Source: Alphaproteobacteria bacterium
GTDB taxonomy: Bacteria; Pseudomonadota; Alphaproteobacteria; Reyranellales; Reyranellaceae
Direction: 5' to 3'
Length of the DNA: 64,000 nt
NCBI GenBank assembly: GCA_016870115.1
Contig: VGCH01000006.1
Location: forward strand, 1 to 64,000
Part shown: positions 1 to 64,000 of the stretch, piece after piece
Numbering within the stretch: position 1 is the stretch's first letter
Layout: each line of letters begins with the position of its first letter
The notes under the pieces: generated by a model
Told to the model about the DNA's origin: nothing
The model's input: the letters and a program-made list of their open reading frames with translations, nothing else
Databases searched by the model: none
Position numbers and translations under genes: made by a program

Positions 1-97
1 CGGGTCCCTCCTATGCACTACGTGGATAAGCCCATTCCTGCCCCCCCAGAGGGGTCGGAATTGGACGCGAAAAGGGGGTCACGATTGGAAGCGATTT
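1..97. mobile_element. Probable terminal part of an IS21-like insertion sequence (partial)
   Basis: The left edge holds no recognisable coding sequence. It has two imperfect 22-base direct repeats, and immediately after them an ABC permease gene resumes in mid-protein. Multiple short direct repeats of the GGGGTC...ATTGGA.GCGA type next to the terminus are, from memory, typical of IS21-family ends, where the transposase binds. The transposase genes would lie left of the window, so the family is inferred from the repeats and the gene disruption only. The exact junction is uncertain and could be a few bases either side of position 97. Confidence 0.45.
51..96. repeat. Two imperfect 22-base direct repeats
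   Basis: Copies at 51-72 and 75-96 agree at 16 of 22 positions. Both begin GGGGTC and share ATTGGA followed by GCGA. Their 24-base spacing and their place beside a truncated gene suggest transposase-binding repeats at an insertion sequence end. Confidence 0.6.
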
Positions 98-334
98 GAC
101 AGCCTGGCGCTGATCGGCGCCGTGGTGGCCGAGTTCGTGGCGGGCTCCGGCGGCCGCGCCTCCGGCCTCGCCTGGCGCATCCTCGAATCAGGCTATCAGC
201 TGAAAATCCCGCGCATGTTCGCGGCCCTGGTGCTGATCTCGCTGGCCGGCATCGCGATCTACCTGCTGCTCACCCTGCTGTCGCACCTGCTGCTGCGCCG
301 GTGGCACGACAGCGCGCTGGGCGGGGAGGGGTGA
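98..334 (+). pseudogene. C-terminal fragment of an SsuC/TauC-type ABC transporter permease
   Basis: About 78 codons remain of an inner-membrane permease of the nitrate/sulfonate/taurine ABC class. The piece contains the conserved IGAVVAEF stretch, a following amphipathic region and the last membrane helix (FAALVLISLAGIAIYLLL). The family is usually about 250-280 residues, so roughly two thirds are missing. The frame stays open to position 2, but residues upstream of about base 98 look nothing like a permease. The 5' part was therefore probably replaced by the insertion element. A fragment this short should not be functional. Confidence 0.6.
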
Positions 335-576
335 GGCGGCGGGAGAGGCCGGTCTGAGGCCACCCGACGACGGCCCCCGCCGAAGATCTGCGGACGAGGC
401 GCTTGTGCCGCTCAGACGGCGCGATGAGCCCCAGGTGTTATCCAGTCGAGCGTAGGATCCGTTCGTCGCTTGGACCTGTCGATCCCGTTGTAGCAACAGG
501 TCGGGGCGCGGAGGCCTCGCACATAGCCAAATCGAACCAATCGCTTAACCACTCCCCGAAGGGGACATGGACACGT

Positions 577-1794
577 CTAGATGATCTTGCGCGCCCTCAG
601 GTCGGCGATCTGCTCCTTGGTGTAGCCGATCTCGAGCAGCGCCGACTCGTTGTGCTCGCCCAGATCGGGCGCGATGCCGGGCTTGGCCGGCGTTTCCGAG
701 AACTGCCAGGGCGTGCCGTGAACCTTCAGCTTCTTGCCGAGCTTGGGGTAGTCGACATGCGTGACGTAGCCGTTGGCGATCACGTCGGGGTCGTTCGACG
801 CCTCGAGCAGCGTGTTGATCGGCGCCGAGACGACGTCCGCGTCGCGCAGCTTCTTCACCCAGACGTCGCGCGTGCCCGTGGCAAACAACGAGTCGAGCAG
901 CGCCAGCAGCTCAATGCGCTTGGCATCATTGTCGATGATGACGCCGAGGTTCTCGAAGCCGGCTTCCTTGATGCGCTTATGAAAGCCAAGACCCTTCATC
1001 GCGTCGGCCCAGCTCTCCGGCCCGGTGAGCTGGAAGACCAGCGGCTTGCCATCCTTGTCGTTGAACGAGGCGCTGATGCCCGGCCGCGCCGGCGTGCCGG
1101 TGATGCGCGCCTGGCCGGTGACCGGATTCTTGTCGCGCCACATCGTCGTGGTGAAGGTCCAGCCCATCAGGCGGATCACCGCGCCGAGCAGCGACAGCTC
1201 GATCTTCTGCCCCTGCCCCGTGGCGCGGGCATGCGTGAGCGCGGCGAGCGCGCCGCCAAAGGCCAGCATGGCGCAGCTCTCGTCGGCCACCGAGGCGATG
1301 CCGGTACGCATCGGCAGGCCGGGCGTCGAATAGGCTTCGGCGATGCCGCCCAGCGCCTGCGCCATCGAGTCGGTGCCCGGCAGGTGGCCGTTGGGGCCCT
1401 TGGTGCCGTAGCCGGAGATCGAGACGTAGACCAGCTTCGGATTGATCTTCTTCAGCTCCTCGTAGCCGAAGCCGTTTTTCTCCGCCGCGCCGGGGCGAAA
1501 ATTCTGGCCGAAGATGTCGGCACGCTCGACCAGCTTGTGAAGAATGGCGCGGCCTTCCGGCGTCTTGAGGTTCAGGGTGACGCTCTTCACGCCGCGATTG
1601 TTGGTCTCGAAGAAGGTGCTGGCCATGCCCGGCAACACGGTCATGCGCCGCGCGCTGTCGCCGCCGTCGGGAGTCTCGATCTTGATCACGTCGGCGCCGA
1701 GATCGGCCATCAGCATGTAAGGCACGGTCCCGGCCTGCGCCGTCGAGCACGACACGACCTTGACCCCCTGTAACGGACCGTGCGGCAAACTCAT
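577..1794 (-). CDS. CaiB/BaiF family CoA-transferase
   Basis: A 405-residue class III CoA-transferase that would move CoA between two carboxylic acids in the cytoplasm. The length is normal for the family. The N-terminal half carries the DLGADVIKIE motif (31-40) and GQNFRPG. Asp171, in the segment RTGIASVAD, aligns with the catalytic aspartate that forms the acyl anhydride. It is the last gene of the peptide-type ABC importer operon, 31 bases after the second ATPase, which hints that the imported compound or its product is activated as a CoA ester. The AAGGAGG ribosome site runs directly into the ATG, an unusually short spacing; no better start is visible. The substrate cannot be told from sequence. 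Confidence 0.9.
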   Translation of the reverse strand: MSLPHGPLQGVKVVSCSTAQAGTVPYMLMADLGADVIKIETPDGGDSARRMTVLPGMASTFFETNNRGVKSVTLNLKTPEGRAILHKLVERADIFGQNFRPGAAEKNGFGYEELKKINPKLVYVSISGYGTKGPNGHLPGTDSMAQALGGIAEAYSTPGLPMRTGIASVADESCAMLAFGGALAALTHARATGQGQKIELSLLGAVIRLMGWTFTTTMWRDKNPVTGQARITGTPARPGISASFNDKDGKPLVFQLTGPESWADAMKGLGFHKRIKEAGFENLGVIIDNDAKRIELLALLDSLFATGTRDVWVKKLRDADVVSAPINTLLEASNDPDVIANGYVTHVDYPKLGKKLKVHGTPWQFSETPAKPGIAPDLGEHNESALLEIGYTKEQIADLRARKII

Positions 1795-1825
1795 CCTCCT
1801 TCTTTCTGGGACGCAGACGGTCCCC

Positions 1826-2809
1826 TCAATCGAACAAATGGCAGGCCACGGCGTGGCCCGGCGTGACGTCGCGCAGCTTCGGCTCTTCCTGCGAGCAGCG
1901 CGGCATGACGTACGGGCAACGTGTGTGGAAGCGGCAGCCCGACGGCGGATTGAGCGGCGACGGCACTTCGCCCTGCAAGACGATCTCCTCGTCCTCCTGA
2001 TTGGCGCGCGCGATCAGCACGGCCGAGAACAGCGCCTTGGTGTAGGGATGGCGCACGTCATCGAACAGCGCCTGGGTCGGCGCTTTCTCGACGATCTTGC
2101 CCAGATACATGACGACCGTATGGTCCGACATGTGCCGGACTGTGGCGAGGTCGTGCGCTACCAGCAGGTAGGCGACGTTGCGTTCGGCCTGGATATCCTT
2201 CAGCAGATTCATCATCTGCGCGCGGATCGACACGTCGAGCGCCGAGACCGGCTCGTCGAGCACGATCAGCTTCGGCGAGGACGCCAGCGCCGCTGCCAGC
2301 GCGACGCGCTGGCGCTGACCGCCGCTGAACTCGTGCGGATACTGCTGCGCCTGGTCGGGCCGCAACCCGACCTGCTTCAGCAGCTCGGCCACGCGTGCCG
2401 CGATCTTGTCCTTATCGCCCCATTTTGTGACGATCAGCGACTCGGCTATGATGCGACCCGCCGTCATGCGCGGATTGAGCGACGACCAGGGATCCTGGAA
2501 GACCGCCTGCACCTTGGTGCGATACGCCTTCAGTGCCTCGCCTTCCAGGCCGTGGATCGGCTCGTCGTCCAGCAGAATGTACCCCTCGGTCGGCTCCTCG
2601 AGATTGAGGATCATGCGCGAGATCGTGGTCTTGCCGCAGCCGGACTCACCGACGAGGCCCAGTGTCTCGCCGGCGCGGATCTCGAAGGAAATGTCGTCGA
2701 CCGCCTTCACATGCCCGAGCGTCCTGGAGAACAGGATACCCTTGGTGAAGGCGAAGTACTTGCGCACGTTCGCGACGCGCAGCAGCTGCTTTTCGGCGGC
2801 GGCGCTCAT
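1826..2809 (-). CDS. Oligopeptide/dipeptide-type ABC importer ATPase (DppF/OppF class)
   Basis: A 327-residue ATP-binding subunit of a peptide/nickel-class importer on the cytoplasmic face. Walker A GESGCGKT lies at 54-61, the signature FSGGQRQ at 161-167 and Walker B LIVLDEP at 181-187. The C-terminal oligopeptide region has the usual cysteine cluster (CRFHTRCP, then Cys about 16 residues later). The start at MSAAAEKQ is chosen because its ATGA overlaps the stop of the preceding ATPase gene; an upstream in-frame extension lacks family similarity. It is expected to pair with the DppD-like ATPase to drive the two permeases encoded upstream. Confidence 0.93.
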
Positions 2810-3789
2810 ATCGAACCGATCTTCCAGCAGTCGGCAGTGTGATCCGCGCCGATCTGCGTCGTGCCGGGATACGCCTCCAGGCAGCGCGGCTCGACATGCG
2901 CGCAACGCGAGGCGAAGCGGCAGCCCGCCGGCAGGTTCATCAGCGAGGGCGGCTGGCCGTCGATCGCGGTGAGCCGGCCGCGCGTGCCGGTCATCTTGGG
3001 CACCGAGGCGATCAGCGCGCGCGTATAGGGATGCGAGGGCGCTTCAAAGATCTGCTTCACCGGTCCGCATTCGACGATGCGTCCGGCGTACATGACGGCG
3101 ACGCGATCGCACATGCGCGCCACGACGCCGAAATCGTGGGTGATGAACAGGATCGCCATGCCGTTCTCGCGCTGCAGCCGCTTGAGTAGCTTGAGGTACT
3201 GCAGCTGGATGGTGACATCGAGCGCGGTGGTCGGCTCGTCGGCGATCAGCACCTCGGGCTCGCCCGAGATCGCGATGGCACCCACCACGCGCTGCTTCAT
3301 GCCGCCCGACATCTGGTGCGGGTACTGGCCGATGCGCTGCTCGGGCGCGGCGATGTCGACGCGGCGCAAGGCGGCCACCGCCTGCTTAATGATCTCCTTG
3401 AGCTTCGCCGGCGCGCGCCGCACCAGCGCCTCGCGCAGCTGATCGCCGATGGTGAAGACCGGGTTGAGCGAGGTCTGCGGGTCCTGCAGCACCATCGATA
3501 TCTTGCGCCCGCGGATCTCGCGCATCTGCGAGGGCGTCCGCTTGAGGATGTTCTCGCCGTCGAGAACGATCTCGCCTTGTACGGTGCGCGCCGCGCCCTT
3601 CGGCAGCAGGCGCATTACCGACAGCGCGGTCAGGCTCTTGCCGCAGCCGGATTCGCCCACCAGTCCAAGCACCTCGCCCTTGCGCAGGGTGAAGCTCACG
3701 CCGTCGACCGCCTTCACGACGCCGCGGCGCAGAAAGAAGTGGGTGTGCAGGTCGCGGACGTCGAGGATGGTCTCGGCACTGTCACTCAT
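2806..3789 (-). CDS. Oligopeptide/dipeptide-type ABC importer ATPase (DppD/OppD class)
   Basis: A 327-residue ATPase with Walker A GESGCGKS at 45-52, variant signature MSGGMKQ at 160-166 and Walker B VLIADEP at 180-186. The C-terminal oligo/dipeptide domain contains the [14 protein letters not shown] cysteine cluster, which in some relatives binds an iron-sulfur cluster. Its start overlaps the stop of the permease gene upstream by ATGA, and its stop overlaps the start of the next ATPase the same way. The four transporter genes are therefore translationally coupled or nearly so. Confidence 0.93.
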
Positions 3790-4718
3790 AGCTGACGCAA
3801 CCTCGGATCCAGCCTGTCGCGCAACCAGTCACCGAACAGATTCACCGACAGCACCAGCAGGGTGATGGCGATGCCGGGAATCAGCGCCACCCACCACGCC
3901 TCGGCGATGCGCCCGCGTCCCTCGGATATCATCAGGCCCCAGGTCGGAGTCGGCGGCGGGATGCCGGCGCCGAGGAACGACAGCGAAGCCTCGGCGATGA
4001 TCACCACGCCGATATTGAGAGTCACCAGCACCATGAAGGTGTTGAGCACGTTGGGCACGATGTGCGTGGCCATGATCCGCAACGAGGAGCAGCCCCGGAC
4101 CCTGGCGAGCTGCACGAAGTCGCGCTGCCTGAGCGCCAGCACCTCGCCGCGAATGACGCGCGCGAAGCCCGCCCACAGCAGCAGGGAGATGGCAATCACC
4201 AGCGTGCCAATACCCTGCCCCATGGTTACCGCCAGCAGCAGCGCGAAGAGGATCGCCGGGAAAGTGAACGCGGCGTCGACCAGGCGCATCAGCACCGCGT
4301 CGACCTTGCCGCCGACGTAGCCCGACACGACGCCGATGACGAGGCCGACGCCGCCGCCGGCAGTCAGCGCCAGCAGCGCCACCAGCAGGCTGACTCGCGC
4401 GCCATAGATCAGGCGGCTCAGGATGTCCCGGCCGAATTGGTCCGTGCCCAGCAGGTACCTGTCCTTGCCGCCCTCCATCCATGCCGGCGGCAGCAGCTTG
4501 TCGCGCAGGGTCTGGTCGATCGGCGAGTACGGTGCCAGCAGCGGCGCGAACACCGCCATGATGACGATGACCGAGATGATGACGATCGGAATCCACGGCA
4601 CCCGCGCCGTACGCCGCACACCCGCGCTACTGCGGACATTCAGCAGCGAGCGCCAGAACGACTGATGCGGCTCCGGGATCTCCGGCGCGGCGGGTGGATG
4701 CTGTTCGGCTACAGCCAT
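3786..4718 (-). CDS. Peptide-type ABC importer permease (DppC class)
   Basis: A 310-residue inner-membrane permease. It has an N-terminal cytoplasmic tail, a first helix near 45-65 ([20 protein letters not shown]) and further helices. The ATPase-coupling region near [23 protein letters not shown] carries the EAA-like loop, and the end is [13 protein letters not shown], usual for DppC. Together with the DppB-like protein it forms the membrane channel. It starts 52 bases after the DppB-like gene and overlaps the DppD-like gene. Confidence 0.92.
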
Positions 4719-4770
4719 CGCAGATCTCCTACCTTGGCGCCGGAGGGGGAGGTGGAATCGAAGGCGCTGC

Positions 4771-5688
4771 TCATGTCAGCCGGATCCTTGGGTCGACATA
4801 GGCGTAGAGGATGTCGACGCCGAGATTGATGGTGAGGATCAGGATCGACTTCAGGATGATCACCGCCTGCAGCAGCGGATAGTCGCGGTAGATCACCGCC
4901 TCGTAAGTCAGCCGACCGATGCCCGGCCAGGCGAACACCGTCTCGGTGACGATGGCGCCGGTGATGAGGTTGCCGACGAACACGCCCCACAAGGTCAGCA
5001 CCGGGATCAGCGCGTTGCGCAGGCAGTGCTTCCAGATCACCGTGGTTTCGCTGAGGCCCTTGATGCGCGCGAGCTTCACGAACTCGCTCTCCATCACCTC
5101 CAGCATGGCCGAGCGCGTGATGCGCATGAAGCCTGCGACCAGAAATGTGCCCAAGGTGATTACCGGCAACACGTAGTGCTCCGGCCCGCCCATGCGACTT
5201 GACGGCAGCCAGCCGAGTTCCACGCTGAATACGAAGATCAGCAAAACGCCCAGCCAGAAACTGGGCATCGCCACGCCCAGCACCGCTACCGTTCCGGCGA
5301 ATCTATCGAGCAGCCCGCCGCGATTGAGAGCGGCCAGCACGCCGAGCGGAATGCCTAGGGCCATGCCCAGCAGCAGCGCCCACGGGATGAGGACGAGCGT
5401 GTTGGGCAAGCGGTTGAAGAACGCCTCGGCTGCCGGCTGTTTCATGCGGATCGACTGGCCGAGATCGCCCTGCGCCGCCTTGCCGACAAAGATCACGAAC
5501 TGATCGAGGAGCGGCTCGTCGAGGCCCAGCGTCTTGACGAGGGCGGCGCGGTCCTCGGCGGTGGCGTCCTCCGGCAACATCAGGTCCACCGGATTGCCGG
5601 TGAGTCTCCCGAGGAAGAAGACGATGGTGGCGACCATGAACAGCAGGACAACGCCCTGTATCAGCCGCCGCGCGATAAAGCGCTTCAT
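4771..5688 (-). CDS. Peptide-type ABC importer permease (DppB class)
   Basis: A 305-residue inner-membrane permease. It opens with the typical MKRFIARRLIQGVVLLF helix and has the GxPLGVLAALNRG region. The coupling loop EFVKLARIKGLSETTVIWKHCLRNA is followed by the ending YAYVDPRIRLT, both hallmarks of DppB proteins. It follows the binding-protein gene by 29 bases. Specificity within the peptide/nickel/opine superfamily is set by the binding protein and is not predictable here. Confidence 0.93.
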   Translation of the reverse strand: MKRFIARRLIQGVVLLFMVATIVFFLGRLTGNPVDLMLPEDATAEDRAALVKTLGLDEPLLDQFVIFVGKAAQGDLGQSIRMKQPAAEAFFNRLPNTLVLIPWALLLGMALGIPLGVLAALNRGGLLDRFAGTVAVLGVAMPSFWLGVLLIFVFSVELGWLPSSRMGGPEHYVLPVITLGTFLVAGFMRITRSAMLEVMESEFVKLARIKGLSETTVIWKHCLRNALIPVLTLWGVFVGNLITGAIVTETVFAWPGIGRLTYEAVIYRDYPLLQAVIILKSILILTINLGVDILYAYVDPRIRLT

Positions 5689-5717
5689 CGAGATTGCGCC
5701 GCCGCCGCGCGGCTATC

Positions 5718-7361
5718 TCACTTCTTCGGCCACGCCTTCTGCTCCGGCCGTGGAATGCGCTCGAACACATCGCCCAGCTCGTGCCGGCCGGGAATGGCGC
5801 TGAACTGGCCAACCTTTCTGGTGTTGATGGCGTAATAGCCCATGCCCTCGATGAGCGGGATCACCGTCCAGGAGTCGTTGACAATCTCCACCATCTTGTC
5901 GGTGAGCGCCGTGCGCTTGGCCGTGTCGCGCTCGTCGAGCAACGCCGTGTAGACCTTCCCGAACGCCTCGCACGCGGCGTTGCAGTTGTCCTTGTCGCCC
6001 AGCAGACGCTGGCCGGCGTCGCGCTGGAACGCCGAGTTGTAGCGCCACTGTGCGTCGGGCCGACCCGCAGTGCGGTACATCGTGGCCCAGCCGATGAGTT
6101 GCGCCTGGTCGCCGCGCTCCAGCGGCACGAAGGCGCCGTATTCGTAGTGCTTCGTCGTCACCTTGACGCCGATCTTAGTCCACATGTCGACGATGGCAGT
6201 GCCGATATCGACCATGAACTGCGTGCCGGGCAGCGCCATGTTGCCGAACTTCAGCTCGAAGCCGTTGGGATAACCCTCCTCGGCCAGGATTTTCTTCGCC
6301 AACGCGGGGTCGTACCGATAATTCTCCTGCGCCCACTTGCCCCATTTGTCCGCGCTGAAGTAGTCGGTGTACTCGAAGGTAGAGAACGGGTACGGGATGC
6401 GTGCCTTGCCGTTCATGATATGCTCAACGAGCTGCTTGCGATCGATCGCCAGCGACAGCGCCTGGCGCACGCGCGCCTTGGCGATCGGCGAATCCTTCAC
6501 CTCGGGCCGGTAGCTGCCATAGAATTGGAAGATTGCCTGCATCGTGCCCGGCACCGAGAGCACCTCGAGGCCGGCGCGAGCCGCGCTCAGCATCGTCTCC
6601 GGACCGATCGACGCGATCGCCGCCTCGCCGGTGCGCACCATGGCCACCCGCGTGCTCTCCTCCGGCACCAGCAGGACATGCAGCTCCTTGAAATGCGGTC
6701 GCCCGCGCCAGTGGTTGTACGTCACCGCCTCGAATTCGATGCGATCGCCCGGCACGTTGCGCTTGAACCTCCAAGGCCCGCTGCCGATCGGCGCCTTGCG
6801 GAAGCCGTCGTCGCCCACCTTCTCGATGTAGTTCTTGGGCATGATCGAGCCTTCGGGCGCCACGGCGCGCGACAGGCTGGCGGGCAGGCCGATCTGCGGC
6901 GCGCTGGTAACCACCTTCACTGTGAGATCGTCGACCACGTCGATGCTCTTGATCGTGCGCCGCATGGTAGCCGCCATGGCGGCCACAGAACCCTGGCTCA
7001 TCTGGCGCTCGAGGCTGAACTTCACGTCATGCGCCGTCAGCTTGTCGCCGTTGTGGAAGACCTGGCCAGGCCGCAGGAAGAAGGTCCAGGTCAGGCCGTC
7101 GGCGGACATCTCCCAGCGCTCCGCCACGCCGGGCCCGACGCCGCCCTTTTCGAGGTTGAAGCCGACAAGCGAGTCGTACATCGCCGCCTGGTAGACGGCG
7201 TTGCCGGGTCGCTGTTCGAGAATCGGATCGAGCGTCTGCGCGCCCAGCGACTCGACGGCGAAGACCAGCGTGCCCTTCTGCTCCTGTGCGGCAGCTGGCA
7301 GCAATGCGGCGACGATCAGGCTCAGCGCCAGAGTCGCAATCCGGGCGACACCAAGAATCAT
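5718..7361 (-). CDS. Periplasmic solute-binding protein of a peptide-type ABC importer (SBP_bac_5)
   Basis: A 547-residue extracytoplasmic substrate-binding protein. A Sec signal peptide occupies about residues 1-25, with likely cleavage after ALLPAAA. The mature start (TLVFAVESLGAQTLDPI) and the FHNGDKLTAHDVKFSLER motif are classic for the DppA/OppA/NikA group. It is the first gene of the importer operon, has a strong GGGAGGAAA ribosome site, and lies behind a recognisable promoter at 7424-7453. The ligand could be a peptide, opine, sugar or small acid; the downstream CoA-transferase makes an acid conceivable, which is inference. Confidence 0.92.
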   Translation of the reverse strand: MILGVARIATLALSLIVAALLPAAAQEQKGTLVFAVESLGAQTLDPILEQRPGNAVYQAAMYDSLVGFNLEKGGVGPGVAERWEMSADGLTWTFFLRPGQVFHNGDKLTAHDVKFSLERQMSQGSVAAMAATMRRTIKSIDVVDDLTVKVVTSAPQIGLPASLSRAVAPEGSIMPKNYIEKVGDDGFRKAPIGSGPWRFKRNVPGDRIEFEAVTYNHWRGRPHFKELHVLLVPEESTRVAMVRTGEAAIASIGPETMLSAARAGLEVLSVPGTMQAIFQFYGSYRPEVKDSPIAKARVRQALSLAIDRKQLVEHIMNGKARIPYPFSTFEYTDYFSADKWGKWAQENYRYDPALAKKILAEEGYPNGFELKFGNMALPGTQFMVDIGTAIVDMWTKIGVKVTTKHYEYGAFVPLERGDQAQLIGWATMYRTAGRPDAQWRYNSAFQRDAGQRLLGDKDNCNAACEAFGKVYTALLDERDTAKRTALTDKMVEIVNDSWTVIPLIEGMGYYAINTRKVGQFSAIPGRHELGDVFERIPRPEQKAWPKK

Positions 7362-7423
7362 CGTTTCCTCCCAAAAACACGCCCACTGTTTTTTGATGTT
7401 GGGCTTCTGTTTACAGGCGACCG

Positions 7424-7453
7424 ACTATCGGGTGCGCGTCGAAGCCTTGTCAA
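7424..7453 (-). promoter_or_regulatory. Sigma-70-type promoter for the ABC importer operon
   Basis: Read on the minus strand, TTGACA is followed by 18 bases and GATAGT, which matches 4 of 6 positions of the -10 consensus. It would give a leader of roughly 55 bases before the binding-protein ATG, with an excellent ribosome site between. Confidence 0.6.
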
Positions 7454-7554
7454 CACAACAGATCATCGTCAGCGATGCGGCAAGTGCAGACCCGCCAGCG
7501 GCGTCGCATCGCCGTGTGTCTTGATGGGGCCGGCGGGACACCGGCACCCCCAAG

Positions 7555-8358
7555 CTACGCCTTTGCCGGTTTGCGTTGCGGCATGCGGTAGCGGTCCTGC
7601 GGATCCTTCCAGCCTTTGAAGTTCGGCTTGCGCTTCTCGGCGAAGGCGGCGCGCGATTCCATCAGGTCGCTCTTGTCGCCGTGCTCGTGCAGCTCTTCGG
7701 CCAGCGCCTTCATGTCGGGGGCCGGTTCAGGCCGCATCTGCCGCATCATATAGACGGTGTTGACGCGCGAGGCCGGCGGCAGGGTCAGCATGTGCTCCGC
7801 CATGCCCATTGCCTCGGGCATCAGCTGCTCGGGCTCGACAAGCCGGTTGACGAAGCCGATCTGGTGGAAGCGCTCGGCGGTGAAGCGGAAGCCCATCGCC
7901 ATCTCCATCGCGACGGGATAGGGCAGATTGGCGACATGGCCATGGTTGTAGCCGCCCAGCAGCCAGCGCTTCGCTTCCGACACCTCGAACACCGCGCTGC
8001 GCACGGCGACACGCAAGTCGGTACGCTCGACCAGCATGAAGCCACCGCCCATGGCGAAGCCGTTGATCGCGGCGATCACCGGCTTCTCCAGCTTGCCGGT
8101 CATGAACGGGTCCTCGATGTCGATCTTCTTGCCGCCGGGCGTCTTGTTGGCCAGCGTCTCCTTCATGTCCTCGCCGGCGCAGAAGCCGCGGCCGGCGCCG
8201 GTGAAGATCGCCACCTCGAGATCGTTGTCGTGGCGGAACGCTGTCCACGCCTTGGCCAGTTCGGTGCGCATCTCCTGGTTCAGCGCGTTCAGCCGGTCCG
8301 GCCGGTTCATGCGCACCACGAAGATCTGCCCGTGGCGCTCGGTCTCGACGACACTCAT
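7555..8358 (-). CDS. Crotonase-fold protein (enoyl-CoA hydratase/isomerase family)
   Basis: A 267-residue cytoplasmic crotonase acting on an acyl-CoA. The CoA/oxyanion-hole segments GFCAGEDMKE (58-67) and AAINGFAMGGGF (96-107) are present. Aligned with rat enoyl-CoA hydratase, the first catalytic glutamate (GGGCE) falls on Met108, while the second is kept as Glu128 (VSEAK). The reaction may therefore not be simple hydration. The start at 8358 has a GGAG site seven bases upstream; a longer in-frame extension is only the neighbour's frame. The ATG overlaps the stop of the truncated hydrolase frame. Confidence 0.85.
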   Translation of the reverse strand: MSVVETERHGQIFVVRMNRPDRLNALNQEMRTELAKAWTAFRHDNDLEVAIFTGAGRGFCAGEDMKETLANKTPGGKKIDIEDPFMTGKLEKPVIAAINGFAMGGGFMLVERTDLRVAVRSAVFEVSEAKRWLLGGYNHGHVANLPYPVAMEMAMGFRFTAERFHQIGFVNRLVEPEQLMPEAMGMAEHMLTLPPASRVNTVYMMRQMRPEPAPDMKALAEELHEHGDKSDLMESRAAFAEKRKPNFKGWKDPQDRYRMPQRKPAKA

Positions 8359-8858
8359 CCTGTTTCTCCTTCGATCAGCGATGGCCGGGGACTGCAGGTT
8401 ATACCGAGTCTGGGTGATTGGGATGTCGGAACCCTGCAGGCCGGTGTAATGGGCGGGAGTTGCATGATCTCGCGCACCTGCGCGACCCGGGAGAGCGGCA
8501 CGGCGAGCGGCCGCGTCAGGACCGGCGTGCTGCCGGGATCCGGATCGTCGGGGGCCAGCCGATAGTCGACGGAGAAACAGGCGAAGCCCTCGGCAGCAAA
8601 GCGGCGGCAATACTCCGCCATGGCGGTGTTGCCGCCATAGGCGCCGGCGTCGGGAAACGCGTCGTTGTCCTTGCTGCCACGATGGAAGGCGCCGCCGAAG
8701 GCCAGAACCAGCGCGGGCACCGGTCGCGCCGGTGCCGGTTGTGGCAGGTAGGCGTCCATCCGCAGGCCCTCGCCGCGCATCGGCCCGGCGCCGCCGTTGT
8801 AACCGACCCGGCCCTCACCATAGGGCAGGTCCCGCAGAACACGAACGGCCTCTGACAT
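8355..8858 (-). pseudogene. 3'-truncated alpha/beta-hydrolase (esterase/lipase-like)
   Basis: The frame encodes the N-terminal half of an alpha/beta-hydrolase. It has an oxyanion-hole-like segment FGGAFHRGSKDNDAF and the SVDYRLAPDDPDPG stretch typical of carboxylesterase/HSL-like enzymes. It then runs into about 30 residues of unrelated sequence and stops at the crotonase start codon. The nucleophile elbow (GxSxG) and the catalytic Asp and His are missing, although the family is usually around 300 residues. A deletion fusing the gene to the crotonase leader is the simplest reading. The start MSEAVRVLRDLPYGEG is taken at 8858. Confidence 0.65.
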
Positions 8859-8891
8859 GTCGCGCCTCGATCTGGATGCGCTCGCCGGGGG

Positions 8892-8914
8892 CGCGGACAT
8901 TGTTGGTGTCCGCG
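8892..8914. other. Stem-loop downstream of nitrile hydratase beta gene
   Basis: A perfect 8-base inverted repeat CGCGGACA / TGTCCGCG encloses a 7-base loop. It lies between the nthB stop and the truncated hydrolase start. No T-run follows on either strand, so it could be a mRNA-stabilising or weak termination structure. Confidence 0.45.
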
Positions 8915-8933
8915 TGAGGGGGGAGCGAGTCCG

Positions 8934-9551
8934 CTACGCCGCCGGTTCCAGGTAGCTCTCGAACACCCCGACATGCACCTCGGCGCGATCGGCCGAGCCC
9001 GGCCAGAGCTCTTCGGTGCGGAAGCGCACGTCGTAGGTCGGCTCGTCCTCGGCATGGATGCCGTGGGCATGCGCGTCGGGGAAGGGATAGGCCGGCGTGA
9101 TGTCGACCACGATGCCAGTCTTGCCGCGGATGTAGCCCGGCGCGCGGACATGGCCTGGCACATGCTCGGTTCGCACGCGCACCCGATCGCCGATCTTGTA
9201 CTTCTGGCGCGTAGCCACGTTGGGCCGGCCGGGCGCTGCGGGCAGCGACAGGGGCACCGTTCCGCCGGCGCGTCGCTCCAGCTCGTCCTGCGTGAAGACG
9301 CCCTTCTCAATGCAGAGCGTGGCCAGGCTCGTCAGCGAGCGTTCGTAGTAGCTGGCCGACAGATAGTGCCGCGGCTCCATGCGTTCGATGGCGTGGCGGT
9401 ATTCGTCCATGTTGTAGATGCCGTGCTTCACCGCCAGCGAGTAGAGCGCGTTGACGCGCTTCTCCCACGGCGCATGGAATGTCTCGGCCTTCGGCTTGTG
9501 GCGGACCCGACCGAAACCCTGCCGGCCGCCCATGTCATGCACACCGTCCAT
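8934..9551 (-). CDS. nthB: Nitrile hydratase beta subunit
   Basis: A 205-residue beta subunit of nitrile hydratase, which adds water to nitriles to give amides in the cytoplasm. It begins with MDGVHDMGGRQGFG, the family's hallmark opening, and has the APWEKRVNAL segment. The C-terminal SH3-like barrel starts near YKIGDRVRVRTEHVPGHVRAPGYIRGK, followed by YDVRF and LWPGS motifs. It lies nine bases after the alpha subunit gene. The usual small activator/accessory gene is not found next to it, nor is an amidase. Confidence 0.93.
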   Translation of the reverse strand: MDGVHDMGGRQGFGRVRHKPKAETFHAPWEKRVNALYSLAVKHGIYNMDEYRHAIERMEPRHYLSASYYERSLTSLATLCIEKGVFTQDELERRAGGTVPLSLPAAPGRPNVATRQKYKIGDRVRVRTEHVPGHVRAPGYIRGKTGIVVDITPAYPFPDAHAHGIHAEDEPTYDVRFRTEELWPGSADRAEVHVGVFESYLEPAA

Positions 9552-9560
9552 GACGGTCTC

Positions 9561-10160
9561 CTAGGCGAGGCGTGCGACGCCGATCATGGCGTCCTTGGTG
9601 ACGATCGCGGCGAGCTGCTCCTCGCTCCAGCCGGCGGTGCGCGCCGGCCGCTCGGGCAGGATCATGTAGCGCGTGTCGGCGGTCGTATCCCACACCCGGA
9701 TATCGACGGATTCCGGCAGATCGAGCCCCATCTCCTTCAGCACGGTGCGCGACTGGCGCACCACACGCGCGCGGTACTCCAGCTCTTTGTACCAGTCCGG
9801 CGGCAGGCCGATGATCGTGAAGGCCGTGCAGGAACAGAGCGTGCAGCAGATCACGTTCTGCAGCGTCGCCGTGTTCTCCTTCACAATCAGGTGCCGATGA
9901 TGCGGCGGCATGGTGAGGCCAAGCTCGCCCACGGCGGCGCGGCCATTCTCCATCAGCCGCTTCTTGAAGGCGGGATCCGTCCAGGCCTTGGCCACCACGC
10001 GCGCGCCGTTCTCGGGCAGCCACTTCTCCTCGATCGTGTGCTCGAACTCCTCGATGGCGGCGCGGGCGTTCATGCCGCGCGCCTCGAAGATCGCCTCGAT
10101 GGCGTCGATGCGCCGCTCGACCGGCGCGGTTTCCTGTTGTCGATGACCCGTGTCGGGCAT
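9561..10160 (-). CDS. nthA: Nitrile hydratase alpha subunit
   Basis: A 199-residue metal-binding subunit. The claw motif CTLCSC lies at 106-111; Thr in the second position is usual for cobalt-type enzymes. An extra cysteine (Cys105) precedes it where Val is common, and the residues after it are TAF rather than the more familiar YPW. Downstream the conserved GLPPDWYK, RVVR and IRVWDTTADTRYMILPERP segments are present. It is the first gene of the nthA-nthB pair. Cobalt use is inferred from the motif only; related thiocyanate hydrolase subunits share it, but the beta subunit here is of the nitrile hydratase type. Confidence 0.93.
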   Translation of the reverse strand: MPDTGHRQQETAPVERRIDAIEAIFEARGMNARAAIEEFEHTIEEKWLPENGARVVAKAWTDPAFKKRLMENGRAAVGELGLTMPPHHRHLIVKENTATLQNVICCTLCSCTAFTIIGLPPDWYKELEYRARVVRQSRTVLKEMGLDLPESVDIRVWDTTADTRYMILPERPARTAGWSEEQLAAIVTKDAMIGVARLA

Positions 10161-10277
10161 GGGGTTCCCCTCGCTGAAGCGCGCAGAGTGACGGAAACCG
10201 TCCCCGATTCAAGTCGTCCGCGCGCTTGCCTGCCCGCCGGCCCAGGGGTCATGCTGTCGGTCTCGTGCGGAGGTCCG

Positions 10278-10652
10278 ATGGACGCAGGGCGAAGTCCGGG
10301 CTGGTTCGTGCTTGCGGGGGCTCTGCTGCTGGGCGGCGGGGCGGCGGCGCAAACGCCGTCGGGTCGGCATGGCGATGGGCACGACCGGCATCACGACTGG
10401 TATCAGGATTTGCGCCAGCCCGACACGGGCTGGAGTTGCTGCAATGGCGGCACGGCCGAGAAGCCGGGCGACTGCCGGCCGACCAAAGCGTTTCGCGGCG
10501 AAGACGGTCGCTACCGGGCCTGGGACGGGCACGACTGGTTGGTGGTGCCGAACGCGAAGGTGCTGCGGCTGCCCACCCCCGACCGCGGCCCCCATCTCTG
10601 CGAGATGGGTGGCCTCGTCTTCTGTTTCATCACCGGCGAGCCGACGAGCTGA
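10278..10652 (+). CDS. Small secreted Cys-containing protein of unknown function
   Basis: A 124-residue protein with an N-terminal signal peptide (WFVLAGALLLGGGAAAQ). A His/Asp-rich mature start (GRHGDGHDRHHDWYQDL) is followed by a conserved-looking core containing GWSCCNGG and GDCRPT, and then an HLC...VFCF pair. Five cysteines in the mature part suggest disulfides or metal binding in the periplasm. GGAGG four bases before the ATG at 10278 decides the start over an upstream ATG at 10251. I recognise the pattern as a recurrent hypothetical family of alphaproteobacteria but no function is known to me. Confidence 0.75.
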   Translation: MDAGRSPGWFVLAGALLLGGGAAAQTPSGRHGDGHDRHHDWYQDLRQPDTGWSCCNGGTAEKPGDCRPTKAFRGEDGRYRAWDGHDWLVVPNAKVLRLPTPDRGPHLCEMGGLVFCFITGEPTS

Positions 10653-10658
10653 GGCGGC

Positions 10659-11081
10659 TTAGGCCGCGATCGGCGCGTCGCCCGATGCGTCGATCATGGT
10701 CCGCGCCAGCATCGTGTAGGCGGCACCCCAAGCCTCGCGCATTTCGGGCGTGAAGGCCGCGCCCAGCCCCTGCTCCAGCGTCCAGAGCAATGCGCCACCG
10801 ACCGGCGCGTAGTGCGCCGGGCTGACGCCATAGCTTGCGTGGCGGCGGCCGAGCGCTTCCACGGCGGGCAGGAGCGTTTCGAGATGCGCTAGTCCAGCGA
10901 CGGCGGTGCCCAGCATGGCCATGAGCTTTTTCTTCTGCGGGTCGAGGTCGTCGGGGAACAGCGAGCGCAGCTCTGGCGCAATCTCGAAAAGGCGCGTGTA
11001 GAAAAGATCGGCGGCGGTGTTGGCGTTCGGTGCTACGCGGGCGAAGCCCGATTGTACGAGCTTGATCTGGGCGGGGGTCAT
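10659..11081 (-). CDS. Single-domain globin (Vitreoscilla/flavohemoglobin type), copy 1
   Basis: A 140-residue bacterial hemoglobin-like protein that should bind haem and a gas such as O2 or NO. His81 in RRHASYGV is the likely proximal ligand and is followed by HYAPVGGALL, as in Vitreoscilla hemoglobin. Tyr28 (LFYTRLF) suits the B10 position. No reductase domain follows. The start MTPAQIKLVQ has an AAAGGA site; an upstream in-frame GTG would add 13 unrelated residues. A second, colinear globin gene lies just upstream, and both share a conserved block about 50-100 bases before the start codon. Confidence 0.88.
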   Translation of the reverse strand: MTPAQIKLVQSGFARVAPNANTAADLFYTRLFEIAPELRSLFPDDLDPQKKKLMAMLGTAVAGLAHLETLLPAVEALGRRHASYGVSPAHYAPVGGALLWTLEQGLGAAFTPEMREAWGAAYTMLARTMIDASGDAPIAA

Positions 11082-11134
11082 AGGAAGTCCTTTCGTCGGG
11101 TTGGTTGACGGTGGGACCATGCGCCCCCCGCGCT

Positions 11135-11180
11135 TCGTGGCGATGTCGCGGTGTGCGCGATTCGGTCTCGTGCGTATCGC
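11135..11180 (-). promoter_or_regulatory. Conserved upstream block of globin copy 1
   Basis: This 46-base stretch matches 11651-11696, upstream of the second globin, at 35 of 46 positions without gaps. On the gene strand it begins GCGATAC-N3-CGAGAC and contains CGCGACATCGCCACGA about 30 bases further. It ends about 54 bases before the globin ATG. Conservation in non-coding sequence suggests an operator or promoter, though a dispersed repeat is possible. Confidence 0.5.
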
Positions 11181-11182
11181 GC

Positions 11183-11602
11183 TCAGGCCGGGGTCGGCTG
11201 GCGCGCGCCCTCGATCAAGGCGTCGGCCAGCGCGCCATAGGCCTGGGTCCAGGCCGAGCGGACCTCGGGCGTGAAATCACGGCCCAGCACGGTCGCCAGA
11301 GCATCGAGGAGCGCCGTGCCGACGGGTGCGTAGTCGGCAGGCTGCACGCCATAGCCGGTGTGGCGGCGCCCCATCTCGGCCAGGCTCGGCAGGATCCGGT
11401 CGAGCCGGTCGAGCCCGCTCACCACGGCGCCCAGCGTGGCCATCAGCTTGTCGCGCTGGGCCGCGGCGTCGGGTTTGAAAAGTCGGCGATAGTCGGGCCG
11501 GGCGGCAAATAGCCGCTCGTAGAACAGCTCAGCCAGCCAATCCACGTGTGGCGCGACCTGCCAGAACGTCCGCTGGACCAGCTTGATCTCGGCCGGTGTC
11601 AT
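11183..11602 (-). CDS. Single-domain globin, copy 2
   Basis: A 139-residue paralogue of the downstream globin, alignable without gaps over most of its length (both start MTPA.IKLVQ and share the RRH.YGV.PA.YAPVG core). His81 is the presumed proximal ligand and Tyr28 the B10 residue. Unlike copy 1 it has Asp90 instead of His90 in the region following the proximal helix. A tandem duplication with later divergence is likely, and the duplication seems to include the upstream control region. Possible roles are oxygen delivery or NO handling. The start at 11602 is preferred because upstream residues do not resemble globins. Confidence 0.88.
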   Translation of the reverse strand: MTPAEIKLVQRTFWQVAPHVDWLAELFYERLFAARPDYRRLFKPDAAAQRDKLMATLGAVVSGLDRLDRILPSLAEMGRRHTGYGVQPADYAPVGTALLDALATVLGRDFTPEVRSAWTQAYGALADALIEGARQPTPA

Positions 11603-11650
11603 CGAGCCCCCGCTCGCCGCTCCAAAAGAGCATCCTTGCCAGGCTGTGTG

Positions 11651-11696
11651 TCGTGGCGGTGTCGCGGCGGTGGGGGTTCTGTATCGTCTGTATCGC
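11651..11696 (-). promoter_or_regulatory. Conserved upstream block of globin copy 2 with GATAC repeats
   Basis: On the gene strand this block opens with GCGATACAGACGATACA, two CGATAC units nine bases apart, and then carries CGCGACACCGCCACGA. It sits 49-94 bases before the globin ATG. It aligns with the block upstream of copy 1 and resembles motifs between the metallopeptidase genes at 21.6 kb. Confidence 0.5.
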
Positions 11697-11787
11697 AATC
11701 CCTGCCGGCTCAGGGCGACTTCACGGAAGGCGGCCCAAAGCTACGGCGCGGGCCGATGGAGTAGCGCCGCCTGACCCCGAGGTCGGC

Positions 11788-12915
11788 TCACTCGGCCGCC
11801 ACGGCAAACCGGTGATCGGGCAGCGGACCCGCGCGGTCGATCGCGGCGCCCGCGTCGAACTTCTTCAGCTCCGGCATCACCTCGCGCGCGAACTGCCGCA
11901 CATTGCGGGCGGCCTCCTCGTGCGGCATGCCGGCATAAGAGAAGACGCCGACATAGGACGAGTTGCGCGTCTGGCGATGGATTTCCATGATCTTGCCGTA
12001 GACCTGCTCGGGCGTTCCATAGACCTGAAGATCGGCGAAGAACTCGATCGCCTTCTGGTCGCCGTAGACCGCGAGCTTCTCGTTCATCTTGGCGTAGTAC
12101 TCGTAGCCGCGCTGGTTCTTCATGTGCGCGCCGGCGAACTGGTAGTGATCGAGCACCGTGCGGTAGTAGCCGCCGATGTACTTCATCGCCATCTCGCGCG
12201 CGCGCTCGGCGCTCGAATCCACAAAGGTCCAGCCGGCCGATACAGGCTGCGGCGCGTCGGTACCGTTGATCTCACGATAGAGCGCGTTGTACTCAGCCAG
12301 TTCCTTTTCGACTTCGCGCCACGGCTTCTGCGGGATGATGAGCAAGCCAACCCCGAGGCGCGCCATGATGCGGGCACTCTCGGGACTGACGGCGGCGGCG
12401 TAGGTGCGGCCCCGGAAGCTGCGGAACGGGGCGGGCCGGATCGCCGCGGGCGGCTGCTTGTAGTGCTTGCCGTCATACTCCATGACGCCGCTCTCGAGAC
12501 CGTTCAGAAGCGCGGTTCCGTACTCCACGAAGCGTTCGCGGCTCTCGCCCATGTCGAGCCGGAAGCCGTCGAACTCGACTTTGCCGGCGCCACGTCCCAG
12601 CCCCAGGATCATGCGGCCACCGGAGAGGTGATCCAGCATCGAGATTTGTTCGGCCACCCGCATGGGATCGTGCCAGGGCAGGACCACGACCATGGAACCA
12701 AGCTTCACATGGCGTGTGCGGCCGGCCATGTAGGACAGGAACTGCACCACGTCGGGGCACATGGTGTAGTCGGTGAAATGGTGCTCGACCGACCATATCG
12801 ACTCGAAGCCGAGCGGCTCCGCCATGTCGGCGAGCGCCAACTCGTTCATATAGATCTGGCGGTCGCTAAGCGCCCGCCCGGTGTTCTGGAACACCGCAGC
12901 CATCCCGACATGCAT
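11788..12915 (-). CDS. Luciferase-like flavin-dependent monooxygenase
   Basis: A 375-residue TIM-barrel protein of the bacterial luciferase/alkanesulfonate monooxygenase superfamily, using reduced flavin supplied by another enzyme. The LGFESIWSVEHHF segment, GRTRHVKLGSMVVVLPWHDPMRVAEQ and LSGGRMILGLGRG are the family signatures. The start at 12915 has GGGAGGAA six bases upstream; the longer open frame before it is the neighbour's leader. It is monocistronic and divergent from the LolA-like gene. The substrate is unknown. Confidence 0.88.
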   Translation of the reverse strand: MHVGMAAVFQNTGRALSDRQIYMNELALADMAEPLGFESIWSVEHHFTDYTMCPDVVQFLSYMAGRTRHVKLGSMVVVLPWHDPMRVAEQISMLDHLSGGRMILGLGRGAGKVEFDGFRLDMGESRERFVEYGTALLNGLESGVMEYDGKHYKQPPAAIRPAPFRSFRGRTYAAAVSPESARIMARLGVGLLIIPQKPWREVEKELAEYNALYREINGTDAPQPVSAGWTFVDSSAERAREMAMKYIGGYYRTVLDHYQFAGAHMKNQRGYEYYAKMNEKLAVYGDQKAIEFFADLQVYGTPEQVYGKIMEIHRQTRNSSYVGVFSYAGMPHEEAARNVRQFAREVMPELKKFDAGAAIDRAGPLPDHRFAVAAE

Positions 12916-13031
12916 GTCCGTTCCTCCCGATTCTTGGGCGCATGGTAAACGCCGGTTCAGTCCGATGGGAAGCCGCGAAACGCCGGACGCGCCATTCTTG
13001 ATTTGGCCCCATTCCGCTGACAGGAAGGCGC

Positions 13032-13745
13032 ATGCGTATCGTTCCGGCCATCCTGTTGGCCACCGCCCTTGCGCTGCCGGCACTCGACACCGCGCTCGCA
13101 CAGCTTCCGCAGCCCGGCCAGATGACCCCGCCCGATCTTCAGCGCCGCCCGCGGCAGCGCGGCGAGCCACCGCCCGCCGATGCGCAGCCTGCCCAAGCGA
13201 CCGACGCGCGGTTGGGCGACGTCGAGGCCTACTTCAACGGGCTGCGCAGTTTCCAGGCGCGGTTCGTCCAGAACAACCCCAACGGCGCGATCGTGCAGGG
13301 CACGCTGTCGGTGCGGCGGCCCGGTCGGATGCGCTTCGAGTACGACGCGCCCAGCGAGCTCAAGATCGTGGCTGACGGCAGCCAGGTCACGATGTGGGAC
13401 ACCGCGCGTGGCGATTTCGGTCAATGGCCGATCGGCTGGACCGCCGCATCGTTCCTGGTGCGCGATCCAGTCCAGCTTTCGGGCGACCTTACGGTCGACG
13501 AGATCGCCGAGGAGGGCGAGCTGCTGCTGGTGACGCTGGTGCAGACGCGCAAGCCACAGGAAGGCAAGGTCGTGATCAAACTGGCTCGGGGACCCCTGCA
13601 GCTTGTCGGCTGGACGATCCTCGATACGCGCGGCAACCGGGTCGATGTGAAACTGGCGGACTTCAAGGTGGGTGGATCCTTGCCCGATCGGCTTTTCCGC
13701 TTTGATGGACCCGACCCCAGCCAGATGCGCCGCAATCCGAACTGA
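13032..13745 (+). CDS. LolA-like outer-membrane lipoprotein carrier protein
   Basis: A 237-residue periplasmic protein with a signal peptide (1-23, cleavage after TALA) and a Pro/Arg-rich linker to about residue 58. The LolA fold region includes YFNGLRSFQARFVQ, GTLSVRRPGRMRFEY and the late RLFRFDGPDP segment. Family members ferry lipoproteins from LolCDE to the outer membrane. Alphaproteobacteria often carry this divergent form. A GGAAGG site precedes the ATG. No other Lol gene is nearby. Confidence 0.85.
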   Translation: MRIVPAILLATALALPALDTALAQLPQPGQMTPPDLQRRPRQRGEPPPADAQPAQATDARLGDVEAYFNGLRSFQARFVQNNPNGAIVQGTLSVRRPGRMRFEYDAPSELKIVADGSQVTMWDTARGDFGQWPIGWTAASFLVRDPVQLSGDLTVDEIAEEGELLLVTLVQTRKPQEGKVVIKLARGPLQLVGWTILDTRGNRVDVKLADFKVGGSLPDRLFRFDGPDPSQMRRNPN

Positions 13746-13777
13746 CCTATCGTCGCAGCCGACTTCATGAGGTGGGC

Positions 13778-14326
13778 ATGACGGGCGTCGCGGTTCGGGA
13801 CTCGGTTGAAGCGGACGTCGTCCGATGCCGCGACATCTATGCCCATCACGTGCTGACCGGCACGGCAAGTTTCGAGATCGATCCGCCTGATGTTGCCGAG
13901 ATGAGCCGGCGCCGGGCGAGTGTGCTCGATCAGGGGTTGCCCTATCTGGTGGCGGAGCGCGAAGGCCGCGTCTTGGGTTACGCCTATGCCTCCAACTGGC
14001 GGCCGCGGCCGGCCTATCGGCATTCGGTCGAGAATTCGATCTACATCGACAAGGACGCGGTCCGACAGGGAATTGGCATGGCGTTGCTGCCGGTGCTGAT
14101 CGAGCGCTGCACGACGCTGGGGCGGCGGCGCATGGTGGCGGTGATCGGCGATTCCGCCCAGACCCCGTCGATCAGTCTCCACGCCGCTTGCGGCTTCCAG
14201 ATGGTGGGCGTGCTGCCCAGCATCGGCTTCAAGTTCGGCCGCTGGCTCGACAGCGTCATGATGCAGCGGCCGCTCGGACCCGGTGACACGACGCTGCCCT
14301 TTGTCGAGGCCTCGCGTCGGAACTAA
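13778..14326 (+). CDS. GNAT N-acetyltransferase (phosphinothricin acetyltransferase-like)
   Basis: A 182-residue acetyl-CoA-dependent acyltransferase. The opening VRDSVEADVVRCRDIYAHHVLTGTASFE and the ENSIYIDKDAVRQGIGMALL segment, containing the acetyl-CoA loop, match the Pat/Bar/MnaT subgroup that acetylates the amino group of methionine sulfone, sulfoximine or phosphinothricin. The C-terminal GFQMVGVLPSIGFKFGRWLDSVMMQ is also typical. An ATG at 13778 with GAGG is preferred to the GTG two codons upstream. The true substrate is unknown. Confidence 0.88.
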   Translation: MTGVAVRDSVEADVVRCRDIYAHHVLTGTASFEIDPPDVAEMSRRRASVLDQGLPYLVAEREGRVLGYAYASNWRPRPAYRHSVENSIYIDKDAVRQGIGMALLPVLIERCTTLGRRRMVAVIGDSAQTPSISLHAACGFQMVGVLPSIGFKFGRWLDSVMMQRPLGPGDTTLPFVEASRRN

Positions 14327-14384
14327 GCTGTTCAGATGACGGGTCAGAATCGGCGCCCCTTGCGTGCCTGGGCTTTTCGGGACG

Positions 14385-14405
14385 CCACGGCGTGGTTCGC
14401 CGTGG
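14385..14405. other. Perfect 8-base stem-loop between acetyltransferase and acyl-CoA ligase
   Basis: CCACGGCG and CGCCGTGG flank a 5-base loop in the 163-base gap. There is no T-run, so it is not a canonical terminator, but it could mark the 3' end of the acetyltransferase message or an operator. A 43-codon open frame covers it. Confidence 0.4.
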
Positions 14406-14489
14406 AGCCGGTTGCCGATCTGAAGCGCGGCCCGCTGAGTTGTCTCTATTGTTGGGCCCGTCCATGACCCACGCGATCGGAGTGGCGGC

Positions 14490-16025
14490 ATGAGGCTGAT
14501 CGACTATTTCGACCGGGGCGCCGATCGGTATCCCGAGCGCGACTGTCTGCACGATGGAACACGCGGCTGGATCTACGCGGAGGTCCGGGACCTCTCGCAT
14601 CGCATCGCCACTGGGCTGCTGGCGGCCGGGCTCGGCGAGGGCGACAAGGCTGCTGTCTACAGTCCCAACCATGCGATGGCCTATGCCTGTCTGCTCGGCA
14701 TCGTGCGGGCGGGTGTGACCTGGGCGCCGGTGAACGCCCGCAATGCGCTCGAGGAGAATCTCTACATCCTCGACAACACCGACGTGTCGTTCCTCTTCTA
14801 CCACTCCGACTTCGAGCCGAATCTCGATCGTCTGCGTGCCGCCTGCCCGAGAATCCGCTCCTTCATCTGCCTCGATGCTCCGGGCTTTGCCGACTGGATG
14901 CGCGCCCAGCCCGCGCGGGCGCCCGATCTCGCCGATGATCCGGACGGAGTGGCGTTTCTCGCGAGCTCCGGCGGGACCACTGGCCGACCCAAGGGCGTGC
15001 AGATCACCAACCGCAACATCGAGACCATGAACGCCATCTTCTGGGCCTCGATGCCGGTCACCGAACCACCCGTCCATCTCATGGTCGCGCCGATGACTCA
15101 TGCCGCGGGCGTTTGTTCGTTTCCGCTGCTGCCCTATGGCGGCACCAACATCTTCATGGGCACGGCCGATCCGGGGGCCATCTTGGCAGCGATCGAGACC
15201 CATCGGGTCACGCACATCTACATGCCGCCGACGCTGATCTACATCCTGTTGGCGCATCCCGATGCGCGACGGCGCGACTATTCCTCGCTGCGCCATCTGG
15301 TCTACGCCTCCGCACCCATGTCGGTCGACAAGCTCGCCGAGGCGATCGATGTGTTTGGCCCGGTGCTGACCCAGACCTACGGCCAGGCCGAGGCCTGCAT
15401 GATCTGCACGTTCTTTTCGCCGGAGGATCACGTCGAGGCACTGCAGCAGGGCAAGCGCCATCGGCTGGCGAGCTGCGGCAAGGCGTCGGCGCTGATGCGG
15501 GTCGAGGTGATGGACGATGCCGGCAACCTTCTGCCGCGCGGCGCTGCGGGCGAGATCGTTGTGCGCGGTGGCCTTGTGATGAAGGGCTACTACAAGAATC
15601 TGCAGGCCACCCAGGAGGCGTCCGGTTTCGGGTGGCACCATACCGGCGACATCGGCCGCATCGACGAGGATGGCTTCGTCTACATCGTCGATCGCAAGCG
15701 CGACATGATCATCTCCGGCGGCTTCAACGTCTTTCCCAGCGAGGTCGAGCAGGTGCTGTGGAGCCATCCGGCCGTGCAAGACTGCGCGGTGATCGGTGTG
15801 CCCGACGACAAGTGGGGCGAGGCGGTGAGAGCCGTCGTGGAGCTGAAACCCGGTGCTGCCGTCGATGCGGACGAACTGATCGCGCTGGCACGGGACCGGT
15901 TGGGTGGCGTCAAGGCCCCGAAGGGCGTCGACTTCGTGGCGAGTCTGCCGCGTAGCCCCGTCGGCAAGGTCCTGAAGAAGACGCTGCGCGAGCCCTATTG
16001 GGCCGGCCGCGCGCGGCGGATCTGA
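14490..16025 (+). CDS. AMP-dependent acyl-CoA synthetase/ligase
   Basis: A 511-residue adenylate-forming enzyme that would activate a carboxylic acid to its CoA thioester using ATP. The P-loop SSGGTTGRPKG lies at 159-169. The YGQAE adenine motif, HTGDIGRIDEDG hinge region, KRDMIISGGFNVFPSEVE and the C-terminal catalytic Lys in RSPVGKVLKK are all present. Length is normal. The DMT transporter follows after four bases, which suggests one transcript. The substrate could be a fatty or aromatic acid. Confidence 0.92.
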   Translation: MRLIDYFDRGADRYPERDCLHDGTRGWIYAEVRDLSHRIATGLLAAGLGEGDKAAVYSPNHAMAYACLLGIVRAGVTWAPVNARNALEENLYILDNTDVSFLFYHSDFEPNLDRLRAACPRIRSFICLDAPGFADWMRAQPARAPDLADDPDGVAFLASSGGTTGRPKGVQITNRNIETMNAIFWASMPVTEPPVHLMVAPMTHAAGVCSFPLLPYGGTNIFMGTADPGAILAAIETHRVTHIYMPPTLIYILLAHPDARRRDYSSLRHLVYASAPMSVDKLAEAIDVFGPVLTQTYGQAEACMICTFFSPEDHVEALQQGKRHRLASCGKASALMRVEVMDDAGNLLPRGAAGEIVVRGGLVMKGYYKNLQATQEASGFGWHHTGDIGRIDEDGFVYIVDRKRDMIISGGFNVFPSEVEQVLWSHPAVQDCAVIGVPDDKWGEAVRAVVELKPGAAVDADELIALARDRLGGVKAPKGVDFVASLPRSPVGKVLKKTLREPYWAGRARRI

Positions 16026-16029
16026 GACG

Positions 16030-16935
16030 GTGATTCCTGCCTGGCTCGCGCGGCTGCCACCCAATGTGCAGGGCGCCCTGTGGCTGGTGAGCGGCGGATT
16101 CATCTTCACTTCCACGAGCGCGATGATCCGGCTGCTCTCGGAGCAGGTCGACAGCGTGCAGAGCGCCTTCTTCCGTTCGGCGATCGGGCTCGCGCTGTTG
16201 GTGCCCTACCTTGTCACTGGCCGGGTCCGGCCTTGGGCGAGCACACGCATCGCCGGGCATTTCTGGCGGACGCTGGTGGGCACGACCTCGATGGTCTGCG
16301 GCTTCTATGCCGTCGCGCTGATGCCGCTCGCCGATGCGACCGCGCTCTCATTCTCCCAGCCGCTCTTTTCCGTCGTGATCGCCGCAGTGATCGTTGGCGA
16401 GAAGGTGCGGTGGCGGCGCTGGACGGCGACGGTCGTCGGGTTCCTAGGCGTATTGGTGATGGTTCGGCCCGGCGCGGGCGTGCTGGAGCCGGGTGCTGCC
16501 ATCGCGCTCCTGAACGCGCTTCTCGTGGCCTTCTCGATCCTGTTGGTGAAGCGGCTCACCGACACTGAGGACCCGTTGACGATCCTGACGGTGTTCGCGC
16601 TCTTCTCCACTCTGCTGCTCGCGCCGGCGGCCGTGTGGGTTTGGCGCTGGCCCGACCTTTGGGGGTGGGTGCTGGCGCTTGGCATCGCCGGCTCGGCGAC
16701 GGTCGGCCAGTACTTCTGGGTCCAGGCCTTCAAGGTCGGCGAGATGTCGGCGGTCGCGCCATTCGAATATCTGCGCCTGCCCTTTGCGGTGTTCATGGGC
16801 TGGCTGCTGTGGGGCGAGATGCCTGTCGTCTGGACCTACCTCGGGGCGGCCATTGTCATCGCATCGGCGATCTACATCGCCCGTCGCGAGGCGCAGCTCG
16901 CCCGCGAACGTCGCCAGGCGCAGAAGCCGTCCTGA
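16030..16935 (+). CDS. DMT superfamily transporter (EamA repeats)
   Basis: A 301-residue inner-membrane protein with about ten helices arranged as two EamA halves. The first starts near GALWLVSGGFIFTSTSAM and the second near AAIALLNALLVAFSILLVKRL. Members export metabolites or amino acids. The GTG at 16030, four bases after the ligase stop, is the only sensible start because the next Met lies inside the first helix. It is probably co-transcribed with the acyl-CoA ligase. The cargo is unknown. Confidence 0.88.
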   Translation: MIPAWLARLPPNVQGALWLVSGGFIFTSTSAMIRLLSEQVDSVQSAFFRSAIGLALLVPYLVTGRVRPWASTRIAGHFWRTLVGTTSMVCGFYAVALMPLADATALSFSQPLFSVVIAAVIVGEKVRWRRWTATVVGFLGVLVMVRPGAGVLEPGAAIALLNALLVAFSILLVKRLTDTEDPLTILTVFALFSTLLLAPAAVWVWRWPDLWGWVLALGIAGSATVGQYFWVQAFKVGEMSAVAPFEYLRLPFAVFMGWLLWGEMPVVWTYLGAAIVIASAIYIARREAQLARERRQAQKPS

Positions 16936-17057
16936 GCGTGGCGGGACTTGTCTCCGCCGCGGGCAGCGGATAGAAGGCCCGCATGGAGGTGGCGATCCCT
17001 CCACGAGGCGTCAGCCGAAGCATCGCGTCCCCAACCGCTCACAGAGGACGCTCGACC

Positions 17058-17888
17058 ATGGCTTCGACCAACTCACTTTCCATCCAGAAACTTTCGCGGC
17101 TGATCGGCCGACCGGACTGTCCGGTCCTGATCGACGTCTGCACCGACGAGGATTTCGCGGCCAACCCGAAGCTCGTCCCGGGCGCAGTACGGCGCGCCTG
17201 GGCCGACGTTGCGACGTGGGGCCCCGGGTTCGCGACCGGCGGCAAGTCGGCCGTCGTCGTCTGCCAGAAGGGATTGAAGCTGAGCCAAGGCGTCGCCGCC
17301 TGGCTGCGACACGCTGGGATTCGCGCTGATGTGCTGGAGGGCGGGATCGCGGCGTGGCAGGCGGCTGGAATGCCCACGGTGAACACCGCGAGCCTGCCGC
17401 CGCGTGACGCGCGTGGCCGGACCGTTTGGGTGACGCGCAGCCGCCCCAAGATCGACCGGATCGCCTGCCCATGGCTGATCCGGCGCTTCGTCGATCCGCA
17501 GGCCGTGTTCCTCTATGTGGCGCCCTCGGAGGTGATGGACGTGGCCGCGCGCTTCGGCGCGACGGTGTTCGATGTCGACCATCCGGATGTCCACTGGAGC
17601 CATCGCGGTGAGCGCTGCACCTTTGACGTCATGGTCGAGGAGTTCGGGCTGAAAACCGAGGCGCTCTCGCGCCTGGCGACGATCGTGCGCGGTGCCGACA
17701 CGGGACGGCCCGAACTCGCGCCGGAGTCCGCCGGCCTGCTGGCCGCCTCGCTTGGTCTGTCGCGCATGTACGACGACGATCTGGAACAGCTCGAGGCCGG
17801 CCTCGCTCTCTACGATGCGTTCTACCGCTGGTGCCGGGACGCGGTCGGCGAGGGCCATGACTGGCCGCCGACGGCGCGCAAGCAGTGA
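17058..17888 (+). CDS. chrB: Rhodanese-ChrB fusion, chromate resistance accessory protein
   Basis: A 276-residue two-domain protein. Residues about 8-108 form a rhodanese-like domain with the active-site loop starting at Cys70 (VVVCQKGLK) and the VLEGGIAAWQAAG ending. Residues from about 122 form the ChrB C-terminal domain, with TRSRPKIDRIACPWLIRRFVD and the VFDVDHPDVHWSHRGERCTFD segment. ChrB proteins sense or help resist chromate, often as regulators of chrA. The stop overlaps the chrA GTG start (GTGA), a clear translational coupling. A start at 16983 is possible but adds 25 unrelated residues. Confidence 0.88.
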   Translation: MASTNSLSIQKLSRLIGRPDCPVLIDVCTDEDFAANPKLVPGAVRRAWADVATWGPGFATGGKSAVVVCQKGLKLSQGVAAWLRHAGIRADVLEGGIAAWQAAGMPTVNTASLPPRDARGRTVWVTRSRPKIDRIACPWLIRRFVDPQAVFLYVAPSEVMDVAARFGATVFDVDHPDVHWSHRGERCTFDVMVEEFGLKTEALSRLATIVRGADTGRPELAPESAGLLAASLGLSRMYDDDLEQLEAGLALYDAFYRWCRDAVGEGHDWPPTARKQ

Positions 17889-19252
17889 CCGCACCCCACG
17901 GCGTTTCCTTCTCCGAGGCGGCCAAGGTCTGGGCCCGCGTCGCCGCGCTCTCGTTCGGCGGCCCGGCCGGCCAGATCGCGGTGATGCACCGCATCTTGGT
18001 GGAGGAGAAAAAGTGGATCGGCGAGCAGCGGTTCCTGCAGGCGCTGAACTATTGCACGCTGCTGCCGGGTCCCGAGGCGCAGCAGCTCGCGACCTACATT
18101 GGCTGGCTGATGCATCGCACCGCCGGCGGATTGATGGCCGGCACGCTGTTCGTGCTGCCCGGCCTGCTCGCCATCATGGCGCTGAGCTGGACTTACGTGC
18201 TGCTCGGCAAGGTGCCGCTGGTCACCGGTCTGTTCTTCGGCCTGAAGGCCGCCGTGCTGGTGATCGTGCTGGAGGCGGTGCTGCGCGTCGGCAAGCGGGC
18301 GCTGCGCAATGCGGTGCTGCGCGCGGTAGCCGCGACGGCGTTCATCGCGATCTTCTTCTACAATGTGCCGTTTCCCGCCATCGTCGCGGGCGCGGCGGTG
18401 CTGGGCTTCATCGGTGGCCGGCTGGACTGGCCGGCCTTCCGCGCCGGTGGCGGGCACGCCTCGGGCGGCGGCCCCCAACTCTCGGACGCGCAGTCACTCT
18501 TGGGGGAGGGAACGCCTGATCACGCGCGACCCAACCTGCGCTGGGCGCTGGCGCTTGGCGGCGCGCTCCTGGTCCTCTGGTTGGTACCCGTGGCGGTGTT
18601 GTGGGCCGGACTGGGTGCCGAAAACACCTTCTCGCGGATCGCGATCTTCTTCAGCAAGCTCGCGGTGGTGACCTTCGGCGGCGCCTATGCGGTGCTGGCG
18701 TATGTCGCGCAGCAGGCGGTCGACACCTATGCTTGGGTGACGCCGGGCGAGATGCTGGATGGGCTCGGCATGGCCGAGTCGACGCCGGGGCCGCTGATCA
18801 TGGTCACCCAGTTCGTGGGATTCCTGGCGGCCTTCCGCGATCCCGGCAGCCTCTCGCCGTTGGTCGCCGGCACGCTGGGCGGGCTGCTCACGACCTGGGT
18901 CACCTTCACGCCGTGTTTCCTCTGGATCTTCGTCGGCGCGCCCTTTGTGGAGGTGCTGCGTGGCAATCGCGCACTCGCGTCGGCACTGCAGGCGGTGACG
19001 GCGGCGGTGGTAGGCGTGATCCTCAATCTCGGGATCTGGTTTGCGCTTCAGGTCCTGTTTGCCGAGCGACGGCCGGCATCGTTTGCCGGTGCCAGCGTCG
19101 ATCTGCCGATCCTCGCCTCGGCCAATCTGCCGGCGATGGCCCTGGCCGCAGCCTGCGCGGTCGCCATCTTCCGCTTCAAGGTCGGGATGGTGCCCGTGCT
19201 CTTGGGCGCAGCCCTTGCGGGCATGGTGGGATCGTTGATCCTGCCGGGCTGA
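17885..19252 (+). CDS. chrA: Chromate efflux transporter
   Basis: A 455-residue long-chain CHR family transporter that exports chromate across the inner membrane. Both homologous CHR halves are visible. The N half has AALSFGGPAGQIAVMHRILVEEKKW and LLPGPEAQQLATYIGW; the C half has KLAVVTFGGAYAVLAYVAQQAVD and STPGPLIMVTQFVGF. The halves are joined by a Gly/Ala-rich linker near 180-220. Translation starts at a GTG overlapping the chrB stop. With ChrB it forms a two-gene chromate resistance unit. Confidence 0.94.
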   Translation: MTAPHGVSFSEAAKVWARVAALSFGGPAGQIAVMHRILVEEKKWIGEQRFLQALNYCTLLPGPEAQQLATYIGWLMHRTAGGLMAGTLFVLPGLLAIMALSWTYVLLGKVPLVTGLFFGLKAAVLVIVLEAVLRVGKRALRNAVLRAVAATAFIAIFFYNVPFPAIVAGAAVLGFIGGRLDWPAFRAGGGHASGGGPQLSDAQSLLGEGTPDHARPNLRWALALGGALLVLWLVPVAVLWAGLGAENTFSRIAIFFSKLAVVTFGGAYAVLAYVAQQAVDTYAWVTPGEMLDGLGMAESTPGPLIMVTQFVGFLAAFRDPGSLSPLVAGTLGGLLTTWVTFTPCFLWIFVGAPFVEVLRGNRALASALQAVTAAVVGVILNLGIWFALQVLFAERRPASFAGASVDLPILASANLPAMALAAACAVAIFRFKVGMVPVLLGAALAGMVGSLILPG

Positions 19253-19255
19253 CGG

Positions 19256-19681
19256 CTAGCCGGCCGGCGGGCGTTCCTTGCGCAGCCAGGCGCGCGCCCG
19301 GTTCCGGTGTGGCTCGGCGATGTGGGCCTGCGCCGTCTTGATGGCCGTCAGGATCACGGCGGCGTCGTCGGCGTAGCCCACGCCAAGGATGAAGTCCGGC
19401 ACGATGTCGATCGGCAGCACGAAATAGGCCAGGGCGCCGAACAGCGTCGCGCGGGCAGAGAGCGGCGTCGCGGGATCGATGGCGCAGAAGTAGGCCGCCA
19501 GCGCGTCCTCAGTGAACGGAATCCGGCCCAGCGTCCGGCGGGCCTTGTTGAGGAACCCGGCATGGACGTGCCGTTCATCGGCCTCCAGCCGGACCGGGTC
19601 GGGAAAGGGCGTGGCCTCTGGCGGGGCGTTCATGGCGGGAAAGTCGGGTCGGGGGGCCGGCTTGGCAAGGGGTGTCGCCAT
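19256..19681 (-). CDS. YkvA-like (DUF1232) protein
   Basis: About 141 residues. The DUF1232 core lies near the middle, with LFGALAYFVLPIDIVPDFILGVGYADDAAVI, which is hydrophobic and probably membrane-associated. The C-terminal tail is basic (NRARAWLRKERPP). Function unknown. No good ribosome site is visible; an ATG at 19681 is chosen, but an in-frame TTG at 19717 or an ATG at 19633 is possible. It is divergent from the SDR gene. Confidence 0.75.
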   Translation of the reverse strand: MATPLAKPAPRPDFPAMNAPPEATPFPDPVRLEADERHVHAGFLNKARRTLGRIPFTEDALAAYFCAIDPATPLSARATLFGALAYFVLPIDIVPDFILGVGYADDAAVILTAIKTAQAHIAEPHRNRARAWLRKERPPAG

Positions 19682-19728
19682 GCTAAAAGCCCGGTCCTTG
19701 CCCTGAAATTGCCTCAACGGAGAGCCTC

Positions 19729-20490
19729 ATGAACGTCAAGGGACAGGCCGTCATCGTCACTGGCGGCGCCTCGGGTCTGGGTGGTGCTACCGCCAGCGCG
19801 CTGGCCGCGGCCGGCGCCAAGGTCGCGATTTTCGACGTCCAGGACGAGCTCGGCGAGAAGAAGGCCCGGGAACTGGGTGGCCTCTACATCAAGACCAACG
19901 TCGCCGACGCCGCCAACACCGAAGCGTCAGTGAAGACGGTCGTGGAGAAGCTCGGCGCTCCGCGCGTGGCGGTGAACTGCGCCGGCATTGGCCGCGCGGC
20001 CCGGACCATCTCGAAGTCGGGTCCGCACGATCTCGGCATGTTCGCCCAGGTGATCCAGGTGAACCTGATCGGCACCTTCAACGTTATCCGGCTGGCAAGC
20101 TGGGCGATGAGCCAGGCCGAGCCGATGGAAGATGGCGAGCGCGGCGTGATCGTGAACACCGCCTCGGTCGCGGCTTTCGACGGCCAGATCGGTCAGGCCG
20201 CCTACTCGGCGTCCAAGGGCGGCGTGGTGGGCATGACGCTGCCGATCGCCCGCGACCTGTCGTCGGTCGGCATCCGGGTCTGCACCATCGCGCCGGGGCT
20301 GTTCCTGACACCGATGATGATGGGTCTGCCGCCGGAGGCGCAAAAGAGCCTTGGCGCCCAGGTGCCGTTTCCCTCGCGGCTGGGCGATCCGGCCGAGTAT
20401 GCCCAGCTCGCCATGTCGATCGTGCAGAACCGGATGCTGAACGGCGAGACGATCCGGCTCGACGGCGCCATCCGTATGGCGCCCAAGTAG
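19729..20490 (+). CDS. SDR-family 3-hydroxyacyl-CoA dehydrogenase-like enzyme
   Basis: A 253-residue NAD(H)-dependent short-chain dehydrogenase. The cofactor motif TGGASGLG lies at 11-18, NCAGI at 83-87, catalytic Ser146, Tyr159 and Lys163. The overall pattern ([27 protein letters not shown] and the [15 protein letters not shown] ending) resembles the type II 3-hydroxyacyl-CoA dehydrogenase (HSD17B10) group. A beta-oxidation role is therefore likely. A GGAGAG site precedes the ATG. Confidence 0.9.
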
Positions 20491-20493
20491 GCC

Positions 20494-20781
20494 TCAGACC
20501 ATCGCGTCGATCGTCCGGGCGAGCGCCTCGTCACGGGCGCTGAGTCCGCCGGCGTCGTGGGTCGTGAGCACGATCTCGACGCGATTGTAGACGTTGGACC
20601 ATTCGGGGTGGTGGTCGGCCTTTTCGGCCGCGATCGCCACCCGGGTCATGAAGGCGAAGGCGGCGCCGAAATCGCTGAAGCGGAAGGACCGGCGGATCGC
20701 GTCCCGGCCCGCCACCTCCTGCCACTCAGGCAGCCCCGCCAGCGCCCGTCGCCGCGCCTCGCCTGCCAGCTTCTCGACCAT
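20494..20781 (-). CDS. phhB: 4a-hydroxytetrahydrobiopterin (pterin-4a-carbinolamine) dehydratase
   Basis: A 95-residue enzyme that dehydrates the 4a-carbinolamine form of pterin cofactors. The active-site motif DHHPEW lies at 56-61 and a further His at 75 (TTHDAGGLS), giving the usual histidine set. Length is normal. The start [11 protein letters not shown] is preceded by a run of G's; a longer in-frame start would add 14 residues. No aromatic amino acid hydroxylase gene is present in the window. Confidence 0.9.
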
Positions 20782-20797
20782 CGATCCCCCCGGGGCC

Positions 20798-21493
20798 TTA
20801 CCGCGAAGCCACGGTACCGACATCCGAGCGGTGGCACCAGTTCAGCTGCTCGAAGGGCAGTTTGTGGCGCTGGGCGACCGAGCGGACCGCCACCATGTCG
20901 ATGCAGCGCTGCTTGTCGCGGGAGTAGTGGGTGTTCATCAGCGGGCTGGCGTCGTCGTGCGGCAGGCCGAGCACGTGGCCCAGCTCGTGCTTCATGATGG
21001 CCGCCAGGTCCTTGTTGCCGACCCGGTCGGACAGCACATAGACGTGGCCGCCCTTGATCCCGGACTTGAGCGCCAGGGCGTTGCGCAGCGCGCTCTCCTG
21101 CATCACCGGGTGGCGACCGTCGATCTTGGCGACGACCCAGCCGCCCTGCGCCTTGATGGCGGCATCGGCCGCGGTCGACACGACGTGAGAGCGGTTCACG
21201 ATCTCGAACTTGATCCAGCCGTTCAGGGAGACGTTCCACTCGGCGATCGCCTCACCGATGCGGGCGGCTTCGCGATGGTCGAAGTTGCGGTCGACATGCA
21301 GTTCGATGGTGCGGGTGAAGGCCGGGGCGGAGAGGTTGGTGGTGTAGCGGGAAGAACCGATCGAAGGGGCGGTGGCGTTGCCACCGGCGTCGCGGATCGC
21401 CTCGATGGAGCTGTCGTGCGCCACCGGGACGGAAGCCGAAAGCGCCAGGCCGGCGAGAGCTGCGATCGTGGTGTTGAGAAGCTTGCCGAACAT
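20798..21493 (-). CDS. Secreted matrixin-like zinc metallopeptidase (metzincin)
   Basis: A 231-residue secreted protein with a signal peptide (about 1-25, ALSASVPVA). The complete metzincin zinc motif [12 protein letters not shown] lies at 169-180 and a Met-turn at Met186 (SPLMNTHYS). Upstream [10 protein letters not shown] and IAEWN fit the matrixin fold. Substrates are unknown. It is divergent from another metallopeptidase gene, and the 259 bases between them hold two palindromes and a GATAC repeat motif. It lies just after the pterin dehydratase gene in coordinates but is upstream of it in the transcript, 16 bases apart. Confidence 0.85.
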
Positions 21494-21576
21494 TGTCCTA
21501 CCCCTTGGGTCTCGTGTCGGCGGTGCGTCCGTCGACAGGGCGGGTTATCGGCGCGCTCGGCGTCGTGACCGCGTCG

Positions 21577-21616
21577 CGCAAGCGAGCTTGCGTGTCGCGC
21601 GTATCGTGACGATACG
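21577..21616. promoter_or_regulatory. Pair of adjacent palindromes in the divergent metallopeptidase promoter region
   Basis: CGCAAGC-GA-GCTTGCG occupies 21577-21592 and CGTATCG-TGA-CGATACG occupies 21600-21616. Both are perfect 7-base inverted repeats. Read toward the minus-strand metzincin gene, the second contains CGATAC-GCG-CGACAC, the same layout as the globin upstream motif, and CGCGACGCGGTCACGA follows. The placement about 84-123 bases before the metzincin ATG suggests an operator; a dispersed palindromic repeat is an alternative. Confidence 0.5.
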
Positions 21617-21649
21617 GCCATGCGGCGTGTGACATTGGCGACCCGGGCC

Positions 21650-21687
21650 GCGATACGCGCGATACACGTGCGACGCGGAGCGACACG
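21650..21687 (+). promoter_or_regulatory. GATAC direct-repeat motif upstream of the plus-strand metallopeptidase
   Basis: GCGATACGCGCGATACA (21650-21666) repeats CGATAC at nine-base spacing and matches the globin copy 2 motif at 14 of 17 positions. GCGACAC follows at 21681-21687, as in the other copies. The first motif ends 86 bases before the ATG at 21753. Confidence 0.45.
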
Positions 21688-21752
21688 TTCGGTGAACGAC
21701 CAGTCATTTCCCGCACTTGGCAAGCGCCGTCGGCTGTGGCTATGACGGGGTC

Positions 21753-22211
21753 ATGCCGGTCTTCAGCAACCCGCGTCGCACGCGCCGCTTCGACACCGCG
21801 CCCACGCTTGAGGATGTCGAGGCGATCGCCGCCGAGGCTCTCGCGACGATTCCGGAGGAATTCCGGCGCCATGTCGGCAACGTGCGCATCCAGGTCGACG
21901 ATTTCCCGACCGAGGAGATCGAGAAGGCGATGGAGCTCGAGACGCCGTTCGACCTGCTCGGTCTCTACCAGGGCGTCTCGATGGCAGAGCGTGGCGCCGA
22001 CCACGTCGCCAACGACATCGACCGCATCTTTCTGTATCGCCGCCCGATCCTCGACTATTGGGCCGACAGCGGTGAGGACCTGCCGCACGTCGTGCGCCAC
22101 GTGCTGATCCACGAGATCGGCCACCATTTCGGCCTGAGCGACGACGACATGGAGGCCATCGAGGCACGGGCCGAGGCCGAGGAAGCCGGTCGCCAGCCGG
22201 GAGCCGCATGA
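21753..22211 (+). CDS. Minimal zincin-like metallopeptidase (TTHA0227/DUF1025-type)
   Basis: A 152-residue cytoplasmic protein without a signal peptide. The zinc motif HEIGHHFGLSDD at 120-131 follows HVVRHVLI. The acidic central region (VDDFPTEEIEKAMELETPFDLLGLYQG) is typical of small proteins annotated as metallopeptidase family or minimal MMP-like. Peptidase activity is not firmly established for the family. Its stop overlaps the ATG of the HD-domain gene (ATGA), so the two are co-translated. The start MPVFSNPRR is preferred over a GTG-type start 12 codons upstream. Confidence 0.85.
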   Translation: MPVFSNPRRTRRFDTAPTLEDVEAIAAEALATIPEEFRRHVGNVRIQVDDFPTEEIEKAMELETPFDLLGLYQGVSMAERGADHVANDIDRIFLYRRPILDYWADSGEDLPHVVRHVLIHEIGHHFGLSDDDMEAIEARAEAEEAGRQPGAA

Positions 22212-22747
22212 GCGCGGCCCTCAGAGCCGAACTGCTCGGCATCTATGCCGGCCGCGCCACGCGCCGCTACGGCCTGAGCGACATCAACCAGCTGCAACAC
22301 GCGCTCCAGGCCGCGGCGCACGCCGAGGCCGACGGCGCTTCGCCGGCCACCATCGTGGCCGCCCTGCTGCATGATGTCGGCCACATGATCCACGATCTCG
22401 GCGAGGATCCCGCCTCGGCCGGGATCGACGACCGCCACGAGGCGCTGGGCGCGGACTGGCTCGACACGCGCGTCGGCCCCGAGATCGGCCAGCCGGTGCG
22501 CCTGCATGTCGAAGCCAAACGGTTTCTCTGTGGTACCGAGCCCGGCTATTTCGCCTTGTTGTCCGAGGATTCGGTGCGCAGCCTCGCGCTGCAGGGCGGG
22601 CCGATGTCGTCAGCCGAGGCCGATGCCTTCCGCGCGCTGCCCTTCTCGGCTGAGGCGGTGCGGCTCCGCCGCTACGACGAGGCGGCCAAGGACCCGCGTG
22701 CCCGCACGCCGGATTTCGATCACTTCCTCGGCTATCTCAGGCGCTAG
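22208..22747 (+). CDS. HD-domain diiron oxygenase-like protein (PhnZ-like)
   Basis: A 179-residue HD-fold protein. Residues His31, His55-Asp56, His77, His100 and Asp157 line up, with near-constant offset, with the six ligands of the mixed-valent diiron oxygenase PhnZ (recalled as H34, H58-D59, H80, H104, D161). Tyr21 matches PhnZ Tyr24 in a YxxxxINQLQH segment. The PhnZ Glu27 position is Ser24 here. This suggests an O2-using diiron site rather than a phosphohydrolase, acting on a substrate other than the phosphonate of PhnZ. No phosphonate genes are nearby. It is translationally coupled to the upstream minimal metallopeptidase. Confidence 0.75.
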   Translation: MSAALRAELLGIYAGRATRRYGLSDINQLQHALQAAAHAEADGASPATIVAALLHDVGHMIHDLGEDPASAGIDDRHEALGADWLDTRVGPEIGQPVRLHVEAKRFLCGTEPGYFALLSEDSVRSLALQGGPMSSAEADAFRALPFSAEAVRLRRYDEAAKDPRARTPDFDHFLGYLRR

Positions 22748-22767
22748 GCGCTCCACCGACTGCGCCG

Positions 22768-24183
22768 CTATCCGACGCGACGGACGGCGGGCAGGGTGTA
22801 GCGTCCGTCGAGCGCCGCCGCCTCGGGCTCGTAGAGCCGCATCGTGATCCGCATCGGTCCGCTTGCGGGCGTCGGCAGCCAGTTGGACTCGCCCGCCGCC
22901 GGCCGTTCCGCCTGGAGCGCGATCTCGAGGCTGCCGTCAGGCCCGCGGACCAGGCCGCGCGTGCGGTCGCCGATGGCGTAGCGTTGGATCGGGTTGTCGA
23001 CGAAGAACGCGCGACCCTCCGGCGTCACCTCGTACATCGACAGCGACCAGAAGGCGCGGGCCGGCGGCAGGCGGCCGGCCTCGAAGCGCAGCGTGTAGCG
23101 GGCACCACCCTCCAGCAGCCGCCCGTCGGCGTCGGTGCCGGCGAACATGTAGGTGGCCTCGACCGGTTCCAGCGCGGCAAGGCCGGTGAGCGCGATGTGG
23201 GCGCGGTAGAGATACTCGGTGCCGAAATTGCCGAGGCTGCGGTGCGAATAACCCCAGCCGTCGACAAATCGGCCGAACTGAACGCCTGCGCCCCGGATTG
23301 CCGTTGTCGCTTCGGCCAGACCGGCGAGCACCGCAGTCCGCTCGCCATCGGACAGGCCGCGGGAATCGAAGCGGCGCGCCGGCCGCAGGCGCAGCGGCGC
23401 CAGGCGCTCGACCATCGGGGCGTCCTCGGCGCGCACGGGACTCTCGCCCCAGGCACGCGCGCCGACGTCCAGCACATGGAAGGGATCGTTGCGGTCGATG
23501 GCGGGCCAATCGGCCACCGGCTCGGGCGCGACCACCGTGTTCTGGCGCATGATCTCGCGGGTTTCGTGGATGCGCCTCTCGTTGCGCACATCCGGGGTTT
23601 CGAGCCGCACCCGGCTCTGCAGCAGCCGAACCGCGTTCACGTCCTCGGGCCCATCGACCAGGATACGCCCCAGCAGCCACACCGAATTGGTCGGAGAGCG
23701 GACGAGCGTCACGTCGTCGGGCGCGGTCCCGGTCCAGCTCGGCCCCACGACCATATGCGGGCGCGGCGTGGCGCCATGCAGACGTCGGCACACATAGGCG
23801 AAGTTGTTGGTGAACAGGTCCATGAAGGCGAAGCTGTAGTAGCGCTCGCCCATCTCCGGCAGGGTGAGGAACATCGGTCCGCCCGACAGGTCGAGCCAGC
23901 CCGACGAATACATCGTGTCGTTGTTGGGCGTTGTGACGGCGCGCGAGGTGTGGTCCGCCAGCCGCGGCACATGGATGAAGGTATTGAGCTTGAGGCGGCG
24001 CGGATTGTTCGGATTCACCGTGGCGTTCCAGCGCGTGCGGTACATCTCGACCAGCGGGAACACGAAGATCGCAGCCTCGCGGGCGAGGTCCTTCAACATG
24101 GCGGGGTCTCCCTGGGCACGGGCGGTCCCGGCCGCCAGCAGGGCGGCAGGCGCGAGGGCAGTGAACGAACGACGGCGGATCAT
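22768..24183 (-). CDS. DUF1254/DUF1214 family exported protein
   Basis: A 471-residue protein with a twin-arginine-like signal (MIRRRSFTALAPAALLAAGTARAQ) and hence a likely periplasmic location. The DUF1254 domain covers FPLVEMYRTRWNAT, the TPNNDTMYSSGWLDLSGGP motif and FAYVCRRLHG. The C-terminal DUF1214 part holds RAFWSLSMYEVTPEGRAFFVDNPIQRYAIGDRT. Function is unknown. The start is fixed by an ATGA overlap with the DNA glycosylase gene upstream. Confidence 0.88.
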   Translation of the reverse strand: MIRRRSFTALAPAALLAAGTARAQGDPAMLKDLAREAAIFVFPLVEMYRTRWNATVNPNNPRRLKLNTFIHVPRLADHTSRAVTTPNNDTMYSSGWLDLSGGPMFLTLPEMGERYYSFAFMDLFTNNFAYVCRRLHGATPRPHMVVGPSWTGTAPDDVTLVRSPTNSVWLLGRILVDGPEDVNAVRLLQSRVRLETPDVRNERRIHETREIMRQNTVVAPEPVADWPAIDRNDPFHVLDVGARAWGESPVRAEDAPMVERLAPLRLRPARRFDSRGLSDGERTAVLAGLAEATTAIRGAGVQFGRFVDGWGYSHRSLGNFGTEYLYRAHIALTGLAALEPVEATYMFAGTDADGRLLEGGARYTLRFEAGRLPPARAFWSLSMYEVTPEGRAFFVDNPIQRYAIGDRTRGLVRGPDGSLEIALQAERPAAGESNWLPTPASGPMRITMRLYEPEAAALDGRYTLPAVRRVG

Positions 24184-24740
24184 GCAGCGCTCCGGCGGCT
24201 GGTGCGGCAGGCGCGCACAAAGGACGCGGCCTCCCGCCATGGATCGAGTGTCCAATAGGATCGCGCACGACCTGAGGGCGAGGCCAGCACGAAAACGACC
24301 GCGCCCTCCAGCATGACCGATTGCCGGCCATAGGCGGGACTGGCGGTCCCGAGCACCGGCGCGGCCGCGGCTTTGGCGGTGAAGGCGATGGCCGCCGGCC
24401 TGAAGCGGCGCAGCTTGGCACGCAAGGCGCCGACATCGAAACCATCGCGGCTGAGCTCGTGGTCGGAGCCGATCTCGGTCTTGTTGAGGTCGGTTAGCCC
24501 GAGCCCCAGCCCGGGCAGCAAGCCGAACTCCGCGGGCGCCAGCTGTCGCCCGGTCAACCCGACCGCATGCAGCGCGGTCCAGAAGGAATTGCCCGGATTG
24601 GCGTAGTAGGCGCCGGCCTGGGCCGAGGCGCGGCCGGGCGCGGTCCCGCAGAACACCAGATCGAGGCCAGGCGCCAACACGTCCGGCAGCGGTGGCTTCG
24701 CGCGCCGGCGCGTTCCTCCGCCTTGTGCGGCAGGAGCCAT
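24180..24740 (-). CDS. Mismatch-specific (Mug-type) uracil-DNA glycosylase family protein
   Basis: A 186-residue DNA glycosylase-fold protein, presumably acting on U or T mispairs. Motif A is FCGTAPG (30-36) and is followed by YYANPGNSFW; motif B is ASPSGRAR (153-160). In E. coli Mug the first motif reads GINPG with catalytic Asn18; the aligned residue here is Ala34. Water activation must therefore differ or activity be altered, although this variant may be common in the subgroup. It lies 14 bases after the acyl-CoA dehydrogenase gene and overlaps the DUF1254 gene. Confidence 0.85.
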   Translation of the reverse strand: MAPAAQGGGTRRRAKPPLPDVLAPGLDLVFCGTAPGRASAQAGAYYANPGNSFWTALHAVGLTGRQLAPAEFGLLPGLGLGLTDLNKTEIGSDHELSRDGFDVGALRAKLRRFRPAAIAFTAKAAAAPVLGTASPAYGRQSVMLEGAVVFVLASPSGRARSYWTLDPWREAASFVRACRTSRRSAA

Positions 24741-24754
24741 GGGCGGCGGCGGGA

Positions 24755-26551
24755 TCAGGCCGCGACCAGCGCCTGCGCGCGCGCCAGCGGCACCGGGGCC
24801 TCGTCGAGCAGCAGCTCGCTCGCCTCCCGCTCCCAGGTCGATTCGGACAGTGACAGAGGGTCCTTGGGTGCCAGACGGTGCTCAAGCACCAGCCGCGACA
24901 ACAGCAACCGCCGCGCGTCGCTGCCCTGCGCACCAAGGGTCGCGCCCTCCCATGCCAGTAGCGCCGCCGTCGCGGCGTGATACAGCGCGCCGGCCGCGAC
25001 GCGGCAGCGATCCTCCTTGGCCGGATCGGCTGCCACCGCCTCGACGAACCGTTCGACCCGGTCGAGGGTGGCACCCAGCAGTCCCTTGTACTGACCCGGC
25101 AGAGCGCCCGATGGCTCGTAGCGATCGCGCAGCGCGGCCGACAGCGCCTTGTGGCCGCCGGCGCGCCCGGCGGCACGCTGCACCACATCGAGCGCGTTGA
25201 TGTTGGAGGTGCCTTCCCAAAGCGTGCCGATCTGCGCGTCGCGCACCAGACGCGCGGTCACCCACTCCTCGATGTAGCCCAGCCCGCCGCGCACCTCGAG
25301 GGCGGCCGACGCCACCGGGATGTTGTCACGACAGGCGCGGAACTTGTAGACCGGCGTCAGGATGCGCAGCAGGGTCTCGGCGCTGGCGTCACCCTTGTTG
25401 GCGCGGCCCATCGCTTCGGCCGAGAAGGCGTACATCGACAGCGCCTGCTCGGTCGGCACCATCACCTTCATCAGCTGGCGGCGCAGCAGCGGCCGATCGA
25501 TCACCGGACCGCCGAACGCGGTACGACCGCGGGCGGCGGCCAGCGACTCGTTCAGGCAACGTCGCATCATCGAGGCCGCGCGCACGCCATGGCTCAGCCG
25601 CGAAAGATTGACCTGGTCCATCATGTGCTTGAAGCCGCGACTGACATCGCCGACCTGGTAGGCGAGCGCCCCCTCCATGCGGATCTCGCCCGAGGCCATC
25701 GAGCGCGTGCCGAGCTTGTCCTTCAGCCGCACAATCCGATAGGCGTTGCGCCAACCATCCTCCAGCCGGCGCGGCATCGCGAAGAGGCCGAGCCCCGCCG
25801 TGCCCGGTCGCGCGCCGCGCGGGCGTGCCAGCAGAACGGCGACATCGGCGTCGGCGTGGCTGCAGAACCACTTCTGGCCATGCAGGCGCCAGCGCTCGAC
25901 ACCGTCAGGCCCCATACCCAGGGGCTCCGCCTCGGTCTCGATCGCGCCGACATCGGAGCCCGCCGCCTTTTCGGTCATGAATTGCGTGCCCTTCAGCATC
26001 ACCGCCGGGTCCTGGCTCAGCAACCGGTCGAGCAGCAGGCGCTTCAGCGCCTCGGAGCCGTAGCGATTGATGGTGAAGTTCGACGTGTCGGAGACCGACA
26101 CCGGACACATCAGGCCGAACTCCGCCTGCACGAAGAGATAGGTGATGCCGTACTTGACCAGCGGATGGGCGGGTTCGGCCATGCCCAGCACACCGGCGCG
26201 GTGGCTCATGGCGTGCATGCCGAACTCCTCGAACGCGATCTTCTCCATCTCGCGATAGGCGGGATGGTACTCGATCCAGTCCTCGTCGCGGCCGAAGCGG
26301 TCGCGGGCGTGCAACACCGGCGGGTGGCGATCGGCGGTGCGCGCGAGCTCGTCCAGCCGGTTGCCGGCAAGATCGCCCAGCCGGTCGAAATGCGGCTCCA
26401 TCGCCGCGCGCAGCCCCGGCTCCATGTAGAGACCCAGCAGATCGCGGAACTGCCGATCGACCCGGTAGAAGTTCACGCCCGAGGCGTCGGGGGCCACATG
26501 ATGCGCGCCATGGGCGACGCGCGGTTCGGCGGCAGGGGGGCTGTCGGGCAT
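24755..26551 (-). CDS. Acyl-CoA dehydrogenase family protein
   Basis: A 598-residue flavoprotein of the acyl-CoA dehydrogenase superfamily. It is longer than classic members and similar in size to AidB/long fused types. The FAD/substrate segments MTEKAAGSDVGAIET and WRLHGQKWFCSHADAD, the LEVRGGLGYIEEW region and WEGTSNINALDVVQRA are typical, and an extra C-terminal helical region extends past residue 470. It should oxidise an acyl-CoA and pass electrons to ETF. It is the second gene of a sirtuin-ACAD-glycosylase-DUF1254 string with gaps of 13 and 14 bases and then an overlap. Confidence 0.9.
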   Translation of the reverse strand: MPDSPPAAEPRVAHGAHHVAPDASGVNFYRVDRQFRDLLGLYMEPGLRAAMEPHFDRLGDLAGNRLDELARTADRHPPVLHARDRFGRDEDWIEYHPAYREMEKIAFEEFGMHAMSHRAGVLGMAEPAHPLVKYGITYLFVQAEFGLMCPVSVSDTSNFTINRYGSEALKRLLLDRLLSQDPAVMLKGTQFMTEKAAGSDVGAIETEAEPLGMGPDGVERWRLHGQKWFCSHADADVAVLLARPRGARPGTAGLGLFAMPRRLEDGWRNAYRIVRLKDKLGTRSMASGEIRMEGALAYQVGDVSRGFKHMMDQVNLSRLSHGVRAASMMRRCLNESLAAARGRTAFGGPVIDRPLLRRQLMKVMVPTEQALSMYAFSAEAMGRANKGDASAETLLRILTPVYKFRACRDNIPVASAALEVRGGLGYIEEWVTARLVRDAQIGTLWEGTSNINALDVVQRAAGRAGGHKALSAALRDRYEPSGALPGQYKGLLGATLDRVERFVEAVAADPAKEDRCRVAAGALYHAATAALLAWEGATLGAQGSDARRLLLSRLVLEHRLAPKDPLSLSESTWEREASELLLDEAPVPLARAQALVAA

Positions 26552-26564
26552 GGCGGATTCTCGT

Positions 26565-27314
26565 TCAAGCAGCGGTGGAAAGCAGGCGTTCGACGAAGGC
26601 CGGCACGATCTCCGTGGCGGGACCATAGATCGTCTCGCCGAAGAGGCTGTGTCCATCGGAGGGTTCGAGATTGAGCTCGATCGTGCGGGCGGAGGGGCGG
26701 CGACGGCGCACGATCTGGATGAAGCCCGCCGCCGGATAGACGGTGCCGGACGTTCCGATCGACACGAAGAGATCGCAGCGCTCCAACGCCGCCGTGATCT
26801 CGTCCATGTAAAGCGGCATCTCGCCAAACCAGACGATGTGCGGCCGCAGCTCGCCGATGGCGCCGCAGTCGGCGCAGCGCGAATGGGTGAACAGGTCGGC
26901 ATCGGACTCGCGGACCGTGCCGCACGCCATGCAGCGCACCAGCCCGCCGCGACCGTGCATGTGCATCACCCGGCTGGCGCCGCCCGCCTCATGCAGGAGA
27001 TCGATGTTCTGGGTCACGAGCGCGACCTCGCCCGGCCATTCGCGCTGCAGCCGGCCGAGCGCGTGGTGTGCCGCGTTGGGCACGATGTTGGCGGAGCGGA
27101 AGGCTGCGCGACGCTCGTTGGAGAAATCGAGCACGGTCTTCTTGTCGCGATGCCACCGCTCGATGGTGGCGACATCCTCGACATTCACTTTCGACCACAG
27201 CCCGTCGGCGTCGCGGAACGTGTCGATTCCGCTTTCCTTGGAAATGCCCGCGCCGGTCAGCACCACGATGGTGCCGCCGCGCCTCAAGCCGTTCGCCTCG
27301 TCGCCGGTCCGCAT
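26565..27314 (-). CDS. cobB: NAD-dependent protein deacylase (sirtuin)
   Basis: A 249-residue Sir2-family enzyme that removes acyl groups from lysines using NAD. The motifs GAGISKESGI (21-30), TQNIDLLH (101-108), catalytic His120 (MHG) and zinc cysteines 128, 131, 147 and 150 are present. The E. coli CobB segment FYNARR, whose Tyr and Arg favour succinyl-lysine, reads FSNERR here, so Tyr is replaced by Ser66. Its pairing with an acyl-CoA dehydrogenase gene 13 bases downstream fits acyl-CoA-linked control, which is inference. Confidence 0.9.
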   Translation of the reverse strand: MRTGDEANGLRRGGTIVVLTGAGISKESGIDTFRDADGLWSKVNVEDVATIERWHRDKKTVLDFSNERRAAFRSANIVPNAAHHALGRLQREWPGEVALVTQNIDLLHEAGGASRVMHMHGRGGLVRCMACGTVRESDADLFTHSRCADCGAIGELRPHIVWFGEMPLYMDEITAALERCDLFVSIGTSGTVYPAAGFIQIVRRRRPSARTIELNLEPSDGHSLFGETIYGPATEIVPAFVERLLSTAA

Positions 27315-27361
27315 GGGCTCAATCTACCGTCGTGCTAGGGTGGGGCAACTGCGAGGTCGTC

Positions 27362-27832
27362 ATGGCTGCCACCGCGCCCGTCGGGGTGCTGTTCATCTGC
27401 ACCGGAAACACCTGCCGCTCGCCGACGGCCGAGGGCGTCTTCGCCACGCTCGCCGCACGGGCGGGCCGCGCCGGCGACTTCGCGATCGACTCAGCGGGGA
27501 CGGGGGTGCGGACAACCGGCGAGCCGCCCTCGCCGCGGGCCATCGCCGCCGCCCGCCGTCGCGGCTACGACCTCTCGGGTCTGCGCGCCCGCCCGCTCGC
27601 GCACGACGATGTCGCGCGCTTCACCCATGTGCTGGCGATGGATCGCGGCCATCTGCGCCTGTTGCGCGAGCAGGCGCCGCCCACCCTGATCGATCGGCCT
27701 CGCCTGTTTCTCACCGGCGCCGGCCTGGCCAACGACGAGGTTGCCGATCCCTGGGGCGGCGGCGAGGCCGACTACGAACGCTCGCTCGACCAGATCGAGG
27801 CGGGATGCCGCGCGTTGCTGGCGCGGGTTTGA
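27362..27832 (+). CDS. Low-molecular-weight protein tyrosine phosphatase/arsenate reductase-fold
   Basis: A 156-residue protein with the phosphate-binding loop CTGNTCRS at 13-20 (nucleophile Cys13, Arg19) near the N terminus. Asp129 in VADPWGG is the general acid. A GDFAIDSAGT strand and a C-terminal helix complete the fold. Presence of the DPWGG motif favours the tyrosine phosphatase rather than the arsenate reductase branch. The ATG at 27362 is chosen because the long upstream frame is the antisense of the sirtuin gene. It stands alone, divergent from the sirtuin gene. Confidence 0.88.
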   Translation: MAATAPVGVLFICTGNTCRSPTAEGVFATLAARAGRAGDFAIDSAGTGVRTTGEPPSPRAIAAARRRGYDLSGLRARPLAHDDVARFTHVLAMDRGHLRLLREQAPPTLIDRPRLFLTGAGLANDEVADPWGGGEADYERSLDQIEAGCRALLARV

Positions 27833-28071
27833 AAATCGCGGCACGTACTACCAAGCCGTCTTCCGCGGCACTCGTCGCCTGCCCGCTGTCCCAGAGCGTG
27901 CGGTGTTCCGAGTCTGAGCTTCGTCGAGCCGGCGGCATGTGCTAGCCGGGGTCCGCTGTCCGCGGCGTCTCCGGGCGCTTCATGCTGCTCTACATCCGGC
28001 GCTGTATGGATGAGAACGGACGCAGGGTCGCCGGTGCGACGATCCCCAGCGCGCGCCCGCGCGCCGGCCAC

Positions 28072-28356
28072 TCAGTCGCCGCGCGCGAGCTGGCGCAGCT
28101 CGTCGAGCGGTGACGGGAGCCCCGCGCTGCAGATCCTGATGTTGGCCGCGGTGGGACAGGAGGCGGTGCCGCCGATCTTGCATTTGGCGGCCTGGCACTT
28201 CTTGCGGTTCTCCTGCGTGTCGCTGCCGCGATAGCGGCAGTACTGTCCGCAGTCGCTGCCCTGGGTGCAGATGTAGCAGCCATCGGCGCGCGCCGGCGTC
28301 GCCGCGAACAGGGCCGCGCCCAGCACCGCCGCCAGGACCAGAAGGAACTTCCTCAT
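28072..28356 (-). CDS. Small Cys-rich secreted protein of unknown function
   Basis: A 94-residue protein with a signal peptide ([24 protein letters not shown]). The mature part of about 70 residues holds eight cysteines in the pattern CYIC, C, C, C, C, C, C, the first being DGCYICTQGSDCGQYC. Such density suggests disulfides in the periplasm or a metal site. Its ATG overlaps the queG stop (ATGA), so it may be translated from the queuosine gene transcript. I do not recognise a function. Confidence 0.7.
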   Translation of the reverse strand: MRKFLLVLAAVLGAALFAATPARADGCYICTQGSDCGQYCRYRGSDTQENRKKCQAAKCKIGGTASCPTAANIRICSAGLPSPLDELRQLARGD

Positions 28357-29543
28357 GCCGCCTCCTCTTCGGCGGACGCCCGCCATTCTTCGCACACCGC
28401 GTAGTCAGTCTCCGACGCCAACCGCGCGCTCCGCAAGGCCTTGCATCGCGCGGGCGCCAGTCGCGACAGGCTCCAGATTGCGGCGGCGCGCACCAGCGGG
28501 GCGTCGTCGTCGATCAGCGCCTCCACCGCCGCGATGGTGGCATCCCCGCGCGGCGCGTTGCCGAGGGCATACGCGACGTTGCGCAGAAAGCGGTCGCGGC
28601 CGATGCGTTTGACGGCGGTGCCCGCGAAGCGTTTCCGGAAGCCCGCCTCGTCGAGGCGCGCGAGATCGGCGAGCGCGGGTCCGTCGAGGGCCGGTCGCGC
28701 ATGCAACGCCGTCTCGCGCGCGGCCTCGGCGAACTTGTTCCAGGGACAAACCGCAAGACAGACATCGCAGCCATAGATGCGATTGCCGAGCAGCGGTCGC
28801 AGCTCGCGTGCGATGGCGCCCTCATGCTCGATCGTGAGGTAGGAGATGCATCGGCGCGCATCGAGTCGGTACGGCGCCGGAAAGGCCGCGGTCGGGCACG
28901 CGTCGAGACAGGCGCGGCATTGGCCGCAGCGGTCCGTCTCCGGTTCGTCGGCGGGCAGGTCGGCTGAGATCAGAAGTTCGCCAAGGAACAGCCATGAGCC
29001 GTGGCCGCGCGACACCAGGTTGGTGTGCTTGCCCTGCCAGCCGAGGCCCGCGCGCTGGGCCAGCGGCTTTTCCATCAGCGGCGCGGTATCGACGAACACT
29101 TTCAGGTCGCGCCGATAGCTGTCCCAGATGAAGCGGCCCAGCGCCTTGAGCCGCGTCTTCAGCACGTCGTGATAGTCGCGACCACGGGCGTAGACGGAAA
29201 TGTCGCCGTGGGTCGCGGGCGGCGCGGCGGCGAGCGGGTCCGTCGCCGGCGCATAGCTCAGACCCACGGAAACGACGGTGCGGGCCTCGCGCCAGAGTCG
29301 GGTGGGGTCGGTGCGTGCCTCGGTGCGATCACCGAGCCATCCCATGTCGCCGTGGTGGCCGGCCGCGAGAAAATCCGCGAGTGCCGCGCGGCGACGCTCG
29401 ATCTCGCGGGCATCGTCGGTGGCCGGGGCGAAGCCCACCGCATCGAAGCCGAGTGCCAGCGCGCGGTCGCGGATCGCGGCCTTCAGCTCGGCCGGGCTCG
29501 CCCGTTTGGGCGGCCGCACCGGCACGGGCGGAAGGCGGCTCAT
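28353..29543 (-). CDS. queG: Epoxyqueuosine reductase
   Basis: A 396-residue cobalamin- and Fe-S-dependent enzyme of the last step in queuosine tRNA modification. Two 4Fe-4S binding clusters are seen: [11 protein letters not shown] with CP at 206-217, and CDVCLAVCP at 259-267, plus Cys232. The N-terminal cobalamin domain includes [10 protein letters not shown]-like [14 protein letters not shown] and [25 protein letters not shown]. The C-terminal 100 residues form a HEAT/PBS-type repeat ([17 protein letters not shown]). It overlaps queF by ATGA, so the two queuosine genes are coupled. The start at 29543 is fixed by that overlap. Confidence 0.94.
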
Positions 29544-30001
29544 CCCCGGCCGCGATAGGGCGGCACACCCGGATCGGGCAGCCACAGGTCTTTGGGCGGC
29601 GCGCCGGACTGCCAGAACACGTCGATCGGCATGCCGCCGCGCGGATACCAATAGCCGCCGATGCGCAGCCACCGTGGCGCCATTGCGCTCACCAGCCGCT
29701 TGCCGATGCCGACCGTGCACTCCTCATGGAAGGCGCCATGGTTGCGGAAGCTTCCGAGATAGAGCTTCAGCGATTTGCTCTCCACGAGCTTGGCGCGCGG
29801 CACATAGTCGATCACCAGATGGGCGAAGTCGGGTTGGCCGGTCATCGGGCAGAGCGAGGTGAATTCCGGCTGCACGAAGCGCACGAGGTAGCACGTGCCC
29901 GGGTGCGGATTGGGCACGGTTTCGAGCTTCGCCTGTTCCGGCGAGGCGGGTTGCGCGGTCTTCTTGCCAAGCTGGGTGAGGTGGTCGTAGCGGCGTGCCA
30001 T
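29540..30001 (-). CDS. queF: NADPH-dependent 7-cyano-7-deazaguanine reductase
   Basis: A 153-residue short-form QueF that reduces preQ0 to preQ1 in queuosine synthesis. Catalytic Cys51 sits in [13 protein letters not shown] with Asp58. The QueF signature [17 protein letters not shown] spans 73-89 and is followed by HEE at 92-94. It is first in the queF-queG unit and divergent from the ferredoxin reductase gene, leaving 42 bases for both promoters. No preQ1 riboswitch is evident in that gap. Confidence 0.95.
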
Positions 30002-30043
30002 GGGGGTCTTCCTTCGGGGTCATCCTATGCTATTCGCGGGGCG

Positions 30044-31252
30044 ATGACTCATCGCATCGCCATCGTCGGGGCCGGGCCGTCGGGTTTCTACGCCGCCGAC
30101 GGGCTGCTGCGGCTCCGTCCCGACCTCGCGATCGACCTGATCGACCGTCTGCCAACTCCGCTCGGCCTGGTGCGGGCCGGGGTCGCCCCCGACCATCAGG
30201 GCACCAAGGCCGTGGCGCGGCAGTTCGACCGGATGCTCGACAAACCGGGACTATGTTTCACGGGAAACATCGAGATCGGCCGGGACCTGGCTTGGGAGGC
30301 GCTGCGCGCGGCCTATGACGCGGTGATCGTGGCCACCGGCATGACGCGGGATCGTGCGCTGGGAGTGCCCGGAGAGGCGCTGCCGGGCGTGCTGGGGTCC
30401 TTTCGGTTCGTCGGTTGGGTTAACGGGCATCCCGACCATGCCGGGCCGCCCATAGATCTCTCCCGGGTTCGGCGCGTGGCGGTGATCGGCAATGGCAACG
30501 TCGCGATCGATGTCGCGCGGCTTCTCGCGAAGACGCCGGAGGAGCGGGCGAAGTCCGACATTTCCCCGACCGCCGAGGCCGCTCTCGCCGCGGTACCGAT
30601 CGAGGAGATCGCGATCCTGGGGCGGCGCGGGCCGGTCGATGCCTCTTTCACCAACAACGAACTGGCCGAGCTGGGCCGCCTGCAGCGCGCGGTCGCGCTG
30701 GTCGCGGGCGATGGCCTCGAGGCCGAGCCGCCGGCGAGCGATCCGACACCCGAGAGACTGCGCAAGTCGAAGAACCTGGAACTGTTGCGCGGCTTCGCGG
30801 CCAATGCCTCGGGCACGAAGCCGGTGGCGCTGCGGTTCCTGTTCAACGCCGGCCCGCTCGGATTCGCGGGAACGGATCGCGTCGAGGCGGTGGAACTCGC
30901 GACCGGGCGCCTGCCTGTCGACCTTGTGGTGACCTGCATCGGCTACAGCGGCGAGCCGATGCCGCAAGGCGAGGGGGTCTTCGCGGTCGGCTGGGCGCGG
31001 CGCGGGCCGTCGGGCACGATCCCGACCAATCGAGCCGACAGTCATGCGGTCGCCGCGTCGGTCATTGAGTGGCTGAAGGATCGCGCGCCCAAGAGCGGCG
31101 TGACGCCGCCCGACGGACTGGCGGCGCAGCGCGTCGACACCGCCGGCTGGCGGCGCATCGATGCCGCTGAAACCGCGGCCGGAGCGGCAGTCGACCGACC
31201 GCGGGTCAAGCTCGCTACGTGGGACGCGCTGCGGTCCGTCAGTCGAGCCTGA
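30044..31252 (+). CDS. Ferredoxin/adrenodoxin-NADP reductase (FprA-type)
   Basis: A 402-residue FAD flavoprotein. The FAD-binding motif GAGPSGFYAADGLL lies near the N terminus. The GLVRAGVAPDHQGTK signature is typical of adrenodoxin reductase/FprA enzymes. A central NADP motif reads VIGNGNVAIDVARLL and a C-terminal GWARRGPSGTIPTNRADS segment contacts FAD. It would pass electrons between NADPH and a ferredoxin, for example to support a monooxygenase or Fe-S assembly. The last 14 bases overlap the convergent MBL gene. Confidence 0.9.
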   Translation: MTHRIAIVGAGPSGFYAADGLLRLRPDLAIDLIDRLPTPLGLVRAGVAPDHQGTKAVARQFDRMLDKPGLCFTGNIEIGRDLAWEALRAAYDAVIVATGMTRDRALGVPGEALPGVLGSFRFVGWVNGHPDHAGPPIDLSRVRRVAVIGNGNVAIDVARLLAKTPEERAKSDISPTAEAALAAVPIEEIAILGRRGPVDASFTNNELAELGRLQRAVALVAGDGLEAEPPASDPTPERLRKSKNLELLRGFAANASGTKPVALRFLFNAGPLGFAGTDRVEAVELATGRLPVDLVVTCIGYSGEPMPQGEGVFAVGWARRGPSGTIPTNRADSHAVAASVIEWLKDRAPKSGVTPPDGLAAQRVDTAGWRRIDAAETAAGAAVDRPRVKLATWDALRSVSRA

Positions 31253-32054
31253 CGCACGTGCCTTCGAGACCCGGCCGCGAGGCCGGGTAGCGCGTCGTTA
31301 CCCGCGCGTCGTGGCCGGGCACGATCATGTCGACGCGTCCTTCCGCCAGCGCCTTGAGCCTGTCGTATCCCGCCAGCATGTCGGCGACCGAGTAGACGAT
31401 CGCGAACAGCTTGTCGTTCTCGATGCCCCAGAAATAGTGGCTCGCGTCCGAGGCGAGCACGAGCCAGCCATTGCGAGTCATGATCCGCACCGACTGGATG
31501 CCCATGGTGTGGCCGCCGATCAGATGCACCGAGAGTCCGGGCGCGATCACCTCGTCGCCGTCGTGGAAGACCAGGCGGCCGCCATAGAGCGCGCGCACCA
31601 TGCCGACGATGTCCTCGCACTCGTAGGCATGGCGGAACGGCGCCTTGCACATGTGCCGGCCGGTGGCGAATTGCATCTCCTTGTCCTGGAGATGGAAGCG
31701 CGCCTTGGGGAAGCGATCCCAGTTGCCGATATGGTCGTAGTGCAGGTGGGTCACGATCACGTCCTCGACCTCTCGGGCGTCGACGTCGAGGTCGGCCAGC
31801 ATGTCGGCAGGATTGCGCACGACGTCGCGGCCGCGACTCTTGCCGACCTGGGTGTTGAAGCCGGTGTCGATCACGATCGGCTTGCCCCCGACCACACGAT
31901 CGCCGCGCTCGTCGAGCGGGATCGCCACCCAGACGAAATAGTCCATGGGAAAATCGGCATCGTGGGGGTCCGGCGCGATCTGCACCTCGTAGGCCTTGCG
32001 GGGCAGGTGAGCGTACTTCACCGCGTGAACTTCGTAGTGGGGCGTCGAGCGCAT
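31239..32054 (-). CDS. Metallo-beta-lactamase-fold hydrolase (lactonase-like)
   Basis: A 271-residue protein with the dinuclear metal motif HLHYDH at 103-108, later metal ligands in GGHTMG and ASDASHY, and PGHD near the C terminus. The pattern resembles the AttM/AiiB N-acyl homoserine lactonase group, but substrate choice in this fold cannot be read from sequence. It has no signal peptide, so it is cytoplasmic. It overlaps the convergent reductase gene tail to tail. Confidence 0.88.
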   Translation of the reverse strand: MRSTPHYEVHAVKYAHLPRKAYEVQIAPDPHDADFPMDYFVWVAIPLDERGDRVVGGKPIVIDTGFNTQVGKSRGRDVVRNPADMLADLDVDAREVEDVIVTHLHYDHIGNWDRFPKARFHLQDKEMQFATGRHMCKAPFRHAYECEDIVGMVRALYGGRLVFHDGDEVIAPGLSVHLIGGHTMGIQSVRIMTRNGWLVLASDASHYFWGIENDKLFAIVYSVADMLAGYDRLKALAEGRVDMIVPGHDARVTTRYPASRPGLEGTCVRLD

Positions 32055-32140
32055 CCGGCGTTCCTCTGTTTGCTTGCCGCGAGGGTAGCCCGCTCGGGCA
32101 CTACCGCGCCACCGCGCTCGCGTCCGTGCTACAGCGGGGC

Positions 32141-32758
32141 ATGACCCAGGATGCCCGCCGCCACGCGCCCGCCGCCGCCCGCAACCGCGATCCGATCCTC
32201 GAGGTGTTGCGAGAGGCCCTGCCGCCTCGTGGGTTGATGCTGGAAATCGCCTGCGGCTCGGGGGAGCACGCTTTGCACTTCGCCCGCCATCTGCCGCATC
32301 TCGACTGGCAGCCGAGCGATCCCGATCCCGGCGCGGTCGCGAGTGCGGCGGCTTGGCGCGAGGCCGAGGGCAGCCCCAACCTGCGCGCGCCGCTCCGGCT
32401 CGATGTCCGCGAGACGCCCTGGCCGATCGATCGCGCCGATGCGGTGTTCTGCGCGAACATGATCCATATCGCGCCCTGGGCGGCCGCCGAGGCGCTGGTC
32501 GCGGGTGCGGCGCGGCTGCTGCCCGAAGGCGCCAATCTCGTGCTCTACGGTCCGTTCCACCGGCACGGAGCGCCCACCGCCCCCAGCAACGCCGCCTTCG
32601 ATGCCGATCTGCAGCGTCGCGATCCTGCCTGGGGAATTCGCGATCTAGAGGGCGAGGTGGCGCCCTTGCTCGCGCGCATGGGTTTCGGCCCGCCCGCGAT
32701 CCATCCGATGCCCGCGAACAATCTGACTGTGGTGGCGCGGCGCCTCAGCGGCCGGTGA
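32141..32758 (+). CDS. DUF938 family SAM-dependent methyltransferase-like protein
   Basis: A 205-residue class I methyltransferase-fold protein. The SAM-binding motif LEIACGSGEHA lies near 34-44. The DUF938 pattern continues with HLPHLDWQPSDPDP, CANMIHIAPW and LYGPFHRHG. The ATG at 32141 is preferred over an upstream start giving five more residues. Function in bacteria is unknown. Its 3' end overlaps the convergent crotonase gene by 14 bases. Confidence 0.87.
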   Translation: MTQDARRHAPAAARNRDPILEVLREALPPRGLMLEIACGSGEHALHFARHLPHLDWQPSDPDPGAVASAAAWREAEGSPNLRAPLRLDVRETPWPIDRADAVFCANMIHIAPWAAAEALVAGAARLLPEGANLVLYGPFHRHGAPTAPSNAAFDADLQRRDPAWGIRDLEGEVAPLLARMGFGPPAIHPMPANNLTVVARRLSGR

Positions 32759-33566
32759 AGACCGGCTTTCGCTTCTCGACGAAGGCGCGGACGGCCTCGT
32801 GGTGGTCGGCGGTGCCGCGCGCGCGCGCCAGCCGCTCGGCCTCCCGGTCGATCGCGGTCCGGTAGTCGATATCGAGCGCCTCGTCGAGATTGTCCTTGAT
32901 GAGGCCCACCGCCACGCGCGGACCGGCGGCAAGCTCGGCTGCCCACTTGAAGGAAGCGTCCGCCAATGCCGCATCGTCCACGACGCGATGGAATAGGCCC
33001 AGCCGCTCGGCCCGTTCGGCATCGACGCGCTCCGAGGTGAGCATCAATTCGCGGGCCCGCGCCGGACCGGCGGCGCGAGTCATCAGCCAGGCGATGCCGT
33101 AGTCGCCGCTCAACCCGATCTTTGCATAGCCCGTACTGGCGAAGGCCGAGCGGGCGGCGATACGCAGGTCGCAGGCCAGCGCCAGCGCAAGCCCCGCACC
33201 GGCTGCCGCGCCGGGTAGGGCCGCTATGGTGGGCTTGCGGACCTGCGCAAGCGCCCCGGTCAGCCCTTGGTGGCGCGCCCGCATCTCGGCGATCACCCTG
33301 TCGATCGGGGCGTCGGCGTTCTTGCGATTGGCGCCCATGTTCTTGACGTCGCCGCCGGAACAGAACGCCGAGCCCGCGCCCGTGATCAGGATCGCCCCGA
33401 CCGCGGGATCAAGCGCACGCTCGGCGATTTGGCGGCGCAGCGCCCCCGACATCTCGTCGGACAGCGCATTGCGCGCATCAGGACGGTTCAGCGTCAGCAC
33501 GGCGACCCCGCCGCGAACGACCGCGGTGAGTTGCGCGGTGCCGGTATCGATCGTCGTGTCGGCCAT
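32745..33566 (-). CDS. Enoyl-CoA hydratase/isomerase family protein
   Basis: A 273-residue crotonase. The oxyanion segment is AFCSGGDVK (67-75) and the second is GAAAGAGLALALACDLRIA (119-137). The usual first catalytic Glu is replaced by Ala/Leu, while Asp155 in KIGLSGDYGIAW lies where isomerase-type members such as PaaG carry an acidic residue. It may therefore be an isomerase. It follows the Baeyer-Villiger-type monooxygenase by 14 bases, with GGAGGAGA before the ATG, so the two probably share a degradation pathway. Confidence 0.87.
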   Translation of the reverse strand: MADTTIDTGTAQLTAVVRGGVAVLTLNRPDARNALSDEMSGALRRQIAERALDPAVGAILITGAGSAFCSGGDVKNMGANRKNADAPIDRVIAEMRARHQGLTGALAQVRKPTIAALPGAAAGAGLALALACDLRIAARSAFASTGYAKIGLSGDYGIAWLMTRAAGPARARELMLTSERVDAERAERLGLFHRVVDDAALADASFKWAAELAAGPRVAVGLIKDNLDEALDIDYRTAIDREAERLARARGTADHHEAVRAFVEKRKPVFTGR

Positions 33567-33580
33567 GGATTCTCCTCCGG

Positions 33581-35173
33581 TCAGGCGAGCGCGAAGCCCT
33601 CGTAGCCCGCCTTCACCACGTCCTCGCACTTCTGGATGTAGGCCGGGAAGCCGCCGATATAGGGCATGAAGACGCGCGATTTGCCGGCGATGTTGGCGCC
33701 GACATACCAGGAGCTGCAGGTCGACCGGAGGGTCGTGCCCGCCACCGTGCGGTTGTGATCGACCCAAGCTTCTTCGGCGCCCGTGTCCGCCTCGATGCGC
33801 GCGAGCCCGCGGCGGCGCAGGTGGGCGATACAGTCGGAGATCCACTCCACATGCTGTTCGATGGTTGGCAGCATGTTGGTCAGCACCGAGGGGCTGCCCG
33901 GCCCGGTGACCGTGAACAGGTTGGGAAAGCCCGCAATCGCGAGGCCGAGATAGGAGCGCGGACCCTCGGCCCACTTGTCGGCCAGTTTCGCGTCCGCTTT
34001 GCCTCTGATATCGATCCGCAGCATCGCGCCCGTCATGGCGTCGAAACCGGTCGCCAGGACGAGATCGTCCACCTCGAACCGTTCTCCGCCGGCGCGCACC
34101 GCGTCGGCGTCGAAGCCTTCGAGCGGTCGTGCGTTGAGATCGACCAGCTTCACATGCGGCTTGTTGAAGGTGTCCCAATAGCCTGTATCCACGCATAGCC
34201 GCTTGCAGCCGATCACGTTGGTCGGCTGCAGCGTGCGGGCAAGCGCGGGATCCTTCACGATCTCGGAAATGCGCGCGCGCACGAAGTCGGCGGCGGTGTC
34301 GTTGGCCTCTTTCTTCAGCAGGAGATCGCCGAAGGCCCCCATGAAGATGAGGCCGCCGCGATCCCATCGCTCGCGATAGGCGCGTTCGCGCTCGACGGGC
34401 GTGGCCTCCAGCGCCGGTTGCGGGCTGAAATCGAAATCGATGCCCGAGGGCATGGTCTTGGCGCGCCGGCGCAACGTCTTGTAGTCGGACTTCACGCGCG
34501 CGACGTAGGCCGGGTCGAGGGGCGCGTTGTGGGCCGGGATGGTGTAGTTGGCGGTGCGCTGGAAGACCGTGAGCGACTTGGCCTCGGCCGCGATCAGCGG
34601 GATCGACTGGATCGCAGAGGAACCGGTGCCGATCACCGCCACGCGCCGTCCGGAGAAGTCGACCTTCTCGTGCGGCCAATGTCCGGTATGGAAGCGCCGG
34701 CCGGCGAACTTCTCCAGCCCCGGCAGTTTCGGCGTGTTGGGCGCGCTGAGGCAGCCCGTTGCCATGACCACGAACCGGCCGATGTAGCGCCTGCCGTTCT
34801 CCGCCGTGAGAGTCCATTGCGCGGCGGCTTCATCCCAGATCGCGGACTTGATGCGGGTGTCGAAGTCGATGTCGCGCTTGAGATCATGGCGCGCGGCCAC
34901 ATGCTCGGCGTAGCGCAGGATCTCGGGCTGCGTCGCGTAGCGCTCGCTCCAGTTCCAGCTCTGCTCCAGCTCATCATCGAACTGATAGGAGTACTGCACG
35001 CTCTCGACGTCGCAACGCGCACCCGGGTAGCGATTCCAATACCAGGTGCCGCCGACACCCGCGCCGGCCTCAACCACCCGTGCCGAGAAGCCGAGCCTGC
35101 GCAGCCGGATCAGCGCATACAAGCCGGCGAATCCCGCACCCACCACCACCGCGTCGAACCGACCCGCGTCCAT
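33581..35173 (-). CDS. Flavin-containing Baeyer-Villiger-type monooxygenase
   Basis: A 530-residue class B flavoprotein monooxygenase using FAD and NADPH. FAD motif GAGFAG lies at 12-17. The Baeyer-Villiger fingerprint FxGxxxHxxxWP is exact at 156-167 (FAGRRFHTGHWP). The NADPH motif GTGSSA lies at 182-187. GGTWYWNRYPGARCD and the late TGPGSPSVLTNM segment are standard for cyclic or linear ketone monooxygenases. It likely turns a ketone into an ester or lactone for further breakdown, with the downstream crotonase. The start at 35173 excludes about 206 codons of non-homologous frame upstream. Confidence 0.93.
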   Translation of the reverse strand: MDAGRFDAVVVGAGFAGLYALIRLRRLGFSARVVEAGAGVGGTWYWNRYPGARCDVESVQYSYQFDDELEQSWNWSERYATQPEILRYAEHVAARHDLKRDIDFDTRIKSAIWDEAAAQWTLTAENGRRYIGRFVVMATGCLSAPNTPKLPGLEKFAGRRFHTGHWPHEKVDFSGRRVAVIGTGSSAIQSIPLIAAEAKSLTVFQRTANYTIPAHNAPLDPAYVARVKSDYKTLRRRAKTMPSGIDFDFSPQPALEATPVERERAYRERWDRGGLIFMGAFGDLLLKKEANDTAADFVRARISEIVKDPALARTLQPTNVIGCKRLCVDTGYWDTFNKPHVKLVDLNARPLEGFDADAVRAGGERFEVDDLVLATGFDAMTGAMLRIDIRGKADAKLADKWAEGPRSYLGLAIAGFPNLFTVTGPGSPSVLTNMLPTIEQHVEWISDCIAHLRRRGLARIEADTGAEEAWVDHNRTVAGTTLRSTCSSWYVGANIAGKSRVFMPYIGGFPAYIQKCEDVVKAGYEGFALA

Positions 35174-35254
35174 CGTTCCCCCCGCTTTCGTCCCGGGGCA
35201 GCATGAGCAGCGCCGGGGTGGCGACGCAAGCCTTGCCATGCGAGGCTTCGCGCG

Positions 35255-36577
35255 ATGCGAAAGACTGACGACTCCGCCTATCCCGCGAGCTGGTACGCCG
35301 CGACCCGAGATCAGGCGCCCGAACGGCCGGTCCTTTCCGGCACACGTGAGGTCGATGTCGCCGTGGTAGGTGGCGGTTTCGCGGGCCTCCATGTCGCGCG
35401 GCTTCTCGCCCGGACCGGTCGCCGGGTCGCCGTCTTGGAGCGTCGATGCGTCGGATGGGGGGCCTCGGGACGCAATGGCGGCTTCGTGGGGGCCGGGTTC
35501 GCCGAGCGCTCCGCCGCCATCGTCGCCAAGGTCGGGCGCGACCATGCCCGGGCGCTCTATACCCAATCGATGCGCGGTCGCGCCGTGGTGCGTGCCGTGA
35601 TTGAGGAGGCCAACCGTCCGGGTTTGCTGATGGGCGAGGGCCGCCTGGTGGTCGCGCGCACCGATCAGGGGGCGGGTTTCGCCGATGCGACGCGGGCGAT
35701 GGCCGACACGCTGGGAGCCACCTTCGAGCCCTGGACCACGGAGCAGGTGCAGGCGGTGGCGACGACGGATCGCTACTTCCAGGCTGTGCACGACGCCCAG
35801 TCATTCCAGATTCACGCGCTCAACCTCGCGCTTTTCTTGGCGGCCGAGACCGAACGCCATGGCGGACAGGTCTTCGAGGCGAGCGAGGGCCGCGCCCTTG
35901 TGCGCGAGGGCACGCGCTGGCGGCTCTCAACGGCTTTGGGGGAGATTCGGGCACCCCATGTAGTTCTGGCCGGGAGCGCCGATCTGGGACCGGTCCATCG
36001 CCGGTTGGCTGCGGCGGTACTGCCGGTCGCGACCTATGTCGCAGTGACGGCTAAGCTCGGGCCGAAGATCGCCGAGGCCGTGCGGTGGGCGGGGTCGATC
36101 TCCGATACGCGCCGTGCCGGCGACTATTATCGCGTGATCGACGGCGACCGTTTCTTGTGGGGCGGCCGCATTACCACCGACACAAGCGAGCCCGCGCGCC
36201 TGCGCGAGTGGATGCGGGGCGACATCCTGTCGGTCTATCCGCAGCTTAGCGATGCGCCGATCGAGTGGGCCTGGCCCGGCACCATGGGCTACGCGCCACA
36301 CCGCATGCCGCAGGTGGGTGAGATCGAACCGGGCCTTTGGATCAGTTCAGCCTTCGGGGGCTCGGGCCTCGGCCCGACCGCTGCGGCGGCCGATGCGATC
36401 GCGGCCGGCATCACCGGCGAGGATGACCGCTGGAAGTTGTTCGCGCCTTGGGGCACGCCGTGGGCCGGCGGCTTTGCGGGTCGCGCGGCGACGCAGCTTG
36501 TGTACTGGAAGATGCAGCTCGCCGACCGGATCGACGAGGCGCGGCAGGCGAAGAACGCGCTCGCCCTTCGCGCATGA
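35255..36577 (+). CDS. FAD-dependent amine/amino acid oxidoreductase (DAO/PuuB-like)
   Basis: A 440-residue D-amino-acid-oxidase-fold enzyme. The N terminus YPASWYAATRD and the cofactor motif VVGGGFAGLHVARLLARTG at 38-56 are followed by GWGASGRNGGFV. This layout resembles gamma-glutamylputrescine oxidase (PuuB). The C-terminal IEWAWPGTMGYAPHRMPQVGEI segment matches the family. It overlaps the molybdopterin subunit gene by ATGA, an uncommon pairing. It is divergent from the Baeyer-Villiger monooxygenase gene across 81 bases. Confidence 0.9.
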   Translation: MRKTDDSAYPASWYAATRDQAPERPVLSGTREVDVAVVGGGFAGLHVARLLARTGRRVAVLERRCVGWGASGRNGGFVGAGFAERSAAIVAKVGRDHARALYTQSMRGRAVVRAVIEEANRPGLLMGEGRLVVARTDQGAGFADATRAMADTLGATFEPWTTEQVQAVATTDRYFQAVHDAQSFQIHALNLALFLAAETERHGGQVFEASEGRALVREGTRWRLSTALGEIRAPHVVLAGSADLGPVHRRLAAAVLPVATYVAVTAKLGPKIAEAVRWAGSISDTRRAGDYYRVIDGDRFLWGGRITTDTSEPARLREWMRGDILSVYPQLSDAPIEWAWPGTMGYAPHRMPQVGEIEPGLWISSAFGGSGLGPTAAAADAIAAGITGEDDRWKLFAPWGTPWAGGFAGRAATQLVYWKMQLADRIDEARQAKNALALRA

Positions 36578-38865
36578 GCGTCCAGGGTATCGGCGCCAGC
36601 CCGCGTCGCCGCGAGGACGAACGGCTGTTGCGCGGCCAGGGGCGCTTCCTCGACGATCTTCCGGCGACCGATGCGCTCCACGCCGTCTTCCTGCGCTCAC
36701 CGCACGCGCATGCGCGGCTGCGCGCGCTCGACCTCGCAGCGGCCCGCGCGATGCCAGGGGTCCATGCGGTTCTATCGGTGACCGATGCCACGGCCGACGG
36801 CCTTGCTCCGTTGCGACCCTATGCCGAAGCGAACACGCGCACGGGCGAGCCTTTCGCTTTCCTGCCCCAACCGCTGCTGGTCGATGGCACGACGCGGCAT
36901 GTCGGGGAAGCGGTCGCGCTGGTTGTAGCCGAAAGCGCCGCGTGCGCGCTCGATGCGCTCGAAGCGATCGCTGCCGATTGGGAGTCGCTGCCTGCCGTCA
37001 CGACGATCGCTGCCGCCCGGGCGCTCGATGCCCCGCTTCTGGCCGACTCCGTGCCGCGCAATACCGGACTGGACTGGCGACTGGGCGACGACGCGGCGGT
37101 GGAGCGGGCGATGGCCACCGCGGCCCATGTCGTGCGTCGCCGAATCATCAACCATCGCGTGGTCTCCAATCCGATCGAATCGTGCGGCGCCCTCGCGTCG
37201 TTCGATGCGGCGAGCGGGCGATACACGCTTCGCGTCGCCAGCCAGAGTCTGCATCTCAACCGCGACTACACCGCGCGGGCGCTGGGCGTGCCGGCGTCAC
37301 AGGTGCGGTTCGTCGCGCAGGATGTCGGCGGCGGGTTCGGCGCCAAGAATTTCGCCTATCCCGAACATGTGCTGCTCCTCTGGGCCGCGCGCCGGCTCGG
37401 CCGACCGGTGAAGTGGGTCGCGAGCCGGACCGAGACATTGCTGAGTGAACATCCCGGGCGCGATCACGAAGCTGACGCGACACTAGCGCTGGATGCCGGT
37501 GGCCGATTCCTCGCGCTTGCCATCGACGGCGTGGCCAACATCGGCGCCTATATGATCGCCGTTGGCGGTGGCGTCCAGACCAACCAGTACCCGCATCTCG
37601 CGGGCACGCTCTATGCCATCCCGGCGATCGCGCTGGGCATCGCCGCGGTCAACACCAGCACCACCCCGATCGGCGTTACCCGCGCGCCCGGCTTCGCCGA
37701 AATGAATGCGATCATGGAGCTTCTGATCGACGAAGCGGCGCGCGCCACCGGGATGGACCGCCTCGAACTGCGCCGGCGCAATCTCGTCCTGGCCGCAGCC
37801 ATGCCGTGGACCAACGTGTTGGGCGGCGCGGTCGATAGCGGCGACTTTCCGGCTGCCCTCGCGCGTGCACGCGCAGCGGCCGACCTTGCCGGTTTCGCCG
37901 ACCGTCGGGCCACCAGTGCGGCGCGCGGTCTGTTGCGGGGACTCGGCGTCGCGGCTCACATCAAGGCGACCGGTGGGCCGCCTGACGAGAACGCCGAAAT
38001 TCGCTTCACGACCGCTGGCGGCGTGGACCTGATCGTCGGCACGCAATCGATCGGCCAGGGTCACGAGACCAGCTTTCCGCAGATTCTGGCGGAGCGATTC
38101 GGCATCCCCAACGCCACGATCCGGTTGGTCCAGGGAGACACGGACGCCATCCTAAAGGGTGGGGGACATGGCAGCTCGCGGTCGACCTACATGGGCGGGA
38201 CCGCGATCTGGCGCGCCGCCGATGCGGTGCTGTCCAAGGCGCGGCCGCTCGCGGCCGCACAACTCGGCTGCGTGGAAGCCGAGATCGACTTCGACTCCGG
38301 CCATTTCCGCGCGCGAGGCACCAATCGCACGCTGGCGCTGCTCGAGCTTGCGACGCGCGCGAGAGCGGCGGGGACGCCGCTGGACAGCTACGTCACCTGG
38401 ACGCGCGAGGCGATGACGCTCCCCAACGGAGTCCATGTGGCAGAGGTCGAGATCGATCCTGAAACCGGTCGCCCAACACTCGTGAGCTATGTCGGCGTCG
38501 ATGACTACGGCGTCGTCGTGAACCCGCTGCTCGTGGAAGGCCAGGCGCATGGCGCGATGGCGCAGGGCGCCGGCCAGGCGCTGCTTGAGTACGCGGTGTA
38601 CGATCCCGCGTCGGGCCAGATGCGCGCCGCCACGCTGATGGACTATGCCCTTCCGCGCGCCGACGATCTGCCGTCCTTCCATCTCGAATTGAGCCCGACG
38701 CGTTGCACCACCAACCCGCTGGGCGTCAAGGGGGCGGGCGAAGCCGGCGCGATCGCGGCCTTTCCGGCGATCCTGAACGCCATCAAAGACGCCGTGGGCG
38801 GCAAGCTGCCCGGCGCCGGGCCGGCGACATCGGAGCGCATCTGGCGAGCGATACGGTGCGGATGA
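36574..38865 (+). CDS. Xanthine dehydrogenase-family molybdopterin-binding large subunit
   Basis: A 763-residue molybdenum hydroxylase large subunit of the aldehyde oxidase/CO dehydrogenase type. The N-terminal RREDERLLRGQGRFLDD and HARLRALD belong to the a/b hammerhead domain. The cofactor domain includes QDVGGGFGAKNF, GVTRAPGFAEMNAIMELL, GTQSIGQGHETSFPQILAE and the catalytic Glu in GVKGAGEAGAIAAFP near the C terminus. The small 2Fe-2S and medium FAD subunits normally encoded alongside are not in the window. It is coupled to the upstream FAD oxidase gene by an ATGA overlap. Confidence 0.92.
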   Translation: MSVQGIGASPRRREDERLLRGQGRFLDDLPATDALHAVFLRSPHAHARLRALDLAAARAMPGVHAVLSVTDATADGLAPLRPYAEANTRTGEPFAFLPQPLLVDGTTRHVGEAVALVVAESAACALDALEAIAADWESLPAVTTIAAARALDAPLLADSVPRNTGLDWRLGDDAAVERAMATAAHVVRRRIINHRVVSNPIESCGALASFDAASGRYTLRVASQSLHLNRDYTARALGVPASQVRFVAQDVGGGFGAKNFAYPEHVLLLWAARRLGRPVKWVASRTETLLSEHPGRDHEADATLALDAGGRFLALAIDGVANIGAYMIAVGGGVQTNQYPHLAGTLYAIPAIALGIAAVNTSTTPIGVTRAPGFAEMNAIMELLIDEAARATGMDRLELRRRNLVLAAAMPWTNVLGGAVDSGDFPAALARARAAADLAGFADRRATSAARGLLRGLGVAAHIKATGGPPDENAEIRFTTAGGVDLIVGTQSIGQGHETSFPQILAERFGIPNATIRLVQGDTDAILKGGGHGSSRSTYMGGTAIWRAADAVLSKARPLAAAQLGCVEAEIDFDSGHFRARGTNRTLALLELATRARAAGTPLDSYVTWTREAMTLPNGVHVAEVEIDPETGRPTLVSYVGVDDYGVVVNPLLVEGQAHGAMAQGAGQALLEYAVYDPASGQMRAATLMDYALPRADDLPSFHLELSPTRCTTNPLGVKGAGEAGAIAAFPAILNAIKDAVGGKLPGAGPATSERIWRAIRCG

Positions 38866-38958
38866 CGTCTGACTTTCGCGCGCTGGGGTGAGGCGGGGCA
38901 AGGGCAGTGGGATCTTGCAGAGTAAGCGCCAGCCTCCGCGTCGACGACGCGGGCCAGG

Positions 38959-40536
38959 CTATTCGGCTGGTGCGACCTTGGGCACGACAACGCGTCGACG
39001 ACGGGTCGCCATCAGTGCGGGGATCAGCGCCAGCAGCGTCACGCCCGAGATCATGAGGAACGTGTCGTGGAAGGCGAGCGCCTGGGCTTGGGCATGGACC
39101 ATTTGCCCCAGATGCTCGATCGCGCGGGCGTGTCGTGTCGCCTCCGATAGGCCGGCGGCGCGCAAGAGCTGGGCTATTCGGTCGAGCATCTCGGCGCTGG
39201 AGCGGTTGGCAAAATCCTGGGTCGCCGTCAGCGCCTCGGCGTGGAAGGCCATGCGTGTTTCAAGGAAGGCGACGAACAGGATCGTGCCGAACGCGCCGCC
39301 GAGCTGGCGGATCAGGTTCACCGCTCCCGCACCCTGCCGCACCTGCGATGCGGGTAGCGCATTCAGCGAAAAAGCGTTGAGCGCAGGATTGATGAAGCCG
39401 AGGCCAAGCCGCGAGATCATGAAGATGCCCGCCAGCGTCCAGAACGCCGTGTCGACGTCGGCGGTGCTCATGGTGGCGAAGCCTGCCGAGAACAACACCA
39501 GCCCGCCCGCGATCATGCCGGCGGGCGACAGCCGGTCCGACATGCGTCCTGCCATCGGGAAGATCACCGCCAGCATGAGGCCCGCTGGCATCACCATCAG
39601 CCCCGACATCAGGGGCGTGAAGTTCACCACGGTCTGTACGAACACCGGGCCGACATAGGTCGACCCCAACATCGCGGCGCCAAAGAAGAACGCGATCATG
39701 CCCGCCGCCGCGAACTGCCGATTGGCGAAGAGGCGCACGTCGAGGAGCGGCGTCGGCACACGCAGCTCCCAGACCACGAAGGCGATGGTGGCGGCGGCGC
39801 CCACGCCCAGTCGCGACAGGGTGGTGTCGGAGGTCCAGCCCTCCCGCTGGCCGCCGGCCAAACCGATCATCAGTCCGCCGAGCCCGACACACATCAGCAC
39901 GAAGCCACCCCAGTCGAACTTCGGCAGGCGTTTGGGCCATGGCTGGGTCGGCATGAAGATCGCGGACAGACCGGCGGCGATGGCGCAGAAGGGCAAGGCG
40001 ATGAAGAAGACGTAACGCCACGAGAAGAGTTCAATCATCAATCCGCCGAGCGTCGGGCCGATCGCCGGCGCAAACACGACGCCGAGACCGAAAACGCCCA
40101 TGGCCGTGCCGCGTCGCTCCGGCGGAAAGGCCTGGAAGATCAGCGCCATGACCAGCGGCTGGCCGACCCCCGAAGAAAAGCCCTGCAAGACGCGGGCGAA
40201 GATCAGCACGTCCTCGTTGGGCGCCATCCCACCAAGCACTGCGCCCACCGAGAAGACGGCAAGCGCCGCCAGAAAGGTTCGCCGCTCGCCAAGCAGGCCC
40301 GACACCCAGGCGTTCATCACCATGCCTGCGGCCATGGTCGCGGCGAAGGCCGACGACATCCACTGTGCCTTGTCCTGGCCGATTCCGAAGGCGCCCATCA
40401 CATCGGGCACCGCGACGTTCACCGTGGTCATGCTGAGCACCATGCTCAACACGCCGATCATGCCGGCGATCGTCACCAGCCAGCGCCACGCAGGCCCGTA
40501 GCGGGCGCGCAGATCGTCGGCGCTATCGTAGCTCAA
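38959..40536 (-). CDS. DHA2-family MFS drug efflux transporter (EmrB-like)
   Basis: A 525-residue inner-membrane transporter with 14 predicted helices. Motifs include SMTTVNVAVPDV in helix 1, WMSSAFAATMAAGMV, the LQGFSSGVGQPLVMALIF segment and the antiporter motif C-like GVVFAPAIGPTLGGLM. It would pump hydrophobic compounds outward by proton exchange, working with the adaptor protein encoded just upstream, whose gene overlaps it by 14 bases. No regulator gene is adjacent. Confidence 0.92.
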   Translation of the reverse strand: MSYDSADDLRARYGPAWRWLVTIAGMIGVLSMVLSMTTVNVAVPDVMGAFGIGQDKAQWMSSAFAATMAAGMVMNAWVSGLLGERRTFLAALAVFSVGAVLGGMAPNEDVLIFARVLQGFSSGVGQPLVMALIFQAFPPERRGTAMGVFGLGVVFAPAIGPTLGGLMIELFSWRYVFFIALPFCAIAAGLSAIFMPTQPWPKRLPKFDWGGFVLMCVGLGGLMIGLAGGQREGWTSDTTLSRLGVGAAATIAFVVWELRVPTPLLDVRLFANRQFAAAGMIAFFFGAAMLGSTYVGPVFVQTVVNFTPLMSGLMVMPAGLMLAVIFPMAGRMSDRLSPAGMIAGGLVLFSAGFATMSTADVDTAFWTLAGIFMISRLGLGFINPALNAFSLNALPASQVRQGAGAVNLIRQLGGAFGTILFVAFLETRMAFHAEALTATQDFANRSSAEMLDRIAQLLRAAGLSEATRHARAIEHLGQMVHAQAQALAFHDTFLMISGVTLLALIPALMATRRRRVVVPKVAPAE

Positions 40537-41632
40537 TCGCCACCTCGACCATCATGCCCGGGGTGAGCGCACGTGGCGGGTTAACGAGTTCGAGTTTCAC
40601 CGGGACGCGCTGCGTCACCTTGGTGAAGTTGCCGGACGGGTTGGGCGTCGGCAGCAGCGCGAACCGCGCCGTGGTCGAGCTGCCGATGCGCGCCACGCGG
40701 GCGGTGAAGCGATCCGACGGAAAGGCATCGACGGCGATCGCCGCACCCTGTCCGGTCGCGAGGTGGCGCAGCTGGGTTTCCTTGATATTGGCCTCGACCC
40801 AGACCGCCGCGGGATCGTGGAGGATCACGAGCCGCTGGCCCGGTCCGACGAACTCGCCGACGAGAACAAAGGTGCGATCGATGACACCCGACACGGGACT
40901 GCGGATGGTCCGGTCCTCAACATCGACCAGCTGCTGGCGCAGCATGGCGGCGAGGTTGGCTTCGGTGTGGTCGAGCCCGGCGAGTTGGCCATCGATAACC
41001 GCGAGCCGTTCACGCTCGGCCAGCGCCTCTGCGACAGAGTTCTCAGCCTGCAGATGCTCGGCCTCCAGCCGCCGCCGGGTGCCTTCGAGGCGGGCGACGT
41101 TGGCGACCGCCGTCTCGAGCTGCCGATCGGTGATCACCTTGCGCTCGGCCAACTGGCGGCTGCGATCCAGCTCCTGGCGGGCGAGCAGGATATCGGCATC
41201 CAGGGCCTGCCGCGCGGCGCTGCTCGCCTCGACGCCGGCACCGCGGGTGCGCGCCTTGGTCTCGGTCTGGCTGTCGATCAGGCGACGCTCGGCGCGCAGG
41301 CGCTGCCGGTCCGCTTGGACCGCGGCGATCTGTGCTTGCAGGGCGTCGGCGCGTAGCTTCGCGGCACGGTCGTCGAGGCGCACAAGCACCTGGCCGGCCT
41401 CGACACGCGCGCCCTCCCGGACAGCCAGCTCCACCACGAAGCCCTCGGCGCGGCTCGACATGGTGAAGATATCGGCCATCACGCGGGCGTCGGATTCATA
41501 GACGTGCGTGGCGCGCAGCCAGACCTCGCGGCCGGCGACAGCCAGCGCGGCGATGACAATACCCGCGATCAGCGCGAGGCGGATCGGTCGTGCGGCGATG
41601 CGGCTCTCCCGGGCTTTCCCGGGCGGGATCAT
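40523..41632 (-). CDS. HlyD-family periplasmic adaptor of efflux pump (EmrA-like)
   Basis: A 369-residue membrane fusion protein with one N-terminal helix (about 17-36, IRLALIAGIVIAALAVAGREVW). A lipoyl-like half SRAEGFVVELAVREGARVEAGQVLVRLDD is followed by long coiled-coil helices to about 220. The beta-barrel part is TIRSPVSGVIDRTFVLVGEFVGPGQRL. It bridges the inner-membrane pump and an outer-membrane channel not found here. The first codons lie in a short palindromic repeat (41608-41623) also present upstream of leuD. Confidence 0.9.
   Translation of the reverse strand: MIPPGKARESRIAARPIRLALIAGIVIAALAVAGREVWLRATHVYESDARVMADIFTMSSRAEGFVVELAVREGARVEAGQVLVRLDDRAAKLRADALQAQIAAVQADRQRLRAERRLIDSQTETKARTRGAGVEASSAARQALDADILLARQELDRSRQLAERKVITDRQLETAVANVARLEGTRRRLEAEHLQAENSVAEALAERERLAVIDGQLAGLDHTEANLAAMLRQQLVDVEDRTIRSPVSGVIDRTFVLVGEFVGPGQRLVILHDPAAVWVEANIKETQLRHLATGQGAAIAVDAFPSDRFTARVARIGSSTTARFALLPTPNPSGNFTKVTQRVPVKLELVNPPRALTPGMMVEVAIELR
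41608..41623. repeat. Short palindromic repeat, copy at the HlyD gene start
   Basis: CCCGGGCTTTCCCGGG forms 6-base arms around a 4-base loop. The 14-mer CGGGCTTTCCCGGG (41610-41623) recurs exactly at 43537-43550 upstream of leuD. It may be a dispersed extragenic repeat; here it falls inside the first codons of the adaptor gene. Confidence 0.5.
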
Positions 41633-41709
41633 CCGCCATCACGGTGCGCCGGGCAAAGCCCACCCCACATGCCCGCCATGCGGCAGGGGCGGGGGTGGCG
41701 CGTGGCGCG

Positions 41710-42849
41710 TCAGACCAGCCGGTCCAGTTCCTTGACCAGCGCGTCGCCCATCTCCTGGGTGCCGACCTTGCGCAGGCCTTGCGCCGTCAGTTTGGCGGCG
41801 TCGCTGCCCATGGGCAGCAGGTCGGCGGTGCGGTAGCCGGCCGCCAGAACGTTCTCGACCGCCTTCTCCACGAGGTCGGCCTCGCCGCCGAGATCGAAGG
41901 AGTAGCGCAGCATCATGGCGTAGGAGAGCGTCTCGGCGAGCGGATTGGCGATTCCCTTGCCGGCAATGTCCGGCGCGCTGCCGTGGATCGGCTCGTAGAG
42001 CGCCTTGCGCCGGCCGGTCGCGTCGGGTGCGCCGAGTGACGCCGAGGGCAGCATGCCGAGCGAGCCGGTCAGCATCGACGCCTCGTCCGACAGGATGTCG
42101 CCGAAGAGATTGTCGGTCACGATCACGTCGAACTGGGCGGGCCAGCGCACCAGCTGCATGGCGAGCGCGTCGGCGTACATGTGGTTCAGCTGCACGTCGG
42201 TGTAGGACTCCTTGTGCAGCTTCGTCGCCTCTTCGCGCCACAGCACGCCGGTGTGCATGACGTTGGCCTTCTCCGACGAGCAGACCTTGTTGTTGCGCTT
42301 GCGGGCAAGCTCGAAGGCGACGGCACAGACGCGGCGAATCTCCGAGGTGCTGTAGCGCTGCGTGTCGATCGCCTCGCGCTGGCCGTCCGGGCGGGTCGAC
42401 ACGCCGCGCGGCTCACCGAAATAGACGCCGCCCGTGAGCTCGCGGATGATCAGGATGTCGAGGCCCTTCACGATCTCCGGCTTGAGCGAGCTGGCATCGA
42501 CCAGCGCGTCGAATACCTTGGCCGGCCGCAGGTTGGCGAAGAGGTCCATTTCCTTGCGCAAGCGCAACAGGCCGCGCTCCGGCTTCTTGTCGAACGGCAG
42601 CGTGTCCCACTTGGGTCCGCCGACCGAGCCGAACAGCACCGCGTCGGCTTCCAGCGCCTTGGCCATGGCAGCGTCGGTCAACGGCACGCCGTGCCGGTCG
42701 AGCGCATCGCCGCCCACCGCATCCTCGGAGATGTCGAAACCGACGGCGCGCTTGCGGCCCATCCAGGCGACGATCTTGCGCACCTCGTTCATGACTTCCG
42801 GCCCGATGCCGTCGCCGGGCAGCACGAGGAGTTTGCGATTCGACGCCAT
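41710..42849 (-). CDS. leuB: 3-isopropylmalate dehydrogenase
   Basis: A 379-residue NAD-dependent decarboxylating dehydrogenase of leucine synthesis. The N terminus [17 protein letters not shown], the substrate-binding [18 protein letters not shown], the [26 protein letters not shown] metal-binding stretch and [18 protein letters not shown] for NAD are all present. It follows leuD by 44 bases. The start at 42849 is supported by the family N terminus; a longer frame adds 16 residues. An aspartate-semialdehyde dehydrogenase gene, often next in related genomes, is replaced by the efflux pair. Confidence 0.96.
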
Positions 42850-42893
42850 GATCTGTCCTTGGTTCGGGATTCGGTCGGGAGGCGGGGCGGCGC

Positions 42894-43508
42894 TCAAGCC
42901 GCGGTGCCGAGCCAGGGTTGGCTGTCGCGCTGACGCGCCTCGTAGGCGTCGATGTCGGCCGCCTTCTCCATCGTGAGGCCGATATCGTCGAGCCCGTTCA
43001 GCAGGCAGTGCTTGCGGAAAGCGTCGATCTCGAACCGGATCGTGCCGCCATCGGGTCCTTTGATCTCCTGCTTCTCCAAGTCGATCTCGACCACGGCGTT
43101 GGAGCCGCGATTGGCATCGTCCATCAGCTTCGCCACATCTTCCTTGGGCAGCTTGATCGGCAAGATGCCGTTCTTGAAGCAGTTGTTGTAGAAAATGTCC
43201 GCGAAGTCCTCCGACACGATGCAGCGGATGCCGAAGTCGAGTAGCGCCCAGGGCGCGTGCTCGCGGCTGGATCCGCAGCCGAAATTGGGACCCGCGACCA
43301 GGATCTGCGCGGACTGATACGCCGGCTGGTCGAGCACGAAATCCTTCTTCTGGCCGTCGGCGGTCCAGCGCATCTCGTGGAACAGACCTTCCTTCAGGCC
43401 GGTGCGCTTGATGGTCTTCAGGAACTGCTTGGGAATGATCATGTCGGTGTCGACATTGACCATCGGCAGCGGTGCCGCGACGCCGCGCAGCGTGGTGAAT
43501 TTTTCCAT
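42894..43508 (-). CDS. leuD: 3-isopropylmalate dehydratase small subunit
   Basis: A 204-residue small subunit of isopropylmalate isomerase. Typical segments are [22 protein letters not shown] near the N terminus, the [17 protein letters not shown] loop and [20 protein letters not shown]. It works with LeuC, whose gene is separated from it by the RDD gene and a terminator. The start MEKFTTLRG is the family start; the upstream extension covers a short palindromic repeat. Confidence 0.96.
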
Positions 43509-43519
43509 GGGGTCCCCGC

Positions 43520-43545
43520 GAAAGCCCGGGAATAAACGGGCTTTC
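43520..43545. other. Stem-loop upstream of leuD
   Basis: GAAAGCCCG and CGGGCTTTC form a 9-base stem around an 8-base AT-rich loop, ending 12 bases before the leuD start codon. The right arm lies in the 14-mer shared with 41610-41623. It could affect leuD translation, or be a weak terminator of the RDD transcript or a dispersed repeat. Confidence 0.5.
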
Positions 43546-43564
43546 CCGGGGGGCGTCAAGTCGC

Positions 43565-44050
43565 TCAGCGGCTCTTCACGACGAGCGTACCCGCAACGAT
43601 GTCGTGCAGGCCGCGCTTCCGGTCGGTGAAGGCGACCATGATGAAGCCGATGCCGAGGATGATCACCGACAGGAACTTCGCGAAGTAGCGGCCGGTGGCA
43701 TTGAGGAAGCTGAGCCGCTGACCCTCACTCGAGACCACGCGCAGGCCCATCGCCATCTTGCCGAGCGTGGCACCGCGCTCCGAGCTTTCCAGCAGGGCGA
43801 AATAGAGCCAGCCGATGAGGAAACCGGGCAGGTTCGCCTTCAGGGAGAACGCTGACGCGTCGTCCATGAAATCGACGCCCATGATCTTGGCGACCACAAC
43901 GCTCACCAGGGTGAGCAGGATCGCATCAATCACATAGGCAACCACGCGGACCCAGAAGCCACCGAACCCGGTGGGCTGCGGTCCGGCGGGGCGCGCTTCC
44001 CAGACGGGCGGCGGCGGTGCGAGCGGACCGGAGGGGGGAACCGAGGCCAT
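43565..44050 (-). CDS. RDD family membrane protein
   Basis: A 161-residue protein with a Pro-rich N terminus and three hydrophobic segments: [36 protein letters not shown] and [17 protein letters not shown]. The RDD signature is seen in R/D of the first segment, [12 protein letters not shown] and the [15 protein letters not shown] ending. Function is unknown; some members transport ions or compatible solutes. It lies between leuC and leuD, with its ribosome site (GGGAG) directly behind the leuC terminator T-run. The start MASVPPSG is chosen. Confidence 0.87.
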
Positions 44051-44060
44051 GGCGATCACT

Positions 44061-44099
44061 CCCAAAAGAAAACGGGCGGTGCCCCAAGGACACCGCCCG
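44061..44099 (-). terminator. Rho-independent terminator after leuC
   Basis: On the minus strand a perfect 9-base stem (CGGGCGGTG / CACCGCCCG, loop of nine bases) is followed by GTTTTCTTTT-type T-rich sequence. It lies 40 bases past the leuC stop and only 11 bases before the RDD start codon, so it can control how much transcription reaches RDD-leuD-leuB. Confidence 0.8.
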
Positions 44100-44139
44100 C
44101 AAACCTTACCCCGCCGGAGCGGGGTGCGTCACCCCCCGA

Positions 44140-45576
44140 CTACTGGAAGTCGCGGACGTCTGCCAGCGTGCCCTGGATGGCGGCGGCGGCGGCCATCGCG
44201 GGGCTCACGAGGTGGGTGCGCCCGCCGCGACCCTGGCGGCCCTCGAAGTTGCGGTTCGAGGTCGAGGCGCAGCGCTGCCCCGGCTCCAACCGGTCGGCGT
44301 TCATGGCGAGGCACATCGAGCACCCCGGCTCGCGCCATTCAAAACCCGCCTCGATGAAGATGCGGTCCAGCCCTTCCTTCTCGGCTTCGGCCTTCACGAG
44401 ACCCGAGCCCGGGACGACCATCGCGGACACCGTCGAGGAGACCTTGCGGCCGCGGGCGATGGCGGCGGCCGCGCGCAGATCCTCGATGCGCCCGTTTGTG
44501 CAGGACCCGATGAACACGCGATCGATCGGCACATCGACGAGCTTGGTGCCCGGCGTGAGGCCCATATAGGCGAGCGAGCGTGCCCAGGCTTCGCGACGGT
44601 TCTCGTCCGGCGCACGGGCCGGATCGGGAATGACGTCGGTGATGGGCAGCGCGTCCTGCGGGCTCGTGCCCCAGGTCACCATCGGCGGAATATCCGAGGC
44701 GAGCAGGTTGAGTTCGGTATCGAACACCGCCCCGCGGTCGGACGGCAGGCGCCGCCAATGGGCCAACGCCATGTCCCAGGCGCCGCCCTGGGGCGAATGC
44801 GGCCGACCCTCGAGATAGTTGAAGGTCGTGTCGTCGGGCGCGATCAGCCCGGCCCGCGCGCCGGCCTCGATCGACATGTTGCAGACCGTCATGCGGCCTT
44901 CCATCGTGAGATCGCGGATCGCGCGGCCGGCATATTCGATCACGTACCCGGTGCCCCCCGCGGTGCCGAGGCGCGCGATGATGGCGAGGATCGTGTCCTT
45001 GGCGGTGACGCCGATCGGCAGCGCGCCGTCGACCGAGACTCTCATGTTCTTCGCCGGCTTCTGCAGCAGCGTCTGGGTGGCGAGCACATGCTCGACCTCC
45101 GAGGTGCCGATGCCGAAGGCGAGCGCGCCGAAGGCGCCGTGGGTCGAGGTGTGGCTGTCGCCGCACACGATCGTCATGCCGGGCAGCGTCATGCCCTGCT
45201 CCGGCCCGATCACGTGCACGATGCCCTGGCGGATGTCGGTCATGCCGAAATAGGGCACCCCGAACTCCACCACGTTGCGCTCCAGCGTCTCGACCTGCAC
45301 GCGCGACTCCTCGTCGGCGATGCCGGCGGCGCGGTCGAGGGTCGGCACGTTGTGGTCAGCGACCGCGATAGTGGCGTCCGGTCGGCGCACCCGCCGTCCG
45401 GCGGTGCGCAAACCCTCGAAGGCCTGCGGGCTCGTCACCTCGTGCACGAGGTGCTTGTCGATGTAGAGCACGCAGGTGCCGTCGTCCTGGCGATGCACCA
45501 CGTGCCCGTCCCAGATCTTCTGGAACAGGGTACGCGGCGGCGGCGGCGGCGGCGGAGCCTTCTTGCGGAACGCCAT
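44140..45576 (-). CDS. leuC: 3-isopropylmalate dehydratase large subunit
   Basis: A 478-residue aconitase-family subunit carrying a 4Fe-4S cluster. Cluster cysteines are Cys359 (GSCTNG), Cys419 and Cys422 (GCSMC), with the normal 60/3 spacing. [18 protein letters not shown] and [31 protein letters not shown] are characteristic. The N terminus has an added MAFRKKA plus seven prolines before the usual [13 protein letters not shown] start, encoded by seven CCG codons. It follows rplS by 11 bases and ends the ribosomal/SRP transcript at a strong terminator. Confidence 0.96.
45535..45555 (-). repeat. Seven-copy CCG trinucleotide repeat in the leuC 5' end
   Basis: Seven perfect CCG codons (CGG on the plus strand) encode seven consecutive prolines in the N-terminal extension of LeuC. 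Such a tract can slow ribosomes and can change length by slippage in whole codons. Confidence 0.85.
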
Positions 45577-45587
45577 GGCGCGGCTCC

Positions 45588-46073
45588 TTACTTCTTGCCG
45601 CCGCCCTTGGCGGCGCGCACGGAGCCCTCGCCCTTGGGCTTTTCCTTCTTGATGCGCTCGCGGCGCGGCCGCTTGGCCTGCTCCTCCGCCTGCTCGACCA
45701 ACAGCTGGCGCTGCGCCTCGACGTCCTCGGCGATGCGGCTCGCCTTGCCGCGCAGGTCGCGCAGGTAATAGAGCTTAGCGCGGCGGACGGTGCCCTTGCG
45801 CACCACCTCGATCTCCCAGATCGACGGGCTGTAGAGCGGGAACACGCGCTCAACACCCTCGCCGAAGCTGATCTTGCGCACCGTGAAGGCGGAGTTCACG
45901 CCGGCGTTGCGGCGGCCGATGCAGACGCCCTCATAGACCTGAATGCGCTCGCGGTTGCCTTCCTGCACCTTGACGTGGACCTTGAGCGTGTCACCCGCCT
46001 CGAAGCGGGGCACCGGCCGTTCGGCCACGACCTTGGCCATCGTCTCCTGGCCGAGCGTGTCGAGAATGTTCAT
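45588..46073 (-). CDS. rplS: 50S ribosomal protein L19
   Basis: A 161-residue L19 at the 30S-50S interface. The core ([35 protein letters not shown] and [40 protein letters not shown]) is standard. A tail of about 40 residues, rich in Lys, Arg and Glu, extends beyond the usual end, as often seen in alphaproteobacteria. It lies between trmD and leuC in the ffh-rpsP-rimM-trmD-rplS-leuC unit. Confidence 0.97.
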
Positions 46074-46097
46074 GTCAGTCCTTCCTTTCGTCCGATC

Positions 46098-46814
46098 TCA
46101 TCGTTTGCCTGTTTCGGTTCCGGCGAAGCGGGCCCAGAGGTCCGCCCGTCGCAACCGGGTAATCTCGCGCCGTCGTTCCGCCCGCCATGCCGCCACCTTC
46201 GCGTGGTGGCCCGACAACAGGACCTCCGGCACCGGCCGGTCGATCCCGTCGGGACCCCGCCAGATGGCGGGGCGGGTGTAGTGCGGATACTCCAGCAATC
46301 CGTCCTCGAAACTCTCCTCTCCGGCCGACGCCGCGTCGCCCATGGTTCCGGGCAACAACCGCACGCAGGCATCCATCACCGCCAAGGCCGCGACCTCGCC
46401 GCCCGAAAGCACGAAGTCACCGACCGAAACCTCCTCCAGCGCATGCGCCTCGACGACCCGCTCGTCGATGCCCTCGTAGCGCCCGCACACCAGGACCGCG
46501 CCCGGCCCCGCGACCAGCTCCCGCGCCCGGACCTGGTCGAATGGCCGGCCCCGCGGCGACATCAGAAGCAACGGCACGCCCGGCCGGGCCACCGTCGCGA
46601 TCGCCGCCGAGAGCACGTCCGGCTTCAGCACCAGACCCGCCCCGCCGCCGAATGGCGCATCATCGACCGTACCGTGCCGGTCGGTCGCGAAGCGCCTGAT
46701 ATCGACCGCATCGAGCGACCATGTCCCGTCGCGGAGCGCCTTGCCTGCAAGGCTCAGCCCCAACGGTCCCGGGAACATCTCCGGGAACAGGGTAAGGACG
46801 CTCGCCTGCCACAC
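46098..46814 (-). CDS. trmD: tRNA (guanine37-N1)-methyltransferase
   Basis: A 238-residue SPOUT methyltransferase that makes m1G37 in tRNA. The N terminus [33 protein letters not shown], the knot segment [11 protein letters not shown] and the [20 protein letters not shown] signature are all present. It follows rimM by nine bases and precedes rplS by 24. Confidence 0.97.
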
Positions 46815-46823
46815 GTTCCGGTC

Positions 46824-47354
46824 TCACGCCTCCTTCGTCGGGTCGCCCCCCGGCAGCAGGCCGGAAGGCGGTTCCACCGTAACCTCGCCGCGTTCCAGAT
46901 CGATCTCCGGCACGCAGGCGTCCGTGAAGGGAAGCATCGCTGCGGGGCCATCCCCGCCCGACACTTCCATCGTCTTGCCGGCGCCGAAATCGTGAAACGC
47001 CACGACCCGGCCCCAATCCCTGCCATCCCGACCGACCGCGCGCAGCCCGATCAGGTCGGCCTCGTACCACTCACCCTCCGCCGCCGCCGGCAGCGCCGAC
47101 CGCTCGACGTAGAGCTTGATGCCCCGCAGCGCCTCGACGGCGGTGCGGTCCTCGATGCCGGCGACCCGCGCCAGCACCATGTCGCCCTTGGCCGACAGCG
47201 CCTCGACCGTGAAGCGCCGGCCGTTCGCCTCGTCGCCGAGCGGGCCATAGGCGCCGATGTCCAGCGGCCGCGCCGCGTAGCTCTTGATGCGAACCAGGCC
47301 TCGCACGCCGTGCGGGGCGCCGATCACACCGAGCAGGACGCGCGGCCCGGCCAT
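46824..47354 (-). CDS. rimM: 16S rRNA processing protein RimM
   Basis: A 176-residue assembly factor of the 30S subunit that binds ribosomal protein S19. The N-terminal LLGVIGAPHGVRGLVRIKSY and the PRC-barrel part EWYEADLIGLRAV, GRVVAFHDFGAGKTMEV and LLPFTDACVPEIDLERG are typical. Its ATG overlaps the rpsP stop (TGATG). A longer in-frame start would cover rpsP and is rejected. Confidence 0.95.
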   Translation of the reverse strand: MAGPRVLLGVIGAPHGVRGLVRIKSYAARPLDIGAYGPLGDEANGRRFTVEALSAKGDMVLARVAGIEDRTAVEALRGIKLYVERSALPAAAEGEWYEADLIGLRAVGRDGRDWGRVVAFHDFGAGKTMEVSGGDGPAAMLPFTDACVPEIDLERGEVTVEPPSGLLPGGDPTKEA

Positions 47355-47719
47355 CAGGCCTGCGCCGCCTCCGATCCCGCCTCGCCGGCCGCCGCCGCGG
47401 CGGCTTTGGCGCGCTCCTGCGCCTTGGCGCGGGGCTGCGGTTTCTTGGTCTGGTCGCGGCGGGCGCGGGGCGCCATCAGCTCGGCCGCCGCCAGGAAGCG
47501 CGCGACGCGGTCCGACGGCTGGGCGCCGACCTTCAGCCAATGGGCGATGCGCTCCTTGTCGAGCTTCACGCGCTCGGCGTGCTCGCGCGGCAACAGCGGA
47601 TTGTAGGTTCCCAGCTTCTCGATGAAGCGGCCGTCGCGCGGGCTGCGCGAGTCGGCGACCACGATGTGGAAGAACGGCCGCTTCTTGGCGCCGTGCCGGG
47701 TCATGCGGATGGCAAGCAT
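47354..47719 (-). CDS. rpsP: 30S ribosomal protein S16
   Basis: A 121-residue S16. The N-terminal half ([25 protein letters not shown] split over residues 1-25, then [15 protein letters not shown]) is the conserved core. From about residue 82 there is an Arg/Lys/Ala-rich tail, common in alphaproteobacteria. It follows ffh by 40 bases and overlaps rimM by one base. Confidence 0.97.
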
Positions 47720-47759
47720 TCTGTTCCAGTCTCCTCGTTTCGTCGTTTCGTCGTCGTCT

Positions 47760-49163
47760 TCAGCGCGGAAAACCCGGCGGCGGCATCATGCCCCCCAGGC
47801 TCCGCATGAATCCCTTCTCACCGAGCTTGTTCACGCGCTTCATCATCTTCAGCATCTCGGCGTGCTGCTTCAGCAGCTTGTTGACTTCCTGCACCTGCAC
47901 GCCCGAGCCGGCCGCGATACGCTTCTTGCGCGAGGCGTGGATCACATCGGGGTTGCGTCGCTCGCGCGGCGTCATCGACAGGATCACCGCTTCCTGCCGG
48001 CGCAGCTGCTTCTCGTCGACCTTGGCCTTGGACATCGCGGCCTTCGCCTGCACGGCGCCGGGCAGCATGCCCATCAGACCCTGCAAGCCACCCATCTTGC
48101 GGAGCTGCCGCAGCTGGCCCAGCAGATCGTCCATGTCGAACTGGCCCTTGCGGACCTTGGCCGCCAGCTTTTCGGCGTCTTCCTTCTCGATCGTTTCGGC
48201 GGCGCGCTCGACCAGCGAGACGATGTCGCCCATGCCGAGAATGCGGCCGGCGATGCGGTCGGGATGGAACGGCTCCAGCGCGTCGAACTTCTCGCCCGTG
48301 CCGATCAGCTTGACCGGGCGCCCGGTGACCGCGCGCATGGAGAGCGCCGCGCCACCGCGCGCATCGCCATCGACGCGCGTCAGCACGATCCCGGTGACGG
48401 CCAGCCGCTCGTTGAAGGCCTTGGCGACATTGACCGCGTCCTGGCCCGTCATGGCGTCGGCGACCAGAAGCGTCTCGCGCGGGCGGGTGGCCTCGGAGAT
48501 GGCGGCCACCTCGGCCATCAGCTCCTCGTCGATGGCAAGGCGGCCCGCGGTGTCGAGGATCACCACGTCGAAGCCCTCGCGCTGGGCTGTGTCGACCGCG
48601 CGTCGCGCGATGGCGAGTGGCATTTCCAGTGGCACGATGGGCAGCGTCGCGACACCCGTCTGCTCGCCCAGAACCTTGAGCTGCTGCTGCGCGGCCGGCC
48701 GGCGCGTGTCGAGCGAGGCCATCATGACCTTGCGCTTCTGGGTGAAGGCACCGCTCGCGACATCTGCGGCCATGCCCTGCGCGCCCTGGCTGAGGCGCCA
48801 GGCGATCTTGGCCGAGCTCGTGGTCTTGCCCGAGCCTTGCAGGCCCACCATCATGATGACGACCGGCGGCACGGCATTGAGATCGAGATCCACGGCGCTG
48901 CCGCCCAGCATCTGGACCAGGTGGTCGTTCACGATCTTCACGACCATCTGGCCGGGCGTGACCGAACGGATCACGTCGGCGCCGATCGCCTTCGGCCGAA
49001 CCTCGTCGATGAACTGGCGCACCACGGGAAGCGCCACGTCGGCCTCGAGCAGGGCCGTGCGCACCTCGCGCAACGCGGCGTCGACATCGGCCTCGCCGAG
49101 CGCTCCGCGCCCGCGCAGCCGGTCGAACACATCGCCCAGACGTTTGCTCAGACCTTCGAACAT
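47760..49163 (-). CDS. ffh: Signal recognition particle protein Ffh (SRP54)
   Basis: A 467-residue GTPase that binds signal peptides and SRP RNA and delivers ribosomes to FtsY. The N domain spans about 1-90. G1 GLQGSGKTT lies at 107-115, DTRRPAA and DTAGRL follow, and the guanine-specificity TGEKFD motif is present. The Met-rich M domain from about 300 contains the SRP RNA-binding [14 protein letters not shown] region and ends [11 protein letters not shown]. It heads the ribosomal operon behind a clear promoter. Its receptor gene ftsY lies 4 kb to the right. Confidence 0.97.
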
Positions 49164-49274
49164 CGTGCTCCCGTTTGCCCAAAGACCTGTCGCGCCGATG
49201 CGCGAACCTTCGCGGATCAGCGGAGCTCCCCACGGGGGAACCTGTAGGACCGGCCCTTAAGCTGGACGGCCGGG

Positions 49275-49303
49275 GGTATACTGTGCGCCGCAGCCCGAGT
49301 CAA
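49275..49303 (-). promoter_or_regulatory. Sigma-70-type promoter for ffh and the ribosomal operon
   Basis: On the minus strand TTGACT is followed by 17 bases and TATACC. The predicted start near 49268 gives a leader of about 105 bases before the ffh ATG. Within that leader CCCC-acg-GGGG-like sequence near 49229-49240 can form a small hairpin. The -35 end lies only a few bases before the CPBP protease start on the other strand. Confidence 0.6.
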
Positions 49304-49307
49304 AGTT

Positions 49308-49967
49308 TTGAGCCCGACAGACAACCCTTTGGAAAACAACGAAAAACCGCGGATCCGCGGCTGGCAAGTGCTGGTGTTTGCGGCACTCCTGCCGGCCTTG
49401 GGGTTGCCGGTTCTGCTTTTGTTTCGACCGGCGAGCGCGATCGCCACCCTCACGGCGGTGTTCGTGGTCATGGCGGTCGCCTTCTTGGCGGCCGTCCTTC
49501 CAAGCGGGCGCGCCGTCTGGGGCTTGCTGGGCATTCGCGCGGCAGGCTGGCGGTGGTACGTCCTCGGCACGCTTGCCGTACTGGCCTGTTCGCTTGCCGC
49601 GACGACCCTGGTGGGTGCGCAGCCTCAGGGCATGCGCGATCTCGGTCGCACGCTGCGTGCCGACGGGGCGCTCCTGCCCGCCCTGCTGGCGCTCGCGTTG
49701 CTTGCGCCCGCGGTCGAGGAGCTGGTGTTTCGCGGCCTGCTGTTCGGCTGGCTTGAGGGCCGCTGGGGCGGGCGCGTCGCGTTGGTGACAAGCACGCTCG
49801 TCTTTGCCGCGGCGCATCTTGAGCCGATGCACGTGGCGATGATCCTGCCCCTGGGTTTCGTGCTCGGCTGGATGCGGCTGCGGTCGGGCTCGCTGCTGCC
49901 GCCCCTGATCGCCCATGTCGCCAACAACGCGATCGCGGTCAGCGCCCTCTACTTCGGCCTCGGCTGA
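49308..49967 (+). CDS. CPBP-family intramembrane glutamic endopeptidase-like protein
   Basis: A 219-residue membrane protein with about six helices. The CPBP/Abi motifs are all present: EELVFR at 137-142, FAAAH ending at His170, and HVANN around 203-207. These form the presumed intramembrane active site (Rce1/CAAX type). No ATG is near the N terminus; a TTG at 49308, or another at 49329, must start it, and no strong ribosome site is visible. The physiological role is unknown. Confidence 0.85.
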   Translation: MSPTDNPLENNEKPRIRGWQVLVFAALLPALGLPVLLLFRPASAIATLTAVFVVMAVAFLAAVLPSGRAVWGLLGIRAAGWRWYVLGTLAVLACSLAATTLVGAQPQGMRDLGRTLRADGALLPALLALALLAPAVEELVFRGLLFGWLEGRWGGRVALVTSTLVFAAAHLEPMHVAMILPLGFVLGWMRLRSGSLLPPLIAHVANNAIAVSALYFGLG

Positions 49968-49974
49968 GGTCGCG

Positions 49975-50808
49975 TCAGGTCGCGTCGTTCAGCGCCCAGT
50001 CGTAGTAGTCGCCCGCGATCCGACGCGCTTCGCGGAGCGCTTGCGCAAGCTCAGGCTCCGCGAAGCGCGCGATGTGGTCGAGGACGGCGCGGTCGTCGGT
50101 GCCGAAGTCGCTGCGGAACCACTTGTAGATGCTGGAAACGAAGATATCGCCGCCGCGCCGGCGGACGCCATGCTGACCATTCACGAAGGCCCGAGCCGCT
50201 TCGTCCATCAAGGCGCCGGTGTTTGCCGCCGTGAACGCCACCGAGCGCAACGGCGGGCAGCCGAGCGACGCGCAATTCACCGCATAGTGGATCCGCGGGT
50301 CACGCCAGATCGGTCGCAGGATGCGATGCTCGACATCGTTCAGCGACACCGCCTCGCCCTCGATCCGGACCAGCTTGGCGTCCCACGGACCGCCCGCGAA
50401 CGTCGCGGCCAAACTGCCGCCCAGCGAGATGTCGCGTATCGACTTCACGGGATAGCGGTCGACGACGACCTGCACGGTCAGCGCGTTGTAGAGATTGATC
50501 CAGTAAGCGAGCTGCTCCGCGCGTGAGAGAGCGGACACCGGCACCGCCTGCAGCATCGACATGTACGTCGCGAGCGCCGCGCGATCGGCTGGCGCGATGG
50601 CCCCGTAGGGCAGACGCACCACCCGGTCCGCGCCCGGACGGGCGTAGATGCCGAGGAACCGTGTCCACGCCGCGTGATCCACCGTCGTGGTGGCGCCGGC
50701 ATCGTGGCGCGTCCAGCGCGACCAGAGATCGGCGGCGCGCTGCGCCCAAGCCGCGCTCGGCAGCAAGGCGGCGAGGGGTCCTGCGATCAGGAGGCGGCGC
50801 GCGATCAT
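49975..50808 (-). CDS. DUF547 domain exported protein
   Basis: A 277-residue protein with a signal peptide (MIARRLLIAGPLAALLPSAAWA). The DUF547 pattern includes EQLAYWINLYNALTVQVVVDRYPVKSI, the VSLNDVEHRILRPIW segment, IHYAVNCASLGCPPLR and the C-terminal SSIYKWFRSDFG. The conserved His/Asn/Cys residues suggest an enzymatic site, but no activity is known to me. The gene follows the DsbA-fold isomerase gene by two bases on the same strand. Confidence 0.88.
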   Translation of the reverse strand: MIARRLLIAGPLAALLPSAAWAQRAADLWSRWTRHDAGATTTVDHAAWTRFLGIYARPGADRVVRLPYGAIAPADRAALATYMSMLQAVPVSALSRAEQLAYWINLYNALTVQVVVDRYPVKSIRDISLGGSLAATFAGGPWDAKLVRIEGEAVSLNDVEHRILRPIWRDPRIHYAVNCASLGCPPLRSVAFTAANTGALMDEAARAFVNGQHGVRRRGGDIFVSSIYKWFRSDFGTDDRAVLDHIARFAEPELAQALREARRIAGDYYDWALNDAT

Positions 50809-50810
50809 GT

Positions 50811-51413
50811 TCAGGCGCCCAGTTTCGCTTCGACGAAGTCCAGTCGGTCCTGGCCCCAGAAGATCTCGCCATCGATCACGTAGCTCGGCGCGCCAAACAC
50901 CCCCTGCGAGATCGCATGCTGGGTATAGGCCGCGCGCTTGGTGGCGATCGCTGGATCGACACTCGCGGTCAGCACCGCCTGGGGGTCGAGTCCGAGACCC
51001 GACATCAGGGTTTTCAGAACCTCGACATCGCCGGTGTTGCGCTCCTCGGCCCAGAGCGCCGTCAGCACGGCGTGGACGAACTTGATCGCATCGGCCATGC
51101 GCCCACTCTCACGAAGCGCGATCACGCAGTGTGCGGCGGTCGACTCATCGGCCGGGAAGTAGCGTGGCTGCAGGGTGAGTTCGAGGCCCAGCCGGTCGCG
51201 CCAGCGCTTGAGCTCCATCATGCGGTAGGCTTGGCGTTGCGGCGCGCGCTTCGGTAGCGGCAGGCCGCCGGAAACGGCGAATACCGAGCCGAAATCGACC
51301 GGCCAGATCGTGACGCTCGCGCCAGCCTTGGCGACCATGGCATCGAAGCGCCGCGACCCGAGATAGGTCCACGGCGAATTCAGCGAGACGTAGTAGTCGA
51401 CGTGCTTGGCCAT
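50811..51413 (-). CDS. 2-hydroxychromene-2-carboxylate isomerase/DsbA-family protein
   Basis: A 200-residue thioredoxin-fold protein of the kappa-GST/HCCA isomerase group. The opening VDYYVSLNSPWTYLG contains the Ser/Thr-type site that replaces the DsbA cysteines, and NTGDVEVL plus the cis-Pro segment VFGAPSYVIDGEIFWGQDRLDFVE close the fold. Members isomerise naphthalene-pathway intermediates with glutathione, but most chromosomal copies have unknown substrates. It is first of a two-gene unit with the DUF547 gene. Confidence 0.9.
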   Translation of the reverse strand: MAKHVDYYVSLNSPWTYLGSRRFDAMVAKAGASVTIWPVDFGSVFAVSGGLPLPKRAPQRQAYRMMELKRWRDRLGLELTLQPRYFPADESTAAHCVIALRESGRMADAIKFVHAVLTALWAEERNTGDVEVLKTLMSGLGLDPQAVLTASVDPAIATKRAAYTQHAISQGVFGAPSYVIDGEIFWGQDRLDFVEAKLGA

Positions 51414-51484
51414 GATGCCCTCTAGGGCAGACTGTGGCGCAGTCGGGGGGCGACAGCAAAGGCTTGTTGCGCCATGGTCGCGCC

Positions 51485-52369
51485 ATGACCGGCGGGCCGA
51501 TCGCTCTCACCGGCGGCGACGCCGCTTACTTCGACCTGATGCGCGATTGCATCGGCTCGCTGCGGGCCACGCGCGAAGGCGCGGCGCTGGCGCTGGGCGT
51601 GCTGGATTGCGGCCTGACGGACACGCAGCGCGACTGGTGTCGCGCGCGCGGCGCGACGCTCGTCGAGCCGGACTGGGACTTCGACTTTCCCGGGCGTGCG
51701 GCGCTCGCTGGTGGCTATCGGGCGCTTACGGCACGTCCGTTCTTGCCGCGCTATTTTCCCGGCCACGATCTCTATCTCTGGATCGACGCCGACTGCTGGG
51801 TCCAGCGCGGCGAGGCGATCGATCTGTTCCTGCGGGCCGCGCGCGCCGGCAAGCTCGCCGTGGCGCCCGAGATCGACCGCGCCTTCCGGCACTACCGGCA
51901 CGCCTGGGGTGAGTTCGCGGCGGTGTGCGGCCGCGCCTACGAGGCGGCCTTCGGCAGCGACACGGCGCAGCGGCTGGTTCGCTACCCCATGATCAACGCC
52001 GGGGTGTTCGCCTTGCGAGCGGATGCGTCGCACTGGACCGCCTGGGCGCGGCTGTATGGCGAGGCGCTGCAGCGTTCGACCGACCTCACGGATCAGCTGG
52101 CGCTCAATGTGATGGTCTACGATGGCGGGTTGCCGCACGAACCTCTGCCCAGCCGGTGCAACTGGCCGGTTCATCATGCGCTGCCGGCCTGGGACGAACC
52201 GCGGGGCCTCTTTGTCGAGCCGTCGCTGCCGCATGATCCGATCGGCATCCTGCACCTCACCATCTACACCAAAGGGCTCGCTGCCCTGGATGTGCGCGAG
52301 ATCGGCGGCCCGCACGATGGCCAGGTGCGTCCCCGATCGTTGCGCTGGCCGGCCCGCGAGGCCATATAG
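51485..52369 (+). CDS. Glycosyltransferase-like protein (GT-A fold suggested)
   Basis: A 294-residue protein with a DxD-type motif DAD at 101-103 (YLWIDADCWVQ), followed later by PMINAGVFALRAD and a DQLALNVMVY region. This order resembles family 8-type glycosyltransferases, although the N-terminal part is divergent. The donor and acceptor are unknown. The ATG at 51485 is chosen; a GTG/ATG-type start 17 codons upstream is weaker. dapF begins six bases after its stop, so it is probably first in the dapF-ftsY transcript. Confidence 0.7.
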   Translation: MTGGPIALTGGDAAYFDLMRDCIGSLRATREGAALALGVLDCGLTDTQRDWCRARGATLVEPDWDFDFPGRAALAGGYRALTARPFLPRYFPGHDLYLWIDADCWVQRGEAIDLFLRAARAGKLAVAPEIDRAFRHYRHAWGEFAAVCGRAYEAAFGSDTAQRLVRYPMINAGVFALRADASHWTAWARLYGEALQRSTDLTDQLALNVMVYDGGLPHEPLPSRCNWPVHHALPAWDEPRGLFVEPSLPHDPIGILHLTIYTKGLAALDVREIGGPHDGQVRPRSLRWPAREAI

Positions 52370-52375
52370 CGCGCC

Positions 52376-53227
52376 ATGGCGGGGCTTCCCTTCCTCAAGA
52401 TGCATGGACTCGGCAACGACTTTGTCGTGCTGGATGCCCGCGCACGACCGCTCGACCTCGCGCCTGATGTTCGGCGCATCATCGCCGATCGGCATCGCGG
52501 CGTGGGATGCGACCAGCTGATCGTGCTGGAACCGCCGGTGGACCGTGCGGCCGACGTCTTCATGCGAATCTACAATCCCGATGGCGGCGAGGCCCAGGCT
52601 TGTGGCAACGCCACGCGCTGCGTGGCGTCGTTGGTGATGGCCGAACGCGCGACATCCGCGGTCACGGTCCAGACTGTGGTGGGGCTTCTCGAGTCGGAGA
52701 AAGTTGGCCTCGGCGGCAACGGCTTGCCGGTGATCTCGGTCGACATGGGACCCGCGCGTCTCGACTGGCGCGAGATTCCGGTGCGCGAGGCCTGCGACAC
52801 CAACCACCTGCCGGTGTCGATCGGGCCGCTGTCGGACCCGGTCGGTACCGGCATGGGAAATCCGCACGCGACTTTCTTCGTGCAGGACGCGATGGCGATA
52901 CCGGTCGAGACACTCGGTCCGCAGCTCGAACGCCATGCGTTCTTCCCGGAGGGCGCGAACATCGGAATTGCGAGTGTTGAGGGCAGGGACCGCCTGCGCC
53001 TGCGTATGTGGGAGCGCGGCGCCGGTGTGACGCTCGCCTGCGGTTCAGGCGCCTGTGCCGCCGGGGTCGCCGCGTTCCGGCGGGGACTGACCGGACGGCG
53101 CGTGACCCTCGCCATGGACGGTGGCGCGCTCGAGATCGAGTGGATGCTCGACGGCCATGTCGCGATGACCGGCGGTGTCTCGCACGCCTTTCGCGGTGAA
53201 CTCGATCCCGCACTGGCCGGCCCGTGA
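52376..53227 (+). CDS. dapF: Diaminopimelate epimerase
   Basis: A 283-residue epimerase that converts LL- to meso-diaminopimelate for lysine and peptidoglycan. The two catalytic cysteines are Cys76 (QACGNATRC) and Cys222 (LACGSGACA). KMHGLGNDFVVLDAR, GCDQLIV, GMGNPHATFFV and the RMWERGAG motif are standard. Its stop overlaps the ftsY GTG start (GTGA). The methylthiotransferase gene often found between dapF and ftsY is absent. Confidence 0.96.
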   Translation: MAGLPFLKMHGLGNDFVVLDARARPLDLAPDVRRIIADRHRGVGCDQLIVLEPPVDRAADVFMRIYNPDGGEAQACGNATRCVASLVMAERATSAVTVQTVVGLLESEKVGLGGNGLPVISVDMGPARLDWREIPVREACDTNHLPVSIGPLSDPVGTGMGNPHATFFVQDAMAIPVETLGPQLERHAFFPEGANIGIASVEGRDRLRLRMWERGAGVTLACGSGACAAGVAAFRRGLTGRRVTLAMDGGALEIEWMLDGHVAMTGGVSHAFRGELDPALAGP

Positions 53228-54147
53228 GCGGCTCCTGGCTGTCGCGGCTGCGCGAGGGACTCGCCAAGTCGACCCGGCGGGTCACCGAGGGCATCGGCGG
53301 TCTCTTCACCAAGAAGAAGCTCGATCAGGCGACGCTCGACGCTCTTGAGGACGCGCTGATCCAGGCCGATCTCGGGGTTGCGGTCGCCGGTCGGCTGGTT
53401 GGCCGCCTGGCCAAAGAGCGTTTCGGCAAGGAAGTCGCTGACGAGGAAGTGCGGGCGGCCTTCGCTGATGACATCGCCGAGATACTGACGCCGGTGGCCC
53501 GGTCGCTCGCGATCGATCCGGCTCATCGACCTCATGTCGTGCTGGTGGTGGGTGTGAACGGCAGCGGCAAGACGACGACAGTGGCCAAGTATGCCCATCT
53601 GCTGAAGGGCGAAGGCCGGAAGGTGATGCTGGCCGCGGCCGATACCTTCCGCGCCGCCGCGGTCGAACAGCTCAAGGTCTGGGGAGATCGCGCCGGCGTC
53701 CCGGTTGTGGCGCGCGAGACGGGCGGCGACCCGGCAGGCCTCGCCTACGACGCTTTGGAACGGGCGCGGCGCGAGGGGTGCGATGTGCTGCTGGTCGACA
53801 CAGCAGGCCGACTGCACAACAAGGCGAACCTGATGGAGGAACTCGCCAAGATCGTGCGGGTGATGCGCAAGCTCGATGCGTCGGCGCCGCATTCCACGCT
53901 GCTGGTGCTCGACGCCACGGTTGGCCAGAACGCCCATGCCCAGGTCGAGACCTTCCGCAACCTCTCGCCCGTGGATGCGCTCGTGCTGACCAAGCTCGAC
54001 GGCAGCGCCAAGGGCGGCGTGTTGGTCGCTTTGGCGGAGAAGTTCGCGCTCCCGGTCGTGGCGATCGGCGTAGGCGAGGGAATCGACGATCTGCGTCCGT
54101 TCGAGGCCAGGGCCTTCGCGCGGGGATTGATGGGGTTGCCGGCATGA
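53224..54147 (+). CDS. ftsY: Signal recognition particle receptor FtsY
   Basis: A 307-residue SRP GTPase at the inner membrane. It has the N domain (about 1-95) with LSRLREGLAKSTRRVTEGIGGLF near the start as a lipid-binding helix, then G1 GVNGSGKTT at 110-118, DTFRAAAVEQL, DTAGRLHNKANLMEEL and TKLDGSAKGG. It lacks the long acidic A domain of the E. coli protein. Translation starts at GTG overlapping dapF and its stop overlaps the septation protein ATG. Confidence 0.96.
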   Translation: MSGSWLSRLREGLAKSTRRVTEGIGGLFTKKKLDQATLDALEDALIQADLGVAVAGRLVGRLAKERFGKEVADEEVRAAFADDIAEILTPVARSLAIDPAHRPHVVLVVGVNGSGKTTTVAKYAHLLKGEGRKVMLAAADTFRAAAVEQLKVWGDRAGVPVVARETGGDPAGLAYDALERARREGCDVLLVDTAGRLHNKANLMEELAKIVRVMRKLDASAPHSTLLVLDATVGQNAHAQVETFRNLSPVDALVLTKLDGSAKGGVLVALAEKFALPVVAIGVGEGIDDLRPFEARAFARGLMGLPA

Positions 54148-54740
54148 GTGACGCGCGCGAGGACGAGGGCGGTTGGCGCAAGGCCGTTGCGCCATTGCTG
54201 GAACTGGCGCCGCTGGTGCTGTTCTTCATTGCCAATGGACGCTGGGGCATCCTGACCGGGACGGCGGTGTTCGTCGTGGCGACCGCGATCGCGCTGCCCT
54301 GCTACCGGTTGCTGGAGCGACGCTGGCCGATCATGCCGCTGGTCGGCGGCTTCTTTGTGTTGGTGTTCGGCGGACTGACGTTGTGGCTCGCCGACGAGAC
54401 CTTCATCAAGCTGAAGCCGACCATCGTGAATTGCCTGTTCGGCACGATTCTGGGCGCGGGCCTTCTGGTGTGGAAGCGGCCGCTTCTGAAGCCGCTGTTT
54501 GGCGCGGCGTTTCGGCTGACCGACACGGGCTGGCACCAGCTCACGCTGCGCTGGACGCTGTTCTTCTTCGTTCTGGCTGGCATCAACGAGGTGATGTGGC
54601 GCGGCTTCTCGACCGACACATGGATCGCCAGCAAGATGTTCCTGAGCTTCCCGCTCACGCTGGTCTTCGCCTTCCTGCAGGTGCCACTGTTGCGCCGGCA
54701 CTGGGATGGCGACAACAATCCGTTCGTCGCCAAGGATTGA
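54144..54740 (+). CDS. yciB: Inner-membrane intracellular septation protein A (YciB/IspZ)
   Basis: A 198-residue protein with about five or six membrane helices. It contains LELAPLVLFFIANGRWGI, the KPTIVNCLFGTILGAGL segment and the WTLFFFVLAGINEVMWR motif with downstream WIASKMF. Family members affect cell envelope and septation. The ATGA overlap with ftsY sets the start. Convergent with the Nudix gene, four bases apart. Confidence 0.93.
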   Translation: MSDAREDEGGWRKAVAPLLELAPLVLFFIANGRWGILTGTAVFVVATAIALPCYRLLERRWPIMPLVGGFFVLVFGGLTLWLADETFIKLKPTIVNCLFGTILGAGLLVWKRPLLKPLFGAAFRLTDTGWHQLTLRWTLFFFVLAGINEVMWRGFSTDTWIASKMFLSFPLTLVFAFLQVPLLRRHWDGDNNPFVAKD

Positions 54741-54744
54741 GGCG

Positions 54745-55335
54745 TCAGACTCCCGCTGGCTTGCGGGGCGGCCACATGCGCGCAAGATCGCCGGTGGGAT
54801 TGGAATAGGTCGCGAAGTCGGCGCGCCCACGCGACTCGTGGAAGTGCGCAAGCGCCCACACGACGGTGGGGAAGGCGAGTTGGTCCCAGGGGATGTCACC
54901 CCACTCGACCAGCGCGACGTCGGCGCTCTCCGGACCGGGCGCGACGTCGGGGCTCACGAGCCGTGCGCGGTACATGATCTGCACCTGACCGATACGGGCG
55001 ACGCTGTACATGGCGAGCAGCCGATCGATCTCGATCTCCGCGCAGGCCTCCTCGCGGGCTTCGCGCTGCGCCGCCTGTTCGGTCGTTTCGCCGAGCTCCA
55101 TGTAGCCTGCGGGTAGCGTCCAGAAGCCCTTGCGCGGCTCGATGGCGCGCTTGGCGAGCAGGAGCTTCTCGCCCCAGGTGCAAACGGCGCCCGCGACGAC
55201 CTTGGGGTTTTGGTAGTGGATGAAGTCGCAGCGCCCGCAGACCAGGCGCTCGCGATTGTCGCCCTCGGGGATGCGTTTTTCAAAATGCTCCGGCGGATCC
55301 CAGGGCAGGCGCGGCGGCGGTCGGTCAGTGCTCAT
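54745..55335 (-). CDS. Nudix hydrolase
   Basis: A 196-residue hydrolase of nucleoside diphosphate derivatives. The Nudix box GYMELGETTEQAAQREAREEA matches GX5EX7REUXEEXGU apart from the last Gly (Ala here). A single CxxC (LVCGRCDFIHYQNPK) precedes the domain, a reduced form of the zinc-ribbon seen in NudC-like members. It follows pgk by ten bases, so it is likely co-transcribed. Substrate unknown. Confidence 0.88.
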   Translation of the reverse strand: MSTDRPPPRLPWDPPEHFEKRIPEGDNRERLVCGRCDFIHYQNPKVVAGAVCTWGEKLLLAKRAIEPRKGFWTLPAGYMELGETTEQAAQREAREEACAEIEIDRLLAMYSVARIGQVQIMYRARLVSPDVAPGPESADVALVEWGDIPWDQLAFPTVVWALAHFHESRGRADFATYSNPTGDLARMWPPRKPAGV

Positions 55336-55345
55336 CGATCGCAGA

Positions 55346-56545
55346 CTACGCCGCGCGGATGAGGGCGGCCACTCCCGGCAGCGTCTTGCCCTCCATCCAT
55401 TCCAGGAACGCGCCGCCCGCGGTCGAGACATAGCTGAACCGCGTCTCGACACCGGCGTGCGCAAGGGCCGCCACCGTGTCGCCACCGCCGGCCACCGACA
55501 GGAGTTTGCCGGCGCCGGTCAGGTCGGCCGCGGCGCGGGCCAACGCGGACGTTCCCGCATCGAAGGGGGCGATCTCGAAGGCGCCCAGCGGGCCGTTCCA
55601 GACCAGCGTGCGGCATGCCGCGAGCTCCGCGCGATAGCGCTCGATCGAGCGGGGGCCGACATCCAGGATCATCGCATCATCAGGACAGGCGTCGGCCGCT
55701 ACCACACGGTTGGCGGCGCCGGCCTTGAACTCGGTTGCGACGACGACGTCGTCCGGCAAGAGGACCGCGCAGCCACGCGCTTTGGCCTTCTTAAGGATGT
55801 CGCGCGCAGTGGGTGCGAGATCCTTCTCGCACAGCGACTTGCCGACCTTGAGTCCTTGGGCGTGCATGAAGGTGTTGGCCATGCCGCCGCCGATCACCAG
55901 CTTGTCGACGCGGCCCACGAGGTTGCCCAGCAGCTCAAGCTTGGTCGACACCTTGGCGCCGCCAACAACAGCGCAGACCGGGCGCGCTGGCTTGCCGAGC
56001 GCGCTGTCCAGCGCCTCGAGTTCCGCCTGCATGAGTCGGCCCGCGACCGCGGGCAGACGGTTGGCGAGGCCCTCGGTGGAGGCGTGGGCGCGATGGGCGC
56101 AGGAAAAAGCGTCGTTCACGTACACGTCGCCCAGTGTCGCCAGCCGATCGATGAATGCGGCCACGTTCTTCTCCTCCTCCTTGTGGAAGCGGAGATTTTC
56201 GAGGAGCAGGATCGAACCTGGTTTCAGGGTGCGCACCGCGGTCTCGGCCGCGTCGCCGACGCAATCTGAGGCGAACGCGACATCGCGACCGAGCGCGGTC
56301 CCAAGCGCCTGGGCAAGCGGCGCCAGCGACATTGTGGGAACGCGTTGCCCGTCGGGTCGGCCGAAATGGCTCAGCACGACCACGCGCGCGCCCTTGTCTG
56401 CCAGCTCCGCGAGCGTCGGGGCGACCCGCGCGATGCGAGTCGCGTCGGTGACCCGACCGTCCTTCATCGGCACGTTGAGATCGACGCGCACCAGCGCGCG
56501 TTTGCCGGAAACGTTCACCTGGTCGATGGTCTTGAAGCCGCTCAT
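55346..56545 (-). CDS. pgk: Phosphoglycerate kinase
   Basis: A 399-residue glycolytic kinase. Diagnostic segments are [65 protein letters not shown], the [11 protein letters not shown] stretch and the hinge/ATP site [14 protein letters not shown] with [12 protein letters not shown]. No gap or fusion partner is seen. It sits alone with the Nudix gene, away from other glycolytic genes. Confidence 0.97.
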
Positions 56546-56575
56546 TTGGGTCCTCGAACTCTTGCCGGCGCCGCC

Positions 56576-56806
56576 TTAGCGCTTCCGGATGACGAACACC
56601 AGAATCTCGCCGTCGCGGTGCTGGCTCACCAACTCGTGGCCGGTCTGGCGGCAGAAGGCGGGAAAGTCCGCCCAAGCAGCGGGATCCGTCGCGCGCACCG
56701 TGAGCAGACCGCCTTCGGGCAACTCGCGCAGCTTGCGGTTGGCGCGCAGGACCGGCAGCGGGCACAGGAGGCCCGTCGCGTCGTATTCCATGGCCGTGTC
56801 GGTCAT
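56576..56806 (-). CDS. TusA/SirA-family sulfur carrier protein
   Basis: A 76-residue small sulfur-transfer protein with the CPxP motif (Cys15 in LLCPLPVLRA), followed by LRELPEGGLLTVRATDPAAWADFPAFCRQTG. TusA-like proteins relay persulfide sulfur for tRNA thiolation or molybdenum cofactor. Its start overlaps the M48 protease stop by ATGA, so it is translationally coupled to that gene. Confidence 0.9.
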   Translation of the reverse strand: MTDTAMEYDATGLLCPLPVLRANRKLRELPEGGLLTVRATDPAAWADFPAFCRQTGHELVSQHRDGEILVFVIRKR

Positions 56807-57621
56807 CCGCGCGGCCGGTAGTATCGCATCGCCTCCGGCAGCCATTCGCGGATCTGCTGGATGCGGGTGTCCTCGGCGGGATGGGTGCTCAGCCATTCGG
56901 CGTTGCGGCCACGGCCCTCGCCGGCGGCCTTCATGCGCTGCCACAGTGCCACGCCCTCGCGCGGATCGTAACCGGCGATGGCGGCCAGGATGAGGCCGAT
57001 GCGGTCGGCCTCGGATTCCTGGGCACGCGACATCGGCAGCAGGACCCCGACCGTGGCTCCGGCGCCCAACGCTCCCATGACCAGCGGCAGGGAGGTGCGG
57101 GTGCGGCCGGAAGCGGTCGCGGCGATCGCCGCGGAAGCGGCGGCGACGCCAAGTTGCGCCGCCATCTGGTTGCTGACGCGCTCCGCGCCGTGGCGGGCGA
57201 GCGCGTGGGCGACTTCGTGGCCGATCACCACCGCAAGCCCGTTCTCGTTCTGGGTCAGCGGCAGGATGCCGGTATAGACCGCGACCTTGCCACCGGGCAG
57301 GCAGAAGGCGTTGGGCACGTTCTTCTCAATGGTGCGGAACTCCCAGGCGAAGCGCGGGGCCTGCCAAAGCCCGGGCGGCGGATTCTCGGCCGCCTGCGCG
57401 ATGCGCCGGCCGATCCGCTCGACCATCTCGGCGGCGCTCCCGCCGCGCGCCACAGGCTCGGTCGACATCACTTGCCGGAAGGCCTGCAAGCCGAGCGCGC
57501 GCTCCTCGTCGGCGCTGATCAGCATCATCTGCGAGCGACCCGTCACCGGCGCTGTCTCGCAGGCAGAGACGAGAAGCGCGGCGGCCAGTCCGGCGAGGAT
57601 GCTGCGGCTCAAGCGGATCAT
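56803..57621 (-). CDS. M48-family metallopeptidase lipoprotein (Oma1/LoiP-like)
   Basis: A 272-residue protein with a lipoprotein signal: the lipobox VSAC ends at Cys21. The zinc motif HEVAH lies at 135-139 and the third ligand is a Glu in ESEADRIG (about 202-208). The ENGLAVVIGHEVAHALARHGAERVS stretch and the C-terminal STHPAEDTRIQQI are typical of periplasmic M48C proteases involved in envelope quality control. The start MIRLSRS precedes the hydrophobic signal; the longer frame upstream is non-homologous. Confidence 0.92.
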   Translation of the reverse strand: MIRLSRSILAGLAAALLVSACETAPVTGRSQMMLISADEERALGLQAFRQVMSTEPVARGGSAAEMVERIGRRIAQAAENPPPGLWQAPRFAWEFRTIEKNVPNAFCLPGGKVAVYTGILPLTQNENGLAVVIGHEVAHALARHGAERVSNQMAAQLGVAAASAAIAATASGRTRTSLPLVMGALGAGATVGVLLPMSRAQESEADRIGLILAAIAGYDPREGVALWQRMKAAGEGRGRNAEWLSTHPAEDTRIQQIREWLPEAMRYYRPRG

Positions 57622-57683
57622 GTCGACGGCCCTCCCGCGGCGACTGTAGCCCTCGGGTTGGTATCGAGCCATAGTCCCGCCGC

Positions 57684-59183
57684 ATGGACGCCCAGCGCTT
57701 GTCCGACCTTGGCGATCAATTCTTCGCCGCCTTCCGGCTCGACGAGGCGCTCGACGCCTATAGCCGCGCTCTCGCGCTCGTCCCGCGCCATGCCGGCGCA
57801 CGCGCCGGACTCGATGCCATCCTCGAACGCGCGCGCACCGATCGGCCCAACCCCCGGCTGATCGAGCTGATGCTCGCGGCCTATGCGGATCCCGGCGCCA
57901 ACTGGGACGCTGTCGGATGGGGGGCCGCCCATCAACTCGTGGTGGGGTGGCCAAATCCGCCCGATCCGGAGCGCCTCGCGCGGGACGAGCTGTTGCGCGC
58001 CTTCCTCACCAAGTCCCTTAACCGCAACCCGGCGCTCGAGCGGCATCTGCTCGCCCTACGCACCGCCGTCGCGCGATCGCTGGTGAGCGGTTCGGCCACG
58101 TCGGAGCTCGAGACGCTCGCGGGCGCCCTCGCGGAGCAGGCGTGGCAGAACGAGTATCTCTGGCCCGACGATCCCTCGGTGACAGGGTTGGCTGCGGCGA
58201 TGTTCCGTCCGCCCAACGACGCGCGCCCCGCCCAACTCGAAGAGCAGCGACTGGCGGCCTCAATTCCGTCGCTGGCGCCGATCGCGGATGGCGTGTCGAA
58301 GGCCGTGGCGGCGATGTACGAGGCCAATCCATACCCGCGCTGGACGCATCTGCCGCGCCGCCCGCCGGTCGATGTCCGCGCCGCCCTCGGACGTGACTTC
58401 CCGCATGCGGGGCCCGTCTCCCCGCCGGACGGACCGCATCTGGAAGTCCTCATGCCAGGGGCGGGGACGGGCCAGCACCCGCTATCCGTGGCCGCCAGCT
58501 ATGTCGGCGCGCGAGTCACCGCGCTCGACCTCTCCCGGGCGAGCCTCGCCTATGGAAAGCGCATGGCCGCCGACCTTGGGATCGACAACATCGCGTTTCT
58601 CCACGGCGATATTCTCGACCTGCCGACCCTCGGTCGCCGCTTCGATCACGCCGAGTGCGTCGGCGTGCTCCACCACATGTCGGACCCCAAGGCGGGCCTG
58701 CTCGCGATCTCGGCTGTCCTGCGGTGGGGCGCCTTCCTGCGCCTGGGACTCTACGGTGAAGCGGCGCGGCGCACGGTCGTGAAGGCACGACGTGAGATCG
58801 CGCTTGCGGGTTTGTCCGCGGATCTGAACGGGCTGCGGGAATTTCGCCGGCGTGTCCTTGCCGGTGAGTGGCGCGCGCTCGCGTCGCTAGTCGAGTCGGA
58901 AGACTTCTGGAGTGCGAGCCTATTGCGCGATCTGTGCTTCCACGTTCAGGAGCACCGCTTCACGGTGGCGCGGGTGCGCGCGCTGCTGGAGGGTACCGGA
59001 CTGCGCTTCCTGGGATTCGAGTTCAACGCGGGCTCGGTCCAGCGTAGCGTCGATGCGCCGGCGATCGCGCTCTATCGCATCCGATTTCCGGCCGAACGCA
59101 CGCTCTCCGATCTGTCGCGCTGGGAGCAACTGGAGCGCGAGCGTCCCGATCTATTCCCCGGCTACGCCTTCGTTTGTCAGTAA
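57684..59183 (+). CDS. SAM-dependent methyltransferase with N-terminal TPR-like region
   Basis: A 499-residue protein. Residues about 1-50 look like a TPR unit (FAAFRLDEALDAYSRALALVPRHAGARAGL). The AMYEANPYPRW motif opens the catalytic part. The SAM-binding loop is LMPGAGTGQHPL near 257-268, followed by ALDLSRASLAYGKRMA and a C-terminal region with HVQEHRFT. This architecture recurs in alphaproteobacteria; the methyl acceptor is unknown. Divergent from the M48 gene and convergent with hemC. Confidence 0.85.
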   Translation: MDAQRLSDLGDQFFAAFRLDEALDAYSRALALVPRHAGARAGLDAILERARTDRPNPRLIELMLAAYADPGANWDAVGWGAAHQLVVGWPNPPDPERLARDELLRAFLTKSLNRNPALERHLLALRTAVARSLVSGSATSELETLAGALAEQAWQNEYLWPDDPSVTGLAAAMFRPPNDARPAQLEEQRLAASIPSLAPIADGVSKAVAAMYEANPYPRWTHLPRRPPVDVRAALGRDFPHAGPVSPPDGPHLEVLMPGAGTGQHPLSVAASYVGARVTALDLSRASLAYGKRMAADLGIDNIAFLHGDILDLPTLGRRFDHAECVGVLHHMSDPKAGLLAISAVLRWGAFLRLGLYGEAARRTVVKARREIALAGLSADLNGLREFRRRVLAGEWRALASLVESEDFWSASLLRDLCFHVQEHRFTVARVRALLEGTGLRFLGFEFNAGSVQRSVDAPAIALYRIRFPAERTLSDLSRWEQLERERPDLFPGYAFVCQ

Positions 59184-59192
59184 GAATAGGAG

Positions 59193-60116
59193 TCAGGGGT
59201 CGAAGAAGCCAACGCCGCCGCGTTGCTTCAGTTCGAGGCCGGCGTCGCGACCGAGCGCCACGCCATCTCGCGCGGACCCTTCGCGGAACGTCCGCAAGAC
59301 TTCGGACCCATCGGGGCGGGCGATCAAGGCGTCCAGTCGGAGGTTCTCACCGCGTAGAACTGCGTGCGCGGCGATCGGCGTGCGGCAGCTTCCGTCCAGT
59401 ACCGCGAGCAGGGCGTGCTCTGCGGCGACGCGCCGGGCGGTCTCGGCATGGTCGATCGCCGCCAACCAATCTCGCACACGCCGGTCGTCGGCGCGGCACT
59501 CGATACACACAGCGCCCTGGCCGACGGCCGGAAGGATCTCTCCGGCAGGAATGGGTGTGCCGACGGCGAGACCCAGTCGCGCAAGGCCAGCTGCCGCCAG
59601 CAGGGTCGCCTGCACTTCGCCCGCCGTCGTCTTGGCGAGGCGCGTGTCGACGTTGCCGCGGAACGTGCGGATGTCCAGATCGGGACGCAGCGCCAGAAGC
59701 TGCGCACGGCGTCGAAGCGCTGACGTGCCGACGATGGCGCCCTGCGGCAGGTCAGCGAGCCGGGTCGCCTGGCTGGAGATCAGCACATCGCGCGCGTCCT
59801 CACGCGGCAGGAAGGCCACGATGGCAAGCCCGGGCGGCTGGATCGTGGGCATGTCCTTCATCGAGTGGACGGCCGCGTCTATTCGCCCGGCGAGCAGCGC
59901 CTCCTCGATCTCCTTTATGAACAAGCCCTTGCCGCCGACCTCGGCCAGGGGCCGGTCCTGGATGGCGTCGCCCGTGGTCCGGATGATTTCGGTGGCGACG
60001 GCATTGGGGGCGCTCAGCTCGGGGATGGCGCGCCCGAGCGCGGCACGCACCAAACCGGTCTGAACGAGTGCCAGCTTGCTGCCGCGTGTGCCCAGTCGCA
60101 GGAGAGGCGAGGTCAT
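59193..60116 (-). CDS. hemC: Porphobilinogen deaminase (hydroxymethylbilane synthase)
   Basis: A 307-residue haem-pathway enzyme that joins four porphobilinogens. Cys244 in LDGSCRTPIAAHA carries the dipyrromethane cofactor. LRLGTRGSKLALVQT, EVGGKGLFIKEIEEALL, AVHSMKDMPT and GTSALRRRAQL are diagnostic. AGGAG lies five bases before the ATG at 60116. The gene is divergent from tsaD, a common alphaproteobacterial layout, but hemD, which usually follows, is absent: a convergent methyltransferase gene is there instead. Confidence 0.97.
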   Translation of the reverse strand: MTSPLLRLGTRGSKLALVQTGLVRAALGRAIPELSAPNAVATEIIRTTGDAIQDRPLAEVGGKGLFIKEIEEALLAGRIDAAVHSMKDMPTIQPPGLAIVAFLPREDARDVLISSQATRLADLPQGAIVGTSALRRRAQLLALRPDLDIRTFRGNVDTRLAKTTAGEVQATLLAAAGLARLGLAVGTPIPAGEILPAVGQGAVCIECRADDRRVRDWLAAIDHAETARRVAAEHALLAVLDGSCRTPIAAHAVLRGENLRLDALIARPDGSEVLRTFREGSARDGVALGRDAGLELKQRGGVGFFDP

Positions 60117-60192
60117 GACGCTCCTGTAGATCATGTCGGCGCCGTTCGGAACCGCTCTGGCCCCGATCAACCGGCGACGGTAGAACGGGAAC

Positions 60193-61236
60193 ATGCGCGT
60201 TCTGGGCATTGAAACGAGCTGCGACGAAACAGCCGCGGCCATCGTGGGCGCTTCGGATGCCCCGCCGGGCGACGGCCGGCCGCTTGGCCGGATTCTGGCC
60301 CAGCGCGTTCATTCGCAGATTCGTGAGCATCAGCGCTTCGGCGGCGTCGTGCCCGAGATCGCCGCCCGAGCCCATCTCGAACGGCTCGACGGGTTGGTGC
60401 GTGAAACACTGGATGAGGCGGGCCTGCGGCTGGGCGATCTCGATGGGATCGCGGCGACGGGAGGGCCGGGGCTGATCGGCGGTGTTCTGGTCGGGACGAT
60501 GACGGCCAAGGCGCTGGCTTTCGCCCACGACCTGCCGTTTGTCGCCGTCAATCACCTTGAGGGGCATGCGCTGAGCGTTCGCCTCGCCGAGCCCGTCGCG
60601 TTTCCCTATCTGCTGCTGCTGGTATCGGGTGGGCATTGCCAGCTTCTGACCGTTCGCGGCCCGGGTGACTTCGAACGCCTGGGCGGCACCGTGGACGATG
60701 CGGTCGGCGAGTGCTTCGACAAGACGGCCAAACTGCTTGGCTTGGGATTTCCGGGTGGGCCCGCGGTCGAGCGGGCCGCGGAGGGCGGGCGTGCCGACGC
60801 CGTGCCGCTGCCGCGCCCTCTCTGGCGAAAGCCGGGGTGCGACTTCTCGTTTTCAGGGCTCAAGACGGCGGTGCGCCTTGCCGCCACGAAACTGCCACCC
60901 GGCGACACGCGCGCCGTGGCCGATCTCTGCGCCTCGTTCCAGGCGACGGTCGCGGACGTGCTGGCGGATCGCTGCGCCAACGCGCTGGACATGTCGCGAT
61001 CGGAAACACTGGTTGTCGCGGGCGGTGTCGCTGCCAATCGCGTCCTGCGCGCGCGCCTTGCGGTGCTTGCCAGCGCGCGTGGCGTGCGCCTGGTCGCGCC
61101 GCCTCCTGCCCTCTGCACCGACAATGCCGCGATGATCGCCTGGGCCGGCATCGAGCGGCTCCGGTTGGGGTGGATCGATACACTTGATTTTGCCCCCCGC
61201 CCGCGCTGGCCGCTGGCGCGTCTCGTCGCCAGCTAG
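60193..61236 (+). CDS. tsaD: tRNA N6-adenosine threonylcarbamoyltransferase TsaD
   Basis: A 347-residue ASKHA-fold protein that makes t6A37 in ANN-decoding tRNAs with TsaB, TsaE and Tsa[19 protein letters not shown] at the N terminus, metal ligands His121 and His125 (NHLEGHALS), [24 protein letters not shown] and FSGLKTA are standard. It heads a run of co-directional genes (2OG oxygenase-like, gpsA, EVE, FkbM-type) separated by 9-10 bases or overlapping. Confidence 0.97.
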
Positions 61237-61245
61237 GGATCTCCG

Positions 61246-61881
61246 ATGAGCACCGTTCCGCCCGCGTATCAGACAGTGCCGCTTTTTCCCACGCCGGTGC
61301 TGTTGGTCGACGTGCCTGACGCGGAGCGCGCTAACGGCGAGTGGCGGCGGGTGCTGCTTGAACGCGAGCGCAGCCAGCCCAGCCAGTCGCACAGTACGCT
61401 GGGCGGATGGCAGTCGACCTGGGACGTCGACCGGTGGGCCGGTGCGCAGGCCTTGGCGTTGCTCGCGCTCGCCCGGAACATCGCGCAGCAGGCGACGCGC
61501 GCGCGCGACGGCTCGGCCGTGACACCTGTCTGGCGCACCAACATGTGGGCCAACATCAATAGGAGCGGGCACGGCAACGAATTCCATTCCCACCCCGGAG
61601 CCTTCTGGTCAGGCGTCTACTATGTGGACGATGGCGGAATCGCCGCCGATCCCTCGCTGGGCGGTGAACTCGAATTTATGGATCCTCGCAGGCCAGGGCC
61701 CGCCATGTACGCCCCGCAACTGGCCTTCGCGATCCCGGGCGGCTTGTCGGTTGGCGCCAACGAGACGGTGCAGCCGCGGGCCGGGCGGCTGGTGATGTTC
61801 CCAGCTTGGCTCCTGCATCAGGTGCGACCCTATCGCGGCACCGCCGCGCGCATTTCTGTCGCCTTCAATCTCAGCCTGTGA
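61246..61881 (+). CDS. TIGR02466-type putative 2-oxoglutarate/Fe(II) oxygenase
   Basis: A 211-residue protein. The region WRTNMWANINRSGHGNEFHSHPGAFWSGVYYVD supplies possible iron ligands His114 and His116, and His191 (PAWLLHQVRPY) with Arg194 or Arg202 fits the distal His and 2-oxoglutarate Arg. The order LFPTPVL at the start and GRLVMFPAWLLHQV near the end match the family I recall as TIGR02466. The substrate is unknown. It lies nine bases after tsaD and ten before gpsA. Confidence 0.8.
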   Translation: MSTVPPAYQTVPLFPTPVLLVDVPDAERANGEWRRVLLERERSQPSQSHSTLGGWQSTWDVDRWAGAQALALLALARNIAQQATRARDGSAVTPVWRTNMWANINRSGHGNEFHSHPGAFWSGVYYVDDGGIAADPSLGGELEFMDPRRPGPAMYAPQLAFAIPGGLSVGANETVQPRAGRLVMFPAWLLHQVRPYRGTAARISVAFNLSL

Positions 61882-61891
61882 CGCGGGCTCG

Positions 61892-62881
61892 ATGAAGGCG
61901 TTGCAGCATGTTGGCGTGATGGGCGGCGGAGCGTGGGGTACCGCGCTCGCCTGTGTCGCCCGGCGCGCCGGCCGCCGCGTAACGATGTGGTCGCGCGATC
62001 CGGCCATCGCCACCGCGATCGCCGACCGCCGAGCCAACCCCGTCTACCTGCCGGGCCTATCGCTCGAGGCCGATATTGTTGCCGCGCGCTCGACCGCTGA
62101 TCTGGCGAGTTGCGACGCGTTGCTGCTGGCTGTGCCGGCCCAGGCCGTTCGATCGGTGGTACCGTCGTTGCCCGCAGGCGTGGCGGTCGCGATCTGCGCC
62201 AAGGGCATCGAGGCCGAGAGCGGGCTGCTGATGCCCGAGCTCCTGGCGGCCCTGCGGCCCGATCTGCCGCTCGCCATGCTGTCAGGTCCAAGCTTTGCCG
62301 AAGAGGCGGCGCGCGGTCTGCCAACCGCCGTGAGCATCGCGACCTCTGATATGACCGTCGGAGAAGCGCTGGCCGCTTCACTCGCCGGACCGGCCTTCCG
62401 ACCCTACTGGACCGACGATGTCGCGGGGGTCGCACTTGGTGGCGCGGTGAAGAATGTGCTCGCCATCGCGGCCGGCATTGCCGATGGGCGCGGCCTCGGC
62501 ACCAACGCCGCCGCAGCCTTACTGACGAGGGGCTTCGCCGAGATGGCGCGGCTCGGTCAGGCGATGGGTGCGCGGCTGGAAACCCTGTCGGGGCTGAGCG
62601 GGCTGGGTGACTTGGTGCTGACCTGCAACGGCCCGCTGTCGCGCAATCGTGCGCTCGGCCGCGCGATCGGCGCCGGTGAAACGTTGGGGGCCCATCTGGC
62701 GGGTCGCCGGCAGGTGGTGGAGGGCGCGGCGACCGCGCCGGCTGTGCTGGCCCGCGCGGCTCGGCATGGCGTGGAGATGCCCATTTGCGCCGCAGTCGAT
62801 GCTATCCTGTACCGCGGCGCGGCGCCCGATCAGGCGATCCGCGCCCTGATCGGCCGGCCGCTGCGCCGGGAAGGTGAGTGA
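61892..62881 (+). CDS. gpsA: NAD(P)-dependent glycerol-3-phosphate dehydrogenase
   Basis: A 329-residue enzyme making sn-glycerol 3-phosphate for phospholipids. The nucleotide motif GVMGGGAWGTALACVARRAG opens the protein, then SGPSFAEEAARGLPTAV, the catalytic Lys in LGGAVKNVLAIAAGIADG, and LSGLSGLGDLVLTCNGPLSRNRALG. Size and motifs are normal. It belongs to the tsaD transcript. Confidence 0.96.
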   Translation: MKALQHVGVMGGGAWGTALACVARRAGRRVTMWSRDPAIATAIADRRANPVYLPGLSLEADIVAARSTADLASCDALLLAVPAQAVRSVVPSLPAGVAVAICAKGIEAESGLLMPELLAALRPDLPLAMLSGPSFAEEAARGLPTAVSIATSDMTVGEALAASLAGPAFRPYWTDDVAGVALGGAVKNVLAIAAGIADGRGLGTNAAAALLTRGFAEMARLGQAMGARLETLSGLSGLGDLVLTCNGPLSRNRALGRAIGAGETLGAHLAGRRQVVEGAATAPAVLARAARHGVEMPICAAVDAILYRGAAPDQAIRALIGRPLRREGE

Positions 62882-62890
62882 GGCGACGGT

Positions 62891-63301
62891 ATGGCGTATT
62901 GGCTCCTGAAGTCCGAGCCCTTCAAGTATTCATGGGCCCAGCTCGTGAAGGACAAGCGCACGCACTGGGACGGCGTGCGCAACCATCAGGCGGCCGCCAA
63001 CTTGCGCGCCATGCGCCGGGGCGAGGAGTGCTTCTTCTACCACTCCAACGAGGGCCTTGAGATTGTCGGCGTCTGTGAGGTTGCGCGGGAGGCCTATCCG
63101 GATCCGTCCGACGAGACCGGCAAGTTCGTGTTGGTCGACATCAAGCCCAAGCGCGTGGTCGCCCGGCCGGTCTCGCTCGCCGCCATCAAGCAGGACAAGC
63201 GGCTCGCCGAGTTCGCACTGGTGCGCCAGTCGCGGCTTTCGGTGGTACCGGTGCGCGACGCGGAGTGGCGCATCCTTGAAGCCATGGGAGCCGCCGCATG
63301 A
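62891..63301 (+). CDS. EVE domain protein
   Basis: A 136-residue single EVE (PUA-like) domain. The diagnostic start AYWLLKSEPFKYSW is followed by WDGVRNHQAAANLRAMRRGEECFFYHS and the late VRQSRLSVVPVRDAEW. EVE domains are thought to recognise modified bases in nucleic acid; standalone bacterial members have no firm role. The gene follows gpsA by nine bases and overlaps the next gene by ATGA. Confidence 0.92.
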   Translation: MAYWLLKSEPFKYSWAQLVKDKRTHWDGVRNHQAAANLRAMRRGEECFFYHSNEGLEIVGVCEVAREAYPDPSDETGKFVLVDIKPKRVVARPVSLAAIKQDKRLAEFALVRQSRLSVVPVRDAEWRILEAMGAAA

Positions 63302-64000
63302 GCGATACGCCTGCTGCCGCCCGACCCGCGCCCGCCCCGCCGCCGCCGGTCGAGATCGACCTGCCGGTCGGCACCGAGAAGCGTCGCTTTACCTTGCAGC
63401 GCCTACCCGATGGCGACTGGCTCCTGCCCTCGGCCACGACGCTGCCGGATGGCCGGCCGCGCTTCCACATGCCGCTGCCGCCGCGCGCCATGGGGACCGA
63501 TCAGGCGATCTCGTATCTGGCGAGGCACGAACTCCTGAACGACGGTTACGAGCGGGGCACGCGCGAAGTGATCGATGCCCATCTCCGGCCGGGCGATCTC
63601 TTTCTCGACATTGGCGCGCACTGGGGCACCATGGCCTTCGCGGCGGCGACGCGCTGGCCCCACAATGTGCGGGTGATGGCGTTCGAGGCGCACCCGGAGA
63701 ACGCCGCGCGCTTGTTCAAGGGCGTGGCCGTGAACAAGCTCCAGCAGCAGATCGAGGTCTTTGCCTGCGCGGTCGGCGCACGCACGGCCTTGGCGCCGAT
63801 CGCGTTCAACACCACGATGGGGCACGGACTGTTGCCAACGCTGGGTCGGTCGCGCGCCGCCGGCATCCTGCAAGTGCCGGTGATGGCGATCGACGAGATC
63901 CTCTCGAAGCGCAGCGATCTCGACCAGCGGCCGGTGGTCGTGAAGATCGATGTCGAGGGGTTGGAACCCGAAGTCATCGCCGGCATGGCAAAGCTGATTG
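63298..64000 (+). CDS. FkbM-family SAM-dependent methyltransferase (3' end outside window)
   Basis: The open frame starts at the ATG overlapping the EVE stop and remains open to the right edge (234 codons visible). After a Pro/Ala-rich start, the region YLARHELLNDGYERGTREVI leads to the SAM-binding loop LFLDIGAHWGT and AFEAHPENAARLFKGVAVN. The segment VVVKIDVEGLEPEVIAGM is the FkbM signature. It probably methylates a hydroxyl of a sugar, lipid or secondary metabolite. The coupling to the EVE gene suggests one transcript from tsaD. Confidence 0.85.
   Translation, partial: MSDTPAAARPAPAPPPPVEIDLPVGTEKRRFTLQRLPDGDWLLPSATTLPDGRPRFHMPLPPRAMGTDQAISYLARHELLNDGYERGTREVIDAHLRPGDLFLDIGAHWGTMAFAAATRWPHNVRVMAFEAHPENAARLFKGVAVNKLQQQIEVFACAVGARTALAPIAFNTTMGHGLLPTLGRSRAAGILQVPVMAIDEILSKRSDLDQRPVVVKIDVEGLEPEVIAGMAKLI

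Follow-up and report, generated by a model that had tools for sequence, protein, structure and literature searches.

A predicted HD-domain diiron oxygenase from Reyranellaceae lies in a branch of the PhnZ/TmpB family with a changed second-shell residue

Results and Discussion

An HD-domain gene in a Reyranellaceae contig

The window, i.e., the whole stretch of DNA analyzed here, comprises 64,000 nt (positions 1-64,000, forward strand, of contig VGCH01000006.1; Reyranellaceae, assembly GCA_016870115.1). An ORF at 22208-22747 on its + strand translates into 179 aa with a terminal stop, and is the sole copy of this HD gene in the genome. Because the stop codon of the preceding gene overlaps its start (ATGA), both genes are probably co-transcribed; the upstream gene, of a metallopeptidase family, was not a conserved partner in the loci of relatives that were compared. 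The features are as follows (all metal ligands are predicted from the translation and from the PhnZ/TmpB and family alignments):

21753-22211, + strand: Zincin_1 metallopeptidase-family gene (Pfam), upstream of the HD gene
22208-22747, + strand: predicted HD-domain diiron oxygenase, YGL branch of the PhnZ/TmpB (Phn-HD) family, 179 aa
22268-22291, + strand: codons 21-28, loop Tyr21-Gly-Leu-Ser24-Asp-Ile-Asn-Gln28 (PhnZ/TmpB alignment and group counts)
22298-22300, + strand: His31 codon, predicted metal ligand
22370-22375, + strand: His55-Asp56 codons, predicted metal ligands (HD motif)
22382-22384, + strand: His59 codon; His59 is taken to be the fifth histidine that marks TIGR03276 (PhnZ His62)
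22436-22438, + strand: His77 codon, predicted metal ligand
22505-22507, + strand: His100 codon, predicted metal ligand
22676-22678, + strand: Asp157 codon, predicted metal ligand

Metal ligands, gating tyrosine and predicted fold

When sequences in the PDB were searched with the protein, TmpB (6npa; HMMER E-value 4e-30) and PhnZ (4mlm; 5e-22) were the only matches. TmpB of Leisingera caerulea is ∼39% identical over 169 aligned residues and has the same ligands and the same gating Tyr, whereas its loop reads YLGE instead of YGLS, and no gene for a TmpA partner was found for the window protein. PhnZ (uncultured bacterium HF130_AEPn_1; 4mlm, 4mln, 4n6w, and 4n71) has the ligand set and the substrate-anchoring residues in common with the window protein but is only 29-30% identical to it, carries Glu27 where the latter has Ser24, and stands apart from it in the tree with strong support. 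An earlier reading of this DNA, made from the sequence alone, had assigned the six PhnZ ligands, the gating Tyr and the exchange of Glu27 for Ser24; all three assignments were borne out. His31, His55, Asp56, His77, His100, and Asp157 fall on the PhnZ/TmpB ligand set in the HMMER alignments, in which Ser24 also pairs with Glu27 of PhnZ. As phmmer aligned PhnZ from residue 24 onward, Tyr21 lies outside that match, and its equivalence to the gating Tyr (Tyr24/Tyr30) was taken from the TmpB and family alignments. His59, Lys104, Gln129, and Arg154 likewise match their PhnZ/TmpB counterparts. In PhnZ, the phosphonate is, as we take it, held by His62, Lys108, and Arg158.

Across 109 aligned family members, His31, Gln34, His55, Asp56, His77, His100, Lys104, Gln129, and Arg154 are invariant, and Asp157 and the gating Tyr are present in 106 and 107 rows, respectively. 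Since the ligands are invariant, or nearly so, in a family of this size, the match to the PhnZ set is, at the level of sequence, far beyond chance. The window protein also has the five invariant histidines of TIGR03276 (Phn-HD), namely His31, His55, His59, His77, and His100; the accessible part of PMC11203657 gives five conserved histidines as a feature of this clade and leaves the fifth unnumbered.

The match to TIGR03276 (NCBIfam) spans the full length (E = 1e-61), its 207.6 bits lying just under the curated cutoff of 214.6. With that family, which includes PhnHD of Achromobacter (PMC11203657, in the part available), the protein shares the five histidines and a phosphonate context in relatives; it differs in its score below cutoff, in belonging to a branch with Leu23, Asp75, and Asp121, and in its own locus without phosphonate genes. 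The more specific models fell short of their cutoffs of 300 bits by a wide margin: the TmpB equivalog NF049941 gave 148.5 bits, and the PhnZ1 equivalog NF052439, to which the hydroxymethylphosphonate dioxygenase of Gimesia maris (GmPhnZ) belongs, matched as a family relative (119.8 bits, E = 1e-34). Pfam MIOX (PF05153; 16.2 bits, gathering cutoff 25) and Pfam HD (weak) also remained below cutoff.

The sequence-only reading had proposed structure prediction and superposition on PhnZ as a check. The AlphaFold2 model of the 179-aa protein, built from an input alignment of 53 sequences, had a pLDDT of 92.4 and a pTM of 0.89, and VIA-align placed it on PhnZ with Z 23.8-25.9 and rmsd 1.7-2.1 (best, 4n6w at Z 25.9) and on TmpB 6npa with Z 25.3 and rmsd 2.2, the superpositions spanning 169-175 residues. 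The next fold was mouse MIOX (Z 10.6), and everything else was far below PhnZ/TmpB. MIOX has the same diiron HD fold but only 14% identity to the window protein in the structural alignment; simple membership in MIOX was rejected on the PF05153 score and on a Z of 10.6 versus 25-26 for PhnZ/TmpB. Simple hydrolase membership was rejected as well, the Pfam HD match being weak and the nearest folds being the PhnZ/TmpB oxygenases.

An ordinary HD phosphohydrolase or phosphodiesterase, for instance one standing in for PhnP in C-P lyase operons, is highly improbable: the predicted fold matches oxygenases far better than hydrolases, and the gating Tyr and the PhnZ residues are conserved. What speaks for such an enzyme is that HD proteins are mostly hydrolases (PMC8177086, in the part available), that PhnP had a match in none of the 28 family loci with PhnJ, and that many E-type genes lie between phnM and phnN. 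However, a DUF1045 gene adjoins the HD gene in 6/6 such neighbors tested, so that the job of PhnP may be filled; DUF1045 is, by weaker Pfam matches, a relative of the 2H-phosphoesterases. With this, a PhnP-replacing role of the HD protein became unnecessary and was rejected. As a separate observation, in many C-P lyase operons of Alphaproteobacteria the place between phnM and phnN is regularly taken by an E-type Phn-HD gene, which gives the order phnJ-K-L-M-[HD]-phnN (L166-L168, L170-L173, L218, L231, L235, and others), and DUF1045 was confirmed beside phn genes in six of the 28 PhnP-less loci.

The YGL branch

Relatives were collected from the same family (70 of 75 genomes, with 66 named loci also taken), from the class (80 of 385 genomes, at E ≤ 1e-30), and from the phylum (80 of 398 genomes via TIGR03276, of which 17 were over the cutoff and many were just weak generic HD matches). 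After thinning at 80% identity and removal of rows under 110 aa, 109 rows were used for the tree and the column counts. The window protein falls within a branch of 33 rows, here called YGL, with a support of 97/84 in a tree whose bootstrap had not settled (0.947); an earlier tree of 50 rows gave the same split with 100/96. All rows of the branch have Tyr21, Gly22, Leu23, Asp75, and Asp121. Outside, Leu23 occurs in 1, Asp75 in 17, and Asp121 in 6 of 76 rows. Position 24 of the branch is occupied by Ser (18 rows), Ala (6), Thr (4), Glu (2), His, Tyr, or Asn (1 each), i.e., Glu is absent from 31/33 rows, compared with its presence in 73/76 rows outside. From the alignment, the changed second-shell residue is a trait of the whole branch and not a peculiarity of the window protein, and YGL can be set off from the rest of Phn-HD by four features, namely Leu23, the missing Glu24, Asp75, and Asp121. 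Among the papers listed by literature searches, none had, judged by title or abstract, a YGL-type enzyme as its subject.

PhnZ and TmpB carry a YxxE loop where the window protein has YGLS. According to the accessible part of PMC8177086, the Tyr of this loop binds Fe2 before the substrate arrives, and a hydrogen bond is then formed between the Glu and the substrate's amino group. With these roles, the Tyr kept and the Glu lost, the YGL branch is predicted to retain the gate and to lack the amine contact. As the branch has lost the very Glu that contacts the amino group in PhnZ/TmpB, a substrate without ammonium appears most likely. This argument is weakened by GmPhnZ, which is specific for hydroxymethylphosphonate, a compound without an amine, yet whose substrate-binding residues are similar, as described in the available part of PMC11203657.

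Alternatively, the substrate might be the usual (R)-1-hydroxy-2-aminoethylphosphonate or an N-alkyl form of it, its ammonium being held by Asp25, Asp75, or Asp121 instead of Glu, which we regard as distinctly unlikely. Asp75 and Asp121, invariant in YGL and rare outside, would suit this role if they face the pocket; position 25 is variable (D, E, A, G, S, R, N, or K). Two YGL members have kept Glu24, and 29 loci encode, no more than 2 kb from the HD gene, a PLP enzyme of the threonine dehydratase type, whose chemistry has been compared with that of HAEP lyase (PMC8154272, in the part available); against this, TmpA was found beside 0/15 YGL members of the class sample.

Phosphonate genes beside YGL genes differ between lineages

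In the window, the 10 genes nearest to the HD gene included neither a phosphonate family (Pfam) nor an adjacent 2-oxoglutarate hydroxylase gene (PhnY/TmpA); the rest of the 64 kb was surveyed by gene starts. To this extent the earlier statement that no phosphonate genes lie nearby holds. In relatives, gene calls came from a crude in-house predictor, and an earlier count of 96 loci includes L001-L030, which partly repeat L031-L096. The order in Reyranella-type loci (n = 33) is a PCMT-like gene, a gene pair (the larger with weak similarity to polyamine aminopropyltransferases), the HD gene, and a serine/threonine dehydratase gene; phosphonate markers were present in 0/33 of them within the stretch examined. 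This operon yields no clear pathway. The dehydratase (PALP) gene lies mostly directly 3′ of the HD gene in Reyranella, and one copy (L034:6684-7604) scored over its NCBIfam cutoff; the enzyme might act on an amino-hydroxyphosphonate, or be unrelated.

Elsewhere in the branch, PhnD/PhnE genes adjoin YGL genes (L059/L162, L074, L091, L214, L215, L223, L241, and L247), several of these loci sit inside C-P lyase operons, and L091 additionally encodes a phosphonoacetate hydrolase. In the class sample, phosphonate markers (C-P lyase, phnCDE, or PhnX-like) were located beside 6/15 YGL loci versus 0/40 control regions (Fisher p = 1.7e-4), with marker thresholds chosen after hits had been seen, controls placed at arbitrary coordinates on long contigs (some genomes being used twice), and some tested regions ending at contig boundaries. 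As three of the 15 loci came from one genus, a count per family was added, which gave 4/11 versus 0/40 (p = 0.0013), or 3/11 (p = 0.008) when a PhnX-only locus was omitted. Markers were also found at 33 of the 65 other family loci of that sample and, among the named YGL loci outside Reyranella, at 5/31. The association of YGL genes with phosphonate loci thus varies: several lineages show it, and others do not.

Absence of phosphonate genes from the window had been taken by the sequence-only reading, which had also called for a survey of homologous neighborhoods, to point to a new substrate. That survey split: the Reyranella-type loci agree with the window, and part of the class sample does not. 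The ligands, the Tyr, the fold, and the changed residue of that interpretation stand, whereas the step from absent local genes to a new substrate fails, because YGL relatives in other genera lie in C-P lyase/phnCDE loci, because one relative is fused to a PhnY-like domain (see below), and because the residues presumed to hold the phosphonate are invariant. A non-phosphonate enzyme postulated from missing neighbors alone was therefore rejected, relatives having kept their phn neighbors. Judged from sequence, the substrate is most likely still a phosphonate with another side chain, rather than a new class of compound.

A relative fused to a PhnY-like hydroxylase domain

In one bacterial YGL member, L058:2724-4103 (+ strand, 460 aa), a PhnZ-like HD oxygenase continues in frame into a PhyH hydroxylase domain. 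Residues 1-178 are 62% identical to the window protein and have the same YGLS loop. For residues 188-420, the PhyH domain, the methylphosphonate hydroxylase PhnY of G. maris, i.e., the partner of GmPhnZ, was both the nearest model (123.6 bits, below the cutoff of 500) and the only NCBIfam match under 0.001. The HxD...H and Arg motifs of a 2-oxoglutarate enzyme appear to be intact. Beside L058, a search of the YGL branch for PhyH-type neighbors gave a single weak candidate, in L210. A fungal protein in which PhnY and PhnZ are fused, PhoF, has been described (PMC10574752, in the part available), and the role of Phn-HD proteins without a PhnY partner is put as an open question in the available part of PMC11203657. 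The fused protein offers a PhnZ-PhnY-like pair that is assayable as one polypeptide.

Phosphonate genes elsewhere in the genome and in Reyranellaceae

Another contig of the window's genome carries a phnDDCEE-type operon (L100:9356-13839) with two related binding proteins in tandem. PhnC (305 bits), two PhnE (265 and 276 bits), and two TIGR01098 binding proteins are over cutoff; the cargo of this transporter could also be phosphite or phosphate. In the same genome, PhnJ (C-P lyase) was not found, PhnX stayed below cutoff, the best TmpA match had 29 bits (cutoff 400), and relatives of the L058 PhyH domain were absent at E ≤ 1e-3. Its seven PhyH proteins resemble most closely ectoine hydroxylase, a chlorinating enzyme, or 1-deoxypentalenate hydroxylase; 0/7 exceeded any cutoff and none was close to PhnY, so no hydroxylase partner was identified. 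Family-wide, PhnE was over cutoff in 65 and PhnJ in 54 of 75 genomes.

These data bear on the possibility that the Reyranellaceae sublineage has been recruited to a non-phosphonate substrate, the protein being an O2-dependent diiron enzyme which cleaves or oxidizes another hydroxylated metabolite. The markerless Reyranella-type loci, the setting of the HD gene, with a SAM-dependent/polyamine-synthase-like pair on one side and a PLP serine/threonine dehydratase on the other, and the failure to find a dedicated hydroxylase in the window's genome would fit such a recruitment. We nevertheless consider it unlikely, because the residues taken as phosphonate holders are invariant and sister genera with the same loop retain C-P lyase neighbors. 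Moreover, the HD gene occurs in 63/65 family genomes with PhnE over cutoff versus 7/10 without (p = 0.015; some genomes are incomplete), and in six of the seven Reyranella genomes that have it and phnJ on one contig, the two are 49-56 kb apart (147 kb in the seventh).

Proposed function

With moderate confidence, we propose that the protein is a mixed-valent diiron HD oxygenase of the PhnZ/TmpB kind which most likely cleaves a 1-hydroxyphosphonate without an ammonium group at the position it has in the PhnZ substrate. We infer the metal content, the O2 chemistry, the substrate class, and what the loss of the Glu means. A phosphonate substrate is suggested by the loci of relatives, by the conserved anchoring residues (whose roles are partly presumed), and by the L058 fusion. 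Counting against the proposal are the window and the 33 Reyranella-type loci without phosphonate markers, the lack of a PhnJ or hydroxylase partner, and the scores below cutoff. Mechanistically, an Fe(II)/Fe(III) pair would be held by His31, His55-Asp56, His77, His100, and Asp157, and the O2 site would be capped by Tyr21 until the substrate binds. The 1-hydroxyphosphonate would chelate Fe1, its phosphonate being gripped by His59, Lys104, Gln129, and Arg154; O2 would then bind to Fe2, the C1-H would be abstracted, and the C-P bond broken, yielding phosphate and a carboxylate. The side chain of a YGL substrate would be neutral or anionic and free of ammonium.

A further-reaching and rather doubtful version is that YGL proteins are distinct C-P-cleaving oxygenases for ammonium-free 1-hydroxyphosphonates, with a pocket reshaped by Asp75 and Asp121 and a substrate made by a PhyH enzyme, and that in Reyranellaceae they act outside phosphonate operons together with a separate phn-type importer. 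If true, this would add a specificity of phosphonate oxidation beyond those we found described. With the analysis as a whole, the vague lead of a "new substrate" has narrowed to a few candidate substrates and mutants.

Other neighbors of YGL and related genes

Some neighbors were recorded as observations in their own right. In the Caulobacteraceae-like loci L077, L079, and L085, the YGL gene is accompanied by genes for a predicted LysR regulator, a DUF5690 transporter, and a phospholipase C, in L077 additionally by one for a PhoD-like phosphatase; these loci have the look of organophosphorus scavenging. L067, L076, L078, L080, L090, L174, L209, and L213 each encode a CehA/McbA-type PHP metallohydrolase no more than 1 kb from the HD gene. 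A ChrB-C/chromate transporter pair lies at 17058-19249 of the window, ∼3 kb from the HD gene, and a chromate transporter gene (L215:6621-7931) adjoins the HD gene in L215; this proximity in both places is possibly a coincidence.
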